In this document: positions 1-64,000 of the stretch, piece after piece
Position numbering within the stretch: position 1 is the first letter of the stretch
How the letters are laid out: each line of letters begins with the position of its first letter
Made by a program: the position numbers and the translations under genes
Assembly: GCA_026168455.1 (NCBI GenBank)
Contig: CM047425.1
Coordinates: 44,288,711-44,352,710 of the forward strand
DNA from: Theocolax elegans
Taxonomy: Eukaryota > Arthropoda > Insecta > Hymenoptera > Cerocephalidae
Length of the DNA: 64,000 nt
Direction of reading: 5' to 3'
The notes under the pieces: model-generated
The model's database searches: none
Told to the model about the DNA's origin: nothing
Seen by the model: the letters and a program-made list of their open reading frames with translations, nothing else

Positions 1-830
1 GGTCGAGGCATGCGCACGAAACTGGGGGAGGACGGGTCCACACGCTGCTCCCTGGGGGATGCTCGGGAAGGCGGGAGATTTGGGATCGGGTTTGGGAGGG
101 ATGGGATCGGCTGCGGTTGGGGTTTAGGTATTTTTAGGGACATCAAGGGTTTGGGTTCGGCTAAGGGGGCTGCTGCGGTTTGCTGGGGTAAGGATGGTGG
201 AGGGAAGGGTTCGGATGCTGCTGGTAGGTTTGCGGATAGGAGGTTTTGGGTATTGGGGAGTAGGGGCGTTGGAGGGGGAACAGTCACCGGGACATGGATG
301 TACGTATACAACCCGGTGACTGGGTTGTATACGGGATGGGTCAGGACGGGTTGTGGAGGGAATTCTGGGGAAAAGGAGGGTGGACGGATGACAGGTGGGG
401 ACGTTGTCTTTGGGCGGCGAAGGGATTTTGGGGTATCTGCGAGACGGGAAGTGGAGGGTAAGGGGGACATTGGGGCTGCGTAGGTTGTTGTTGCTGCTGG
501 GGTTGTGGCTGCTGCTGGAGTTGTGGCTGCTGCTAGCCAGGAGGGATCCTCGCAGAGGTGCCTCCCTCCTCTTATGCAGCCCCGAGTACCCGGACATGTT
601 GTTGGGTGCGGAGGTATCTCCTCCGCCTCGGAGCTGCTACTGCTGCCACGGCTGCCGCTATTATTGTTGGCGGTTTCCGCCGGTCGGTTGATTGGACTCT
701 GGGGTAGAGCCAATCTCTGGAGCACTTGCTCCAGATCTCCAATAACCGGCCGGCGCTCGCCAAATACTTGGGCACGGCCTCTGCCCCGTCCTCTGCGTAA
801 TGCGGAGGCCGTTCTGCTCGTACGATCCAT
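1..830 (-). CDS. Proline-rich ORF3 of Gypsy G (partial, open at window edge)
   Basis: Reading the minus strand from the ATG at 828-830, the frame stays open for about 276 codons and runs off position 1. It begins 91 bp after the pol stop. The N-terminus is Arg/Gly-rich (MDRTSRTASALRRGRGRGRA), then Ser/Asn- and Ala/Thr-rich, then strongly proline-rich to the edge. I see no signal peptide, membrane segment or furin-like site, so nothing supports an env. It occupies the position of a third ORF in some Gypsy elements. Function is unknown. Low-complexity composition could keep a frame open by chance, but this length with a proper ATG right after pol argues for a real ORF. Confidence 0.6.
   Translation of the reverse strand, partial: MDRTSRTASALRRGRGRGRAQVFGERRPVIGDLEQVLQRLALPQSPINRPAETANNNSGSRGSSSSSEAEEIPPHPTTCPGTRGCIRGGRHLCEDPSWLAAATTPAAATTPAATTTYAAPMSPLPSTSRLADTPKSLRRPKTTSPPVIRPPSFSPEFPPQPVLTHPVYNPVTGLYTYIHVPVTVPPPTPLLPNTQNLLSANLPAASEPFPPPSLPQQTAAAPLAEPKPLMSLKIPKPQPQPIPSLPNPIPNLPPSRASPREQRVDPSSPSFVRMPR
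303..333. repeat. Perfect hairpin, 12-bp arms
   Basis: CGTATACAACCC (303-314) is exactly complementary to GGGTTGTATACG (322-333) with a 7-nt loop. It lies inside ORF3 of element G. Confidence 0.85.
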
Positions 831-921
831 TCTGCAAGGATTTATTTTATTTTGTATTGATTTTGCATTTGCTCTATTTACCTCATCGCTGCCATTCCAT
901 TTATCATTTACATGCTTTTTA

Positions 922-3075
922 TTATTTTCGCGGTCTAAGCTGACGTTTGGGTGGGCTGCTAGGGGACATATGGGTATCAGGTATAATTTTCTTGGGACGA
1001 CCTCTTTTACGGGTAATTGGGTTAATGGCCGGATCCGTGATTCGGATGCTTTGCGATAATTGCTGCTGCTGCGTTTGTGGACATTGGGGTGGAATTACAT
1101 TTCGGGGAGGGACGTACCGCTTTATATCGCTAATATGAACTTTAGTTTGTCGTTTGCTGCTCTCATCCTCCACTAAATAAATGCTAGGGGAGAATATTTG
1201 AATTATTTTTGCGGGTCCTATATATTTGGGTGCGTGCTTAGCTGCGAAATTATCGTCGGCTGACGATAGCACACGATTACAGCGACAAACTAAATCTCCT
1301 AATTGGTACTGTATGTCTCTACGACCTCTGTTATAATACCGTGCTTGCTTGGCTGTGGCTATTTCGCTATGCTTCTTTACTAGGTCGTAGATTGCTGGCA
1401 ATCTATGCAATCGCTCTATCCATTGCTGCGTATCTGGGGCGGGAATTTGGGTTGGGGATTCAATGTGCTTTTTGACCAGAGCTATGGGAATAGGGTTCCT
1501 ACCAAAATTCAGGAATGCTGGTGAATATTTGGTGGAGGAGTGCACGACCGTGTTTAGTGCAAAACAAAATTCGCCTAGATGTGTGTCCCAATTTCTATGA
1601 TCATCAGCTAGATAGCTGTTGATCATTGGCTTTATATTTCTATTAACCCTTTCCACAGGGTTGGCTTGCGCGAAATATGGAGGGATTGTAGACTGCGTAA
1701 TCCCGTAATATGCTAGCTTCTCTGTGACCATCCGATTAACGAATTCAGTTCCGTTATCGGTGATCAAATATTTGGGACATCCCCATCTATTTATTACCAG
1801 CTCGTCGAAAGCTTGCAATACGCTCTTTGCATCAGCTCTTCTTAATGCCTTCATCTCCACGTATCTCGTGAACAGGTCTTCAAATACAATAATGTATTTG
1901 AAGCCTTGTTTCGATGGTGGCTTTGGGCCCATAATATCTGCTGCGACTACTGTCCAGGGTGCACTGATATTCCTGCCTTCCATAAGACCGGCGGGGGCTT
2001 GTTGGCTGCTTTTATGGGCTTGGCACTCTTGGCAAGCTTTGACATATTGGCATGTATCCATATATATCCCTGGCCAGTAATAATATGTAGCCAATCTAGC
2101 ATACGTTTTGTCATTACCTAGATGGCCTGCTTGCGGCGTGTAGTGGGCTTTGTACAAGGCTCTTGGTCGGTCGTTTTGGGGTAAAATTAGCTTCCAGGCA
2201 TCGAGGTCGGGGACAAGGGGATCTACTAGGGGATTGGGACGGTGGGCGTATAATAGATTGTTCTCTATTCTCAGGTCGGGGTATTTGTTGGGGAATTTGG
2301 CTACTGCTAATAATTTTGTTTGATACCAGGGATCGCTGCGGTCTATTGATATGGCTGCTGCTGCTTCGGTGTTCTCGTACGCTCGAGATAGTGCATCCGG
2401 CACTTTGTGTAATGCTCCTTTGCGGTGCACAAATTTTATATTATAATTCTGGAGGATGGTATTCCAACGGGCCAATCTCCCTGTTGGATCTTTAATATTG
2501 TGCAACCAGAGAAGACTGTGGTGATCCGTTACTACCGTGAACTCTTCCCCTTGCAAATAGCCCTTGAGTCGGTCTACACACCATAACACGGCCAAGCACT
2601 CCTTTTCCGTGACGGTGTAGTTCCGCTCAGCTTTGCTTAGGGTCCTGCTCACGTAGTATATCGGATATTCTTCTCCGTTTATCTCCTGTGTGAGAACTCC
2701 GGCTATCGCGTAATCGCTGGCATCAGTTTGGAGGGAAAATGGGAGGGAAAAATCGGGTCGGGCTAAAATGGGGGCTTGGGTGAGGGCTAATTTCATCTTC
2801 TCAAACGCTTCTTGCTGCTCTTTGTGCCAGTGCCATCTGACATCTTTCCTTGTGAGATAATTCAAGGGTGCTCGGTATTCTGCCAATTTGTCAATAAATC
2901 GGGAATACCAACCGATTAATCCGGTAAATCTCCGTAGCTGCTTTAAATTAGTGGGGGCTGGGTATTCTAATATTGGCTTTATTTTGTCATTGTTGGTTTT
3001 TAGGCCATCCTGGTTAACTTTATAACCTAGGTATGTAACCTCCGCGCAACAAAATTCCGATTTTTCGCGGTTTAG
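922..3075 (-). CDS. pol: Gypsy G pol, second segment: RT end, RNase H, integrase
   Basis: This open frame directly follows, in the same frame, an in-frame TAG at 3076-3078. It holds the end of reverse transcriptase, an RNase H domain (QTDASDYAIAGVL; TEKECLAVLWCVDRLK) and a full retroviral-type integrase. The integrase zinc motif has H..H in HYTPQAGH and C..C in ACQEC. Counting from 2886, the catalytic triad is D about 317 (AADIMGP), D about 377 (ITDNGTEF) and E about 412 (NPVERVNR), normal spacing. The C-terminus carries an AT-hook-like RKRGRPKK before the stop at 922. Enzymatic residues look intact, but expression depends on passing the upstream TAG, so this copy is probably inactive unless the stop is read through. 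Confidence 0.93.
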   Translation of the reverse strand, partial: LNREKSEFCCAEVTYLGYKVNQDGLKTNNDKIKPILEYPAPTNLKQLRRFTGLIGWYSRFIDKLAEYRAPLNYLTRKDVRWHWHKEQQEAFEKMKLALTQAPILARPDFSLPFSLQTDASDYAIAGVLTQEINGEEYPIYYVSRTLSKAERNYTVTEKECLAVLWCVDRLKGYLQGEEFTVVTDHHSLLWLHNIKDPTGRLARWNTILQNYNIKFVHRKGALHKVPDALSRAYENTEAAAAISIDRSDPWYQTKLLAVAKFPNKYPDLRIENNLLYAHRPNPLVDPLVPDLDAWKLILPQNDRPRALYKAHYTPQAGHLGNDKTYARLATYYYWPGIYMDTCQYVKACQECQAHKSSQQAPAGLMEGRNISAPWTVVAADIMGPKPPSKQGFKYIIVFEDLFTRYVEMKALRRADAKSVLQAFDELVINRWGCPKYLITDNGTEFVNRMVTEKLAYYGITQSTIPPYFAQANPVERVNRNIKPMINSYLADDHRNWDTHLGEFCFALNTVVHSSTKYSPAFLNFGRNPIPIALVKKHIESPTQIPAPDTQQWIERLHRLPAIYDLVKKHSEIATAKQARYYNRGRRDIQYQLGDLVCRCNRVLSSADDNFAAKHAPKYIGPAKIIQIFSPSIYLVEDESSKRQTKVHISDIKRYVPPRNVIPPQCPQTQQQQLSQSIRITDPAINPITRKRGRPKKIIPDTHMSPSSPPKRQLRPRK

Positions 3076-4302
3076 CTATAAATTGGCTTTTCTAAGGGCT
3101 GCTAGTACTATTTTGAGCCACCGAATGTGTTCCTCAAAAGTTTTGGCTGTGATGATTATATCATCTAAATAAGCGAACACATTCGGTTCCCACTCTGGCT
3201 TTATCAAATTGTCCATTATTTTCTGGAACATGGCTGGAGCATTTGCTAGACCGTAGGGTACGCGGGTGAATTGAAATAAACCCTTTCCTGGGAGGGCAAA
3301 GGCTGTTATTTCTCGGCTTTCGGGGGCTAGGGGGACTTGATGGTAAGCTTGGGACAGGTCTAGCTTGCTTATATAGCGGCTTTCTCGTAGCTGGTCTAAA
3401 ATATCGTCCATGTTTCGCATGGGATACGCTATTTTTTTAGTTACTGCATTGACTTGCCTATAGTCAATGCAGAAACGATATGCACCGTTCCCTTTAGGGA
3501 CAATAACGGGGCAGCTGCACCATGGACTATCGGAAGGTTCGATGATGCCTTCACGTAGCATTCTATCGACCTCCGCATAGCCTGCTTGTAGCATTTTAGG
3601 CGAGTACCGGCGGTTCCTCTGCCTAATTGGCTCGGCTCCTTGCGTATCAATTCTATGGACAGTTAGGTTTGTAGTGCCTAACGTCTTGGGGGCTGCGGGA
3701 ATCATTTCATCTAAAAGCTGCTGCAAAATTTTTTCTTGGGAAGGGGTAGCTCTTTTGAGTCCTCCGATGCTCGCTAGGGCTGGTATGTAGTTTGGGTCTT
3801 CGCCATGAGGATAAAAATGATGCGTAATGCCTTTAGAAGTCCACCACGTATCCTTTTCATAATTAATCCTCATGTTGACCTTGCGCTTAAAATCGATCCC
3901 CAGTATGCAATCATACTGCAGATCGTCTGCTACTTGGAAAGGCATTAGAATATTGTCGCCGTCAATATTTATAGAGACGTCGATAATACCTTGAATTGGC
4001 ACCGTGGTACCGTCTGCTACTTTTACTGCTTTGCAGTCCGATCTCCTGAGCTTCTTCTGGAGCACCTTACTCATTCCTTTGCCTATAAAGGAGTGCACTG
4101 CTCCGTCATCGAGCAGTGCTATGAGCTTGTGTCCATTGAGCTCAATATTAAAAAATAAACGGGGATCAATGCCGGGAATTTGCTGAATAAGGGACTCGTT
4201 AGCTGCTATATGGGAGGGGTGAGACCCTAAGGGGGGTTTGGGTGAGAAAATACGGGTCCTTATTTTCTCTGGCTGCCGTTTCCCTGCTGCTTCGTGCTGC
4301 AT
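3076..4302 (-). CDS. pol: Gypsy G pol, first segment: protease and reverse transcriptase
   Basis: This is the -1 frame relative to gag, entered at the slippery site 4278-4284. The ATG at 4302 is probably not the real start. The retropepsin region reads LIALLDDGAVHSFIG; the usual D-T/S-G-A is D-D-G-A here, which is unusual. The reverse transcriptase has CIDYRQVN, the Asp-containing LDLSQAYHQVPL and catalytic YLDDIII, all typical of Ty3/Gypsy. The frame stops at TAG 3076-3078 inside the thumb region (just after ALRKANL) and then continues open in the same frame. That pattern looks like a single nonsense substitution. Confidence 0.92.
   Translation of the reverse strand: MQHEAAGKRQPEKIRTRIFSPKPPLGSHPSHIAANESLIQQIPGIDPRLFFNIELNGHKLIALLDDGAVHSFIGKGMSKVLQKKLRRSDCKAVKVADGTTVPIQGIIDVSINIDGDNILMPFQVADDLQYDCILGIDFKRKVNMRINYEKDTWWTSKGITHHFYPHGEDPNYIPALASIGGLKRATPSQEKILQQLLDEMIPAAPKTLGTTNLTVHRIDTQGAEPIRQRNRRYSPKMLQAGYAEVDRMLREGIIEPSDSPWCSCPVIVPKGNGAYRFCIDYRQVNAVTKKIAYPMRNMDDILDQLRESRYISKLDLSQAYHQVPLAPESREITAFALPGKGLFQFTRVPYGLANAPAMFQKIMDNLIKPEWEPNVFAYLDDIIITAKTFEEHIRWLKIVLAALRKANL
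4222..4284 (-). promoter_or_regulatory. -1 ribosomal frameshift site of Gypsy G
   Basis: On the minus strand the heptamer G GGA AAC (plus 4278-4284) lies exactly in the gag codon frame (CAG GGA AAC), 15 nt before the gag TAA. Slipping by -1 gives GGG AAA and enters pol. Eight nucleotides downstream a perfect 9-bp stem GAGAAAATA/TATTTTCTC can form (4261-4269 with 4244-4252). Its 8-nt loop GGACCC can pair with GGGTCT at 4222-4227, giving a plausible H-type pseudoknot. The heptamer type is an established retroviral slip site; the fold is my inference. Confidence 0.8.
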
Positions 4303-6590
4303 TTAGGGCAGTCTCTTATGTAGACTCCCTGGTCTCCACAACCATAGCAGAATACTTGTGAGCACTCTGCTGCCCAGTGACCCAATTGGTCACAAATAAA
4401 GCAGGGCTCTTTCTGCTTTCTAGGGTGGTTGGGGATTATTGGTGCTCTTATAGCTGCTCTAAAATTGTTCTGGCTTCTGGGTTGCTGCTGATTGTGGCTC
4501 CTTGGTGAGTCGGGCCTTTGTGGGGTCGTTGCTGCTTTACGCCATTGCTTATGGCTGGTGTCGGCGACTACCTTGTTCCACGGCTGCTTATGTTGTGTGC
4601 TGCTGCTGCTGCTACTTGGCCTTGGGGAATCGCGTTTCGCTGCTTCTTCATACTTGGGGGAGTTCGGCGCTGCTCTTCTTGGTTGGGGGCTACTGGGCTT
4701 ATTGTATCGCTGCTCCTGATTGTATTTGGGGTTGGGTGTGTGGTCTTTGGGGGTCTGGGAAGGGTATAAGGCTTTGGGATTGCTCGGGCTGCTTACTGCT
4801 GCTAGGCTGCGCGGTTTTTGCTGCTTCGGGTCGACGTAACCATACTTTGCTAAGCCATGACCTTGCAATGTTGGTGGTGGCTTGTATGTTTCGTCGAGTA
4901 ACCGTCTAGCTTCTTCTTTTTTGCCTAGCTTTTGTAGCTGCGCAAAATTATCAAATTGGCTTCTTTCTAACTTGCATCTGTAGCTAGGATGCAAATTACG
5001 AAATGCTCTGTCCAATTGATCTGCTAGCGGAAGCGGAGGTTTAATTTGGTCCAATATCCCTCGTAATTTTGAAAGATACGTCGAGATGTCTTCATTTGGA
5101 CCTTGCGTGCGATTTTCTACTATTTGCCGTAAGTTGCTCTGGATTTCCTCCGATCCATATTGCAGTCGCACTGCGTCGACAAAGTCAATAAAATTTCGCC
5201 AGCTGCTCTTTTCTCTCTTGAACCAATCCCATGCTTCATCGTCGAGCACGGATGGGAGAGCTTTGATTATGTCGTCCATCGAGAGATTATATGTCTCCTT
5301 GCATTCTTGGAGATTGCTCAGGAATGTTTCTGGATCGCTTTTCCTTGTCCCTTTGAACTGGATGTGATATCTAGAGAAAATTTCGACCGTTCTTTTCTCT
5401 CTAGTGAAAAGCGAATCCTCTAAGTTGCTGCAGTTGGAATAACAATTCCTAAAAGATGGAACCGACAAATTTGCTTGCTGCTGCTGCTGCTGCTGCTGCT
5501 GGGGATATTGCTGCTGCTGCTGCTGTGGGGGATATTGCTGCTGCTGGGGAGGGGGAATGCTAAATGTTGTATTTCTTTCAGGGCTTAAGTTTTGGATTTG
5601 AGGCTCCTCGGTTATGCTGTTCTGGTGTGCTTGTTGTCGTCGTTGCTGCTGCTCTGCTAATTCATCTTCCCATTGCACGCTGGGGAGAATTTTTCTGCTG
5701 CTGCTTGTGTGTGTGCTGCTTCTCGGGTCGTTAGGGTTCATTTGGTTGCGCTCGTTCATTCTTCGCTCTGCTGCTGTTTGCTGCACTGCTCTGAATGCTG
5801 AGGGTTGTATGCTGCTTGTCGTTCTTGGCTGCGAGTTTGTATATACGTGTGTGCTTTGTGTTGCTGCGGGAGTTGTATTTGGCACGAAGGGGTTATTTGA
5901 TAAATTTTCATCTGTCGGTATGGTTGGAGCAAGCGTAATAATTGGGTAATACGACGTTGAGTTTATTCCCAATAACGATACTGTTGTGCTTGGCGATGTA
6001 TAAAATAATTCTGGAATGATTGGTTCCAATAAATTTCTTTGCTGCTCTTGCTCAGCTGGAGACGGCGTTCTTAACTGCCTGCACGTTGATTGTGCTTGCG
6101 GACGATATGCTGGATGTAGCAATTTTTCGTTTATTGGTTCGTTGCATTCCGTTGGCTCCTCCATAGTCAGTGGATCCTGGTACCGTCCTTGCGACTGTCC
6201 GGTTTGCAGTTCCACGTATAACATCCGACCAGATGTAATATTTTGTGCTCTTGCTGCTCGGGGAGGGGGAGGGAAATTTGTTATTTCGGATTGTGTTAAT
6301 GAGATCTCCAGGAGAGATTCTTCTTCATTTGGGTTAAATTCTTCCAAGTGTCGTCCATCTTCATCTGGTCTCCATTCTGCTGCTGAGGGGCCATAATTTC
6401 TAATTAATTCGTATCGCGCTACGCGATCACGAATTGTGCGTATATCGTCGTCGATGTTCAGGTCAAGCTGATTACAATAAATTGTAATTTTCCCATCGGC
6501 GGTATTATTTATTGTGCGCCTAATTATTGCTGCACCTTGTGCTACATTATCAATATTTATTTTACTACCTAATTTGTAGTTAGCTGCCAT
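4260..6590 (-). CDS. gag: Gypsy G gag
   Basis: A 776-residue Gag. I start it at the ATG 6588-6590 (context AAAATGG); an in-frame extension upstream to 6653 has only a TTG. The N-terminal half is Pro/Thr/Ser/Gln-rich with polyglutamine from a CAG array (plus 5479-5545). The capsid core follows (HIQFKGTRKSDPETFLSNL ... DDEAWDWFKREK), then a basic linker and two C-terminal zinc knuckles. The first knuckle, CFICDQLGHWAAEC, is canonical CCHC. The second, CYGCGDQGVYIRDC, has Val where His is expected and is followed by PKC. Gag packages the RNA and forms the particle. It ends at 4260, overlapping pol by 43 nt in the -1 frame. No internal stop, so this is a well-preserved copy. Confidence 0.9.
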   Translation of the reverse strand: MAANYKLGSKINIDNVAQGAAIIRRTINNTADGKITIYCNQLDLNIDDDIRTIRDRVARYELIRNYGPSAAEWRPDEDGRHLEEFNPNEEESLLEISLTQSEITNFPPPPRAARAQNITSGRMLYVELQTGQSQGRYQDPLTMEEPTECNEPINEKLLHPAYRPQAQSTCRQLRTPSPAEQEQQRNLLEPIIPELFYTSPSTTVSLLGINSTSYYPIITLAPTIPTDENLSNNPFVPNTTPAATQSTHVYTNSQPRTTSSIQPSAFRAVQQTAAERRMNERNQMNPNDPRSSTHTSSSRKILPSVQWEDELAEQQQRRQQAHQNSITEEPQIQNLSPERNTTFSIPPPQQQQYPPQQQQQQYPQQQQQQQQQANLSVPSFRNCYSNCSNLEDSLFTREKRTVEIFSRYHIQFKGTRKSDPETFLSNLQECKETYNLSMDDIIKALPSVLDDEAWDWFKREKSSWRNFIDFVDAVRLQYGSEEIQSNLRQIVENRTQGPNEDISTYLSKLRGILDQIKPPLPLADQLDRAFRNLHPSYRCKLERSQFDNFAQLQKLGKKEEARRLLDETYKPPPTLQGHGLAKYGYVDPKQQKPRSLAAVSSPSNPKALYPSQTPKDHTPNPKYNQEQRYNKPSSPQPRRAAPNSPKYEEAAKRDSPRPSSSSSSTQHKQPWNKVVADTSHKQWRKAATTPQRPDSPRSHNQQQPRSQNNFRAAIRAPIIPNHPRKQKEPCFICDQLGHWAAECSQVFCYGCGDQGVYIRDCPKCSTKQQGNGSQRK
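5479..5545. repeat. CTG/CAG trinucleotide array
   Basis: Runs of CTG on the plus strand encode the polyglutamine stretch of gag on the minus strand. Confidence 0.8.
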
Positions 6591-7851
6591 TTTGAATTTT
6601 AATTTAATTATTCTATCAATAATTAAGAAGGGGAGGATATAAGTTTGGCGCAATAAATCTGCAGCTCAATACTTATTGCTATTAAACTAACAGCCCAACG
6701 TTAAAAACGAAAAATTAAAGCTGAAGTTTCTTATATGCTAGTTATCTGCTTAAATACTATTTAGGGGAGAAACAATCCAAAATAAGGTAAATTAGGCAAG
6801 GGTAATAAAAATATATCGGGTTTTTAGGTTTTTGGCTGCTGATAGGGGAAGGCGTAAAAATTAACAAGTTTGCTGCGAAATGGGGTTATTAAATGCAATT
6901 AGTTGAAAGCAAATGAAAAGAAGGGAAGTAAAAAAAAATTTAAATTGATTTTTTATGTGCTAATTTGCTAAATTATTACTTTGTTAAAAGCAAAATTAAA
7001 GTTTAATTAATATTAATTAATTGGCTGCTAGCTGCGAAAATAAGAAACAACAACAAAAAGAACTATTGTTTTTAATTTGCACGAAAAAATAAAAATTTAT
7101 TTATTATGTATTATTTAAATACTGCCTTGTAAAATTATTATTTACTTAAACTGCAGCTTCTGCCGGAAAGGAAAATGAAAATATTATTGTATTATTAGTG
7201 TATTATTAGTGTATTATATATAAGGGCTAAATTATATTAAGCAACAATAAAAAAATATTAATTTGTTGGTAGCACTATGCAAAAAAAATTAAAATAACTG
7301 CTTATTTTAATAACTGGTATGGCTGCGATGAGAGAAGGGGGGGGAAAACGAACAAAATGTTATATTGCGTGTCGGGAAATAATATACAAGTATTATAAAA
7401 TATATGGAAATATTGTGCACAAATTATCAAAATATATATAAAGAGAAGAAAACAAGTTACATTTATTTAATTATCGAGTTAATTAAATTTAATCACGTGT
7501 GGCAATATTTTTCCACGTGTTAAAAATTAAATATGGCCGAAAATATGGCCACGCGGCTGCTTCCTCCTTCCCGTATGTGTGCTACACGCGGGGGGAGGGA
7601 AAAATGGCTACGACTTATCCACTAAGAAATTATTAATTATACGTCACGCTTGACGCTCACAATTTTTCTATTTTCTCGAATTCGAAACAAAAGAAAATTA
7701 CACTTAAATTGCTGCTGCTGCTGAATTTTGTTTATTTTTTTTTTTCTAGAGACAAGTTCAAAATTAATCCCAAATTATCTTTTCAACATCGGATAAATTA
7801 TTTTAATATGCCGCCATTTTAATTATAAAACACGTTGCCGATGCCGAAAAA
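6591..7851 (-). other. AT-rich untranslated leader of Gypsy G
   Basis: About 1.26 kb between primer-binding site and gag, very AT-rich, with no open frame worth reporting. Gypsy element 2 has an equally long AT-rich leader (48583-49881), so a long leader seems to be a lineage trait. Confidence 0.7.
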
Positions 7852-7866
7852 CCACGTTGGGCGCCA
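7852..7866 (-). other. Primer-binding site, tRNA-Lys type
   Basis: On the minus strand the 5' LTR ends ..GTTACA, one base follows, then TGGCGCCCAACGTGG, complementary to the last 15 nt of insect tRNA-Lys(CTT) including CCA (tRNA sequence from memory). Confidence 0.85.
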
Positions 7867-7867
7867 A

Positions 7868-9143
7868 TGTAACGGTCACGCTGGGGATTAGGGCGTGGCG
7901 TCAAAGTCGAAATAAATGAATAGAATATATAAAATAATAGTAATTTATTATAAACTATAAATGCGGTTTGGGCGCCAGTCGCGTACGATCGCGGCGAATT
8001 TATATTACTTAAGCTCGGCTGCGTGCGAGCTGCTGCTACTTGCTGCGCGAGGGGAGGGGAGGGGAGTAAAGGGGAAGCCCACTTACGGTCAGGAGGATAC
8101 CTGGTACAAGGCGTACACCCACCTTGGCTCAGTGGAGATCGTCTCCAGGAGTTGCTGCTTATGCTCTCTCGTCAAATGCTCTGTCTCGCTCTCGTGCACA
8201 CACACACTCGAAATAATAATATACTATAATCGGTCGGCCGATGTTGCCTCGTAGGCGTCCCGATGAGCTCTCTCGAGCTCGGGCTCGTTTGCCGCTTCGC
8301 TGCTCGGGCCCGACGTGCGCGCGCAGCTTCTCGCGTCGAGTCGCCCGTCGGCCGCCGTCGTCTCGCGCGCCTCGTGTAGTGAGTGCTCGCGGCCATGTTG
8401 ATCAAGGCGGACGACGTTGCCGGGCTGCTGCTTCCCACGGAGAGGACGATGTTCCCGGTGATACTGTTAACCCGGTAAGTCTATATGATCGTTCCTCCGT
8501 GTTGATTTATCGGCTAATAGTTCCATCCTGTTTCAGGTGCAGACGGGACGGCCGATCTTCGAGTCTTCTCTCTCACTCGCTCTCACGGTGGCTGCTCAGC
8601 TGGTGCGCGTCGGGTCGGTGACTGCTGCTCTTCGTCGGCGCTGCGTTGCTGCGGGGATGCTGGCTGCTTCTCAGGTGAATATCTATCTCCCGAGGGAGTG
8701 CTGCGTATTATTTACCAATTATTAACTGAGAGTTATGGTAATGTTATGATTACCATAACCTCACTTCCAATCCTCTCCTAGCATGTAGCTGTCAGTTACT
8801 ATGTGCACTACATGCTTCCTTGTTTCCTTCTAATTAGGATTCTTATTAATTATCTAATTGTTTCACAGCTTCCTGGATGTCTTGTTGCTGCTCGTGCTGC
8901 TCCATCTGGCACCTTGGGCCATCGCAGGCTGCTTCATGTCCTGGTGCGAAGCCTCCTGGAAGTGGTATCGCCTCTCCTGATATGCTGCTTCATTGTGCTA
9001 CGTGGAGGGAATCAAGAGAAGTATTGGGGATTTGGGGAGCTTCGGGTAGGTTAGGTAGGCTTAGAGATGTGAGGGTAGGTAGGCTAGTTTATATTGGGGT
9101 TCGCTCGCTTATTACTTTGACAGGTATTACATACCTTGTCACA
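7868..9143 (-). repeat. 5' LTR of Gypsy G (1276 bp)
   Basis: Bounded by comparison with the copy at 62485-63773. On the minus strand it starts TGTGACAAGGT and ends GTTACA. It contains a conserved GGGG-run cluster (about 8050-8075), a 10-bp hairpin TTATGGTAAT/ATTACCATAA near 8734-8760, and on the antisense (plus) strand a 62-nt GTAAGT..CAG segment (8475-8536) that looks like an intron. Open frames across it are not supported as genes. Confidence 0.92.
8475..8536 (+). other. Intron-like GT-AG segment inside G LTR (antisense)
   Basis: GTAAGT at 8475 and a pyrimidine-flanked TTTCAG ending at 8536. The equivalent in the second LTR is 63097-63162 (GTAAGC..TTACAG). The segment differs much more between the two LTRs than its flanks do. 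Confidence 0.35.
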
Positions 9144-9883
9144 ATGTATATTAAAAAAATATACTAAGTATTATATTAATAAAACCAGAAAAAAGGCATT
9201 ATAAACCTATTAAATATATATATTATTAAGATTATATATATATAAATTGTATGATACCTGAAGAATACGGTATTAGAATTATAAAATAAGTAAAACTTTA
9301 AATCTAATAAGTAAAACTTTAAATGCATTTATCTCATTAATGGTTTTTTTATCATTTTAGCTTACTTGCCGCCGGATATTTCAGAGCCAGGTTGATAAAT
9401 CACTTTCAAATTTTGGGAAAAATTTTAAAATATATATTTCTACGGACTTATGTTGCCCAATTTTCAAAAAGATAAGTTTTAGGTGATTGTTATATACGTA
9501 TACGTACATAACATTCACTATTTTTCTTATTATTATCAACTTTTATATTTAATACATTGTTATTAATTTTTTTTTCAGAAAAAGAAAAACATAAGTCTGT
9601 AAACATATGTTCCATGAACATTTTAAGACTTATTAGACATTAAAAGATGCATTCAGTGCTTCAATATCCTGCGGCAACTGCAAAAATTGATCAATTTTTT
9701 AATATCATTATAAGTTTAATAACCAGGATTAAAAATACATAATAAACATTTTTTATATTGATAAATATAAAGTATAATATATATGTATTATGTAAAAAAA
9801 AAATAAATCTGTGAGAAGAATTAAAAAAAAAAAATTTATTCTAATAATAATTGTTTATTTATTTAAAACATTTAACCCAGGCT
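9144..9883. other. AT-rich spacer, nothing assigned
   Basis: Between the G LTR and the first recognisable Polinton polymerase codons. Contains a short tandem AAGTAAAACTTTAAAT (about 9290-9320) and A/T runs; no gene or terminus recognised. Confidence 0.5.
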
Positions 9884-10439
9884 TGACCCCTTAAATCCGC
9901 GTGACGCATTTTTCGACGGGCGTAACGAAAATATTATTCCATTTTATAAGGTAAAGCAAAATGATAAAATAAAGTATACGGATATTTGCTCCTTATACCC
10001 CTTTATTTGTAAACGGGGTAAATAGTTAGGGCACCCGCGTAATTATATAGGCCGCGAATGCGAAGAGTTAACAGGTAGAAATACGAATGATTTGAGTCGT
10101 GTAGAGGGATTGCTAAAGTGTCGTGTTTTACCACCGCGAAATTTATACTTACCGGTTTTACCGATATAAATGCACGGGCGTTTGCTTTTTGCGCTTTGTC
10201 GCTCATGTTACGAGAAAATGCGGCAACCAGAGTGACCAGTTGGCGATTTTTTTTCCTTTTCTCTCTTAGGTATATTGATGTTTATTAAGCAAGAGCAACA
10301 AGGAGAAAAAAACGCCATCTGGCAAACCTGGCGGCAACCCGAATGCGATCTAGAATGCAGCGGATCGCGAATTCCTCGGAACATGGGTCGTCGACGAACT
10401 GCCTAAGGCTGAGTTTTGGATATTATATTGTAGATATAT

Positions 10440-10457
10440 ATATATATATATATATAT
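10440..10457. repeat. TA microsatellite at foldback insertion site
   Basis: (TA)n between the polymerase fragment and the half foldback element; the related element at 38.57 kb is also flanked by ATATAT. Confidence 0.7.
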
Positions 10458-10997
10458 GGAGTATTCCACGTGAAGTGGTCCGATCAAAATTTTAAAATGC
10501 ATCAAATTTTGGGTATACATTGCAAATGTTTTTTAGAATACAGAAGAAAATTTTTTAGGTGCCAGACTCAAATTGCTCAAAAGTTATTCTAACCTCAAAA
10601 AGTGAATTTTTCCAAGTTTTTTTCAATACCAGCTGGGTTTACCTTTATTTAACTCAATATCTATCAACTTTTACTATAGAACATTATATGTAATATTCGT
10701 TGCTAATTATGTCTAGAATTTATCCTTTTGGGTTAGAATTTCTAATCACAAGATCAATGTTACCTAAACTACATGTCAATATTTAACTTAAAAAAAGTGT
10801 AAGTGCGCCACAATTGATTTTTTTATCCAAAAGTCTAAAAGAAAGCTTGAAGCAATACCTTTCAAATGGTTTGTAGCATTTTTATGGCCTTCAATTCTGT
10901 AAAAAGTTATGATGATTTAAAGAAAGAGAAAAGATTCACAAAAATTAACATGGTAATTCCCATTTAAATTTTTAAAAAAATTTCGTGTATTTTATTA
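10457..10997 (+). mobile_element. Half copy of the GGRGTATTCCACGTG foldback element
   Basis: Starts GGAGTATTCCACGTGAAGTGG and matches one arm plus the central spacer of the palindrome at 38574-39556, including CATCAAATTTTGGGTA and GGTAATTCCCATTTAAA. The opposite arm is missing. The spacer is in the opposite orientation relative to the arm compared with the 39-kb copy. Confidence 0.8.
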
Positions 10998-11728
10998 GAT
11001 AACACAATTTAACGGTAACGATGGTGGTTTGTTTACGGCATTCTTGAAGATTAAACAATTAGCCAGTGGGTGGCCTTCGTGGTGCGTGGACGAAGCATCA
11101 AAAGAGCGCTATATACGCGAATATGAGATAGACGAAGGTATAGTATTAGACGCGTCAAAAATTGAAAAAAGTTCTGGTCTACGCGCTGTTTCTAAATTGT
11201 GTTTAAATTCGTTGTCGGGTAAATTTGGGCAGCGAAACAACTTGAAACAGACAACCATAGTCAAAAAACGTCAAATGTTTTTAAAACCAGTATGAGCACC
11301 CGAAAAAGAAATTTTTGGCGTAATTGCCGTAAACGACGATGTAAGATACGTAAATTGGCAATTTAAGGAAGAATGTGTGAAGCAAGCACCGCATACAAAC
11401 ATTGTAATTGCGGCATATACAACAGCTCAAGCGCGATTAGAGCTATACAAATATATGGAAAAACTCGGCAAAAGGTTGCTGTATTGTGATACAGACACGT
11501 GTATTTTTGTAAAGAAAAATGATGTATGCGAGTATGAACCTCCGTTAAGTAATATTTTGGGAGGTATGGCCGACGAGATAGAAAGTTACGGTGAGAGTAG
11601 TTATATAAATACCCAGGTAGCTTTCGCACCAAAATTTTATGCGTATCGCGCTGTCACACCGTCAGGATCATTTAAGTGTTGCGAAGTGAAAGGTGTGTCT
11701 TTAAATTTTAATAACTCCTTAAAAATCA

Positions 11729-11916
11729 ATTTTGATAATATATATATGTGTAAATTATATAATATCGGTCTCTCCGAACTAAATGCTTTATTTTAGATTA
11801 AAGCAGGCCTATCGTACTCTTTGTCCACTATGGCTGGTGGAATTTCCCATTTAGTTCGCTTTTAGCATTTAGTTCGGAGAGACCGATATTATATAATTTA
11901 CACATATAAATATCAC
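11729..11916. mobile_element. Small hairpin MITE in polymerase gene
   Basis: AATATCGGTCTCTCCGAACT (from 11761) has its exact complement ending at 11890. The arms are perfect over 27 bp and extend outward, nearly perfectly, to about 55 bp each, with about 75 bp of spacer. It sits in the polymerase C-terminal coding region. Confidence 0.75.
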
Positions 11917-12175
11917 CGAACGATAAATTCATTTTATTTCAAATTGATAATATATAATTGCTTTTAAACACATACAGTTCATATAATAATGAAAACTAAG
12001 ATCCTGATTGTGAAGATGCACACAATTCTACAATTAAAGTCTAATATATGTCGATACAGAGAACACAGTTACACGATGTGTAACTCGTCAGGAAATTAAA
12101 ACCCTGTGCACTGTTTTCAAAAAGAGGCGTTAGGCATCAAACAATTGTTCGCTTCCTTTTGGATACCAGGTAATA

Positions 12176-12423
12176 CTTTGTAATATGTGTAAAAAATATG
12201 TAAAATTTGTCAATATGTATAATTTTGTAAATATGTCAAATTTTCATAAATATGTAGAATTTGTAAGTAAATAGTAATGTATTATTTTTGTAAATAAAAA
12301 TATTTGTATTCTATTCTTAAATTTTGTATATGTTAACATAATTTTTCATCAAATATAGAATAATAACATATTTAAAAACTATTTGTCTTTAGAAAAATAG
12401 ACTGGTTTTGTCGGTCATACTTG
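12176..12423. repeat. AT-rich spacer with ATATGTAAAATTTGT-like tandem units
   Basis: Between the polymerase tail and the TG microsatellite; several imperfect copies of an approximately 17-nt unit at 12180-12265. No gene seen. Confidence 0.5.
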
Positions 12424-12443
12424 CGTGTGTGTGTGTGTGTGTG
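12424..12443. repeat. TG microsatellite, LINE target (left)
   Basis: (TG)n immediately before the oligo-T (minus-strand poly-A) end of the first R1-type element. Confidence 0.85.
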
Positions 12444-12640
12444 TTTTTTTTTTTTCCGAAGAGGTGGACAAATGCTTAATGCACCATGACTGGAGCCATG
12501 CAAGACTCCCCGTGTGTGGGACTCTCCTACCGAAGGATGTCGATAGGCATACCCACTAAAACTCCACCTCTTTTCTTACCTTCATTCCCCCGCGGAAACC
12601 GCCGCAAGGCATTACTTCGCGGGGGGAGGCAAGGGCTAGG

Positions 12641-14459
12641 TTAGCCCACTAATGTTGCTATCGCAACTCTTCTCTCCTCTTCTCTTCTGATGAGACCCAG
12701 CCTGTCCACTACGGACGTACATAGGGTCACTACCGCGTTCCATCCCTCCTGGGAGCCAAGCAGGCACGCCCCGATGCCCTCAGGGGTGAGGGGACCGCTC
12801 CAAGTGATTTGAAACTGGTCCCGTTCCTCCCTGAAACGAGGACACCGTAGGAGGACGTGTTCCACGTCTTCGTCCACCCCTGGACAAGCCGGGCACTCTG
12901 CGCTGCCGTAGACCACTATACGAAATAGGTAGCTACGGAAGCATCCGTGCCCGGTCAACACCTGGGTAAGCTGGAAACTGACGAAGCCGTGTTTCCTGCT
13001 CGCCCACTCCAGGATACGCGGGATGATGCGGTAGGTCCAGCGGCCGTCCCTGGCTGAGTCCCATCTCCGCTGCCACTCCTCTACGGTCCGCAATGACCAT
13101 CGGTTATGGCAGCGATTCTCTTCTACGCGTCGCCCACCCTCATGGTGTCTTTCAGCTCTCTCGGCTGCCAGGAGGTCGAAGGGGGCGGTCCCCGCGATCA
13201 CCGAGAGCGCAATGTGAGATACGGTTCGGTACGCCCGGGCCACCCTTAGCGCACCTATCCTGCAGGCTCTCTGACACGGAGCACCAAAGCTCTTGTGCCT
13301 GTTCAGGGCATCAGCCCAGATAGGAGCTCCGTATAAAATTACGGAGCTCACCGCCGAGGCAAGGAGGGACCTTCGCGGTTGCTGGGGTCCCCCGATGTTG
13401 GGCATGGTGCCTGCCAGCGCACGGGCCACCTTTGCCGCCTTTGAGCCTGCGTTCGCGAGATGGTGTTTGAACGACAGCCGCGCGTCTAGTGTGACCCCAA
13501 AATACTTCAACGTTTTCACCGACCGTATCCGTTCTACACCTACCGTAAAGGTGGCGGTCCTCTCCTTTTTTGTGCGAGAGATGAGCACCGTCTCCGTTTT
13601 TTCCGCCGCCATACTAAGTCCGTGGTCTCTCAACCAAGTGGCGACCACTTCTATAGAGTCGTCAACGAGATATTCGATCTCTTCGACACTCTTTGCGACC
13701 ACCACTAGCGCCACGTCGTCCGCGAAAGCCACCATCGAGACACCCTCCGGAAGTTGCTGCCTGAGCAGGCCGTCATAGAAAACGTTCCAGAGTAGGGGCA
13801 CAATGACCGAACCCTGCGACACGCCTCCCGTGATGTTGTGGGAGTGCACACCGTCGTCGGTGTCGTAGAGCAGAGTACGGTCAGTCAGGTAACTCGAGGT
13901 GACCTTCCTGAAATAGAGTGGCACTTGGAAGTGCTGCAGGGACAGCATGATGTCGTCCCATCTGGCAGAGTTGAAGGCATTCCGGATGTCCAAGGTTATG
14001 ATGGCACACATCCGCCTTGCACTCCGACCAGCATTGATGGCGTTTGTGGCTATACCAACAACTCTGCCTACAGCGTCCATGGTCGATCGACCCTTTCGGA
14101 AGCCGAACTGGTTGTCGGAGAGGTCTCCAGCCCGACCGATGGCCGCTGCGAGCCTGGCGCAGATCACCCGCTCCAGGAGCTTCCCGACTATATCCAGTAG
14201 ACAGAGCGGGCGGTAAGATGATGGCTCCTCCGGGGGTTTGTTTCCCTTCGGTAGGAGTACCAGCCTCTGCGTCTTCCACTGGGCCGGGAAGCAACCTTCT
14301 CTTATGCATGCGTTGAATGCGTCCAGGAACAAGCCCGGAGCACTCATCGCCGCAGTCTTGACGGCCAGGCCAGGTATTCCGTCAGGCCCTGGGGTTTTAC
14401 GTACGGAAATACCTTTAGCGGCCATCCTCAGTTCAGCTTCACTAATGTCTGGCGACTCG
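12641..14459 (-). pseudogene. R1-type reverse transcriptase (element A)
   Basis: The open frame encodes a non-LTR reverse transcriptase: KTPGPDGIPG, SSYRPLCLLDIVGK, NQFGFRKGRSTMDA, an Asp in TLDIRNAFNSARW, GGVSQGSV and catalytic AFADDVALVV. A C-terminal Cys/His motif (CPACPGVDEDVEHVLLRC) precedes the stop at 12641, as in R1-clade proteins. Compared with element B, roughly 45 codons joining it to the upstream linker are deleted near 14460, shifting the frame. The RT core itself is intact, but the protein cannot be made whole because the endonuclease is lost. Confidence 0.88.
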
Positions 14460-14927
14460 GCTGCACCAGGGGTCGTGGTCCACCTCCTCACAGAGCTCCC
14501 GCCAACACCTTCTCTTGGCAGCCTTGATGGCCACCTTGAGATACCTCCGCTTTTGTTCGTATTCTGCGGAACGATCTTGGAACCGCGGTGTTCCCCTCGC
14601 TCTTTGGTGCAGCCTTCTGGTACGCAGGCACTCACGTCTCTTTTCTGCGATGTCCTCACTCCACCAGATTATCGGTGGGCGGCCGCGAGGGTTAAACTTC
14701 ACGGCCATAGAGGCCTCGCAAGCCGCTGTTAGGGCATTCGTGAGGCCTCGTGCTTTTTCTTCGGCGGTTCCCTCCACTTTTGCCCCCTCAAGGGAGCAGA
14801 GGAACGTCTCACGATCAAACGTGGCTGGTGCCCATCTCTCTCTTGCTCCTCTTCCTGCTCACTTTGTCCTCCCGCTGGTCAGCTGGAGCTGGTACACGAG
14901 TGCTTGGTGGTCACTACCCGTGTAACG
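14460..14927 (-). pseudogene. R1-type endonuclease-RT linker fragment (element A)
   Basis: Minus-strand codons including NPRGRPPIIWWSEDIA and RRYLKVAIKAAKRRCWREL match the region between endonuclease and RT of element B (21280-21858). The frame is interrupted at its 3' side by a deletion and at 14927 by the insertion of element C. Confidence 0.75.
14915..14927. repeat. Target-site duplication of LINE C (left)
   Basis: TACCCGTGTAACG here recurs at 19265-19277, flanking the plus-strand LINE. Confidence 0.8.
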
Positions 14928-14930
14928 TCT

Positions 14931-15390
14931 CGATACCATATAAGGTATATTTTATAAGTGGATACTTCCAACTAAAGGATGATATCGAAGTGCATCTTAA
15001 CACGCTGCAAACAATTATTAATGCACTGGGAGGAAAGAACTTTATTATTGGTATCGATTCTAGTGCCCGATCAGCCTTATGTGGTCCAGTAGACACAGAC
15101 GCAAAAGGAGAAAAGCTAGAAGAGTTTATTATCCAGAATAATTTGTGTGTGATAAATGACCCTAATAGCATAGCAACGGTCGCAAGTGAAGTCGGAGAAG
15201 GACACGTAGATATAACAATAGCCTCACCTAATATGATCGAAAGAATACATAACTGGAAAGTTCAAAAGAACTGGACTTCCAGCGATCACATGACTATAAC
15301 GTTCGAGATAGGAGAAATAGCTGTAAGCGGGAGATACAGAAACAGCGAAAATATGAGGCGTTACATGATCAGCAAGGCTAATTGGGGTTT
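14931..15390 (+). pseudogene. LINE C endonuclease, C-terminal part
   Basis: Encodes the end of an apurinic-like endonuclease: FIIGIDSSARSALCG, GEKLEEFIIQNNL, VDITIASPNM and the conserved SSDHMTI. N-terminus lost by 5' truncation. A frameshift near 15390 separates it from the RT frame. Confidence 0.75.
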
Positions 15391-15392
15391 AT

Positions 15393-17111
15393 TTGCAATT
15401 ATTAGCAATTCCGAACTATCACGATACAGGCTCAACGATCGCCGGCTTGAGAAACATAACCAATGGCATAAGGATGGCATGTGACAAAGCCATACCAACT
15501 AAGAATAAATCAAATAGCAAAGTCCCATGGTGGAACGAAGAACTGACTCAGGCCAAAAAATACACAAAAAAACTGAGACGGCAATTTCAAAAGGAAAGAA
15601 ACCTAGAACAAAGGGAATATAAGAAAAGTGTTTATAAGTCGGCCAAGAGACAGTATACAAGACAAATTGACTCGACAAAGACCCATAAATGGGAAGAGTT
15701 CGTAACTAGACAAGGCAATGACAATCCATGGAGCTTACCGTACAAACTGGCCGCCAAAAAGGCAAGGATTAGAGACATCGCAAGTAATATTCTAACAGAT
15801 AGTGGATACACGATGACTTGGGAAGAAACAGCAAAACAGATACTAGACCGACTGTTCCCCGACGATGAAATATACTCAGAGACACAAGAGCAAGCGAATA
15901 TAAGGCTGCAAAACAATAGATATACAGACCAATACAGAGAAACGGAGGAGTTTACAATAACAGAGATGGTAGAAGTGGTAAAGAAAATAAAGCCAGGTAA
16001 AGCTCCAGGAATAGACTGTTTCGATCTGACAATAATTAAAAGTGCTCTAGAGGTAGTCGGCGAAGATCTGTTAAAGATATACAATATCTGTTTAAAGTAT
16101 GGCATCTTTCCGAACATGTGGAAAGTTGGAAAGGTCATTACTATAAAAAAAGGAATCGATAAAGATCCAAGTCTCCTAAGCTCGTATAGACCAATATGCC
16201 TTTTATCTATATTAGGCAAAATACTTGAAGGACTGATAATCAGAAAACTGGAAAAAGTAGTGGAACCCAGTCTTTCAGATAAACAATACGGATTCAGGAA
16301 GAATAGATCCACATAAGATGCGATAGCCTATGTAGTTAATAAAGTGAAACAATCCAACAAGAAATACGTGATCATAATGTTTCTTGACATAAAGGGAGCA
16401 TTTGATAACGCATGGTGGCCGGGAGTACTGGAAAAGCTAAGACACATGAGATGCCCCTGGTGACTGTATGAAATAATTAGGGATTACCTCTGTAATAGGA
16501 AAGTAATTATTTCCGAAGGTGGCAACTTTGCAAGTAAAGATGTGACAAAGGGTTGTCCCCAGGGCTCAATACTGGGGCCGATCCTATGGAACGTAGTGTT
16601 CGACGAAATACTTCACGCATTAGAAAGAGAAGGATATGAGACGATAGCCTATGCAGATGACCAGGCAGTGATAGTAGAAGGAGACTCCAGGAGAGAACTA
16701 GAAATAAGAGGACAAGCTGCAATTGACATGATAGAGAGATGATAGAGAGGAGCAAAAAGGTCAAAATGAAACATGCACCAGATAAATGTGGCATGCTCTT
16801 AGCCAAGGGAACATTCCATGAAAAATGTTACCCAATAATTAAAATAAATGGCAAGAGAATTAAAAGACAGGAACCAGTAAAATATCTGGGAGTTTCATTT
16901 GGCAAAGGCCTAAGTGTGTAGCATCATGTCACGGAGATCTCAATGAATACCAGAGGAATCTTCCAAAGGTTAGTGAGATTAGCTAGAGATGAGTGGGGTT
17001 TGGGCTATCGTTCTCTGGAAATAATATACAAAGAGGTATATATACCAATTATAACGTACGCAGCAGCAGGATGGTTTAAACTCGCAAATAATGTCCAAAA
17101 GAAAAAGCTCA
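15393..17111 (+). pseudogene. LINE C reverse transcriptase, broken
   Basis: RT blocks in order: PGKAPGIDCFDL, SSYRPICLLSILGK, KQYGFRKNRST, LDIKGAFDNAWW, KGCPQGSILGP and catalytic AYADDQAVIV. Breaks are a TAA at 16315-16317, a TGA near 16461, a short tandem duplication around 16729-16745 that shifts the frame, and a TAG near 16918. Reading resumes in the 16943 frame. It would prime reverse transcription at a nicked target; inactive now. Confidence 0.85.
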
Positions 17112-18506
17112 TAATGTCACAGAGATTTGCTCTAATGAAAACAACGGGAGCATATAGAACCACTTCGGCTGAGTCCATCACAATGATAACGGGTCACTTG
17201 CCGATAGATCTGGAATGTGAAAAAAGAATAGGAATGTATTACATAAGGAAGAACAAGGAATTTAAATACATGGACTATACAGACCAGACGGTGGAGAATC
17301 CTCTACCAGGCAATGAATGGAAGAGAAAATATAATGCAAGGTGTGAATTGGACAAGGAATTGAGGAAAGTGTGGCAGTCGAGGTGGGATAATTCTATAAA
17401 GGGCAGACATACATATGAGATAATGCCAAACGTGGAAGAAAGAAGGAAAAAGACGTGGCTTAAACCGAGCAAGTATCTAATGCAAATTCTTAGTGGACAT
17501 GGAAGTTTTCAAACTTTCAGGATGCGATTTAACTTTGTAGAATCAGACCTATGCAGCTGCGGAGAGACAGACTCCCCGGAGCATGTTACATGGAAATGCG
17601 TAAAGTACGAACAAATAAGACTAAAACACATGCAGGAGACAGAGGCAGGAATGAGAAACACAAAGCCTTATTGGAAACAAAGGAAGGGACCGAGAGGCTG
17701 ACAAGGATGACAAAAGAAATCTTACTCGCAAAGGATGCTACGGAAATTCTAGAAAGAGATTTAGTCGTAGACATAGTGAAACTGAACTAATGTCACAGAG
17801 ATTTGCTCTAATGAAAACAACGGGAGCATATAGAACCACTTCGGCTGAGTCCATCACAATGATAACGGGTCACTTGCCGATAGATCTGGAATGTGAAAAA
17901 AGAATAGGAATGTATTACATAAGGAAGAACAAGGAATTTAAATACATGGACTATACAGACCAGACGGTGGAGAATCCTCTACCAGGCAATGAATGGAAGA
18001 GAAAATATAATGCAAGGTGTGAATTGGACAAGGAATTGAGGAAAGTGTGGCAGTCGAGGTGGGATAATTCTATAAAGGGCAGACATACATATGAGATAAT
18101 GCCAAACGTGGAAGAAAGAAGGAAAAAGACGTGGCTTAAACCGAGCAAGTATCTAATGCAAATTCTTAGTGGACATGGAAGTTTTCAAACTTTCAGGATG
18201 CGATTTAACTTTGTAGAATCAGACCTATGCAGCTGCGGAGAGACAGACTCCCCGGAGCATGTTACATGGAAATGCGTAAAGTACGAACAAATAAGACTAA
18301 AACACATGCAGGAGACAGAGGCAGGAATGAGAAACACAAAAGCCTTATTGGAAACAAAGGAAGGGACCGAGAGGCTGACAAGGATGACAAAAGAAATCTT
18401 ACTCGCAAAGGATGCTACGGAAATTCTAGAAAGAGATTTAGTCGTAGACATAGTGGAAACTGAGGAAGAAGTGCAAACAGAAGAGTCAAGGGAAGAGAAT
18501 GAGTGA
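17112..18506 (+). repeat. 676-bp tandem duplication of the LINE C C-terminal coding region
   Basis: Unit 1 (17112-17787) and unit 2 (17788-about 18463) are almost identical. By eye they differ by two single-base losses in unit 1 (CACAAAGCC against CACAAAAGCC; AGTGAAAC against AGTGGAAAC). Both encode the tail with CSCGETDSPEHVTWKC. Unit 2 keeps the frame and ends at TGA 18506 after an acidic EEEVQTEESREENE tail. Either a very recent duplication or an assembly artefact. Confidence 0.85.
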
Positions 18507-19264
18507 GTAGGTTAGGGATAGACAATATTCCAGGAAGTAGATAGACAAGAGAAAAAGAGAGAGAAAAAGGAAAAGCATAAGTGAGAAGGGAATGAAAATG
18601 GTTAGGTTAGAAAGATTTCCATTGTAACTAACAAATGGAGGAATAGGAAAGGAAATAGATACAGAGGTAATCAAGATAGCTTATCATACTAGACAGTAGG
18701 TAAACTAACACATTCTATTAGATAGAATATAACTGACGAGAATGAATGACGATGAAAGAGGAAAAATGGCAATGGAGAAAGAATGGAGATGAAAGATAAA
18801 GTTTGAAAGATAGTATGAAAGGGTATGAAAGGTAGGGAGAATGAATGGACGCTAGGTAGGAACTCCTTCTTTTATAAAAGTAGATAGACAACAACAAGAA
18901 ACCGAAGTAGGGTAGAAGAAGAAAGAAGAGGAAGAGATACGAAGGAAGACATTAGGAAGAAAGAAGAAGTCCTAGTCCTTAGTTCCCCAAAAAGTAGAAA
19001 GGATAAAATAAAGTAAAAGGAATAAAAAATAAAAAAATAAAACCGAAGCACAAGAGAGAACATAGAAAGAGTTAAATCGCAAGAAAAGGAAAAGACAAAT
19101 GCGAACTCTGGAAAGTTCCGTAGTCCAAAAACCGTCACAGTCTAAGATAAGGAAGACAAGCAGATAGCAAAAGAGACGTGACAAGGACGACCGCCGGTAT
19201 GCCAGAGGCGAGGTACGGCGGCAATGATCGATGTGTTAGACATCGATCTAGCTCGGTTTTTTTT
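18507..19264 (+). other. Purine-rich 3' untranslated region of LINE C
   Basis: AG-rich sequence with no coding potential, ending in T9. Apparent minus-strand open frames are shadows of the purine bias. Confidence 0.6.
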
Positions 19265-19288
19265 TACCCGTGTAACGATCGCTAACTC

Positions 19289-19307
19289 GTGTGTGTGCGT
19301 GTGTGTG
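19289..19307. repeat. TG microsatellite between LINEs A and B
   Basis: GTGTGTGTGCGTGTGTGTG separating the truncated 5' end of A from the 3' end of B. Confidence 0.8.
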
Positions 19308-19399
19308 ATTTTGAGGAGGCGGTAAAAATGCTTTTTACGCACGAACTGTGGGACTCGGACAGCGTGACCCATACCTACTAAAAACCACCCAGCCTTGTT

Positions 19400-21279
19400 C
19401 TAGGCAGGGCTCCTCCTGTCGACTGATCTTTCCAGCCTCGGAAACCGCCGTGAGGCATTACTTCGAGAGGGGCAGTCATGCCACGTTTGGCCCTTCGTGA
19501 TCGGCAATAATATCACTGTCTCGTGCATGTGGGGCGGCTACTAAGGTCGCCCCTTGTACGTTCTTCTTCTTTTCTAAAATGATTCAGCCGCCCAACAATG
19601 GATGCTGCAAAGGTTACTACGGCATCCCAACCTTCTTGCAAACCACGAAGACACATCTCGATACTCTCTGGTGTCAGAGGCCCCTTCCAAAAGATATGGA
19701 AAACACCCCTTTCTTCCGCGAATCAAGGACACCAGGACATGACGTGCTCTACGTCTTCGTCGATACCAGGGCAGGTCGGGCACTCCGCACCCCCGTATAT
19801 ACGGATGCGGTGCAGGTAACTGCGAAAACACCCATGCCCGGTAAGCACCTAGGTCAGGCGGAAGGTGACGAATCCGTGTTTCCTACTCGTCCACTTGGCG
19901 ATATCTGGGATGATGCGGTGGGTCCAGCGACCTTCGCTTGCCGAATACCATCTCTGCTGCCACAGTTGAATAGTCCTGTTTGACCACCGACTGTTACTAC
20001 CACGTGTTGCTTCGCTGCTGTTTACTAAGGTATGCCGACCTTTTCTGTACGTATCAGCCCTCTCTATCGCCAAAAGATTGATGGGAGGAATTCCCGCGAT
20101 CACCGAGAGGGCTATATCTGACACGGTTCTATAAGCAGGAGCCACCCTTAATGCGGCTATTCTGCAGAATCGCCGACAGGATGCACCGTAGCTTCGGTTA
20201 CTTCTTAGGGCATCCGCCCAAATCGGGGCTCCATATAAAATTACCGAGCTTACCATTGTCGCTAAGAGGGCTCGACGTGGATGCTTTGGCCCTCCGATAT
20301 TGGACATTATGCCCGACAAAGCTCTAGCCACTCCTGCGGCTTTCGACCCTGCAATCAGTAGGTGTTCCTTGAATGTTAGCCGCGCATCCAAGATGACTCG
20401 TAGATATTTCACAGTGTCCGCCGATCTTACACGTTTACCATTTACAGTAAAGGTGACGTACCTCCTTTGCTTCATTCTGGAGATAAGTACCGCCTCGGTC
20501 TTTTCGGCCGCCAGACACAGCCCATGGGTGCTCAACCATGCAGCCGCTACCGCGATAGAGACATCTCCGAGATATTCGATCTCATTGATGCTCCTTGCGA
20601 CGACGATCAAAGCCACATCGTCAGCAAAAGCCACCATCGACACTCCCTGTGGAACCTGCTGCCTAAGCAGTCCGTCGTAAATGACGTTCCAAAGAAGAGG
20701 TCCAAAGACCGAACCCTGCGGCACGCCTCCGGTGCTGTTATGGGAGTGCGCGCCATCCTCGGTGTCGTAGAGGAGGATCCGTTCTGTGAGGTAGCTAGAG
20801 ATAACTTTGCGTAGGTAGAGCGGCACCTTTAATTGTTCCAAGGGCAACATAATATTGTCCCACCGAGCCGAGTTGAAGGCATTGCGGATATCCAGTGCGA
20901 TGATAGCACACATGCGCCTAGAATTCCTAGTACCACCAATGGCATTGGTGGCCTGCTCGACAACTCGACTTATAGCGTCAAAAGTTGAGCGCCCTTTCCG
21001 AAAACCGAACTGATTGTCGGACAGAACGCCTTCCTGTGCAATGGCTGCTTGTAGCCTGGCACAAATGACCCGCTCGAATAGCTTCCCAGCTATATCCAAC
21101 AAACAGAGTGGCCGGTACGAGGAAGGGTTCTCCGGTGGTCGGCTCCCCTTTGGGAGAAGCACCAGCCTCTGTACCTTCCACCTTGCTGGGAAGCATCCTA
21201 ATTGAAAACATGCACTAAATGTGTCCGCAAAAATTTGTGGCACGTTCAGCGCAGCAGTCTTAATGGCCAGATCAGGTAT
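19400..21279 (-). pseudogene. R1-type reverse transcriptase (element B)
   Basis: RT with SSYRPLCLLDIAGK, NQFGFRKGRSTFDA, ALDIRNAFNSARW, GGVPQGSVFGPL and catalytic AFADDVALIV. An in-frame TGA near 21280 (APGPD*IP, where Gly is expected) separates it from the linker. An in-frame TAG at 19849-19851 replaces the Gln of LTQVLTGHG seen in element A, cutting off the Cys/His tail (CPTCPGIDEDVEHV), which is still readable downstream to about 19500. Otherwise well preserved. Confidence 0.87.
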
Positions 21280-22380
21280 TCAATCCGGCCCTGGAGCCTT
21301 ACGGATGGATATTCTCCTTGCAGCCATTTTCAGCTCGGTTATGCTAATGTCTGGCGGCGCGACCGCACTGTCGGTCCCCATTAGGCCTGTCTCGGCTGCC
21401 AGCTCCTGATGTTGTGGGAGTAGGTGGTGCACCGCTCTGTCAAGAAAATGAGGACACGATGGCATTGAGGCACCCCTGGGTTTGATTTTATTCATCACCA
21501 GTTTGTAGGGCTTACCCCAGAGATCGCGGTCCACTTCCTCGTAAAATTCGCGCCAGCACTTGCGTTTAGCCGCTTTAATGGCAGCCTTGAGCTCTTTCCG
21601 TTTTTCCTCGTAGGCCGCGGTTAGTTCTTGGTAACACGGCTGGTTCCGAGCTCTCTGGTGTAGTCGCCGAGTCCGCAGACACTCACAGCGTAATTTTGCG
21701 ATATTCTCATTCCACCAGTAAATAAGTGGACGGCCACGAGGGATGGATTTCCCGGCCATAGAAATATCGGAAGCCGCTATTATTGCACGCGTGAGTTCCT
21801 CGGCTCGTTCTTCCGGTGTTCCTTCGACAGCCACTTCTGCTATGGAGCAGAGGAACATTTCTCTTGTATTGGAAGATTTTGTTCATACCTGCTGCCCTGT
21901 TAATCGTCGATTAGAGCTGGTACACGAGTTCTTGATGGTCGCTCCCCGTGTACCGATTACTAACTTTCCAGGTAAACCTTCCCTTCATTAATCTGGGATC
22001 GATAAAGGTTAGGTCTATTATAGACGACCTCCACGCAATATCACAAAGGCCTCGAGGAGTGTACGCCCACGAGTGTTAGTTTTCGTACTGCCCCATTCTG
22101 TCGAAAAGGCATTAAAATCCCCTCCGATGACTATTGCGAATCGGGAGGACCTTGCACTAGTAACGATGGTATCAAGGGATCCCAGAAATCCGTCGATGTT
22201 ATCACTGGGTGGGAGGTAGAAATTGTATATTCGCATACCCGCCACCTCCATCCACGTAAAATTGGGGAAGGGAGCGGCCATTTTTCCGGATACAGGCATG
22301 TTACCACATACCCAGATGGCCGCTCTGCCAGTGGCATCACTCACCCATTTCAATTCACTGAGATCCCTCTACTCCTCGCT
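21280..22380 (-). pseudogene. R1-type endonuclease and linker (element B)
   Basis: The endonuclease is readable as MRIYNFYLPPSDN, VIGGDFNAFSTEWGS (catalytic GDFN) and TRGRTLLEAF, followed near 21920 by YTGSDHQELVYQL (catalytic SDH, with Gly in front). The linker IPRGRPLIYWWNENI and KAAIKAAKRKCWREF leads toward RT. Frames change near 22018 and 21858, so the protein is broken into segments. Confidence 0.8.
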
Positions 22381-22471
22381 GACGATAACAATGTTGGCCT
22401 GCTCTTCTCTGACCAACTGTGGCAGCAGATCCTGGGCCAGAGCACGGTGGTTTAGGTTGATTTGTAGCACC

Positions 22472-23930
22472 CTAACCATGTCTGTCAGGTGCTTTAACCC
22501 TAGGCGCGGCTATGTTCTTATCTGCCGCGCAATTCACTGCTTTGTAGCCCTCTTGGCCGCACCGGAAACACTGCGATGATCGCTCGACTGCGCTTTTGCA
22601 ACGCGTAATTGGCTCGCGGAGCCGAACCCTGCAGTTGACCCAGGCTATCCGAAGCTTCCCATTCTGTAGCAACTTTTTTGCTGCCGATGCAGGAAGAACC
22701 TTCTAGGCTTTATATTCCCAGAAGGTACCATATTTGGCCCGATCACCGCAGAGATTGCCTCTGCCAATTCCTCCGCCGTCGTGGCCTTGTCCATGTCCTT
22801 TACAGTAATAAACTATTTGTGGGTCAGCATCTGGACCTCTGCTTACCCACGTAATGTGGACGAGACCGCTGCCTCAAAATCTGGAGTTCTTACGCCAGCT
22901 CTTCTAAGCTCAAAGAGCAGATCTTCTCCTCTGGTACGCCAGATACGGGAGACTCTTTCTTCCAGCGGCTTGTGGTTTGGCGCGGCCCGTATTTGCCGAA
23001 GGATATCAGCATAGGCTCGCCCTCCTGACACTTTAATCTTAATGGCGTCGGAACGAGCTGATTTTACCGCTTTAGGTTTTTTGGGCACCTTTGGCCGTCC
23101 TCCGACATCCTTGGCTTTCTTCAGCTGCGTATTCTGCTGAGCCTCTTTCTTTTTGCCCTTGCGTACTACAGTTGCCCAGTCAGGGACCTTTGACTGGTTC
23201 CCACCGGTCTTAGGAACGGATGTCGAAGCATCTGCTGGCATATTTTTGTTAGTGAGCTGCTTTGACCTCTTCTTCCTTTTCTCCGGGGGATGCTGAGGTG
23301 ATGAGAGCCTCTCCCTCTCCACCAGCCTCCTTTGACGCTCTTCAGCGCGGAAGATGGGCAACGTTTTGCACATTCCATTCTTACGCGCATCTGCCATTTT
23401 AATTTTCGGCGCTGTCGAGCACACAGCACTGTTCACCCGCGCGTATTCATTAAGAGCCCTGCTTGTTGCTCTCGCCATACTCTTCAGCTCTTTGTGGATG
23501 TTGTTCTTATTCAGAACAAACTCCACCAGGGTGTCTATTTTCTCGCGCAGACGGAGCAAAGCTCTGTCAGCGTCATTCGACATCCCAGTCGAGGGCAGGT
23601 CACACGTAGGATTTGATGTTACAGAGGCCGAGAGACCAACCTCCGCAGCGCTTACCATTTCAACGGTGTGAGTTTGGTCCCCCCCCCCCCAAAATCCGTG
23701 GGACCAGCACTGACCGCCAGGGCTTTCACCCGTTCGGAATCAGTGGCGGGATTTGACAGGACTACCGTGCCCGCTTGGGGTAGTGTTGTTTTAACCTCAC
23801 TATCCATAATTGGTGTAATTTCGGGGTGCCTTCCCCTATCTGGTTTTGGTTCGCCCCGAATATTTGATTTTTTTCGGTACCATCCATATCTGGAAAGTAT
23901 TCCCCTATCCACCACCTGGGGAGGCGCCAC
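22472..23930 (-). pseudogene. R1-type ORF1 (gag-like) of element B
   Basis: A Lys/Arg-rich ORF1 is readable in three frame segments: 23930-23652, 23658-22843 and 22672-22472. The last has a zinc-knuckle relic CFRCGQEGYKAVNC with Tyr where His is expected. A run of ten C (about 23682-23691) lies at the first frame change and is a likely slippage site. ORF1 proteins coat the RNA; this one is broken. Confidence 0.72.
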
Positions 23931-23958
23931 GATGCGGGACCAGCAAATCCGGCACGGG

Positions 23959-23978
23959 TGCGTGTGTGTGTGTGTGTG
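23959..23978. repeat. TG microsatellite, LINE target (right)
   Basis: (TG)n at the 5' side of element B. Confidence 0.85.
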
Positions 23979-24180
23979 AGTATCGCTGATTATGAAGGTA
24001 ATGTATAATATTTATTAAAAAACGGGAAATCGCTTTTATCAAGCGGTTGAGCGGTTTGTCAGGCTAGTTCACCGCGCGGTGATTCGCTTGAATAAACCGC
24101 GGTTGAATCAGCGTATCTACCACCCGCGCCGCCGCCACCCCCACCGCGGTGGTCACACGAATATCTTGAGGTAATTATAA

Positions 24181-24879
24181 GAATACGTATTTAAAGTTTC
24201 ACGTTTGGTATTGATAATAGATACACGATGGAAACACCCGTTTACGTGTATACGCGCGGGCCCAACGATGACTGGGAAATCCGTGATTGTAAAACGTTTT
24301 CTTCAACATTTACCGCAAATGTGTAATGTACGCTTTGACAGAATTATTTTTTATTACGGTGAATGGCAGGAATCGTACCGTACGGATTTTAAATCGGGTG
24401 ACAAACAAAAACTTGAATTTAGAGAAGGATTGCCGAAACCGAGCGATTATTCTTACGATGCAAACAAGAAAAAACTTTTAATACTTGACGATTTGTTGCG
24501 CGAATCTTCCAACAGTTGTGTACTCGATTTAGTTACAAAAGGTAGTCATCATAAAAACCTAAGTGTTATTTTTATAACGCAAAATATTTTTTATAAGGGT
24601 CTAAATCAACGAGACTTATGCTTAAATTCAAATAATATAGTTCTTTTCAAAAATCCGCGCGGTCGTGCTCAAGTTTTGTACCTTGCACGACAAGTTTATC
24701 CGGAAGATCCAAAATTTTTACAAGAGACTCACATGGATGCATGTACACCGCCATTCAGTTATATGCTTTTAGACATGAAGCAAGATATACCGGACGAGTT
24801 TCGTTTTCGTACGTGCATATTTCCTGACGACAAAGTTCAAAATGCCTACGTTCCATATTTCACGACACCGCAAACATAA
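24181..24879 (+). CDS. Polinton packaging ATPase
   Basis: An A32/HerA-FtsK-type ATPase of about 224-230 residues. Walker A is AGPTMTGKS, Walker B is KKLLILDDLL, followed by the sensor-like VIFITQNIF and NNIVLFKNPRGRAQV typical of Polinton ATPases. The frame opens after a TAA at 24178 but has no ATG; the family start normally lies just upstream of KHPFTCI, so the start codon may be lost. The rest is uninterrupted, unlike most of this Polinton. It would power DNA packaging or virion morphogenesis. Confidence 0.9.
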   Translation, partial: EYVFKVSRLVLIIDTRWKHPFTCIRAGPTMTGKSVIVKRFLQHLPQMCNVRFDRIIFYYGEWQESYRTDFKSGDKQKLEFREGLPKPSDYSYDANKKKLLILDDLLRESSNSCVLDLVTKGSHHKNLSVIFITQNIFYKGLNQRDLCLNSNNIVLFKNPRGRAQVLYLARQVYPEDPKFLQETHMDACTPPFSYMLLDMKQDIPDEFRFRTCIFPDDKVQNAYVPYFTTPQT

Positions 24880-24897
24880 AGATTTATTCGCTGAAAA

Positions 24898-25230
24898 ATG
24901 TTTATAACGCTGTCTACAACCGTTAAAAACCAGTCTTTGATAAACTATGGCCGGGACAACATTACCGTCGGACCACTGTTTACCTGGAAAACACTTTTCA
25001 AAAAATCTGTAGCTTTATTGAACGCTCTTCACCACGCCGATAGTCGACAACGAGTTGCATTACTTAGAGCGGCTGATAAAAATTTGATCAAGTGTATTTG
25101 CGAATGCGCGCTCAACGTTCTTGAAGGAGCTGTCCAACTCAAAAATACGGATAAGAAACGATTACAAAAACACAAAACAGTATTACGAAAGCTGGTCGAT
25201 AAAACAAGTCGCGGAGGTCGCGATACGTGA
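24898..25230 (+). CDS. Small conserved Polinton ORF, unknown function
   Basis: 110 residues from an ATG, 19 nt after the ATPase stop. Basic and helical-looking, with KNLIKCICECALNVLEG and LQKHKTVLRKLVDK. Similar short proteins follow the ATPase in insect Mavericks as I recall them, but I cannot name the function. Intact. Confidence 0.6.
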   Translation: MFITLSTTVKNQSLINYGRDNITVGPLFTWKTLFKKSVALLNALHHADSRQRVALLRAADKNLIKCICECALNVLEGAVQLKNTDKKRLQKHKTVLRKLVDKTSRGGRDT

Positions 25231-25337
25231 AAAACGAAAAAAACGTACAATTGTTCAGAGTGGTAGAGCATTTTCATCTCTGTTGATTGTATTACTTGTG
25301 AGCGCTTTATTTTCAAAAATTATAGGTGGTTAAGATT

Positions 25338-25978
25338 ATGGAACGAACTCGAAAAATGGTTCTAGTACCGGAGGGTACGGTAGCACGTGCGTGTCTTTTT
25401 GAGGAAACTTTCAATGGGGATTCCTCACCTCGCGTCACAAATAATGATCGCGACAACGGTACCAATAGTGAAAATACTGTAGAAACTGTAAGTAACACTT
25501 TATCGCGACTCGATACGGTAATATTTGAAATTTTAAAATCAAATATATACGACAACGAACACGACAAGTATAAAATTATCTACAAGTTTTGAGACGGTAT
25601 TTATTTTTTAAAGAAAACGAAGAAATGAAGGAGAGAGATTTGTTACACACGACTGGTGAGTTCGAACCCAGTCTACCATCTCTTACTGAGGAGAAAATTC
25701 TTGAAAATTTACCGATAATTCATGCGAAAAGAGCGCGAGTTTTGCTAAAGCGCCGACGCACAGCGGCACCAGATTGCTTAAAATGAAATTCTGCTGGTAA
25801 CATTGTCTTAGACGGGAAACCATTACCACACTCTAATATATTTGGATTACTGGCTGATGACTTAACAAGGAAGAGAATTAAAAAGCATAGTAATGATGAT
25901 AACAAAGAGAGTGGGTACAGCCCAACGACGTATAGAGCATCCAGTATTTACACCGCCTCAGACACAGAATACAGCTAA
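25338..25978 (+). pseudogene. Polinton ORF of unknown function, broken
   Basis: Starts MERTRKMVLVPEGT. A one-base frameshift near 25580 and an in-frame TGA at 25784-25786 (where a Trp before NSAGNIVLDGKPLPHSNI is expected) break it. It continues to the TAA at 25978. The KWN..G..V..GK..P.SNI pattern recurs in insect Maverick proteins as I remember them; function unassigned. Confidence 0.55.
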
Positions 25979-26014
25979 AAAGAGGTGGTTAAATTTGACA
26001 TGGTGTAAATAAAA

Positions 26015-26467
26015 ATGACGACAAAATTTGATAAGCAATATTACGATCCATCTCACGAGGCTGGCCACGCGGGTGCACATCACCTCGTACGAGTAAATGC
26101 AAAAGGGCGTGCATTATCAAGCAACGAAAAAGAGCGTTTATATAAGTGGTTGAGCAACCAAGACGCGTACACATTACACAGACCGATACGTAAAAAGTTC
26201 CCGAGATTACATTATAACGTGGCAAACGTGGACGACGTTTGGGAGGCTGATTTGTGTCAACTAACGTCTCTAAAACAGGATAACGATGGATTTTCTTATC
26301 TATTCGTCATCATCGATATTCTTAGCAAGTTTGTGTGGGTGGAACCTATACGAGACAAATCTGCCAGTACGGTAGTTGCAGTCTTCGAAAAATTTTTAAA
26401 GAGAGCTATTGGTCGAGTTCCGGTACTTTTGCAATGCGATCGAGGAAAAGAGTTTGTCGGAGTTTGA
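26015..26467 (+). pseudogene. Polinton retroviral-type integrase, truncated
   Basis: Begins MTTKFDKQYYDPSHEAG, with KWLSNQDAYTLHRPIRKKFPR before the catalytic core. The core shows WEADLCQL (first D), DGFSYLFVIIDILSKFVWVEP and LQCDRGKEF (second D), then stops at 26467 before the catalytic Glu. The following sequence belongs to another ORF, so the C-terminal third is deleted. It would integrate the Polinton DNA; inactive. Confidence 0.85.
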
Positions 26468-26924
26468 AAAATTACCGTATTCTGTAAGAGTGGCAAACGA
26501 TTTCGTTACAATGCGTGTTCATAGAATACCTTGGTTTGATGGAGATATTACAATGAACCAATTACGCCGCCATTTATACAGAATTACAAAAAGGGACTGT
26601 AGAATTTACGTTAAAGATGGTGAAAAGGCTGCATATCTCGAAAGTATAATATCTTGTAGAGTGGTTAACATTGAGGATTACACTATGAAAACTGTTACCG
26701 ACATACAAAGTTTGGTTAATTGTAAACACTCGCGTATCACGCACGGTTGTTTGCAAGATTCATATAAAAAGTTGAATTGCACTCTGCATCGAGCCTACCT
26801 GATAAAGTACTGGTCGTACGCACAACTGCCTACACAACGTACAAAAAATTTATCGAAAATACTAGGGATTATATTTACGATACTTTACAAAATAGCGGTC
26901 GAAACAAATGTTACACGCATGTAA
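26468..26924 (+). pseudogene. Polinton-associated ORF, function unknown
   Basis: In the frame opening near 26409: EFEKLPYSVRVANDFVTM, RITKRDCRIYVKDGEKAAYL, LVNCKHSRITHG. It overlaps the integrase break, so its N-terminus has probably been lost in the same deletion. The YVKDGEKAAYL..(S)LVNCKHS pattern resembles a family of unnamed invertebrate ORFs (from memory). I do not assign a function. Confidence 0.45.
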
Positions 26925-27004
26925 AATTTGAAGGAGTAGACGAGTTGCACAAAGGAAATGATGATGATGATGATAGTTCAGATTTTGATACAATAAGTGA
27001 ATAA
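26777..27004 (+). pseudogene. Acidic-tailed ORF fragment, unknown
   Basis: Encodes TTAYTTYKKFIENTRDYIYDTLQ followed by NDDDDDSSDFDTISE and a stop just before the protease gene. Probably the C-terminal continuation of the preceding ORF in another frame. Confidence 0.35.
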
Positions 27005-27015
27005 TTGCAGCCTGA

Positions 27016-27413
27016 ATGAAGGCTCTGAAAGCAACGGCACTTGGAGTTGTCGCGGCAGATCGAATCCCGCGTGTGATGACCCCTCCAGTGGCAATCGTGT
27101 GTAGCATTGACGATCACACAAAACCAGGATCGCATTGGATAGCAATAAAATCATCAACAAAAACAGGATTGGAACATATTTTGATAGCTACAGGTTTCCG
27201 CCGATATCAAAATATCATTATGCAAGGCTTCGCAGCAATTGCAAAAGTTTTCGTTACAATACCAAGAAACTTCAAAGTACCGATTCAACATGTTGTGGAC
27301 AATATAGTTTTATGTTTTTATATCATATGTATAACGGTGGAGGCTTATCCTCATCTTGTCGACTATTTACATCTAATACTAGAAAGAATGACGCTTTAGC
27401 TATAGAATCATAA
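27016..27413 (+). pseudogene. Polinton adenovirus-like cysteine protease, frameshifted
   Basis: The first frame gives ALGVVAADRIP, then the catalytic His in KPGSHWIAI. A frameshift at about 27140-27175 moves reading to the frame with GTYFDSYRFPP and the catalytic Gln/Cys region LQSTDSTCCGQYSF. These are the hallmarks of the Ad-type maturation protease found in Polintons (family knowledge). Catalytic residues survive but the chain is split in two frames. Confidence 0.85.
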
Positions 27414-28045
27414 AAAAATGTGTAATAAAATTGAGCATAGAAAGAAATGTAAACGAACATATGCATTTGCTGAGGAGGTCTCCCTAGATTTATATTACGT
27501 GTGTTTATATTACTACCAATTTTCATAACTAAATATAAGATTTATAATAAATATATATGTAAAGATTAAAATGCGAATTTGTACGTTTTTAATACGACAC
27601 GAATGCTACCTATTGCCACGTTATTTAAAAAAAATCCTATGTTTATTCATGTAGTTTATCATCACAGGTGTAGTATCTGGCACTTATAGTAATATACATG
27701 CGACATAACGCGCAAACTGCGTGGAATGCATTACATCTGGTTATCGCAACTTTAGTGAACACTTGAGAGACATTTAACTCCTAACCTTTTACAATTTATT
27801 TCAGAAAAACTAAATGAATTTATTTGGTTTTTAAACACGTGTGTAGCATCACGTATTTACCGTAATGTGTACAAAACACAATTGTGAGCATGCGATGCGT
27901 TACATCTGGTTATAACAACTTGAACGTACGCTTAAGAGGTTTTTCAATCCTTTGCGTTGCATCTGTTTTTAGGTATATAGAAAGCTTGTACATTTTGCCT
28001 TACATTACTAATTTAAAACTACGATGATGGGGGATTGTATACACC
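27414..28045. repeat. AT-rich spacer with two approximately 170-nt imperfect tandem units
   Basis: Units near 27660-27800 and 27840-27990 share GTGTAGYATC, CGTTACATCTGGTTATMRCAACTT and similar spacing. No coding potential seen. Confidence 0.5.
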
Positions 28046-28324
28046 GTGCACGAGCGTACCATCAAACGACCAAATATTCAGTTGTTATCGGTTAGTCGAA
28101 CCGTGAGGTGCGGGTATAAAAATTTTACAAATCTATTAATTACTTGTGTATATTGTAATACTAAACATTTCCGAGTGTCAAACAAAACGTGTGAAACGCG
28201 ATTTTTCGCGGAATTGCCGAATATGTTATTGTGTACGACATACTCTCTAAACAAATCAAATACTCAGAGGATTAGTGTCGGTCTGGAACACCATAATGTT
28301 ATTATCATCGAGTTATTAAATTAA
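28046..28324 (+). CDS. Hypothetical ORF in Polinton region
   Basis: 92 codons, Cys-rich middle (CVYCNTKHFRVSNKTC). Not recognised. Start codon uncertain (GTG-initiated frame). Low confidence that it is a real gene; kept because the plus-strand Polinton gene block continues on both sides. Confidence 0.25.
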   Translation: MHERTIKRPNIQLLSVSRTVRCGYKNFTNLLITCVYCNTKHFRVSNKTCETRFFAELPNMLLCTTYSLNKSNTQRISVGLEHHNVIIIELLN

Positions 28325-28338
28325 TAAGCCCTGGTCCT

Positions 28339-28877
28339 TTGAACAGAAACGTTGTGCTTGATGAAAATAGTTGGGTTAATTTAAAGGAACATTTCAATGT
28401 CGTATCAGCTTATTTGAGCAACAGTTATTCATTTTATCAAGAGTTTGGACGACCTAGTAAAAGACGACCTAGTAAAAGTTATTCACTTTATCAACAGTTT
28501 GGACGACCTAGTTTCTTGCAAAACACGATTTAAGTTTTACGTCAACTTATGGTAACAGGACAATCATTATTGATGAAAGACCACCACCAGTCAACAGTGA
28601 AATTATGGAGGAAGAAGAAGGTGAACAACAAATATTTACTCAAAACGAAGAAGGCAAAAAGAAAAAAATCAATCCTAATCCACCAGCTGTGGTACTGCAA
28701 CAATCGATTTTTGAGGGGCTTCGCACTCAAAGTATTTTAATAGATATACACATGGAGTTATTGAATGATGTTGTTGGAAATATTAATCGAACCGTCGATT
28801 ATGTGTTGGAATATTTAAAAGGTGATCTTGCCAAGGAAGGGGAAGATATTGCTAAAAGTATATTCACAGATTTTTAA
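28339..28877 (+). pseudogene. Polinton-region ORF with internal peptide repeat, broken
   Basis: The first part (28339-28533) contains a tandem duplication of about 50 nt encoding FYQEFGRPSKRRPSKS and LYQQFGRPS. After a frame change the second part (to TAA 28877) reads DERPPPVNSEIM, EEEEGEQQIF and FEGLRTQSILIDIHMELLNDVV, then a helical tail. Function unknown. Confidence 0.4.
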
Positions 28878-28937
28878 ACGTTTAAGCTATATTATTCAAC
28901 ACAGTGTACAGCTACACAAGGTTTCGTCACAGCAAAA

Positions 28938-29060
28938 ATGATTCACGACAACGAAGATATGTACAAGAACAGATATTTAAAATTCGTAATAGCTGAAATT
29001 TTCGCCTATGACTTGCCAATGATTTATAAAGATTTGAAAGCCGTTGTGTTTGAGGTGTAG
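28938..29060 (+). CDS. Short ORF, hypothetical
   Basis: ATG to TAG, 40 residues beginning MIHDNEDMYKNRYLKF. In Polinton context; may be a fragment of a larger lost gene. Confidence 0.25.
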   Translation: MIHDNEDMYKNRYLKFVIAEIFAYDLPMIYKDLKAVVFEV

Positions 29061-29133
29061 TGGTTCAGCTAAAGTTACATATAAACCAACGGTTTGCTTA
29101 TAAACTTTATTATAACTTTAACCTTTGATCAAG

Positions 29134-29241
29134 ATGGGTCCGAAAAATAGTGTGCCTGATGAAAATTTTTCTAAATTAATATCTAGAGATGTATTAAAGA
29201 GAAAACTAGATAACGAGCAAGTACACCAATTAACAAACTGA
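29134..29241 (+). CDS. Short ORF, hypothetical
   Basis: 35 residues beginning MGPKNSVPDENFSKLI, preceded about 25 nt upstream by a TATAA-like stretch. Last plus-strand ORF I attribute to the Polinton. Confidence 0.25.
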   Translation: MGPKNSVPDENFSKLISRDVLKRKLDNEQVHQLTN

Positions 29242-29399
29242 ATAAAATATGTTATGTATTCAACCAGTATTAATTTATTCTACACCTAACCTTATACCTC
29301 GTCCTTTATATACCATAATATATATTAAGACAGTAAAGACGTTGAGAGTGCATGAGAGAGAAAGAGAGAGGCTTGAGCAGTGACGTATGCGGTGGGTGT

Positions 29400-29648
29400 G
29401 CGAGAGAGATGTCCGAGAATAACGCTATACTACCCCAATGAGCGGACCTAATACTCCGAGAGGTAGTGTAGACTGTACGAGTACGCGAGAGAGGTCCGAG
29501 ATGTTGCGCAGACCGTGTGAATGCGAGAGAGAAATCCGAGAGATGACGTATACTGCAATAGTGCGAGAGAGAGGTCCGAGAGCACGCTATACCGCCCCAG
29601 AGAGCAGACCCAATGTTCAGAGCTGCGGGGTGGGAGGAGCGAAGAAGA
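29400..29648. repeat. Imperfect tandem repeat of CGAGAGAGGTCCGAGA-type units
   Basis: At least four copies of a unit of roughly 40-60 nt sharing GAGAGANRTCCGAGA and ACGYTATACYRCCCCA. Purine-rich; not coding. Confidence 0.6.
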
Positions 29649-29674
29649 AAGAGAGAGAGAGAGAGAGAGAGAGA
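29649..29674. repeat. GA microsatellite, left flank of CR1-like LINE
   Basis: (GA)n of about 26 bp adjoining the minus-strand 3' end of the LINE. Confidence 0.8.
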
Positions 29675-29911
29675 TTGATTGAAAAGCATTTATTAATGCC
29701 TAGGTTAGATATAACCTTAAGGCAAAAGATACAGTAAAGATAATATAAACTCTAAATCGCAAAACAAAAGAATAATAATGTAACATAGGTAAAACGGTAT
29801 AATTATATAAAATACAATATAAACTAGAAATAAAAATATAACATAATCAAATTATAATAGTCAAACAAAAGAGAATTGCGCATTAGCTTATTCTATTATA
29901 ATCTATTAAAT

Positions 29912-32812
29912 CTATTCACCACTCTTAACCACTAAATAATTATACAATCTACTCTTAAATATATTAACGTTAGTACTCAAGCGAATTTCAGAGGGCAAAG
30001 AATCCCACAGATCCATTGCCTGAATAGTAAATGAATTTTGGAAAGTACTAGTAGTGGCTTGAGGACGCTCAAAACAAGAATATTTTACACGCGCAGATCG
30101 ACGTAGTTCACTGCTTGGGGGTGGCAACAAAGCAAGCAGATAATCAGGTCTGTTTGTAGTAAGCACCTGATAAGTTAGTAACCCCAGGAAGTACAGACGC
30201 CTAGTACTAACAGACAGCCAATTCAACTTATCATAAAATGGTTGGAGTCTAACATCTTTTTTAAGTCTGAAAATGAAGCGCACACAAGTATTGAGCAGAC
30301 GTTGTAATTTTAAGTTTAGGTAATCCGGGAGATCATTATAAACTACGCAAACATAGTCAAAGTGAGGGAGAATAAGGGATGTGACTAACTTTTTCCTCAG
30401 AGCAAGTGAAAGGAAACTACCACTATTTCGAAGCTTATGAAGCACACCATGAATCCTGGAAATGACAGACGAAACTTGGGAATTCCATTGTAAATTTTCA
30501 GTAATGATAAGACCCAAATTTCGAACAGAGCATACCAAATCGATTTTTTGATTATCAATTATGATAGGGCATAGTGAATCCTTATCAACGAACCTTAATT
30601 GCTGTACAGAGCCTATGAGTAAAGCTTTAGTTTTAGCAAAATTTAGCTTCAGACCATGGGTTTGAGCCCAATTTGCAACACGCTCGCCATCCTGTATCAA
30701 CTTTCCAATTGCAACATTGCACTCAGTAGGTTTGGCATGTATACAAAGTTGGAAGTCATCAGCAAATAACATACCAGTAGCAAATAATAACACACTAATT
30801 AAAGAATTTATAAAAATTAAAAATATAATTGGCCCAGGTGTTGAGCCTTGGGGGACACCAGAAGACGTCTCAATAAAAAGAGAAGAAACATTATTAGGGC
30901 CCCTAACAGACTGGGCACGCCCCGTAAGATATGAGAAGAGCCACTCAATTACATCATTAGAGAAGTTAAGATGCTTTAACATTTTAAATAACACTACATG
31001 ATCAATAGTATCAAATGCTTTACTAAAATCAAATAAAAGCAAAAATGTTACTTGACCCTTTTCGATAGCTCGGCGTATATCCTCAGTAACTTTAAGTAGA
31101 GCAGTTTGGGTACTATAAAGACTGCGGAAACCAGATTGAAAAGGTGATAGAATGTTATTCGATTCAAGATGAAAAGTTATTTGCTTGGTGATGAGTCGGT
31201 CGAATACTTTAGCAAAGTGCGGGATGTTAGCAATCGGCCGGGTATCAGAAGGCGTCTTAGGTTTAGGGATCTTGCTCACCGGGACAATTACAGCATGCTT
31301 CCAAAGTAAAGGATAGCAGTTAGTCGATAAGGATAGATTAAACAAAGAAATTAAATAAGGAATAATTAAAGAAAAAACATCCTTGAAATAACTTAGAGAA
31401 AAACCATCTAAGCTATAACTTCTGGCCTTGGGGAGACAAGATACTAATGCCGCCCCCACCTGTTCTGAAGTAATTGATGTAAATTCAAATAGCGGATAAT
31501 TATGAGAAGCAGGTAGGCTAAGGATATCTCGTAATTGTGCTGGGGTACAACTAGGATGACTGCAACTAACTGAAGAATAGTGCTGTATAAGCTCATCAAC
31601 AGAGAAGAACTTTAAGGGAGAACTGTGATTATCCCTGATAATTCCCATGTTATTTAGGAGGCGCCAACAATGCGACTGGTCAGTGGTTTCCAGTAAGGAT
31701 TTTTCATAGAATGCATCACGTGCACTCTTTAAGTCGCTTTTCAATGCCTTACGTAAGGATTTATAGGTGTCAAGCAGCACTGGATCGTGACTACGCTTAG
31801 CGTTTTTATATAGACGATCACGCAACTTGCAACGACTTTTAAGTTCTACTGTAAGCCAAGGGGCTGGGCGCTGACGAACTCGCTTAGTTACTAACGGAGC
31901 ATAATTATCAAGGTTATGAACTAAAATACTGCGGAAAGAATCAAGGAACGCATCTACAGTACAATGATTAATAGGATTGTCCAATGCAGCAGCAAGGTCA
32001 GACAAAATAGAAGTCGCAAATTGGTGATGGTCAAAATTTTTGAAGTCACGCAGAGTAACTGAATTAAATCTAGGAACTTGCGAATTTAACTTGTAATCTA
32101 TATATATAAAATCATGACCAGCAATGAAAGGGCTCTGTGATTGATGGGTTGCAATAATTTTATCAATAGAGTCAACGAGAATCACATCCAACCATGTACT
32201 GGAATCAACCGTATGATGGGTTGCCTGAAAAGGCACAAGATGAAAAGAATTTTCAGCTATCAAGTCTCTTAAATGTTTACTATAGTAATCATCAACAAGA
32301 AGATTTGAATTTAGATCGCCTGCAACAATAACATTGCTATATAAATGAGAGCGTAATTGAAGCGCATTAAATAACTTACTCAATACATGGCCTTTGGGAC
32401 GTCTATAGCACGAAGCAAGTAAAACTTTGGCGTTTTTTAAAGCTAATTCTAAAAATAAATATTCAGTCTCATTAATGTTGTTGATTTTAGAGGCATCAAG
32501 CATTTTAAATGGTATAGTGTTACGAACGTAACATGCAACACCCCCTCCTTGCAAAAATTCACGCTTACCAGTAACAGACACTAAACCTCTATCATTACGC
32601 ACTAAAGAATAATTAGGGATATTATAGGTGGAATCTGGCCTATTTGGGGTTAACCATGATTTCGAAACTGATAAGACATCAATGCTTTCAGTGACAAGAA
32701 GGGATTCAATTTCGGGAAGATGATTTAAGATAGAATTTGCGTTTATTTGTGCAACACGAAGCTTAGAAGTACAAGATGAGATAGGAGATTTTGAATTTGT
32801 ACTAACAGAGAG
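29912..32812 (-). CDS. LINE ORF2: endonuclease and reverse transcriptase
   Basis: The open frame extends from just after a TGA at 32813-32815 to the stop at 29912, about 966 codons, with no early ATG. The endonuclease starts LRVAQINANSILNHLPEIE and includes VAGDLNSNLL and the PFIAGHDFI region. The RT has RPIANIPHFAKVFDRLI, FQSGFRSLYSTQTALL, LFDFSKAFDTIDH, GVPQGSTPGP and catalytic LFADDFQL. The C-terminal domain ends in NVNIFKSRLYNYL. It nicks target DNA and reverse transcribes the element RNA. Intact apart from the missing start; it follows ORF1's TGA in the same frame. Confidence 0.88.
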   Translation of the reverse strand, partial: LSVSTNSKSPISSCTSKLRVAQINANSILNHLPEIESLLVTESIDVLSVSKSWLTPNRPDSTYNIPNYSLVRNDRGLVSVTGKREFLQGGGVACYVRNTIPFKMLDASKINNINETEYLFLELALKNAKVLLASCYRRPKGHVLSKLFNALQLRSHLYSNVIVAGDLNSNLLVDDYYSKHLRDLIAENSFHLVPFQATHHTVDSSTWLDVILVDSIDKIIATHQSQSPFIAGHDFIYIDYKLNSQVPRFNSVTLRDFKNFDHHQFATSILSDLAAALDNPINHCTVDAFLDSFRSILVHNLDNYAPLVTKRVRQRPAPWLTVELKSRCKLRDRLYKNAKRSHDPVLLDTYKSLRKALKSDLKSARDAFYEKSLLETTDQSHCWRLLNNMGIIRDNHSSPLKFFSVDELIQHYSSVSCSHPSCTPAQLRDILSLPASHNYPLFEFTSITSEQVGAALVSCLPKARSYSLDGFSLSYFKDVFSLIIPYLISLFNLSLSTNCYPLLWKHAVIVPVSKIPKPKTPSDTRPIANIPHFAKVFDRLITKQITFHLESNNILSPFQSGFRSLYSTQTALLKVTEDIRRAIEKGQVTFLLLFDFSKAFDTIDHVVLFKMLKHLNFSNDVIEWLFSYLTGRAQSVRGPNNVSSLFIETSSGVPQGSTPGPIIFLIFINSLISVLLFATGMLFADDFQLCIHAKPTECNVAIGKLIQDGERVANWAQTHGLKLNFAKTKALLIGSVQQLRFVDKDSLCPIIIDNQKIDLVCSVRNLGLIITENLQWNSQVSSVISRIHGVLHKLRNSGSFLSLALRKKLVTSLILPHFDYVCVVYNDLPDYLNLKLQRLLNTCVRFIFRLKKDVRLQPFYDKLNWLSVSTRRLYFLGLLTYQVLTTNRPDYLLALLPPPSSELRRSARVKYSCFERPQATTSTFQNSFTIQAMDLWDSLPSEIRLSTNVNIFKSRLYNYLVVKSGE

Positions 32813-33528
32813 TCATGAAAGTTTACCCAGATCGGCAGCAGTAACAATCTGAATACGGTCGGACTTGTCATCCTTACGAACATATATTTTGCCATCACGC
32901 GACCATATATAGTTATAATTAAGAGGTTCAAGCTTACTCTTAACCAAGAGACGCAATTCGTGAATATGGGCTGGCAACATTTCATATAAGTTAAGCTTTT
33001 TATCTGAAAGAACGCCTGAATTTTCAACAAGCTGACCATATTTAATAATACCAAATTTTCGCTTGGTTTCAAGAACAAAATTACGAAGTTCAGCTGACTT
33101 AAATCTAATAATGATCGATTTAGTGCATAACTTTGAGTAGAAAGACCCGATGAAGAAGCAGAATCAGTGGCATTAGGCATAAAATTACGCACATCAAGAA
33201 TGTCGCAACATAAATGATTAATATTTAACAGTGATAAAATTTTTTTTGCAAATTGATCAATAGGAATCACACAATTCGACGGAATACCTGTGACCCTTAG
33301 CTGCGTATTCGGCATAGCATTAGCGTACAAATCCTTGAGTTGCTGAACTTCAGCACGTAAAGAAGCATTCTCGGATTCTAGGGCAGTCATACGATGGTTA
33401 AAAACTTCAAAATTATTGTCGAGCTTTTCAAGTTTATCTTTGATAAAGTTAGAATCTGCTTTAGAGCTATTAAAAAGAAAAACTGACTGCTGTGACTGCG
33501 ACAGGGATTCCCAATTACCAAGTTCCAT
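32813..33528 (-). pseudogene. LINE ORF1, coiled-coil RNA-binding protein, frameshifted
   Basis: I start at the ATG 33526-33528 (MELGNWESLSQSQQS); the upstream SLSLSL codons are only the CT microsatellite. A coiled coil (MTALESENASLRAEVQQL) is followed by an RNA-binding-like part (LRVTGIPSN). A frameshift near 33125-33140 moves reading to the frame with RFKSAEL, ETKRKFGI and YIWSRDGKIYVRKDD. The latter resembles the baculovirus FP-protein-like C-terminus seen in insect CR1-type ORF1 (family knowledge). It ends at TGA 32813-32815. Confidence 0.75.
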
Positions 33529-33562
33529 AACGTCTACGTTATTAAAGGAAGAATCAGCCACC

Positions 33563-33573
33563 GAGAGAGAGAC

Positions 33574-33620
<47 letters not shown>

Positions 33621-33625
33621 AAGAG
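33563..33625. repeat. GA microsatellite, right flank of CR1-like LINE
   Basis: Long interrupted (GA)n immediately before ORF1 in transcription order. Confidence 0.8.
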
Positions 33626-35656
33626 TGCCTTATCGACTGCGCCATTTGAACACTTTGGTTTGGTAAACTCAAATCATCCTTATATGTTGCACGAAACTTT
33701 TCACAACGATAGCGGTTTGTTTGTTTAACATTAACGTGTAATAAGTATATGTACGATCCCCAAAGAACAAAATAAAAATAAATATCGTAAGATCAACAAA
33801 ATGATATGGTATCATGATTTATTGATCATAAGTATAAAAAATTCCAAGTTTAAAGTATTTGAGGTTACGTACTCGCTACGTTGATTCTCCTGTTTTCACC
33901 TGTGAAGAATTTTGTTTCTTTCAAAATCAAATTTTACTATATTTTATAGCAAACGTAAATTATAAGAAAATTTACTATATTATAAAGTAAAAGTTGTTAT
34001 ACTGATAGGAAAAATTTGTTATGTTTCGTAGGAAAAATTCTTATAGGACATATTAAAAATTGAAAATCATCATTTTTGTCATATAATATAGTAAATTTTC
34101 CTTGAAGATTAGTAATTTTAAATACACCATTTTTCAGTGTATAAAAAACATGATATGAACTTTATTTGTAACTATATATAAATAAAAAACATACTATACA
34201 AAATTTTCAAAAAATTTAGGTAAAAAAATTAATGACAAACTATTTAGGATGGAAAAAATGTTCAAAAAGATGAAGATTTATTCTAAATTACTAATTATTT
34301 AACTTTACTTACTGTATTAAAACATTTTATCATTCTGAAAATAAAAATTTTTTTATTAACATTATTATCCGAGTCCATTATCCTAGTCTAATTTCAATTC
34401 CTAAGTACATGTCAATTCGACTTTTTTGAGGAAATTTTTGCTTGATGTTGTGTAGAAATCACTTCCAAAAAAAGTTTACCTAATATTTATTTATGAATAT
34501 AACTACATAAATCATAATTTTAAGATATCATTATAAAAATTTAAATATATAATTTCATTGCTTAACTCATTATTTCACGTAATGATATGAAAATGATTAT
34601 CCATAAATATTACCATACTTACATACTGATAAAATTCCATTATTTCAAGTAGGTCACTTCCTCCATCATGTTCGACCGTTTTGAATTTTAAGTAAACAGA
34701 CTTTACATTCTGTTTGCATCATGTATTTTAAGTAAAGTAAAGACGTATACAAAAATCATATGCATACTACACACTGTAACAATTTGATTGCAGCGCAAGT
34801 TTATTTTATTATCGCGGCTGCTCAGCGGTACGCTTGAACTTACCGTATTTAAATAAACGTATTTTTCTCGCGTTGTTTCAGATAACAACCAGGTAAAAAT
34901 CAAATCTGCAATTGACCGCGAAATAGAGATATCGCGTCAGGCACTTGTCAATTAAAAATATACGGGCTCTTAGGATCACGGAAGGAATAGTACGTGGGTT
35001 AAAATTCAACTACTCGAACACCGGATTGAATTCATATTAATCAAATGAATTTATTAAAATAAATATAAAAAATAAAGAACAAACAAAATATATATCTGTT
35101 GCCGAGGTCTACGCTTTAAGATACAAGTCGGTAATCGGCCGAGTAGTGAGGGGAGGGGGGAATATTGCGAACTAAAATAATATACTCAGGCACCGCAATA
35201 AATAAGCTATGTATTAGCGATCAAAAGACAATCGCGTGAAGTGATACCATTTACTTTATTAGTTGCTGTAACTGTTAGTAAATAACGATCAGCTGATCAG
35301 CCGATCTCTTTTTCTCTCTCTCTCTGTCTATATATATACAGGGTGATCCAGAAACATAGGTAACATATATACGGGCTATTTCACATCAAGTGGTACGATG
35401 AAAATTGTAAATCGCTCGAAAATTTGAGAACAGGCTAGAAATATCTTCCGGAAGATAGAAAAAAAATTTTAAGTGTTAAAAACAATTTGCCTACGAGTTA
35501 TTCCACCATAAAAAATTTTTGAAAAATTGCTATTTTCAAAGCCATTTATCTCAAAATCTATTGATATTTTGAAAAAACATTATAAACAACTTTTGTTCAA
35601 AATAATCTTTAAAACTTATCTACCTGGGTTACAAATCCTAATTTTAAAATATCGAA
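33626..35656. other. AT-rich intergenic DNA, little assigned
   Basis: No gene found. A GAGGGGAGGGGGG tract sits at 35148-35160 and a CT run at about 35310-35326. At 35378, GGGCTATTTCACATCAAGTGGTACGATG resembles the terminal GGGGTATTCCACGTGAAGTGGTCCGATC of the foldback family at 38.57 kb, suggesting a related element. Confidence 0.5.
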
Positions 35657-36002
35657 GAAATAGAACACCCGGAAATATTGAATATCAAAAAAAGGCGACC
35701 ACGCCACAATCGATTTTGATCTATCACCGCTCAAAAGATCACATTTTTCGAGAGCTTTCGAATGACCTTGGTTAGATTATTGGCCAAGAACGCTGGTGTA
35801 AGTCATGTCTCATAAACCTCATAAAATCACTAATTATCATGTATTTTGGGGCATAACTTACACTAGCGGTCTTGGCCAATAATCTAACTTAAGCCATTCG
35901 AAAGCTCCCGAAAAATGTGATTTTTGAGCGGTCTTAGATCAAAATCGATTGTGGCGTGATCGCCTTTTTTTGATATTCAATATTTCCGGGTGTTCTATTT
36001 CT
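35657..36002. mobile_element. Foldback palindrome, approximately 150-bp arms
   Basis: GAAATAGAACACCCGGAAAT (35657) returns as its complement ending near 36002. The arms are near-identical over about 150 bp around an approximately 50-bp centre. The apparent open frame across the left arm is not supported as coding. Confidence 0.8.
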
Positions 36003-36039
36003 AATTTTAAAATATAGATTACTTAATTAATTACATTAA

Positions 36040-37699
36040 TTTGAATTGAATTAAGTTCTGGGTACAATATAGCCAATAAATACGTTTACCATGAAGATAT
36101 ACCGCTACATATTGGAAACATATTAGTTAATTTTGCAAGTATAATGGCAATAATATTGCTAGTGAAATAATTCCTAGTCCGTGTAAAATGAATTTAACTC
36201 AAACCTCAATTTTCCGCTTAAAAAACAATACCACCGCGAACGCTCTCCAATGTTCGCGCTCATCAAATTTTGTACTCGCGGAGTAAGCCCGCCGCGGACG
36301 CTCTCCGACGTTCACACTGCAAGAGCAAACGTGCTCGAAAAAAGTCAATTCGTTAAAATTACAATTCATCCACGTTTTCATCCACTTGAGGTAATAAAAG
36401 ATCATCGATTCGTCGGTAGTATTGACAATTTGGTAAATGTTACGAAGTTATGGAAGACACGAAACATATTGGCAATATATTGACAATACTTTGGCAACAT
36501 ATTGGCAATATATTGACAATACTTTGGCAACATATTAGCAATATAGTGATAATACAAATAATAAATACTTAACGAAATACACTTTAAACTGCAAGATTAA
36601 AGCCAGACTTTAAGCCATACTTTTACAAACACTTTCAGACATACATACAGCCATACAATTAGCCATACTAATAGATCAACTTTTCATTCCTTGTAACTAC
36701 CCTCTGTATTGGTTGGTACGAAAAGCCAATTAATGAGTTTTTTTGTTATTCTAAAATATCTGTGTTTCGTTGATTGCTTTAAATCGTCTTCTCGTTCTTG
36801 CATTAGTAGCACAAACATGTGTGAGAAGTTTTATCAACCACCTAACTACAGGAGGGTACTAATAGACATTTTCATGTTATTTTCTTATCTAAAATATCTG
36901 TCCTTTGTTGATTTTTCTTAAGTTGGCTTTTCGTACCAACAAATACAGAGGGTAGTTACAAGGAATGAAAAGTTCATCATTTAGTATGGCTAATTGTATG
37001 GCTGTATGTATGGCTGAAAGTGTTTGTGAAAGTATGGCTTAAAGTCTGGCTTAAATCTTGCAGTTTAAAGTGTATTTCGTTAAGTATTTATTATTTGTAT
37101 TATCAATATATTGCCAATATATTGCCAAAGTATTATCAATATATTGCCAATATTTTGCCAAAGTATTATCAATATATTGCCAATATGTTGTCAAAGTATT
37201 GTCAATATATTGCCAATATGTTGCCAATATGTTGCCGACATATTGCCAATGTATCATCAATATATCGCGCATATGTTTCGTGTCTTCCATAACTTCGTAA
37301 CATTTACCAAATTGTCAATACTACCGACGAATCGATGATTTTTTGTTACCTCAAGTGGATGAACACGTGGATGAAATGTAATTTTAACGAAGTAACTTTT
37401 TTCGAGCACGTTTGCTCTTGCAGTGTGGACGTCGGAGAGCGTAGCGGCGGGCTTACTCCACGAACACAAAATTTGATGTGCGCGAACATCGGAAAGCGTT
37501 CGCGGTGGTATAGTTTTTTAAGCGGAGAATGAAGGTTTGAGTTAAATACATTTTACGCGGACTAGGAATTATTTCACTAGCAATATTATTGTCATTGTAC
37601 TTGCAAAATTAACTAATATATTTCCAATATGTAGCGATATATCTTCATGATAAAAGTATTTATTGGCTATATTGTACCCAATACTTAATTCAATTCAAA
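36040..37699. mobile_element. Large foldback element (1660 bp) with tandem subrepeats
   Basis: Begins TTTGAATTGAATTAAG and ends in its complement. Arms of about 690 bp surround an approximately 195-bp centre. Each arm contains a tandem array of ATTGGCAATATATTGACAAT-like units (36470-36550 and 37100-37250), longer in the right arm. No transposase ORF. Periodic peptides such as YCQYIANILPKY come from the array and are not genes. Confidence 0.85.
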
Positions 37700-38140
37700 A
37701 TTTTATTGTCTTAAAATTCGTCATAAAGGTTTCAAATAAATTAATGTAAATACGATGAGATTAAAAACTGTAATAATCTCATATTTATAACGCACGCATA
37801 TCATAGATTTAGTAAATAAATTAATAATAGTAGTAATGAATTTATTAGTCTGCGGTTAATTTAAACTTAAACAAAAATCATTTTCTTGATTGTACATTTG
37901 ATTCATACAATCAATCTCGTAAAATATATTTTGCGATTCATTCGCTTTCGCGACCTTCGCTTCTGCTATACGCACCAGCTATGTTCAGGCGCCTCGTCCG
38001 CTTCGCTCATTCACCTGTTGCATTAGTCTCGCGCGGCACCACCGCACACCTATCTTCTCTAATCCGGCCTCTGGTTGGCCCATTTCAAAAATTATTTACG
38101 CCTCGCCTAATTAATATTTTTAAAAAATTCTTTTTTAAAA
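37700..38140. other. Spacer, nothing assigned
   Basis: AT-rich with a GC-richer patch around 37960-38090; no gene or terminus recognised. Confidence 0.4.
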
Positions 38141-39984
38141 AATTTATAACTAGTTTTTGACTATAAAAAAAGATGTTTTAGACAGCATTAGGTTTCCAGA
38201 GTCCAGAGCAGAATTGCTGATTTTCACTATTCAAGGTTTAAATAGCTTACAAGTGTGTGACAGCATACATTTATGACTTTAAAAGTATTATTAATAAAAA
38301 ATTCAGAAAGTATTACAAAAAAAGTCATATTTACGTTTTTAGTGAAATATGCATCCCCTGGGAGCTACAAATTCATGAAAATGGACATACAATGCAAAAA
38401 AGTGCTAAAATGTCAATTTTGACTCTCTGTAACTTAAAATAATGGTCCCGAATAAATCTGAAAAAATTCAGGAGTACTATTGGATACCTTTAAAACATAT
38501 TCCCACAGTTATAGCAAAATTAATTTTTTTCATCTTTGATTTCACAGAAACTCACCCATATATATGGGGTATTCCACGTGAAGTGGTCCGATCAAAATTT
38601 TAAAATGCACCAAATTTTGGGTACACTTTGCAAATGTTTTTCAGAATACAGAAAAATTTTTAGGTACTGGAATCTATTTGCTCAAAAGTTATTCTAACCT
38701 CAAAACGTGAATTTTTCCATATTTTATTCAACACCAGCTGGGTTTACCGCTATATAACTCAAAATCTATCAACTTTTACTATAGAACATTATATGTAACA
38801 TTCGTTGCTAATTATATCTAGAATTTATTCTTCTGGGTTAGAATTTCTAATCTCAAGGTCAATGTTACATAAACTACATGTCAATATTCAACTTGAAAAA
38901 AATGCAAGTGCGCCACCTTGGATTTTTTCATCCAAAAGTCTAAAAGAAAGCTTGGAGCAATACCTTTCAAATGGTCTGTAGCATTTGTATGGCCTCCAAT
39001 TCTGTAAAAAGTTATGACAATTTAAAGAAACACGAAATTTTTTTAAAAATTTAAATGGGAATTACCATGTTAATTTTTGTGAATTTTTGGTCTTTCTTTA
39101 AATTGTCATAACTTTTTACGGAATTGGAGGCCATAAAAATGCTACAGACCATTTGAAGGTATTGCTTCAAGCTTTCTTTTAGACTTTTGGATGAAAAAAT
39201 CAAAGGTGGCGCACTTGCACTTTTTTCAAGTTGAATATTGATATGTAGTTTATGTAACATTGACCTTGAGCTTAGAAATTCTAACCCAGAAGAATAAATT
39301 CTAGATATAATTAGCAACGAATGTTACATATAATGTTCTATAATAAAAGTTGATAGATTTTGAGTTATATAGCGGTAAACCCAGCTGGTGTTGAAAAAAA
39401 TATGGAAAAATTCACTTTTTGAGGTTAGAATAACTTTTGAGCAAATAGATTCCAGTACCTAAAAATTTTTTTCTGTATTCTGAAAAACATTTGCAAAGTG
39501 TACCCAAAATTTGGTGCATTTTAAAATTTTGATCGGACCACTTCACGTGGAATACCCCATATATATGGGTGAGTTTCTGTGAAATCAAAGATGAAAAAAA
39601 TTAATTTTGCTATAACTGTGGGAATATGTTTTAAAGGTATCCAATAGTACTCCTGAATTTTTTCAGATTTATTCGGGACCATTATTTTAAGTTACAGAGC
39701 GTCAAAATTGACATTTTAGCACTTTTTTGCATTGTATGTCCATTTTCATGAATTTGTAGCTCCCAGGGGATGCATATTTCACCAAAAACGTAAATATGAC
39801 TTTTTTTGTAATACTTTCTGAATTTTTCATTAATAATACTTTTAAAGTCATAAATGTATGCTGTCACACACTTGTAAGCTATTTAAACCTTGAATAGTGA
39901 AAATCAGCAATTCTGCTCTGGACTCTGGAAACCTAATGCTGTCTAAAACATCTTTTTTTATAGTCAGAAACTAGTTATAAATTT
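38141..39984. mobile_element. Nested foldback palindrome (outer arms plus GGGGTATTCCACGTG element)
   Basis: A near-perfect palindrome of 1844 bp centred near 39062 with about 70 bp unpaired. The inner element 38574-39556 has termini GGGGTATTCCACGTGAAGTGG and complement, flanked by ATATAT. The outer arms (38141-38573 and 39557-39984) are also complementary and recur at 40794-41213. No coding capacity; the 61-codon frame repeated in the outer arms is a by-product. Confidence 0.85.
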
Positions 39985-40793
39985 CCAGAGTGGGTTTAAA
40001 TCATTAAGATCACTTATAGTCAAAATATCTGGGAAAAGTGCCCGAAATATTATTAGAAATGTATATTTGTTGCCTTATAACGATGAGTCTATTAGCATAA
40101 TCATTGTAAAAAAGTTTATGCACTTACCTTGGAGTAGTAGAAATATATCTCCACTTATTTCAGTACCTGTCTAATCCCCTGTAAGCTGCTAAAAATACAA
40201 ATATTATTATACAATTATAAAAAATTAATGTATAATGCTAGATTTCCAATTTTACAACCACTTTAAGAATTATGATACTAATCTAAAGGATTACTATAAC
40301 TATATTAATATTATTATTACAATAACTGAAGATACGAATTTAATACAAAAAAAATATTAACAAATCAGATCTGACATTATAATGATTAATATGATTAATT
40401 GACATTGACAAGTTTGTGAAATTCAAACAATGTATTGCTGAATAATAATAATGATAATGTTGATACATTTATAGTAATCCTTCATATTAGTAGTATAATT
40501 CTTGTAAGGGTTGTAACACAAAAACTCCAGCATTTTAAATGGTTAACAATTAATTTTTTATAATTGTATAATAATATTTGTATTTTTAGCAGCTTACAGG
40601 GGATTAGACGGATACTGAAATAAGTGGAGATATATTTGTACTACTCCAATGTAAGTGCATAAATTTTTTTGCAATGATTATGCTAATAGATTCATCATTA
40701 TAAGGCAACAAATATACATTTCTAATAATATTTCGGGCACTTTTCCCAGATATTTTGACCATAAGTGATCTTAATGATTTAAACCCACTCTGG
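39985..40793. mobile_element. Foldback palindrome 'B' between outer-arm copies
   Basis: CCAGAGTGGGTTTAAATC at 39985 returns as complement ending at 40793. Arms contain CAGGGGATTAGACNGGTACTG-like and TTGTTGCCTTATAA segments. The flanks on both sides are the AAATTTATAACTAG end of the outer-arm repeat. Confidence 0.8.
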
Positions 40794-41215
40794 AAATTTA
40801 TAACTAGTTTCTGACTATAAAAAAAGATGTTTTAGACAGCATTAGGTTTCCAGAGTCCGGAGCAGAATTGCTGATTTTTACTATTTAAGGTTTAAATGGC
40901 TTAAAAGAGCTTGACAGCATACATTTATGACTTTAAAAGTATTATTAATGAAAAATTCAGAAAGTATTACAGAAAAAGTCATATTTACGTTTTTAGTGAA
41001 ATATGCATCCCCTGGGAGCTACAAATTCATGAAAATGGACATACAATGCAAAAAAGTGCTAAAATGTCAATTTTGACACTCTGTAACGTAAAATAATGGC
41101 CCCGAAAAAATCTGAAAAAATTCAGGAGTACTATTGGATACCTCTAAAACATATTCCCACAGTTATAGCAAAATTAATTTTTTTCATCTTTGATTTCACA
41201 GAAACTCACCCATAT
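40794..41215 (+). repeat. Third copy of the outer-arm repeat
   Basis: Same orientation as 38141-38573; ends CACCCATATATAT exactly where the short solo LTR is inserted. Confidence 0.8.
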
Positions 41216-41219
41216 ATAT
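41216..41219. repeat. TSD ATAT of short solo LTR (left)
   Basis: ATAT on both sides of the LTR (41216-41219 and 41441-41444), within a longer AT repeat. Confidence 0.6.
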
Positions 41220-41440
41220 TGTGACAAGGTAGACTTAATCCACTTATCATAGATGCCAGCAATACCGACACCGCGAGGCGGCGCGGTATCGGTAGCATAT
41301 AAGAGCAATAAGCAGGCGCTACGACCAGTGCGGGCGTAGCGCAGTGGTTAGCGTGAACGCCTTCGGATCCGAAGGGGCTCGGGTTCAAGACCCGATACCC
41401 GCTTCATTTTTTATTCAGCAGTTACAAGTCTCATGCCACA
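41220..41440 (+). mobile_element. TRIM-like solo LTR carrying a tRNA-like module (221 bp)
   Basis: Starts TGTGACAAGGT, ends GCCACA, and is flanked by ATAT duplications. A second copy (62242-62461) ends GTTACA and is followed directly by a TGGCGCC primer-site start, which identifies these as LTRs of a small LTR element. It contains a TATAAG box (41298-41303), a 73-nt tRNA-like sequence (41330-41402) and T6 (41407-41412). TRIM elements are known in ants; LTRs bearing an RNA-gene module recall plant Cassandra (5S rRNA), but here the module is a tRNA. Confidence 0.85.
41330..41402 (+). ncRNA. tRNA-Arg(TCG)-like sequence inside LTR
   Basis: GCGGGCG...TACCCGC forms most of an acceptor stem. The D arm GCGC/GCGT and a T arm TCGGG-TTCAAGA-CCCGA are intact. 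A box TAGCGCAGTGG (41337-41347) and B box GGTTCAAGACC (41382-41392) fit Pol III promoters. The loop CTTCGGA and 3' half-stem TCCGA match insect tRNA-Arg(TCG) (from memory), but the 5' half of the anticodon stem no longer pairs. So it is a tRNA-derived module, not a working tRNA. A Pol III-type T6 follows. Confidence 0.75.
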
Positions 41441-42059
41441 ATATATATCGTTACAGTGTAGTATGAGTTGTCGTGTCGTCTGTGCGCCGAGATTGCGTGG
41501 CTGCAGGTCGGTTTTCTATGGTAAAACTCTCACCGCGCATGCAGGATCGGCTTGCGCTTAAAATTCACAGACGCTCACAATGATTTGTCAGGCACAGGTG
41601 GAGCGAACCACGGGATGCGGAGAACAATACCTTTCGCGTGTCAAGGCGATTATATCATTTTTCACGTCTTCTCTATTCAGGTGCGCGCGCGAATCTTTCG
41701 CGCGAAGTCGATTTCGCCCGTGTAGCCACGACGAACCGAGACGAACCAAATCTCTCCGGCCCGAGCCAATGCGAACATTTGGATACTGTTCGCTCACGAT
41801 GTTCGAATTCGTCAACTGGTAAGGTAAAGAATGCCTTATCGTTAGACACCCCCCTTCAGATTCCACATAACCGTGAAGTGGTTTCTGCATTTCTAGCGAA
41901 TGTGGGATAGCTAGTGGCTACACAGGTACAAAAAACACATGCCCAAAATCCAGAGGTGGTTCAATTGCCTACGCTCGCTCGAGATCGAGCTGAGTTTTCG
42001 CATTATCGCGATTGAGCAGGTGATATAATCTCTCACCGACTCATCCTCACCCAGTGACC
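41441..42059. other. Unassigned sequence after the short solo LTR
   Basis: GC-balanced DNA with several overlapping short frames on both strands, none recognised. May contain remains of the pol side of the Gypsy relic whose gag lies at 42130-44400. Confidence 0.35.
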
Positions 42060-42704
42060 GAGTATTGGACTCCTCGATGAGCTTTTACTAAAAGCTCTGG
42101 ATCACACCGTACTATATCTTTGTAGATTTTACAAAAATCTGTCACGAGTACCATTTGTCCTTCTCGTTCCGGTACCACGTAGCTGCGGTTCCGGTGAGAA
42201 GTTCGGACAAGAACGGCAACTCCTCATCCTTGCTGAGGTTGGCGAGAATCCTACAATCCTCGACTTTCGCAAGGAAGTCATCGATACTTTGGCTTTTGTC
42301 GCCAGAGAATCGGATGCCCCACTTACGAACCACCGACTCAACATCGCGCGGTGTCCCGGTCGATGTCAACGTTGATTGGCCGAATTCGCAAAAGTCTGTC
42401 AGATTAGGGCAGAGAGAGCTTTTCCAGCATCTGCACGAGGTGCTTGGGACTCCTCAGGCTCTACCTGCACTTGTTGTAGTCTGATGTCCGTCTCGTCCAG
42501 GGTGTAACACGTTCCCAGGTTTTGTTAGTGCAGGAAGCTAGTGCACAGTTTAGCAGGTTTAATTTGCCGTTGACGATGTGCTTCTGCGCTTCCAACTCCT
42601 CGACCCGTTCCGTCAAGGTGGATAATTTACTTGTTTGCTTCGCTAACGTTAAAGCAAAATTCTTTGGTATCTCGAACTGAGCGCCAGTTTCGGATACCAA
42701 AGTA

Positions 42705-43986
42705 TGTGACGGGCCTGACTATATGTAGACATATAGTCAGTATCCAGTCGCATTGAACAACGGCTCAAGCGGTAGAGCGTTAGCGTTCGGTCCGAGAGAT
42801 CGGGGTTCAAATTCAACTCTCGGTAGTTTTTTTTAATTATTTAAATTAATTTATTTAAATAATTAAATAATCAAAATTGATAAAATTAAAAATTTCATTG
42901 AAATTTTTATGTTTTTTGCTACTTTTGCCAAAAATATGGAGTCAATACAATAAGAAATAGTTAAGTTGATAATTTATAAGGTTTATAAAAATATATAATG
43001 TTTATAGTTAAATTTTACATTATATTTAAAATATATATAAAAGGATTAAATAATAAAACAAATTATAGATATTAAAATTATTAAGTAAAATGAGATAATT
43101 ACATAATTAATTCAGAATAAATAAATTCTATCAAGCAAAGGCAAGACAGTATATATAATTGTTATAAATAATATTATTATAATTGTTAATAATTTAATAA
43201 ATGTAAAATAGAATATAAGAAAAGACGTTTTAATAAATTTAGCGAAAGAACCAAGGCAGAAATATACAGAAAGACTAAGGTAGACGACCTCAAGAAAAAT
43301 ACAAACACATGACCACATATGTATATATGAGAAGGATGGAGAAAGGGTAACCAAGTTACAAGGATCCAGGTGAAAAAGTGGAAAAAGTGGGAAGTCAATC
43401 CCTTCTACCTAACTAATCCTATATAACGAGATATATCGCTGCCGAAGGCAGCATTCGTCTAGAGTTCGCGGGCGACCTAACAGGTCGGACCGCGTTTGTC
43501 TATTATAATATATTTTAAAATTTAAATGTCTCTAGCGATTTGCTCATTTTACCTTACCAAATACCACATAACCGTGTCATAAAAGGAAGCTAACTTTGGA
43601 TGATATGAAATCATTTGTTTGATTTAATGTCTTCCCAAAGTTCTTCCACTTTCCATAACCAAAGAAATAACTTAGATGATATGGCATTATTGGATTAATT
43701 TCAATTCTTCCCAAGTTATCTCGTATTCCGAAAACCCATAATACAAAGTAATATTGGATAATCTGGAATTAATTGATTAATTCCATGTTTTCCCAAAACT
43801 TTGTAATCATTAATTCATTATCCTAATTTATCAAATTTATTTAATTTGGAGGTTAAACTAGGATGAGAAAGAATTATTTGTTTAATTCTTTAGCTACCCC
43901 AGATTCTTCCACCTAATACATTTATTTCGGGTTAGGCAAAAAATAAATGTATTTTTGTGTTTCGAGTTGATATTAGGCCCGTTACA
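42705..43986. mobile_element. Solo Gypsy-type LTR (1282 bp) with tRNA-like module
   Basis: Begins TGTGACGGGCC and ends GGCCCGTTACA, exact TSD AGTA at 42701-42704 and 43987-43990. Removing it and one TSD restores a continuous gag frame. Its first 130 bp hold a perfect palindrome CTGACTATATGT-AG-ACATATAGTCAG (42715-42740) and a tRNA-like sequence followed by T8. The remainder is AT-rich. Confidence 0.85.
42757..42834 (+). ncRNA. Degraded tRNA-like sequence with Pol III signals in LTR
   Basis: A-box-like GGCTCAAGCGGTAGAGC (42762-42778), with a D arm GCTC/GAGC. TTCGGTCCGAG resembles the anticodon side of the 41.3-kb module. B-box-like GGTTCAAATTC (42804-42814) and T8 (42827-42834) follow. Acceptor and T stems do not pair, so not a tRNA gene. 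Confidence 0.5.
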
Positions 43987-44400
43987 AGTAAGATACCACT
44001 CTTCCTTAACGGTTTCTTGGCTGGAGGTGTCCGACTGCCTATCTTCCTCTCGCCCGTCCATATCTTCTACTTCTAGAGCAAGAGTCCTCTGTAACACCTC
44101 TACTACATCTGGGTCAGAATCCGGGTCCGGAATCTCCGGATTCTTGGTAGCCATGAACTTAAACCAACCTGTCCTTCTCCTCTTCTGCCTCAGATGATCC
44201 TCATTTGAGTTTGTCTTGGCTGCGAATTCTTGAGCCGTATAGTTACCCAACAGCCACTATTGGAGTCGTTCGGTTTTTTTATATATAGAGCCGTCTGTAC
44301 GCATCTTTAACAACTCCAAGTGCGCCTGGATCTGTTTGCTGAATTGCGTACTAATCCACTGATCGACTTGCGTGGTCATCGATTCCGCGATTTTGATCAT

Positions 44401-45755
44401 AACAAGATTACCGCTACGCTTATTTAAAATAATTTTGAGTCACTTTTCACTTTACCTGTGCAATGTGTACTTTTCTTGAAATTATTAGGTGGCTTTAAAT
44501 AATAAAATTATTAGGCCACTAAAGTGAAGAATATATTCTTTTCCCTTCATAATTTCAAGAAAAAAAAATTTAGCATCCTATTTACATGCAACTTTAAATG
44601 TAAATGTAAATTTTACGAATTGTTTATAAATTAAATTAAAAAACAAGAAAGAGAAATTTTTAAGTTTTTAATATCTCAAAAAATAAAGACAAGGGTAGAT
44701 TTGTACATCCCAGAATTAAACACATAATATTTGTGCACAAAAATAGTACACATTACTTTTGTTCACCTTGTTCAGGAAGAACAGTTCATCTGGGGAGTCT
44801 GCCAAGGAGATAACATCAACAGGTATTCATCGGTTTTCCTTTAGTGACTATGTGGAAAGTAGTTCTTCCTAACCTGCAAGGTAACTGTCACTTATATCCT
44901 TTTCTTTACTTCCAGATACTACCCTCAGTACAAAGCTAATATTATTGTATAAGCACTCCGACACCGTATTTTATATTTGAACATTTAAATTATTAAGAAA
45001 CGTTACAAGTATTTTCTGGAATCATGGGATGGACTTGGCGACGACTCAGACTCTCCATCAGGGTTCACGGATGGAGTGCTACTCGATTACTTCAACTCCG
45101 CTGTGCCATGGCAAGCCAACATGATACTAGCGAAGATTGGAAGCTGACTATGCCATGAACCTACGGATGACTCAAGGATAGGATTCAACGGCTGTCATAT
45201 GGGATAATGTGTGTGTGTGCTAAAGTGGGCTTCGAAGGTTCCAGATCCCTCCTAGGGTTAGTCATTTTACTTACTCCGCGTAGTAAGTTATAATAATACA
45301 TTCTTCTGTGGTTTATAATTGCAAATGCAATTAATTCTTAACTTCGATTTAGGATATGTCACAAATCTAAACTGCCAAAATGTGTCTGTAATTATTGACA
45401 TTATTCAAATTTTATTGCTTGCGTATTATATTAATTTAGCTTAACCTAAGATAACCGGTATTATCTACATGCGAGTAAGCGTAACTGTTTGTGTTGTTTT
45501 GTCGCAACGAAATAACAATTTTTAGTTGAATAATCCATCTTGCGATCTTTTTCGGTATATGTAACAAAGGATCTTATTTACTAATATAGATAGGATGCTA
45601 GATGGAGGAACTTATGAACTAGGAATTTAAGGCGCTAGAAGAATTTTAGGACGAAAGGACAGGAAGCAAGGTCGTAGGTAAAACAGAAACCTATGGAACC
45701 ATTAAAATTTAGGAATTAGGAAACTACGGTGCCGGGAGGAATTGAGTACATTCAT
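44401..45755 (-). other. Probable leader of the old Gypsy relic; nothing coding
   Basis: AT-rich sequence between the gag start and the primer-site-like motif; length matches leaders of G and element 2. No ORF found. Confidence 0.4.
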
Positions 45756-46309
45756 GTTGGACGCCATGTAACGATAAGACGCCGGAACATATTTCTGAAT
45801 TAATAAATCCTGAAACTTAAAATGGCTATTGCCAGAGTCAATCTTTGTACTAGTTTACTGCGCTATGTGTGTAGTTCCTATTTTTCGCACAATCTAACTA
45901 ATGGATTCGACGCGTTGCTCAGGTGACTGGCTTACAACTTTTATTATACTTATATCTCCGATCGATTTCCAGGTTCGCGACATTTGTAACCCATACTAAC
46001 ATGAAATATTTATACTGTTTAAGATACAATTTATAAGAAAATTTTTTTAAATATTATTCATTACATACCTGGTCAGTTTCGCCTTCGGAAGTGGCTTTGT
46101 TTTAATGTTAAAGAAATGTTACAATTTTACTATATTAATAAAAGAAACTTTTAGTAAGTCTACTATTCTATTTGACTTTGTCTTCCTCATTTAATTTTCT
46201 TATTTCATATTTTATAAAAACTTTTCCAAAGTTTACGAAGCATTTAGTGTAATTAAATTAAATAAAATGAAATAATTAAAGTAGTGTACTATTACCAGAT
46301 AATTTAAAC
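45756..46309 (-). repeat. Possible 5' LTR of the old Gypsy relic
   Basis: On the minus strand ..GTTACA is followed by TGGCGTCCAAC (45756-45766), a one-mismatch version of the tRNA-Lys primer site, so an LTR should begin at 45767 (plus-strand TGTAACGATAAG). The far end was not identified. Confidence 0.4.
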
Positions 46310-46831
46310 TTAAGGGGATGTCGGAGCTATAGCCTCCATAAAAAGCCGCTCGATCTCTCGGTTTCGAATGGCGCTGTAGTCAGGTGTCGATTTCTACGAT
46401 AAACGTACTTAAAACATAAATTATAAATTTTACAGCTACATAGAGCTGTTGAAAGATACTTTCCCCCCTAGCTATGACTAAACTTAAGGTAATTATAATA
46501 TTACTCTTGGAAGCAAATGTTTATTTTTTTAAAGAAATGTGAAATACGTCTCATATTCAATGAATCTATATCTGCCGTAATGCTACACGCAACGTATTTC
46601 ACATTTCTTTAAAAAAATAAACATTTACTGCCAAGAGTAATATTACATTTATCTTAATTTTAGTCATAGTTACGGGGGAAAGTATTTTTCAACAGCTCTA
46701 TGTAGCTATAAAATTTATAATTTATGTTTGAAGTACGTTTATCGTAGAAATCGACACCTGACTACAGCGCCATTCGAAACCGAGAGATCGAGCGGCTTTT
46801 GATGGAGGCTATAGCTCCGACATCCCCTTAA
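46310..46831. mobile_element. TTAA-flanked palindromic MITE
   Basis: GGGGATGTCGGAGCTATAGCC (from 46314) has its complement ending at 46827; TTAA flanks both ends (46310-46313, 46828-46831). Arms of about 240 bp, about 35 bp centre, no ORF. The TTAA duplication is characteristic of piggyBac-type elements, but the terminal bases are not typical, so the superfamily is uncertain. Confidence 0.75.
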
Positions 46832-47270
46832 GATATATAGTAACGATTAATATTATAGTCAATTATATTATATTGCTCGTTACGTTCTCTCTCTCTCTCT
46901 GTCTAGACTGTGTATTAATATTTACAGCTATTACAGGTCGACGTTCGATGATTTTCGGCGATTCTCGCGGACCTTCGTAAAGGTAAAAGTAGGGAAACAG
47001 AGAGTTTTCGGTTTGTAAGTCCGAGAGCACTGAAACTTATTTCGACCGGCGAGAAACTCATTTCAACATTCGAAAGAATAATTTTCGATTTTTCGTTTCG
47101 CGTGTCTATATTGACAACAGCTCACGTTACGTTCATCTGGGTGCTTTGTGGGTGTTTAAATTGCTTAGTGCATTTAATTGTCATCCCCCTCTTCGCATTG
47201 GTTTTGGTTGGCGACCTCGCACACCTATATACAAAAAGGAATTACAGATTCCTTATTGCGACCATCGCAC

Positions 47271-47284
47271 TGTAAGTGTCAGTT
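47271..47284. repeat. 14-bp target duplication of element X (left)
   Basis: TGTAAGTGTCAGTT here and at 56961-56974; present once in the uninterrupted LTR copy on the minus strand around 61180-61196. Confidence 0.8.
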
Positions 47285-47474
47285 AGTTGGCGGAAACCCA
47301 TTCTCAGATTTCCTGAGTTGGGTGAGGGTGAGTGACTCGGCCCCCAACTCTGAGAGTCCGATATATACCTCCTACAATAGTGGAGGAAGAGGATTGCCAC
47401 TAGTGCGCCTCGAAATCGAGTTGTTTCGTCGAGCCTGTGTCGACGATCAACTGTTTAACATGCTATATTTCTTG

Positions 47475-47478
47475 GTTA
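47475..47478. repeat. TSD GTTA of Gypsy element 2 (left)
   Basis: GTTA at 47475-47478 and 55855-55858. Confidence 0.85.
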
Positions 47479-48582
47479 TGTAACGGTAAACGGTTCACGC
47501 GAGACGAAAATCGTACCGATCGCGTGAGTCTACCGTTGAAGACGCGTAAGGCGCATGCGCGAGCGCGTCAGAGAGCCGGTGTGCACGATACACCGGCAGT
47601 ATTGTTCGAACCTCGATCGAGCGCGATTCCGCGAGTAAACAGAGAGGAGGTACAACTGAGAATCGAGCGAGAGAAAGAGACGACGGAGAGACAAGTGGAA
47701 GGAGAGAAAGAGACGACAGAGAGACAAGTAGGAGAAGAGAGAGAGAGAGAATCGGACGCCAAGACGTAGCCCAACCAGGTCGTCTTGAAGTACAAGTAAG
47801 TCCTGGCCAGACGTGCGCGAATACCCGCGAGTAACGTAAAGTGAGGTTAGCGACGGGATACGCACGGTATCCCGACGGGCGAGTCAATCGAGAGAATAGC
47901 CGCTCTCGTCGCGTCTCTCTCTCCGCAGCTTAGGCGCGTACACGGCAAACCGGAGTGCTTAACACTCCGGCACGACCCTAACCGCGTCAACCCGTTTTGC
48001 AGCCAGGTAACTCGTACCTGGCGAATCGTCCTCGTCCTCGAGATCGACCAACCCGTCTAATCTTAACGCGAATAGCGGCGGGCGCGCACACACGAGTATT
48101 TGTTATCAACCTAATAGTTGTTTATTTTCGGGCCAAGGAATAGCATTGCCTTGGCTTGACCTTGTATTTATCATAGGTGGTTATTACACCGTTCATCTCA
48201 TTTAATTATAATAAACTCGTTTTGTAATCGTATACACGGTATAACATCTTATTAGTTTCCCGATAGACCCTATCCCGAAGGCGAATACCGCCATGCCCCG
48301 CGGGTGTCGTGCATTGCACTTCGCACGACACATAGCTGAGTAGCCGAGCACGAGTATTGACGGAGGATAAGTGTGTACAAGGTAGGTACGCACGCTGTAC
48401 ACAGGGAAGACGTCATCGTGCGGAGCTTGAGGCTAGCTCGCACCACTCCAAGGACGGTTCTGCCGATCGGTTAGCTGTCTGGTAAAACAGCTGATCATTA
48501 TACCGAGAGTATTTCCTGTGCATTGAGGATATGCACAGGACAATCAAAAACCTCCCGACGAGTAAAAATCAACCCTGTTACA
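47479..48582 (+). repeat. 5' LTR of Gypsy element 2
   Basis: TGTAACGGTAAAC ... CCCTGTTACA. Includes a purine-rich minisatellite GAGAAAGAGACGACNGAGAG at about 47668-47750. Long minus-strand frames across it are composition artefacts and repeat in the 3' LTR. Confidence 0.92.
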
Positions 48583-48584
48583 AC

Positions 48585-48596
48585 TGGCGCCCAACA
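48585..48596 (+). other. Primer-binding site of Gypsy element 2
   Basis: TGGCGCCCAACA, two bases after the LTR; the first 11 bases match the tRNA-Lys complement. Confidence 0.75.
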
Positions 48597-49881
48597 CGTG
48601 AGTTTCCTTGGGATAGGGAAAACTATTACGAATAAAACGTGAGTTTCCTCGGAATAGGAAAAACCTTTTCAAATAATTTTGTACTTCGGACGTTGTTTTA
48701 GATATAAACCGCAACAAGTGGTTGCGAGTACGTTGCGAGTTCGTCGCGACGAGCACATGTAAACAACAACACGAGTCGAGTACAATCGAACAGAATTCTT
48801 GGAATTAACTCGAAATAATACTTATTATTTTCGATTTAAATTAAATTTAAAATAGGAGTTAGATAAATTTGCCAAAGTAATAATTTATAACATATATAAA
48901 TTTTATAAACAAATTAAAGTTTTCCCAAATTTTCCCAAAATTTAAAAATTTTCCAAATTTTCCGAAATTTTCAATTTTTTTTCAAAATTTAAAAATTTTC
49001 AGAATTTTCGAATTTTTTCAAAATTTTCGAATCTGCTCAAATTTTTTGGAAGTTTTCAAATTTTTCCAATTTTTTCGGAATTCGTAACTTTTTCCGAATT
49101 TTTCGAATCATTTCGGAATCCTCGAAAAGGTATTTTTTTTGTGGAAATCTGGGAAAATTTTTAAATCAAATAGGACGATTTCACAAACCGAAAAATAAAG
49201 TGTGTGCGTCGGAAAATTACGAGCGCTAGAACGATACCCTTAGAATTGTAATTTCTCGTTATATATTTCTGCGTAGCATAATAGGCGAGAGAGAGACAAT
49301 AGATTTGGTGTAAAGTGTACGCTAAGCTATAACCAATTATTAATTAGTTAATTAATTGGCATTAAAGTATTATTAAAGAAGTAAAAAGAATACTAATATT
49401 AAATATTTTATAAAATTTGTTTTTTTTTCTTAATTAAATTAATTAAAATTTTTTCTGTGGCACGCCTCAATAAATTTTAATTGACGTGCTGAAAGATTGT
49501 GTGGGCAAAAATAAAACACTTATTATTTATTCGGGTTATTTTAATTTTTTAAATAAAAAAGAGGTGATAGTAACACCCACATTTAATATTTATTATTTAA
49601 TTATTAAATTCCTACTCTGGTATAATCAAACCAGATTCGCACTAACCCACACAACCTCACCTTAGCGTACACGGTAGGACGAAGCCAGAGCAATCCGATA
49701 ATTAGGCCGTATAGTCCGTATATATATATATTTTTGTATTTTGCGATTGTAATTGTGCGCCTTAGGGAAAACGCGAGCGAACGACCCCACGATAGCCGCG
49801 CAATTGAACTGCTCTGGTAAAGCGAATTAAATTATTTTTTATATTTATTGTAAATTATTTATTTAAATCGTTATTATAAAT
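48597..49881 (+). other. AT-rich leader of Gypsy element 2
   Basis: About 1.3 kb, dominated by TTTTCC/AAAATTTT-type low-complexity sequence at 48900-49130; no ORF. Confidence 0.6.
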
Positions 49882-51681
49882 ATGGCGTGTTCGACACAAC
49901 AGAAGATCGAAGACTGGTGCTTGTTTTATAGAGACAAAGATATATGTCAATATCTTAACGACCTGTCACTTAAAAATATAGGCAATAAATTTGACAAGCT
50001 AGGTCGTCTGACAAAATGGCTCCTAGGAGATTACGAGCCAAGGGATTTCGTCGAAGAACCTGAGCAAGATGAAATCACCGTTTGGCAACATCGGGAAGAA
50101 CTCAGGCAAAATTTTATCACAAAATATAGCTCGGCAGAACACCCGTGGGAGAACTCGACAATCGACGACAACACAAGCCATCCATTATTAACTCTTAACA
50201 ACGATGAAGGAGTTAAAGACAATATGGAAACGAGTCGTAGAAAAGTCCATCAATATCCACATAACGAAACCACGGCAAGATTGCAAGAAACCACGGAATC
50301 AACATCAACGAATGATAAAGCTGCCGACAGTATTACAAACGATGATCAACATCCAAGCAGAATAAGACTCACTGCAACAGACGGAGGATCATTCGAAATC
50401 CCACTAGAATTCTCAAATTTTATGCAAGGAATGTCAGACACAGTTAAGCAATTAACTGAAAAAGTAAACGCGCTGACAGCAGCGCAAGTACAGCCTATTT
50501 TAACAAGCACTAGACTGGACCAGCCACTACACGAAGTCCGTAGCCAACGACAGCAAGTAGGATTCCAGGACACAATGACGTACCATTACCTGGACAATAC
50601 AACCGAATTACCACAACCTGACCCCCCAACACCACTCGCAAGGAGAGTCGGCCAAGCCTGGGAGGGGGGAACTTCCAAGGTCAGGAAAGACTTGGAAATA
50701 CGAGTGGTACCAGGACCGAGAACAGCACCTGGCAGAGAAGTGCAGGACAGTCGCTGAGAGACGTCGGTCAAATTGTCCGGAAATGGGGACTACAGTTCTC
50801 AGCAGATGGCGACCAGAGCATAGACTCATTTCTCGAGCGAATCGAGGAATGTCGGATTCTGGCCAATCTTTCAGAATCCGAATTGCTAAGCTCACTGCCA
50901 GAGTTATTCAAAGGCGTTGCAGCACTCTGGTTCAAAAACGAAAGAGATATTCCAAAAAGAAGTTCGTCACTGGTTCGGAACGAATAGGCGGTTTCAGAAG
51001 AGGTTGATTGCCGAAATAAATTCTCGCTATCAAGGACCTGGCGAGAAAACGCGAGATTACATCACATGCCTAGTCCACATGATAAGAAGACTTGATCCAA
51101 TCCCAAGGATCGAGCAGCAGTTAGATACACTGCACGGCAACCTGCGCCCCGAAATACAGAATTTGGTGCGCAGGACGGATTGCGATTCAATCCATACTCT
51201 TCTCGATCTTGCTGTCGAAGCCGAGCTTACGCTGGAGGGACAGAAAGCGTATAGACAACCTCCGCCACCCGAGACTGCCCTAATCCCCGAGTCGGCTTAT
51301 AAACCGAAGGAGGAAAAGAGGGCCAAGACGAAGATTGCAGCGGTGCAGCCGACAGTACCAAATCTGCAGACCAAGAAGAATCCGCCAGAGGACTTGGCGA
51401 AAACCCTGGCCAAAGTTGTCGAAGAGAAAATGAGAGAATTCGTCCTTTCGATGACCACATCCCGAGGCGGAATTGGCAAACCGAGGGAACCAAATCGAAC
51501 CAAGAGTACGAAGGGTTCCGCCGAAAGGACGTACGGCGGATCGAAAGAGAAAACAGACAATCAGAACGTGAGCGCAAGACCGCAAGACACACAACCATTG
51601 AAATGCTTTGGTTGCGGACGAATAGGGTATAAGCGCGCAGATTGTCCGGACTGTTCGGGAAACGCAAACAGGAGCGGTTGA
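49882..51681 (+). pseudogene. gag: Gag of Gypsy element 2, frameshifted
   Basis: Starts MACSTQQKIEDW at an ATG. Readable segments: 49882-50757, then from 50755 another frame with VGQIVRKWGLQFSADG and ALWFKNERD, then after an indel in an A-run near 50945-50960 a third frame with VRHWFGTNRRFQKRL to TGA 51681. The C-terminus has a single knuckle CFGCGRIGYKRADC with Tyr in place of the usual His, then PDC. Two frameshifts make it non-functional. The end overlaps pol at the slippery site. Confidence 0.85.
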
Positions 51682-52364
51682 AAAGGGTCGTTCCCGTTCC
51701 TACCCCGCGTAAGACCCGAACAGATATCCCGATCACAACGGAGCGTTGTGAGGAGAGCTCGGCAACAAAAGAGTCGTCGGAAGTGCCGACGACATCGGCT
51801 GAGTCCGAGAGAGATAGCGGCTGTCTCAGCCCGAATTCTGTGGGATCGACGGAAAAGTCAGATCAACACCAGATAGCGGCCGCTACCAGAGATCATGATG
51901 ATAGGGCTAGAGGAGAAGACCCTCCGAGTGAAAAAGAAACTCGTTGGTGGGTCCAAGTGGGCATTGCCGGCTACCGCGTACGCGCCTTGTTCGATACGGG
52001 AGCATCGCGCACGGTAATGGGTTCGATTGGTCTACAATTGGCCACGGCTTGCGGCTGTCCACTCATCCCAAGCAACGGAAGGAAAGCCAAAGTGCCAGGG
52101 AACCAGACGGTAGCGATCGCTGGTTACGTAGACCTGCCTTTCGAGGTTGCCGGGATAAAGCGAGATATTCGCGTAGCCGTACTTCCGGACGATCAAATCG
52201 ACTGTTACGTCGGAGCGGACTTCATCCGTGGTTTTGGCGCAGTTTTGGATCCAAACGAGAATAAACTTTGGATCAAAGCGGCCAACAAGTCTGTAGATAT
52301 GGAAGTAGCGAGCATATCGCGAATCGATGCGTTCGAGATAGCATCGATCGGACTAGCAAACTTA
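51642..52364 (+). CDS. pol: Gypsy element 2 pol, protease segment
   Basis: In the -1 frame relative to gag; the effective N-terminus is the frameshift point. A Ser/Glu-rich linker precedes a retropepsin with canonical VRALFDTGASRTVMG and a flap-like AIAGYVDLPF, then YVGADFIRGFG. An in-frame TAG at 52365-52367 ends it. Confidence 0.85.
51657..51697 (+). promoter_or_regulatory. -1 frameshift site of Gypsy element 2
   Basis: GGGAAAC at 51657-51663 lies in the gag frame as TCG GGA AAC; a -1 shift gives GGG AAA in the pol frame. Six nucleotides later AGGAGCGG can pair with CCGTTCCT (one G-U pair), an 8-bp stem. Confidence 0.78.
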
Positions 52365-52367
52365 TAG

Positions 52368-53390
52368 CCAGAGGTGCAAGAAAGACTGCATACACTGGCT
52401 GACCGATACCTGGGTACAACGGGGAGGCCGTTGGGATGTACATCTCTCATTGAGCACGCGATCGACGTGGGTGCGACGCGGCCAATCAAACAGAAATATT
52501 ATCCCGTCTCTAAGCGAATAGAGGAAGAGATGCACGCCCAGGTTAAGGAGATGCTCGACGCGGGGGTGATCGAGCCATCAACCAGTGGATGGTCGAGCCC
52601 CGTAGTAATGGTCCGTAAACCTAACGGGAAGTATCGGTTCTGTATTAACTATCGGAAGGTCAATGCAGTGTCGAAAACCGATGCTTACCCGCTGCCTAAC
52701 ATGGACGACATACTACGGAAGCTCAAAAACGCGAGGTACATCAGCACGCTAGACTTGAGTAGCGCGTACCACCAGATACCGCTAAGACCGGAGTCAGCGG
52801 CTATAACCGCGTTCACAGTACCTGGGCTAGGTTTATTCCAATTTAAAAGGATGCCTTATGGCCTATCCCAGGCGGGAGCCACGTTCCAAAGGTTAGTGGA
52901 CAAAATCATAGGGCTTGAGCTCGAGCCCTATGCATTTTCGTACCTCGATGATATAATCATCGCCACAGAGACCTCCGAGGAACACAAAAAGTGGCTAAAG
53001 TATGTCCTGAAGAGAATCAACGAGGCTAGTCTCACGGTGAATCGGGATAAGAGCGTATTTGGACGTACTGAGGTAAAATATCTCGGTGTGCTGGTGAACC
53101 GCGATGGAATCAGGCCAGACCCCGAGAAAATCGAGCCGATCATCAATTATCCGGCGCCCAAGAATCTAAAACAGCTGAGAAGATTCTTTGGTATGAGTTC
53201 GTGGTACCGGAAATTCTTATGAGACTTTGCTACCTTGGCCGAGCCGCTGACAAGGCTTACCAAGAAGGACCGTAAGTTTGAATGGCTCGAGGAGCAGCAA
53301 CAGGCATTCGATCAGATTAAGGCGCTGATCGCAACTGCTCCCGTCCTAGCGAGGCCAGAGTTCGATGTGCAGTTTGTCATACAAACGGAC
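52368..53390 (+). pseudogene. pol: Gypsy element 2 reverse transcriptase and RNase H stub
   Basis: Same frame as the protease after the TAG. RT blocks: CINYRKVN (Asp of the usual CIDYR is Asn), LDLSSAYHQIPL, catalytic YLDDIIIA, then FGMSSWYRKFL, TGA at 53220-53222, and an RNase H beginning (FDVQFVIQTDVS) that stops at the deletion junction near 53390. RT core residues are intact but the chain is interrupted. Confidence 0.87.
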
Positions 53391-53392
53391 GT

Positions 53393-54397
53393 GAGCTGAA
53401 AAATAAGGCCGTCGACGAATACCTTCAAGAGGTGGGGATACATCATACCACCACTCCGCCATATTTCCCCCAAGCGAATCCGGTTGAACGCGCCAACCGA
53501 ACGCTGAAAACCAGGATTGTGGCTTTCATCGAAGAAAACCACAATACCTGGGACGAGAAGTTGCCGGAGCTTGTATTCTCGCTGAATAACACCGTCCACG
53601 AGTCGACGGGTACAACTCCGGTAATGCTGAATTACGGACGAGAGCCTATGCCTCCTGGCACCATCAAGAGGAACCAAGAACAGGCTGGCATAGAAGAGGA
53701 GCAGCACCATAAGATAAAATTGTGGCAAGAGCGACTTCGAAAGCTCAGGGAAGTACATGAGTCTGCAGCTGTACGTTCAGATCAACAGCATGAGCGACAA
53801 GTGAGCTATTACAATGCTAAAAGGAGGGACACACCTTTCGCCGTAGGAGATCTGGTGTGGAAAAAGAACAGAGTCCTGTCCTCAGCAGCTCAGGGTATTT
53901 CGGCTAAGCTGGCTGCGAAGGCGACAGGTCCGTACATCATAATAGGCCAACCAGGATCCAATACTTACACGTTGTTGGATAAAGAAGGTAAAGTGACCGA
54001 CCTGGCATACGCCGAACACCCAAAACACTGCATTTCACCGAATCTCGACGTAGATGAAGGAAAACATCCGCCGAGGGACATCGTGGGAGAAGGGGCGACG
54101 CGCGACCCGCCCCATGCGAGCGTACAGTCACCAAATTGCGTGCGGACTCCTGCGCGAGTCATAGCGGGTGACACCAGCGTGCGAGAACTGACTCCTGCAA
54201 GAGTCAAAACGCCGGATGTACGAAAACGCGGCCGTCCGCGAAAATCGGCAAAAACCGTCGCGAGACCCCACGGGAAGAACATAGCGAAACGCGGTGTAGA
54301 GAATAATGACGTCGAATCCGTACTCGGGAGATCAGGATCATCGGTAGTCCCTAGAAAGACGCGCGCGCAAGCGAAGCGACAATTAAAAATGTATTAA
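53393..54397 (+). pseudogene. pol: Gypsy element 2 integrase C-terminal remnant
   Basis: Enters in a different frame after the deletion. It retains PPYFPQANPVERANR with the catalytic Glu, but the zinc domain and both catalytic Asp are gone. The C-terminal part (AVGDLVWKKNRVLS) and an AT-hook-like RKRGRPRKSAK tail remain. Ends at TAA 54397. Confidence 0.85.
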
Positions 54398-54752
54398 TCG
54401 TAACATAAGTAATTTGTTGACGTGGACGGATGACAATACTGCACCCGATTCAACGAGTTCGCCGTCGAAAAGACCAAAGAGCACTAACGCTATTTTGTGT
54501 GTGGTTGGCAGGGGACACATAACCTATGTACATGCCCCAGTCGGTCGAACCACCACTAGCTAAGTCAGAAAGAGTCGATAGCTCCTGACAAATCTGAGTC
54601 AGGACGAGATCACCAGGGTAAAAATCCCCTGGCTATCGAAATCGTGAAATAAAGCGATTTCAGTCAGTATCAGACCCCTAACCACATCCTAACGCGTCTA
54701 GGAAAGGTCAGAGCATGATATATAGGAATATACCTTGCGTCTGGAAGGGGGG
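54398..54752 (+). other. 3' untranslated region and polypurine tract of Gypsy element 2
   Basis: Non-coding, ending GGAAGGGGGG just before the 3' LTR, the expected plus-strand primer. No ORF3 like that of element G. Confidence 0.7.
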
Positions 54753-55854
54753 TGTAACGGTAAACGGTTCACGCGAGACGAAAATCGTACCGATCGCGTG
54801 AGTCTACCGTTGAAGACGCGTAAGGCGCATGCGCGAGCGCGTCAGAGAGCCGGTGTGCACGATACACCGGCAGTATTGTTCGAACCTCGATCGAGCGCGA
54901 TTCCGCGAGTAAACAGAGAGGAGGTACAACTGAGAATCGAGCGAGAGAAAGAGACGACGGAGAGACGAGTGGAAGGAGAGAAAGAGACGGCAGAGAGGCA
55001 AGTAGGAGAAGAAAGAGAGAGAGAATCGGACGCCAAGACGTAGCCCAACCAGGTCGTCCTGAAGTACAAGTAAGTCCTGGCCAGGCGTGCGCGAATACCC
55101 GCGAGTAACATAAAGTGAGGTTAGCGACGGGATACGCGCGGTATCCCGACGGGCGAGTCAATCGAGAGAATAGCCGCTCTCGTCGCGTCTCTCTCTCCGC
55201 AGCTTAGGCGCGTACACGGCAAACCGGAGTGCTTAACACTCCGGCACGACCCTAACCGCGTCAACCCGTTTTGCAGCCAGGTAATCGTACCTGGCGAATC
55301 GTCCTCGTCCTCGAGATCGACCAACCCGTCGAATCTTAACGCGAATAGCGGGGGGCGCACACACACGCGTATTTGTTATCAACCTAATAGTTGTTTATTT
55401 TCGGGCCCAGGAATAGCATTGCCTTGGCTTGATCTTGTATTTATCATAGGTGGTTATTACACCGTTCATCTCATTTAATTATAATAAACTCGTTTTGTAA
55501 TCGTATACACGGTATAACATCTTATTAGTTTCCCGATGACCCTATCTCGAAGGTGAATACCGCCATGCCCCGCGGGTGTCGTGCATTGCACTTCGCACGA
55601 CACATAGCTGAGTAGCCGAGCACGAGTATTGACGGAGGATAAGTGTGTACAAGGTAGGTACGCACGCTGTACACAGGGAAGACGTCATCGTGCGGAGCTT
55701 GAGGCTAGCTCGCACCACTCCAAGGACGGTTCTGCCGATCGGTTAGCTGTCTGGTAAAACAGCTGATCGTTATACCGAGAGTATTTCCTGTGCATTGAGG
55801 ATATGCACAGGACAATCAAAAACCTCCCGACGAGTAAAAATCAACCCTGTTACA
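54753..55854 (+). repeat. 3' LTR of Gypsy element 2
   Basis: Near-identical to 47479-48582, followed by TSD GTTA. Confidence 0.92.
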
Positions 55855-57298
55855 GTTACTAACACGCTTAGTTATCGAAGATATGCCGTTAACGATTATT
55901 CTATTCATCTGGGCGACTTCGTCAAGGGAGACTCTACCTAGGGATAAAGGGACGGCCGCTAAATTAAAGTAGACATCCTTCGGGATGTACTACGTGCAGC
56001 GTCAAAATACTGAGGTGGGCCTTACGAGGTCCGCCTTGGGGCACATCCCGACCGAAGTAGTTTCTCATCCAGACGAAAGTTGCTGGGATGTCTCACAGAA
56101 GGGTGGCCCTTTCACAAAAATCTCTTCGTATAAAGTCAGTAAGTCGAGTTGTGACACACTTTGCGTTGGGTGAGATGTTAAAAACACCTTCGCGTACAAA
56201 CTTTTGTTTGTACGCGATTTTTCTCTCTTTCAAGGGATTTTTCGTATGGTATCCCTTCGAAGGCTTGTAGAAGGATTGTCGAATGTTTTATCCTTCACAA
56301 GCTATAGTGTACAAGCCTTTTGCTTTTTACGCTTTTTTCTCTTTCAGGGGATTTTTTAACGGTATCCCTAAATGTTCGAACGTTGGGCCCCCTACCGCAA
56401 AACCTCCCCGGGGATCCGGGGAGTAATAGGGAGATGTGCTTCGGCATGTCGAAAGTTGGACCAATATGACTTTACTGTGGTACACGGGGACTGGGTACGA
56501 GCCCCACGTCGGCGTACCTCTGTGTCAAAGTGAAACGCTGGCGTGTCCCAGGAGGGTTGGACTCTGTGTGGTATGTGGTTGCAAACAGGCTTGACGGGTT
56601 AAGCATGGTTGACCCGGATGCCGCTTATGTTCGAAAGCGGAAGACGGCGGGGAACTAAACACCGCCGCATCCCTACCGAGGATTACGACTTAAGGCAAAC
56701 CGTCAAAAGGCGGCGAGCTATCGTAAAGAGTTTTGGTACACTTACTAAGTGGCCTCTCATCGGGGCTAATCGATGCCATAGGAGGCTCTCAGAGAGTTTC
56801 ACTTTTCGAACGCATCGGGGAAGCTTTAGGCACCATCGCCGACAAGGAAAATCAACCAACTGTGAAGCTTAGATGACAAGGGCTTCCGGGGCAGCAAATA
56901 CTGCGGATTGATGCGGTGATATTGCCCTAAGGAAAGACTCTAAGACAGTCATAGAATACATGTAAGTGTCAGTTTAGTAGTCTCTCTCTCTTTATCTCTT
57001 TATTATTTTCGTGTATCGACCTGCGATCTCGCGAGCAGCGGCACGCGTGTATTATCTCTTTTTTTGATAATCGATTATTGCCTCTATTTTAAAGTAAATA
57101 TCACGTTTTCACTCTTGTTATTTGCCCTTTATTTTCTTTCGCGTTCGCTAAGTAAAGGATATCGCCGCCTCCGCCTATACGTGTCTTATAGACTTGTATT
57201 ATTACTGAGCGGCAGATCGCATAATGAGACTATTGTTATAACGGTAGTTAAATGTTATTATTTTATTTATTATTATTAAAAATTGCAAATCCGTTACA

Positions 57299-57312
57299 TG
57301 GCGCCCAACGTG
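57299..57312 (+). other. Primer-binding site of LTR Y element
   Basis: TGGCGCCCAACGTG immediately after CCGTTACA; matches 14 bases of the tRNA-Lys complement. Confidence 0.8.
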
Positions 57313-58252
57313 CAAGGTGATTAGCGTTACGCGTATTATTTATAATTAATAGTCTGAAAAATTAATTTTCAATATTCAAAAATTTTCAATTTAGTCGATG
57401 TACGTGTAAAATTAAGAGATCTTATTTCGAACATTTCGAGAACGAGCGAGCGCATTGTTTACGTTTGGCGGTGATTAGCGGTGTTTACGCTACAAATAAT
57501 ATTCGAATATTGTAACTTTTAAACATTTCGAAAATATTTTTTTGAATCCTATATTATTTGAATTTTAAATCGCTTTGTTTTCGATTTAATAATAGCAAAT
57601 TCAATTATTTCGTCTTTCTTTTATTTATTTATTTGTTTTTTAATTATTAGCGACACCGCGGAAAATAAAATTATTGTGTTTTAATAATTTTTCGTAAGCT
57701 GTATAATCGCAATTTAGGTTGATTTAGTCCATTTCGCGTGCGTGCATGTAAGTGTGTGTGTGTGTGATATACGCGGTAAATATAAGTATTGTAGCGTATT
57801 GCGGTATAATGATGTATGTGTATGTAAGCGTGTGCGTAAATATAGTAAATTGATTCATTAATAACTGAATTTAATTTTTTTTATTATTCTTATTATTATT
57901 AAATTAGTAAAATAATTTTTATAGCGTTTCTTCGCAATTCAAAATTTAGCTTTTTTTAACAATTGTTATCTTTAAACAATTTGTTTTCAAATTCTGTTAA
58001 ACTTTGAATATTAAATTTGTTAATTCAATTTAATTCTATTTTTGTAAACAATTGGAAAATTTATATTAACAAATTGCAGATTTGTAATATTTTGTTTTTT
58101 GCAAATTAGTTGATTTTATTAAATTTAAGGTGGTTAAGCGAATTTGCGTATAATTTAATAGCGATTTGCAATTATTTTGTAAATTGTTTGATAAATTATT
58201 TAATTGTAAGAATTTATTTTGCCAATAAGGCCTAAAATTTAAATTTATACAA
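57313..58252 (+). other. AT-rich leader of the LTR Y element
   Basis: Highly AT-rich, no ORF; the element body is not found downstream. Confidence 0.5.
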
Positions 58253-58475
58253 CGCGTGTATTATCTCTTTTTTTGATAATAGATTATTGCCTTTATTTTA
58301 AAGTAAATATCGTGTTTTCACTGTTGTTTTTTGACCTTTATTTTCTTTCGCGTTCGCTAAGTAAAGGATACTGCCGCCTCCGTCTATACGTGTCTTATGG
58401 ACTCGTATTATTACTGAGCGGTTGATCGCATAATGAGACTATTGTTTTAACGGTAGTCAATATATGACATTACAC
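58253..58475 (+). repeat. Partial copy of LTR Y (R-U5-like part)
   Basis: Matches 57041-57252 (TATTATCTCTTTTTTTGATAA, ATTACTGAGCGG, CGCATAATGAGACTATTGTT) and ends near ATTACA. With 46839-57298 and the short leader it may be all that is left of one internally deleted element. Confidence 0.7.
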
Positions 58476-58599
58476 CATTTGTAGGAGTAAATGTGGATTA
58501 AAACCCAATAAAGAAATTTTACAAGGTATAACTGTTAAGGTACGAATTTGTTTTATTTATTATAATTAAAAGAAAAAATTATAAAATGAGAGAAAATGG

Positions 58600-60140
58600 A
58601 AGGAGGGAGGGAGAACGAAAAAAATAGAATTATTTGAGGTGGATATTCAATGCTTTCCTCCATTCTTCGTGATAGCTTGGGCTTAATATCTACTGTTGCC
58701 CACGATTCGCCCCAACCTGGGCAGAATTTCATCGGCGTTGCCGGGCACTTCTGCCAACTGTGTTGAGAACAAAGGAGGTCAAATATATTTATCTGGTCAA
58801 AAATTATGAAAGAAATAATAATTAAACGAACTTTTATCGAAAATTTAGCATTATAATTTGATGATTTCTTTAAGCCGAAATTTCATTTAATTCTTATTTC
58901 TTTTATAACTTTTGAACAAATCAAGATATTAGTTTTTTTTTAATGTATCTACTTAATTTCAGCTTTCTTTTAAATATTAGTTTGAATATACATCTTTAAT
59001 TGTTTCGGAGTTATAAGCAGTTAAAGTTAATGGTTTTTTGGCGAGATTTTTCGTTATTTTGTTATATTTATTGCTAAAAAAAGGCCATTGGACACTAAAT
59101 CTCTGGCTTTCTTCATATTTTTATAGTAGAAAGCATATCGTAGAGTTTGGTAAGGATCCGTTTTCCAGAGGGTGTGGCCTCTCCTTATCAGTCAATGCTC
59201 GTTTACATAATAACCAAGATATTCAACTTCTGCGCAGCGAAATTCGGATATATCGCAACTACTATCTGGACAGTCATCAGACCTATGTCCTTCGACTCCA
59301 CAAGTATAACATTTGCTGACTGACTCACTTTTCGTTTTTACACTATATTTGTTAGTGCCTGCGGTTCTGACACTGATTGATATTATTTAAATGAATTGCA
59401 ACTGATCGTTTAAATCTATCGTTCAATCATTTATCAATTTTATTATCAACATTTCCGGGAAGTTCCGCACAATTTCCAAATTGTGTCGCGCTATGGGACG
59501 GTGAAAAATGAACTTTTCGGAGTGCTAGAAGTTGCTCGATAGCCGCAGTCATCGTTGGCTCCACTGAGATTACGGTTGCTGCCACTGGTGGAGAGCCATA
59601 TAATTTATCCTAGCGTTTTCTTAATTCTTCTTTCTTCCTTAATATCTGCAATTTCAAAAGTGACGAGAATTGATTCCAATCAATTCTCTATCACTAATCT
59701 GGATGAAGGTTCTCGTAGGTGATGTCTAGATGTTCAATCATAGACATCGGTGGTTGTAGTTAATCCAAGATATTTCTGAATTTAATTAAATACGTTGATA
59801 TATCCTCAAATGAAACTTGCGTTTCTATACAAATTCTTTTCCGTAACTGGTGTTGTATATCTTCTTTACAGTACTCTACAGTGCTCTAACTACAGGATTC
59901 TAAAGGTGCGAACAAAATCTTTATATGTTATCCAATTCCTATTTTCTTTACGGGACCAACACCATACTTCTTTATCAAGGACAACTGGAAGAGATCGAGC
60001 TATATCATTTATTATTGTTAGTTAATATCTTCTAGAGCATTCAAATGAATTGGCTAAGAAAGATTTTGGGTCGTTTCTCCATATTCCCCTAAATTCTATG
60101 TGCCATTGTTTGAGTATCTCACATTCTCACTGACTCATAA
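58600..60140 (-). pseudogene. Gypsy gag relic with fused RT fragment
   Basis: On the minus strand from about 60130: HIEFRGIWRNDPKSFLANSFE, similar to the capsid core of G gag (HIQFKGTRKSDPETFLSNL), then many stops. A canonical zinc knuckle CYTCGVEGHRSDDC follows at 59270-59312. Just after it SEFRCAEVEYLGYYVN resembles the RT thumb region of G, implying a large deletion that joined gag to pol. Old and dead. Confidence 0.65.
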
Positions 60141-60852
60141 TGAGTATATCTCGCTAAAACGTGGAATTATTAAGGAATTATCCTTGATGAGTGGTATGTT
60201 GTAGATATGTCTGTGGGTATGGGTTATAGACAAATGTCTGTTGATTATCATTTTGCCGGTGCGACAGTCGAGAGTTATATTGAGGATTTGCTTGCTGGAC
60301 ATCAGGAAAATTCATGCTATAGATTCTTATCCGTGGTATGTCATAAGTGGGAGGATTTTCATAATGGTACTGGTGCTGGATGGTTTCAGGTTTTCTAATA
60401 GAGGCGATCTTACGTTTAGAGCTAGATTTAGCCGATCTATTCCATTATTAGGTTCTAATCTGAATCTTATTCCCTACAAACAAATAAATAACACCTTTTT
60501 CGCTAAAATAAATTATATATTCGGAATCAGTGGAAAAGATTTTTTTTAGATTTTCAATTTAATAGGTTAAGTATAATTTTTACATTGAAATGGTCAATCA
60601 CTACTATTTCTTACTACTTTACTACTAAACTTTGTCATTTTAATTATTTTATTTATGATATTTAAGATTCGAATTATCCGTTATGTTTCCTGCGGTTAAT
60701 GCTGCACTATATGAAGCAGTGCTCGAGGAAGTCGAAAGAAATGAGCGCAAGGAACTAGTTCGTATTATGAAACGAACATTAAAGGGGTATTTTGATTTAG
60801 AACGTTCAAAAAATCGATTTTTTTATTATTTAAATCTATTCTTTATATATAT
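60141..60852. other. AT-rich sequence, unassigned
   Basis: A plus-strand 70-codon frame begins MFPAVNAALYEAVLEEVERNERKELVR (60683) but I cannot assign it; it is cut by the solo LTR. Otherwise nothing recognised. Confidence 0.35.
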
Positions 60853-61601
60853 TGTAACGGTTTTGCTATTTTTAAATATAAATACAAAAAGATAATAACA
60901 ATTAACTACCGTTAAAATAATAGTCTCTATGCGATCGGCCGCTCAGTAATAATACAAAACCAAACGTATATGCGGAGGCGGCGGTATTCTTTTATCTAGC
61001 GAAACGCGAAAGGAAAGGTGAATAATTTGAAATAAGCAAAGAATCACAATTTGAATAAAATAAATAAAGAAATATATTCTCAAATTACTTCGCTATATAA
61101 ACACGTGCTGTTGCACGCGAGTACGCAGGTCGGGAAATACGTTAAATAAATAAAGAGAGAAAGAGAGAGAGAGACTACAGAACTGACACTTACAGTGTGT
61201 AGTTCGCAATAGAAGATCGACTCCAGTGGATGAAATCTGCGTTGTCGCTTTTCTCTCCTCTCTGCTGGGAACACTGGGTTGCGTAAACGCTAACAAAATG
61301 CAAAGTCCGAACAACACACTAAAATTCGTCTTTAAACAACACCCGAATCAACCAACTCTCAAAATCTCTACGAGGCGAAATCAATCACGGCCGAGCTAAG
61401 TCTAATTATTCGTGTACTCGCAAGTCTCGATTCTCTCTCTCTCTCCCTACTCTTTTCCCTTAACGAAGGTCCGCGATAATCGCCGAAAATCGTCGAACGC
61501 CGACCTGTAACAGCTGTATAATGATTAGTACATAGGCTAGACAGAGAGAGAGAATGTAACGAGCAATGTAATATAATCAAATATTACATTGATTCGTTAC
61601 A
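60853..61601 (-). mobile_element. Solo LTR Y, minus orientation (749 bp)
   Basis: On the minus strand TGTAACGAATC ... CCGTTACA, with ATAT on both sides (60849-60852, 61602-61605). It is the uninterrupted counterpart of the split LTR at 46839-57298 and shows the single TGTAAGTGTCAGTT site. Confidence 0.8.
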
Positions 61602-61928
61602 ATATAAGAAAATATATCCGAAGTTATAGAGTCGGATTCGTAGTATTTCCGAAGATACTGCACTAAACGCAACGGGGCAACGAGCAAGTGCCAGTGCTCG
61701 ATCAGACCGAAACGTGCGCGCTCCTCCCCTCGTCTTTAAACTCGAAACTATATACCTGAAAAGGTTCAGCAGCTGTTCGAAATAATATTTTGCTTTCATA
61801 GAAGCGTCTTTTGAACCATAGTATGTGTCATTGGTATATAATCTGTGTGTACCTGCTTCCAATAGAGCTGTTTGTGGCGTAACGTTTACTTCTGCTCTGA
61901 CTATTGACGAGTGCGCTTCAATATAATC
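61602..61928. other. Upstream region of the Mutator-like gene
   Basis: No terminal inverted repeat identified by eye; no ORF. Confidence 0.4.
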
Positions 61929-62237
61929 ATGTCTAGTTATCCCAAAAGTGACAAATCGAGTAGTAATCGTGCTGCAAAACCACGGAAACGAAAATTCCAT
62001 GGTAATCAATTCACAACAAAATCAGACGATATAGAGTGCAACACAAGTAGTACTGAGAGAAAATTAGCCTCCGCTAGCACCGAGAACATCATTGTGCATC
62101 CAACTCACTGCTATCGAATAATCGAGTTTGTCACAGTATTTTTTGCAATTTCTTATATCGTAATTTGCAGATCTTGCAAACAAAATATACAATTTTCAGA
62201 GAGCGAACATTGAGGCTTAGAATTCAAAATTGTATTA

Positions 62238-62241
62238 TCGT
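62238..62241. repeat. TSD TCGT of the LTR composite (left)
   Basis: TCGT at 62238-62241 and again at 63774-63777, immediately outside both ends of the composite. Confidence 0.8.
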
Positions 62242-62461
62242 TGTGACAAGGTGGATTTAATCCACTTGTCATAGATTTCAGCTATACCGACACGCTAGGT
62301 GGCGCGTGTTCGGTAACATATAAGAGCGATAAGAAGCGCTACGACCAATTGCGGGCGTAGCGCAGTGGTAGCGTGAACGCCTTCGGATCCGAAGGGGCTC
62401 GGGTCAAGACCCGACGCCCGTTCCTTTTTTTAATTTGTAGCAAATGAGTCTCATTGTTACA
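62242..62461 (+). repeat. Short tRNA-bearing LTR, copy 2 (220 bp)
   Basis: TATAAG at 62319-62324, tRNA-like 62351-62421 with A box TAGCGCAGTGG, oligo-T 62425-62430. Compared with copy 1 it has single-base losses in the D and T loops, but its acceptor stem pairs better. Confidence 0.85.
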
Positions 62462-62483
62462 TGGCGCCCCACGTTGGGCGCCA
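62462..62483. other. Palindromic double primer-binding site
   Basis: TGGCGCCC at the left serves the plus-strand short LTR and GGGCGCCA at the right serves the minus-strand G LTR. Positions 62466-62483 equal the 3'-terminal 18 nt of tRNA-Lys(CTT) including CCA (tRNA sequence from memory). Confidence 0.8.
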
Positions 62484-62484
62484 A

Positions 62485-63773
62485 TGTAACGGTCACGCTG
62501 GGGATTAGGGCGTGGCGTCAAAGGCGAAATAAATAATTAGGTTGAATAAAATAATATTTATTATAATTACACTATAAAAGAAGTTTGGGCGCCAGCCGCG
62601 TACGATCACGGCGAATTTATATTTTATGCTCGGCTGCGTGCGAGCTGCTGCTACTTGCTGCGCGAGGGGAGGGGAGGGGAGAAACAGGGGAAGCACACTT
62701 ACGGTAGGAAGGTGACTATTATCCGCTGCAACTATCGCAAGGCGTACACCCACCTTACTATCGAGGAGATCGTCTCCTGGAGATTGCTGCTCTACGTTCG
62801 ATTGCTCTCGCTCTCTAGTGCACACACACACACACTCAAAAATATATCTAATCGGTCGGCCGATGTTGCCTCGTAGGCGTCCCGATGAGCTCTCTCGAGT
62901 TCGGGCTCGTTCGCCGCTTCGCTGCTCGGGCCCGACGTGCGCGCGCAGCTTCTCGCGTCGAGTCGCCCGTCGGCCGCCGTCGTCTCGCGCGCCTCGTGTA
63001 GTGAGTGCTCGCGGCCATGTTGATCAAGGCGGACGACGTTGCCGGGCTGCTGCTTCCCACGGAGAGGACGATGTTCCCGGTGATGCTGTTACCCAGGTAA
63101 GCCTATATGATCGTTCCTCCGTGTTGTATAATGTATCGGCTAATGAGTCTGCTCTGTTACAGGTGCAGACGGGACGGCCGATCTTCGAGTCTTTTCTCTC
63201 TCTCTCGCTCTCACGGTGGCTGCTCAGCTGGTGCGCGTCGGGTCGGTGATTGCTGCTCTTCGTCGGTGCTGCGTTGCTGCGGGGATTCTGGCTGCTTCTC
63301 AGGTGAATATCTATCTCCCGAGGGAGTGCTGCTTATTATTTACTAATTATTAACTGAGAGTTATGGTAATGTTATGATTACCATAACCTCACTTCCAATC
63401 CTCTCCTAGCATGTAGCTGTCAGTTAGTATGTGCACTACATGCGTCCTTGTTTCCTTCTAATTAGGATTATTATTAATTATCCAACTGTTTCACAGCTTC
63501 CTGGATATCCTGCTGCTGCTCGTGCTGCTCCATCTGGCACCTTGGGCCATCGTAGGCTGCTCCATGGACCTGGTGCGAAGCCTCCCAGAAGTAGTATCGC
63601 CTCTCCTGACATGCTGCTTTATTGTGCTACGAGGAAGGAGCCAAGAGAAGTATTGGGAATTTAGGGAGCTTCGGGTAGGCTAGGTAGGCTTAGAGATGTG
63701 AGGGTAGGTAGGTTAGTTTATATTGGGGTTCGCTCGCTTATTAACTTTGACAGGTATTACATACCTTGTCACA
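62485..63773 (-). repeat. G-type LTR, copy 2 (1289 bp)
   Basis: Closely similar to 7868-9143 along its length, with indels mainly in the intron-like segment 63097-63162 and near 62690-62850. No G internal region is attached. Confidence 0.9.
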
Positions 63774-64000
63774 TCGTCTATGTGTGGTCATAGAGAAATA
63801 AATTCAGGACCGTTTATAAATACTGGATTCAAAATAAATAGATGAATTGTTTTTGTTATGAGGCTTTTCGGTGTTGGACGAGAAGGTATCAATGTGTTTT
63901 GTGGACTTATAGATATATATCAAGGTTTAGCAAAATCAACGTATGATCAAATTGTGCAGCATTTATATACAGCGTCAAAATCAATGTTCAAAAGAGTTTG

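Follow-up and report, generated by a model that had tools for sequence, protein, structure and literature searches.

How two unlike long terminal repeats (LTRs) come to face each other within one target-site duplication (TSD) is the question raised by a unit near the right end of the window, the 64,000-nucleotide stretch of Theocolax elegans DNA analysed here. In this study, we report that the unit consists of the LTRs of two different retrotransposons, placed head to head through a 22-nt centre derived from tRNA-Lys, and that it likely arose by annealing of tails, extension and integration. The structure of the unit, its parent elements and the occurrence of the same joint throughout the genome are described, and the ways in which such a joint may form are weighed.

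Results

Structure of the unit

Direct reading of the window bore out the original prediction that the two LTRs form one face-to-face unit, the TCGT flanks on both sides being identical (Table 1). LTR-A measures 220 bp and the inverted LTR-B ~1.29 kb (1289 bp). Their outer ends had been claimed to be alike, and both indeed read TGTGACAAGGT. When the window was searched for TGTGACAAGGT with up to one mismatch, for which 0.73 matches were expected and four were reached in 1 of 100 shuffles, four matches were obtained, all of them perfect and all of them LTR starts. The clear resemblance of the two LTRs lies in these first 11 bases, weaker local matches having E values of at least 1.5. An imperfect palindrome directly follows TGTGACAAGGT in both LTRs (62242-62275 and 63740-63773), perhaps a shared integrase-binding shape.

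Table 1 Features of the head-to-head unit and of an ordinary copy of Gypsy G in the window
Feature	Position	Strand	Basis or remark
LTR of an ordinary G copy with its 15-nt primer site	7852..9143	-	Element interior extends to left window edge
TSD, left copy TCGT	62238..62241	.	Sequence; same as 63774-63777
LTR-A, LTR of Helenus type; U3 start faces outward and U5 end meets the centre	62242..62461	+	Sequence comparison; solo copy at 41220-41440
tRNA-like stretch within LTR-A	62351..62422	+	Rfam RF00005, 32.0 bits (gathering score 29)
22-nt centre, read as two 18-nt tRNA-Lys tails with 14-nt overlap	62462..62483	.	Predicted product of one register only; 27 exact genome copies
18-nt tail of LTR-B, minus-strand reading TGGCGCCCAACGTGGGGC	62466..62483	-	Bases 16-18 unlike primer site of ordinary G copies
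Single spacer base between centre and LTR-B	62484
LTR-B, inverted LTR of Gypsy G	62485..63773	-	96.7% to G copy at G000:C4:71845841
TSD, right copy TCGT	63774..63777	.	Sequence

The centre reads TGGCGCCCCACGTTGGGCGCCA; the window has a single pair of TGGCGCC and GGCGCCA no more than 30 nt apart, and none of 100 shuffles has one. In agreement with the earlier claim that 62466-62483 equals the last 18 nt of tRNA-Lys, this stretch is the exact complement of the primer site for tRNA-Lys, TGGCGCCCAACGTGGGGG/C, as given in PMC4261875. GCCC of the 18 nt can be assigned to the LTR-A side too, so that the window locus alone is no proof of a tRNA copy; that proof is supplied by other loci. We propose to define a head-to-head strong-stop pair by outer ends that are both U3 starts, a 22-nt centre and one TSD. 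The window unit shows all three; several other units are bounded on one side by a U5 end or by an additional LTR.

Parent elements

Elements of the LTR-A kind have already been described as Helenus TRIMs (PMC10886601). LTR-A shares with Helenus (TRIMp3 of Kojima 2024, PMC10886601) an LTR that is short and contains a tRNA-like stretch, a 4-bp TSD and a tRNA-Lys primer, and the hosts listed in that work include parasitoid wasps, with Gypsy as the proposed helper. The 4-bp TSD of animal Helenus was found as TCGT at the window unit and as ATATATAT, which is of low complexity, on either flank of the solo LTR at 41220-41440 (plus strand), which belongs to the LTR-A family. The tRNA-like stretch of the solo copy (41330-41403) scored above the Rfam gathering score, and the tRNA match at locus L050 reached 39.2 bits. 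Large overlapping inverted repeats occupy 38140-41219, and one of them stops at 41219, the base before the solo LTR.

The Gypsy G copy that ends at 7852-9143 carries a gag-type zinc knuckle and protease, reverse transcriptase (RT), RNase H and integrase domains, the last four in the order of Gypsy elements. The closest solved structure to its RT is that of Ty3. Among the named protein matches, the best was to Trichogramma kaykai, a parasitoid wasp (48% over 85%), and the others were to ants and beetles.

Two further families recur in the joints described below, F0 with an LTR of 213 bp and F1 with an LTR of 1.1 kb. At locus L044, F0 has a primer site at 237, a polypurine tract (PPT) before 516 and a second LTR reaching to 727-728; judged from this sequence, F0 appears to have the TRIM layout of short LTR, primer site, PPT and LTR, and to be ~0.7 kb long if the first LTR is counted. 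Box A- and box B-like words were seen by eye in the F0 LTR, and the Rfam match (E 0.1) was absent at L044, L048 and L052.

Other repeats were also noted in the window. A full Gypsy element at 47479-55854 has LTRs that are 98.3% alike, GTTA on both sides and an 11-nt tRNA-Lys match at its primer site. A pair of ~206-bp repeats at 57043-58457, with TGGCGCCCAACGTG at 57299, is probably another tRNA-Lys-primed element. A 0.5-kb inverted repeat lies at 46309-46832 (Rfam microRNA matches below threshold), and a ~675-bp tandem duplication, 99.7% alike, lies at 17112-18463.

Occurrence of the joint in the genome

The window unit is not a lone case, as the search for further inverted LTR-primer site-LTR units that had been suggested with it showed. 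The genome (658 Mb in 1277 contigs, with the window at C1:44288711-44352710) was searched with the centre pattern, allowing either base at the two mismatch sites, and matches with up to two mismatches were found at 90 places, comprising 27 exact, 19 one-mismatch and 44 two-mismatch matches. The reversed pattern, used as a control, had no match in the genome. All 27 exact loci were read, together with 5 of the 19 one-mismatch and 2 of the 44 two-mismatch loci.

By their inner ends, 48 of the 54 arms of the exact units could be assigned to families, and six were unclassed. Mixed pairs, each with one short LTR (F0 or Helenus), made up 25 of the 27 units. F0 was paired with F1 in 11 units, with F3 in three, with unclassed arms in five and with itself in one; the Helenus LTR was paired with B in two units, with F6 (a family defined by three like ends only) in three and with an unclassed arm in one; and one unit was F1-F1. 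Among the one-mismatch loci read, the LTR arms were known in three of five (L057, L058 and L061). The remaining two (L059 and L060) matched none of the five LTR probes and were omitted from the unit counts; they are near-copies of one locus whose centre ends in ACCA, an ending found in 5 of the 19 one-mismatch matches.

Spacing was examined with a pattern made up of TTACA, up to 3 nt, TGGCGCC, 0-30 nt and GGCGCCA, which gave 52 strand matches at 29 places and detects a joint only if TTACA stands on one or both of its sides; its control gave none. With 0-30 nt allowed between the half-sites, the centre was 22 nt long in 28 of these 29 joints and 21 nt in the other. At the mismatch sites of the exact units, the strand of the left arm was kept in 13, that of the right arm in 13, and one was mixed, as expected from a mismatched duplex. 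The sole mixed centre (AACGTT; L042, 2501-2522) forms a perfect palindrome of 22 nt.

Outside this genome, the joint with LTR ends had no match in viral contigs, the 22-nt centre had none in viral or prokaryote contigs, and neither the Helenus core nor the start of LTR-B matched anything in the collections searched. The 18-nt tail matched one viral contig (L001).

Origin of the 18-nt tail

At the primer sites of ordinary copies, the match to tRNA-Lys extended over 7-15 nt; it reached 18 nt in 1 of the 51 sites read, and that site is itself an odd joint. For G, the original prediction of a genomic primer site matching only 15 nt holds for the copy in the window. Among 11 ordinary G copies read (the window and ten other places, counted without L031, which the script did not match), TGGCGCCCAACGTGGTTT was present in ten and a variant with the same TTT in one, and none had GGC at positions 16-18. 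The genome holds 377 LTR-primer sites of the F1/F3 type and 241 of F0, units included in both counts. None of 20 F1/F3-type sites read outside units had the full 18-nt match, their matches being 7-11 nt (one of the 20 resembles an F0 site), and 19 of 20 such F0 sites likewise matched over 7-11 nt. The remaining F0 site (L091/L110; G000:C1:34211750-34212200) has a full F0 LTR, then exactly 18 nt copied from tRNA-Lys, then DNA unlike other F0 copies, and is an 18-nt tail joined to something else.

Since the ordinary F0 and F1/F3 primer sites are without ACGTGGGGC, the ACGTGGGGC in the centres of the F0-F1 and F0-F3 units is absent from the primer sites of their ordinary parents. The tail is thus longer than the primer sites of ordinary copies, and this sequence comparison strongly supports the view that its 18 nt were most likely copied from the tRNA.

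Longer copies were found at two other loci, on the letters that we take the T loop of the primer tRNA-Lys to have. At L109 (G000:C1:46448120-46448260), the end of a Helenus LTR is followed by TGGAGCCCAAC, and the tRNA copy of 22 nt runs past A58 into the T loop, after which the tail returns to the end of a Helenus LTR; at L108 (G000:C1:48354500-48354640), a 23-nt copy past A58 follows sequence of no assigned family. The possibility that these are tRNA genes was rejected, as ARAGORN detected none and L109 is the tail of a Helenus LTR read past A58. In HIV-1, stops at positions 55 and 54 have been described when A58 is incompletely methylated (PMC13191261).

Proposed pairing of the tails

The joints suggest the following scheme. 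Plus-strand synthesis would begin at the PPT and copy the primer tRNA up to the methylated A58, leaving a tail of TGGCGCCCAACGTGGGGC. The last 14 nt of two such tails could pair (12 of 14 bases, with both 3' ends paired) and prime each other, and reverse transcriptase would then extend the paired strands through each LTR as far as the U3 end, leaving a U3 end on either side of the product. The integrase of the element would accept two U3 ends and insert the product as one linear DNA. The scheme would also require that a small Helenus-type element meets its helper Gypsy in one particle, which would account for the units being mostly mixed. The same joint may also be fed by longer plus strands and by template switches at a later step.

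When the 17 possible overlaps of two 18-nt tails (2-18 nt) were tested, only the 14-nt register combined 12 pairs with four consecutive paired bases at the 3' end. When both tails are extended in this register, a 22-nt centre results, one strand of which is exactly 62462-62483, and GCCCAACGTGGGGC, the last 14 nt of the tail with 12 of 14 bases paired, therefore fits as the pairing stretch. The same centre can also be derived from one tail of 6-8 nt and one full tail, or from 7-8 nt of LTR-A end-joined to the genomic primer site of G; the window locus alone thus leaves the choice undecided and the 14-nt pairing unproven. The pairing energy of the tails (-15.0 kcal/mol) was equalled or undercut in 335 of 2000 shuffles, and an equally good 3'-anchored register arose in 432 of 20000, so the energy is not special. 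According to the original prediction, two tailed plus-strand DNAs of different elements were joined through GGCGCC, extended and integrated as a unit. The recurrence of the units, their fixed joint and their shared 4-bp flanks support this mechanism, with the exception of GGCGCC as the pairing stretch, which was rejected because its product would be an 8-nt centre.

Outer ends and variant units

The outer ends could be placed for 16 of the 30 units (14 exact units, L058 and L061), the 14 units without located ends and the two imperfect matches described next counting against the proposed mechanism. With a shift of up to 4 nt per end allowed for the best match, the 4-bp flanks were identical in 14 of these 16 and agreed at three of four bases in two (L037 and L061). 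L054 and L055 are situated in AT repeats, the left end of L043 was found with the help of the TSD, and L063, which fits ATAT in an AT-rich stretch, was not counted. When ends were set by family starts alone, before inspection of the TSD, both ends were obtained in 11 units, seven of which had identical 4-bp flanks. The remaining four are not plain, having a PPT-like run outside both LTRs (L041) or one (L039), or a further LTR outside (L044 and L049). Separate TSDs for the two LTRs, which had been named earlier as a test of the unit, were not seen, the window unit sharing TCGT.

Several units are more elaborate. L044 consists of F3, the centre, an inverted F0, primer site, inside, PPT and F0 within AGAT, and L064 of F1, the centre, an inverted F0, an inverted PPT and, further on, a PPT and F0 within GGAC. 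L049 has an F0 fold-back at its left and lies within TATT, and the left end of L045, L046 and L058 is an inverted F1 U5 end. These variants look like products of further template switches before integration. The claim that both partners are strong-stop DNAs does not hold for every unit: beyond the LTR, some arms include a PPT, a primer site or an entire TRIM, so that longer plus strands and further template switches appear to be involved as well. In the same-family pairs (L053, L056 and L061) the arms are unequal; perfect palindromes may have been lost from the genome or the assembly.

Discussion

Alternative explanations

The same pathway could operate with a smaller pairing, an early-stopped tail with 6-8 nt of the tRNA being primed by a full tail through 2-4 nt (GCCC/GGGC) and the rest filled in. 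This would give the identical centre without mismatches, but in all 27 exact units a short tail would have had to meet a full one even though the spacing is constant, and the mixed centre of L042 is better explained by a mismatched duplex, a point mutation being possible there too; we consider it unlikely. A distinctly improbable source is a nuclear event in which two double-stranded LTR DNAs (or 5' LTR ends) are end-joined or recombine at the common primer-site sequence before being integrated. Some template-switch-like joints do adjoin units, and the genomic primer site of G together with 7-8 nt of that of LTR-A gives the window centre by blunt or 1-nt joining. Joining would, however, scatter the spacing, which was observed to be fixed, and the genomic primer sites of F0 and F1/F3, being without ACGTGGGGC, cannot supply the centres of those units.

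That a few founder units arose once and then multiplied as elements deserves as little credence as end joining. F0-F1 pairs were seen 11 times and L059 and L060 resemble copies of one locus, whereas a founder origin fits poorly with eight kinds of pairing, with F0-F1 units that differ in the orientation of the kept strand, in extra parts and in outer ends, with F1 arms that are 76-95% alike among six F0-F1 units, and with arms of the two Helenus-B units that are 84.5% and 90.9% alike, against 96.7% between LTR-B of the window and an ordinary G copy. A deletion between the primer sites of two neighbouring opposite insertions would also leave an LTR, primer sites and an inverted LTR. Two different TSDs would then be expected, identical flanks having a chance of 1 in 256 each and being found in 14 of 16 units, and both breakpoints would fall within 18 nt of the LTRs with a probability of ~7e-5 to 7e-4 per unit, given even breakpoints and assumed lengths. 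Such a deletion is refuted for units with a shared TSD and tRNA-copied bases, and overall it is barely conceivable. Hardly any room is left for an assembly artefact either: all of the evidence comes from the assembly, but misjoins produce neither the agreement of 4-bp flanks outside the LTRs, seen in 14 of 16 units, nor one fixed joint across many families.

Significance of the joints

Joining of tailed plus strands thus stays the preferred reading, and tail-to-tail pairing is probably a regular side road of reverse transcription, by which a tRNA with near-self-complementary last 18 nt glues strong-stop DNAs of different elements into head-to-head LTR pairs that can be integrated and leaves a heritable record of particle sharing between TRIM and helper. 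Strong-stop DNA, usually regarded as an intermediate or a dead end, appears here in heritable form at dozens of sites in one genome. Because the joint retains a copy of the tRNA, the genome also records where the plus strand stopped on its primer, at 18 nt in the joints and at 22-23 nt at two other loci.

Where the partner in a mixed unit belonged to a named family, it was F1 or F3 in all 14 units with F0 and B or F6 in all five units with the Helenus LTR (Fisher p 9e-5, for a grouping made post hoc and with six mixed units with unclassed partners omitted). Such joints would directly show which helper mobilises which TRIM and, if the scheme is true, it predicts which primer tRNAs cause head-to-head joints in other species.

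Comparison with known systems

Like the units, solo LTRs and 2-LTR circle junctions are LTR-only structures without internal genes, but a solo LTR is single, and in a circle junction U5 abuts U3 with no primer-site sequence at the centre. Among the papers listed by full-text literature searches, which lay mostly outside subscription journals, none describes inverted LTRs paired through a joint copied from tRNA. Helenus elements are 311-1263 bp at full length and consist of LTR, primer site, PPT and LTR in direct orientation (PMC10886601), whereas here a single Helenus LTR stands opposite the inverted LTR of another element; the main text of that paper, in which the word 'inverted' occurs 0 times, describes no inverted LTR pairs.

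In Ty3 and Ty1, plus strands start more than once, and the first, which extends into the tRNA and copies it (for 12 nt in Ty3), becomes displaced and accumulates (PMC5371799). The genomic primer site of Ty3 is not renewed from the tRNA, the tRNA-bearing strong-stop DNA being a dead end (PMC5371799), and this non-renewal fits the short genomic primer sites found here. The dead-end DNA of Ty3 and Ty1 is like the arms of our units in consisting of an LTR and a copy of the primer tRNA end, and it is abundant in particles (PMC5371799). In contrast to the 12 nt and the dead end of Ty3, the strong-stop DNAs here carry 18 nt and would have been paired and integrated; by analogy, the 12-nt copy of Ty3 would count against the 18-nt tail model.

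The compound insertions described in Triticeae (Sabot and Schulman 2007, PMC1950507) are similar in that two elements are fused in reverse transcription and share one TSD. As described there, these compounds belong to one family, run in one direction, have a common central LTR and a switch at R, and have neither inverted LTRs nor a tRNA-copied joint. Where the Sabot-Schulman complex has three direct LTRs with the outer two alike, the units of this study have two unlike, inverted LTRs, and what the two structures have in common is the single TSD.
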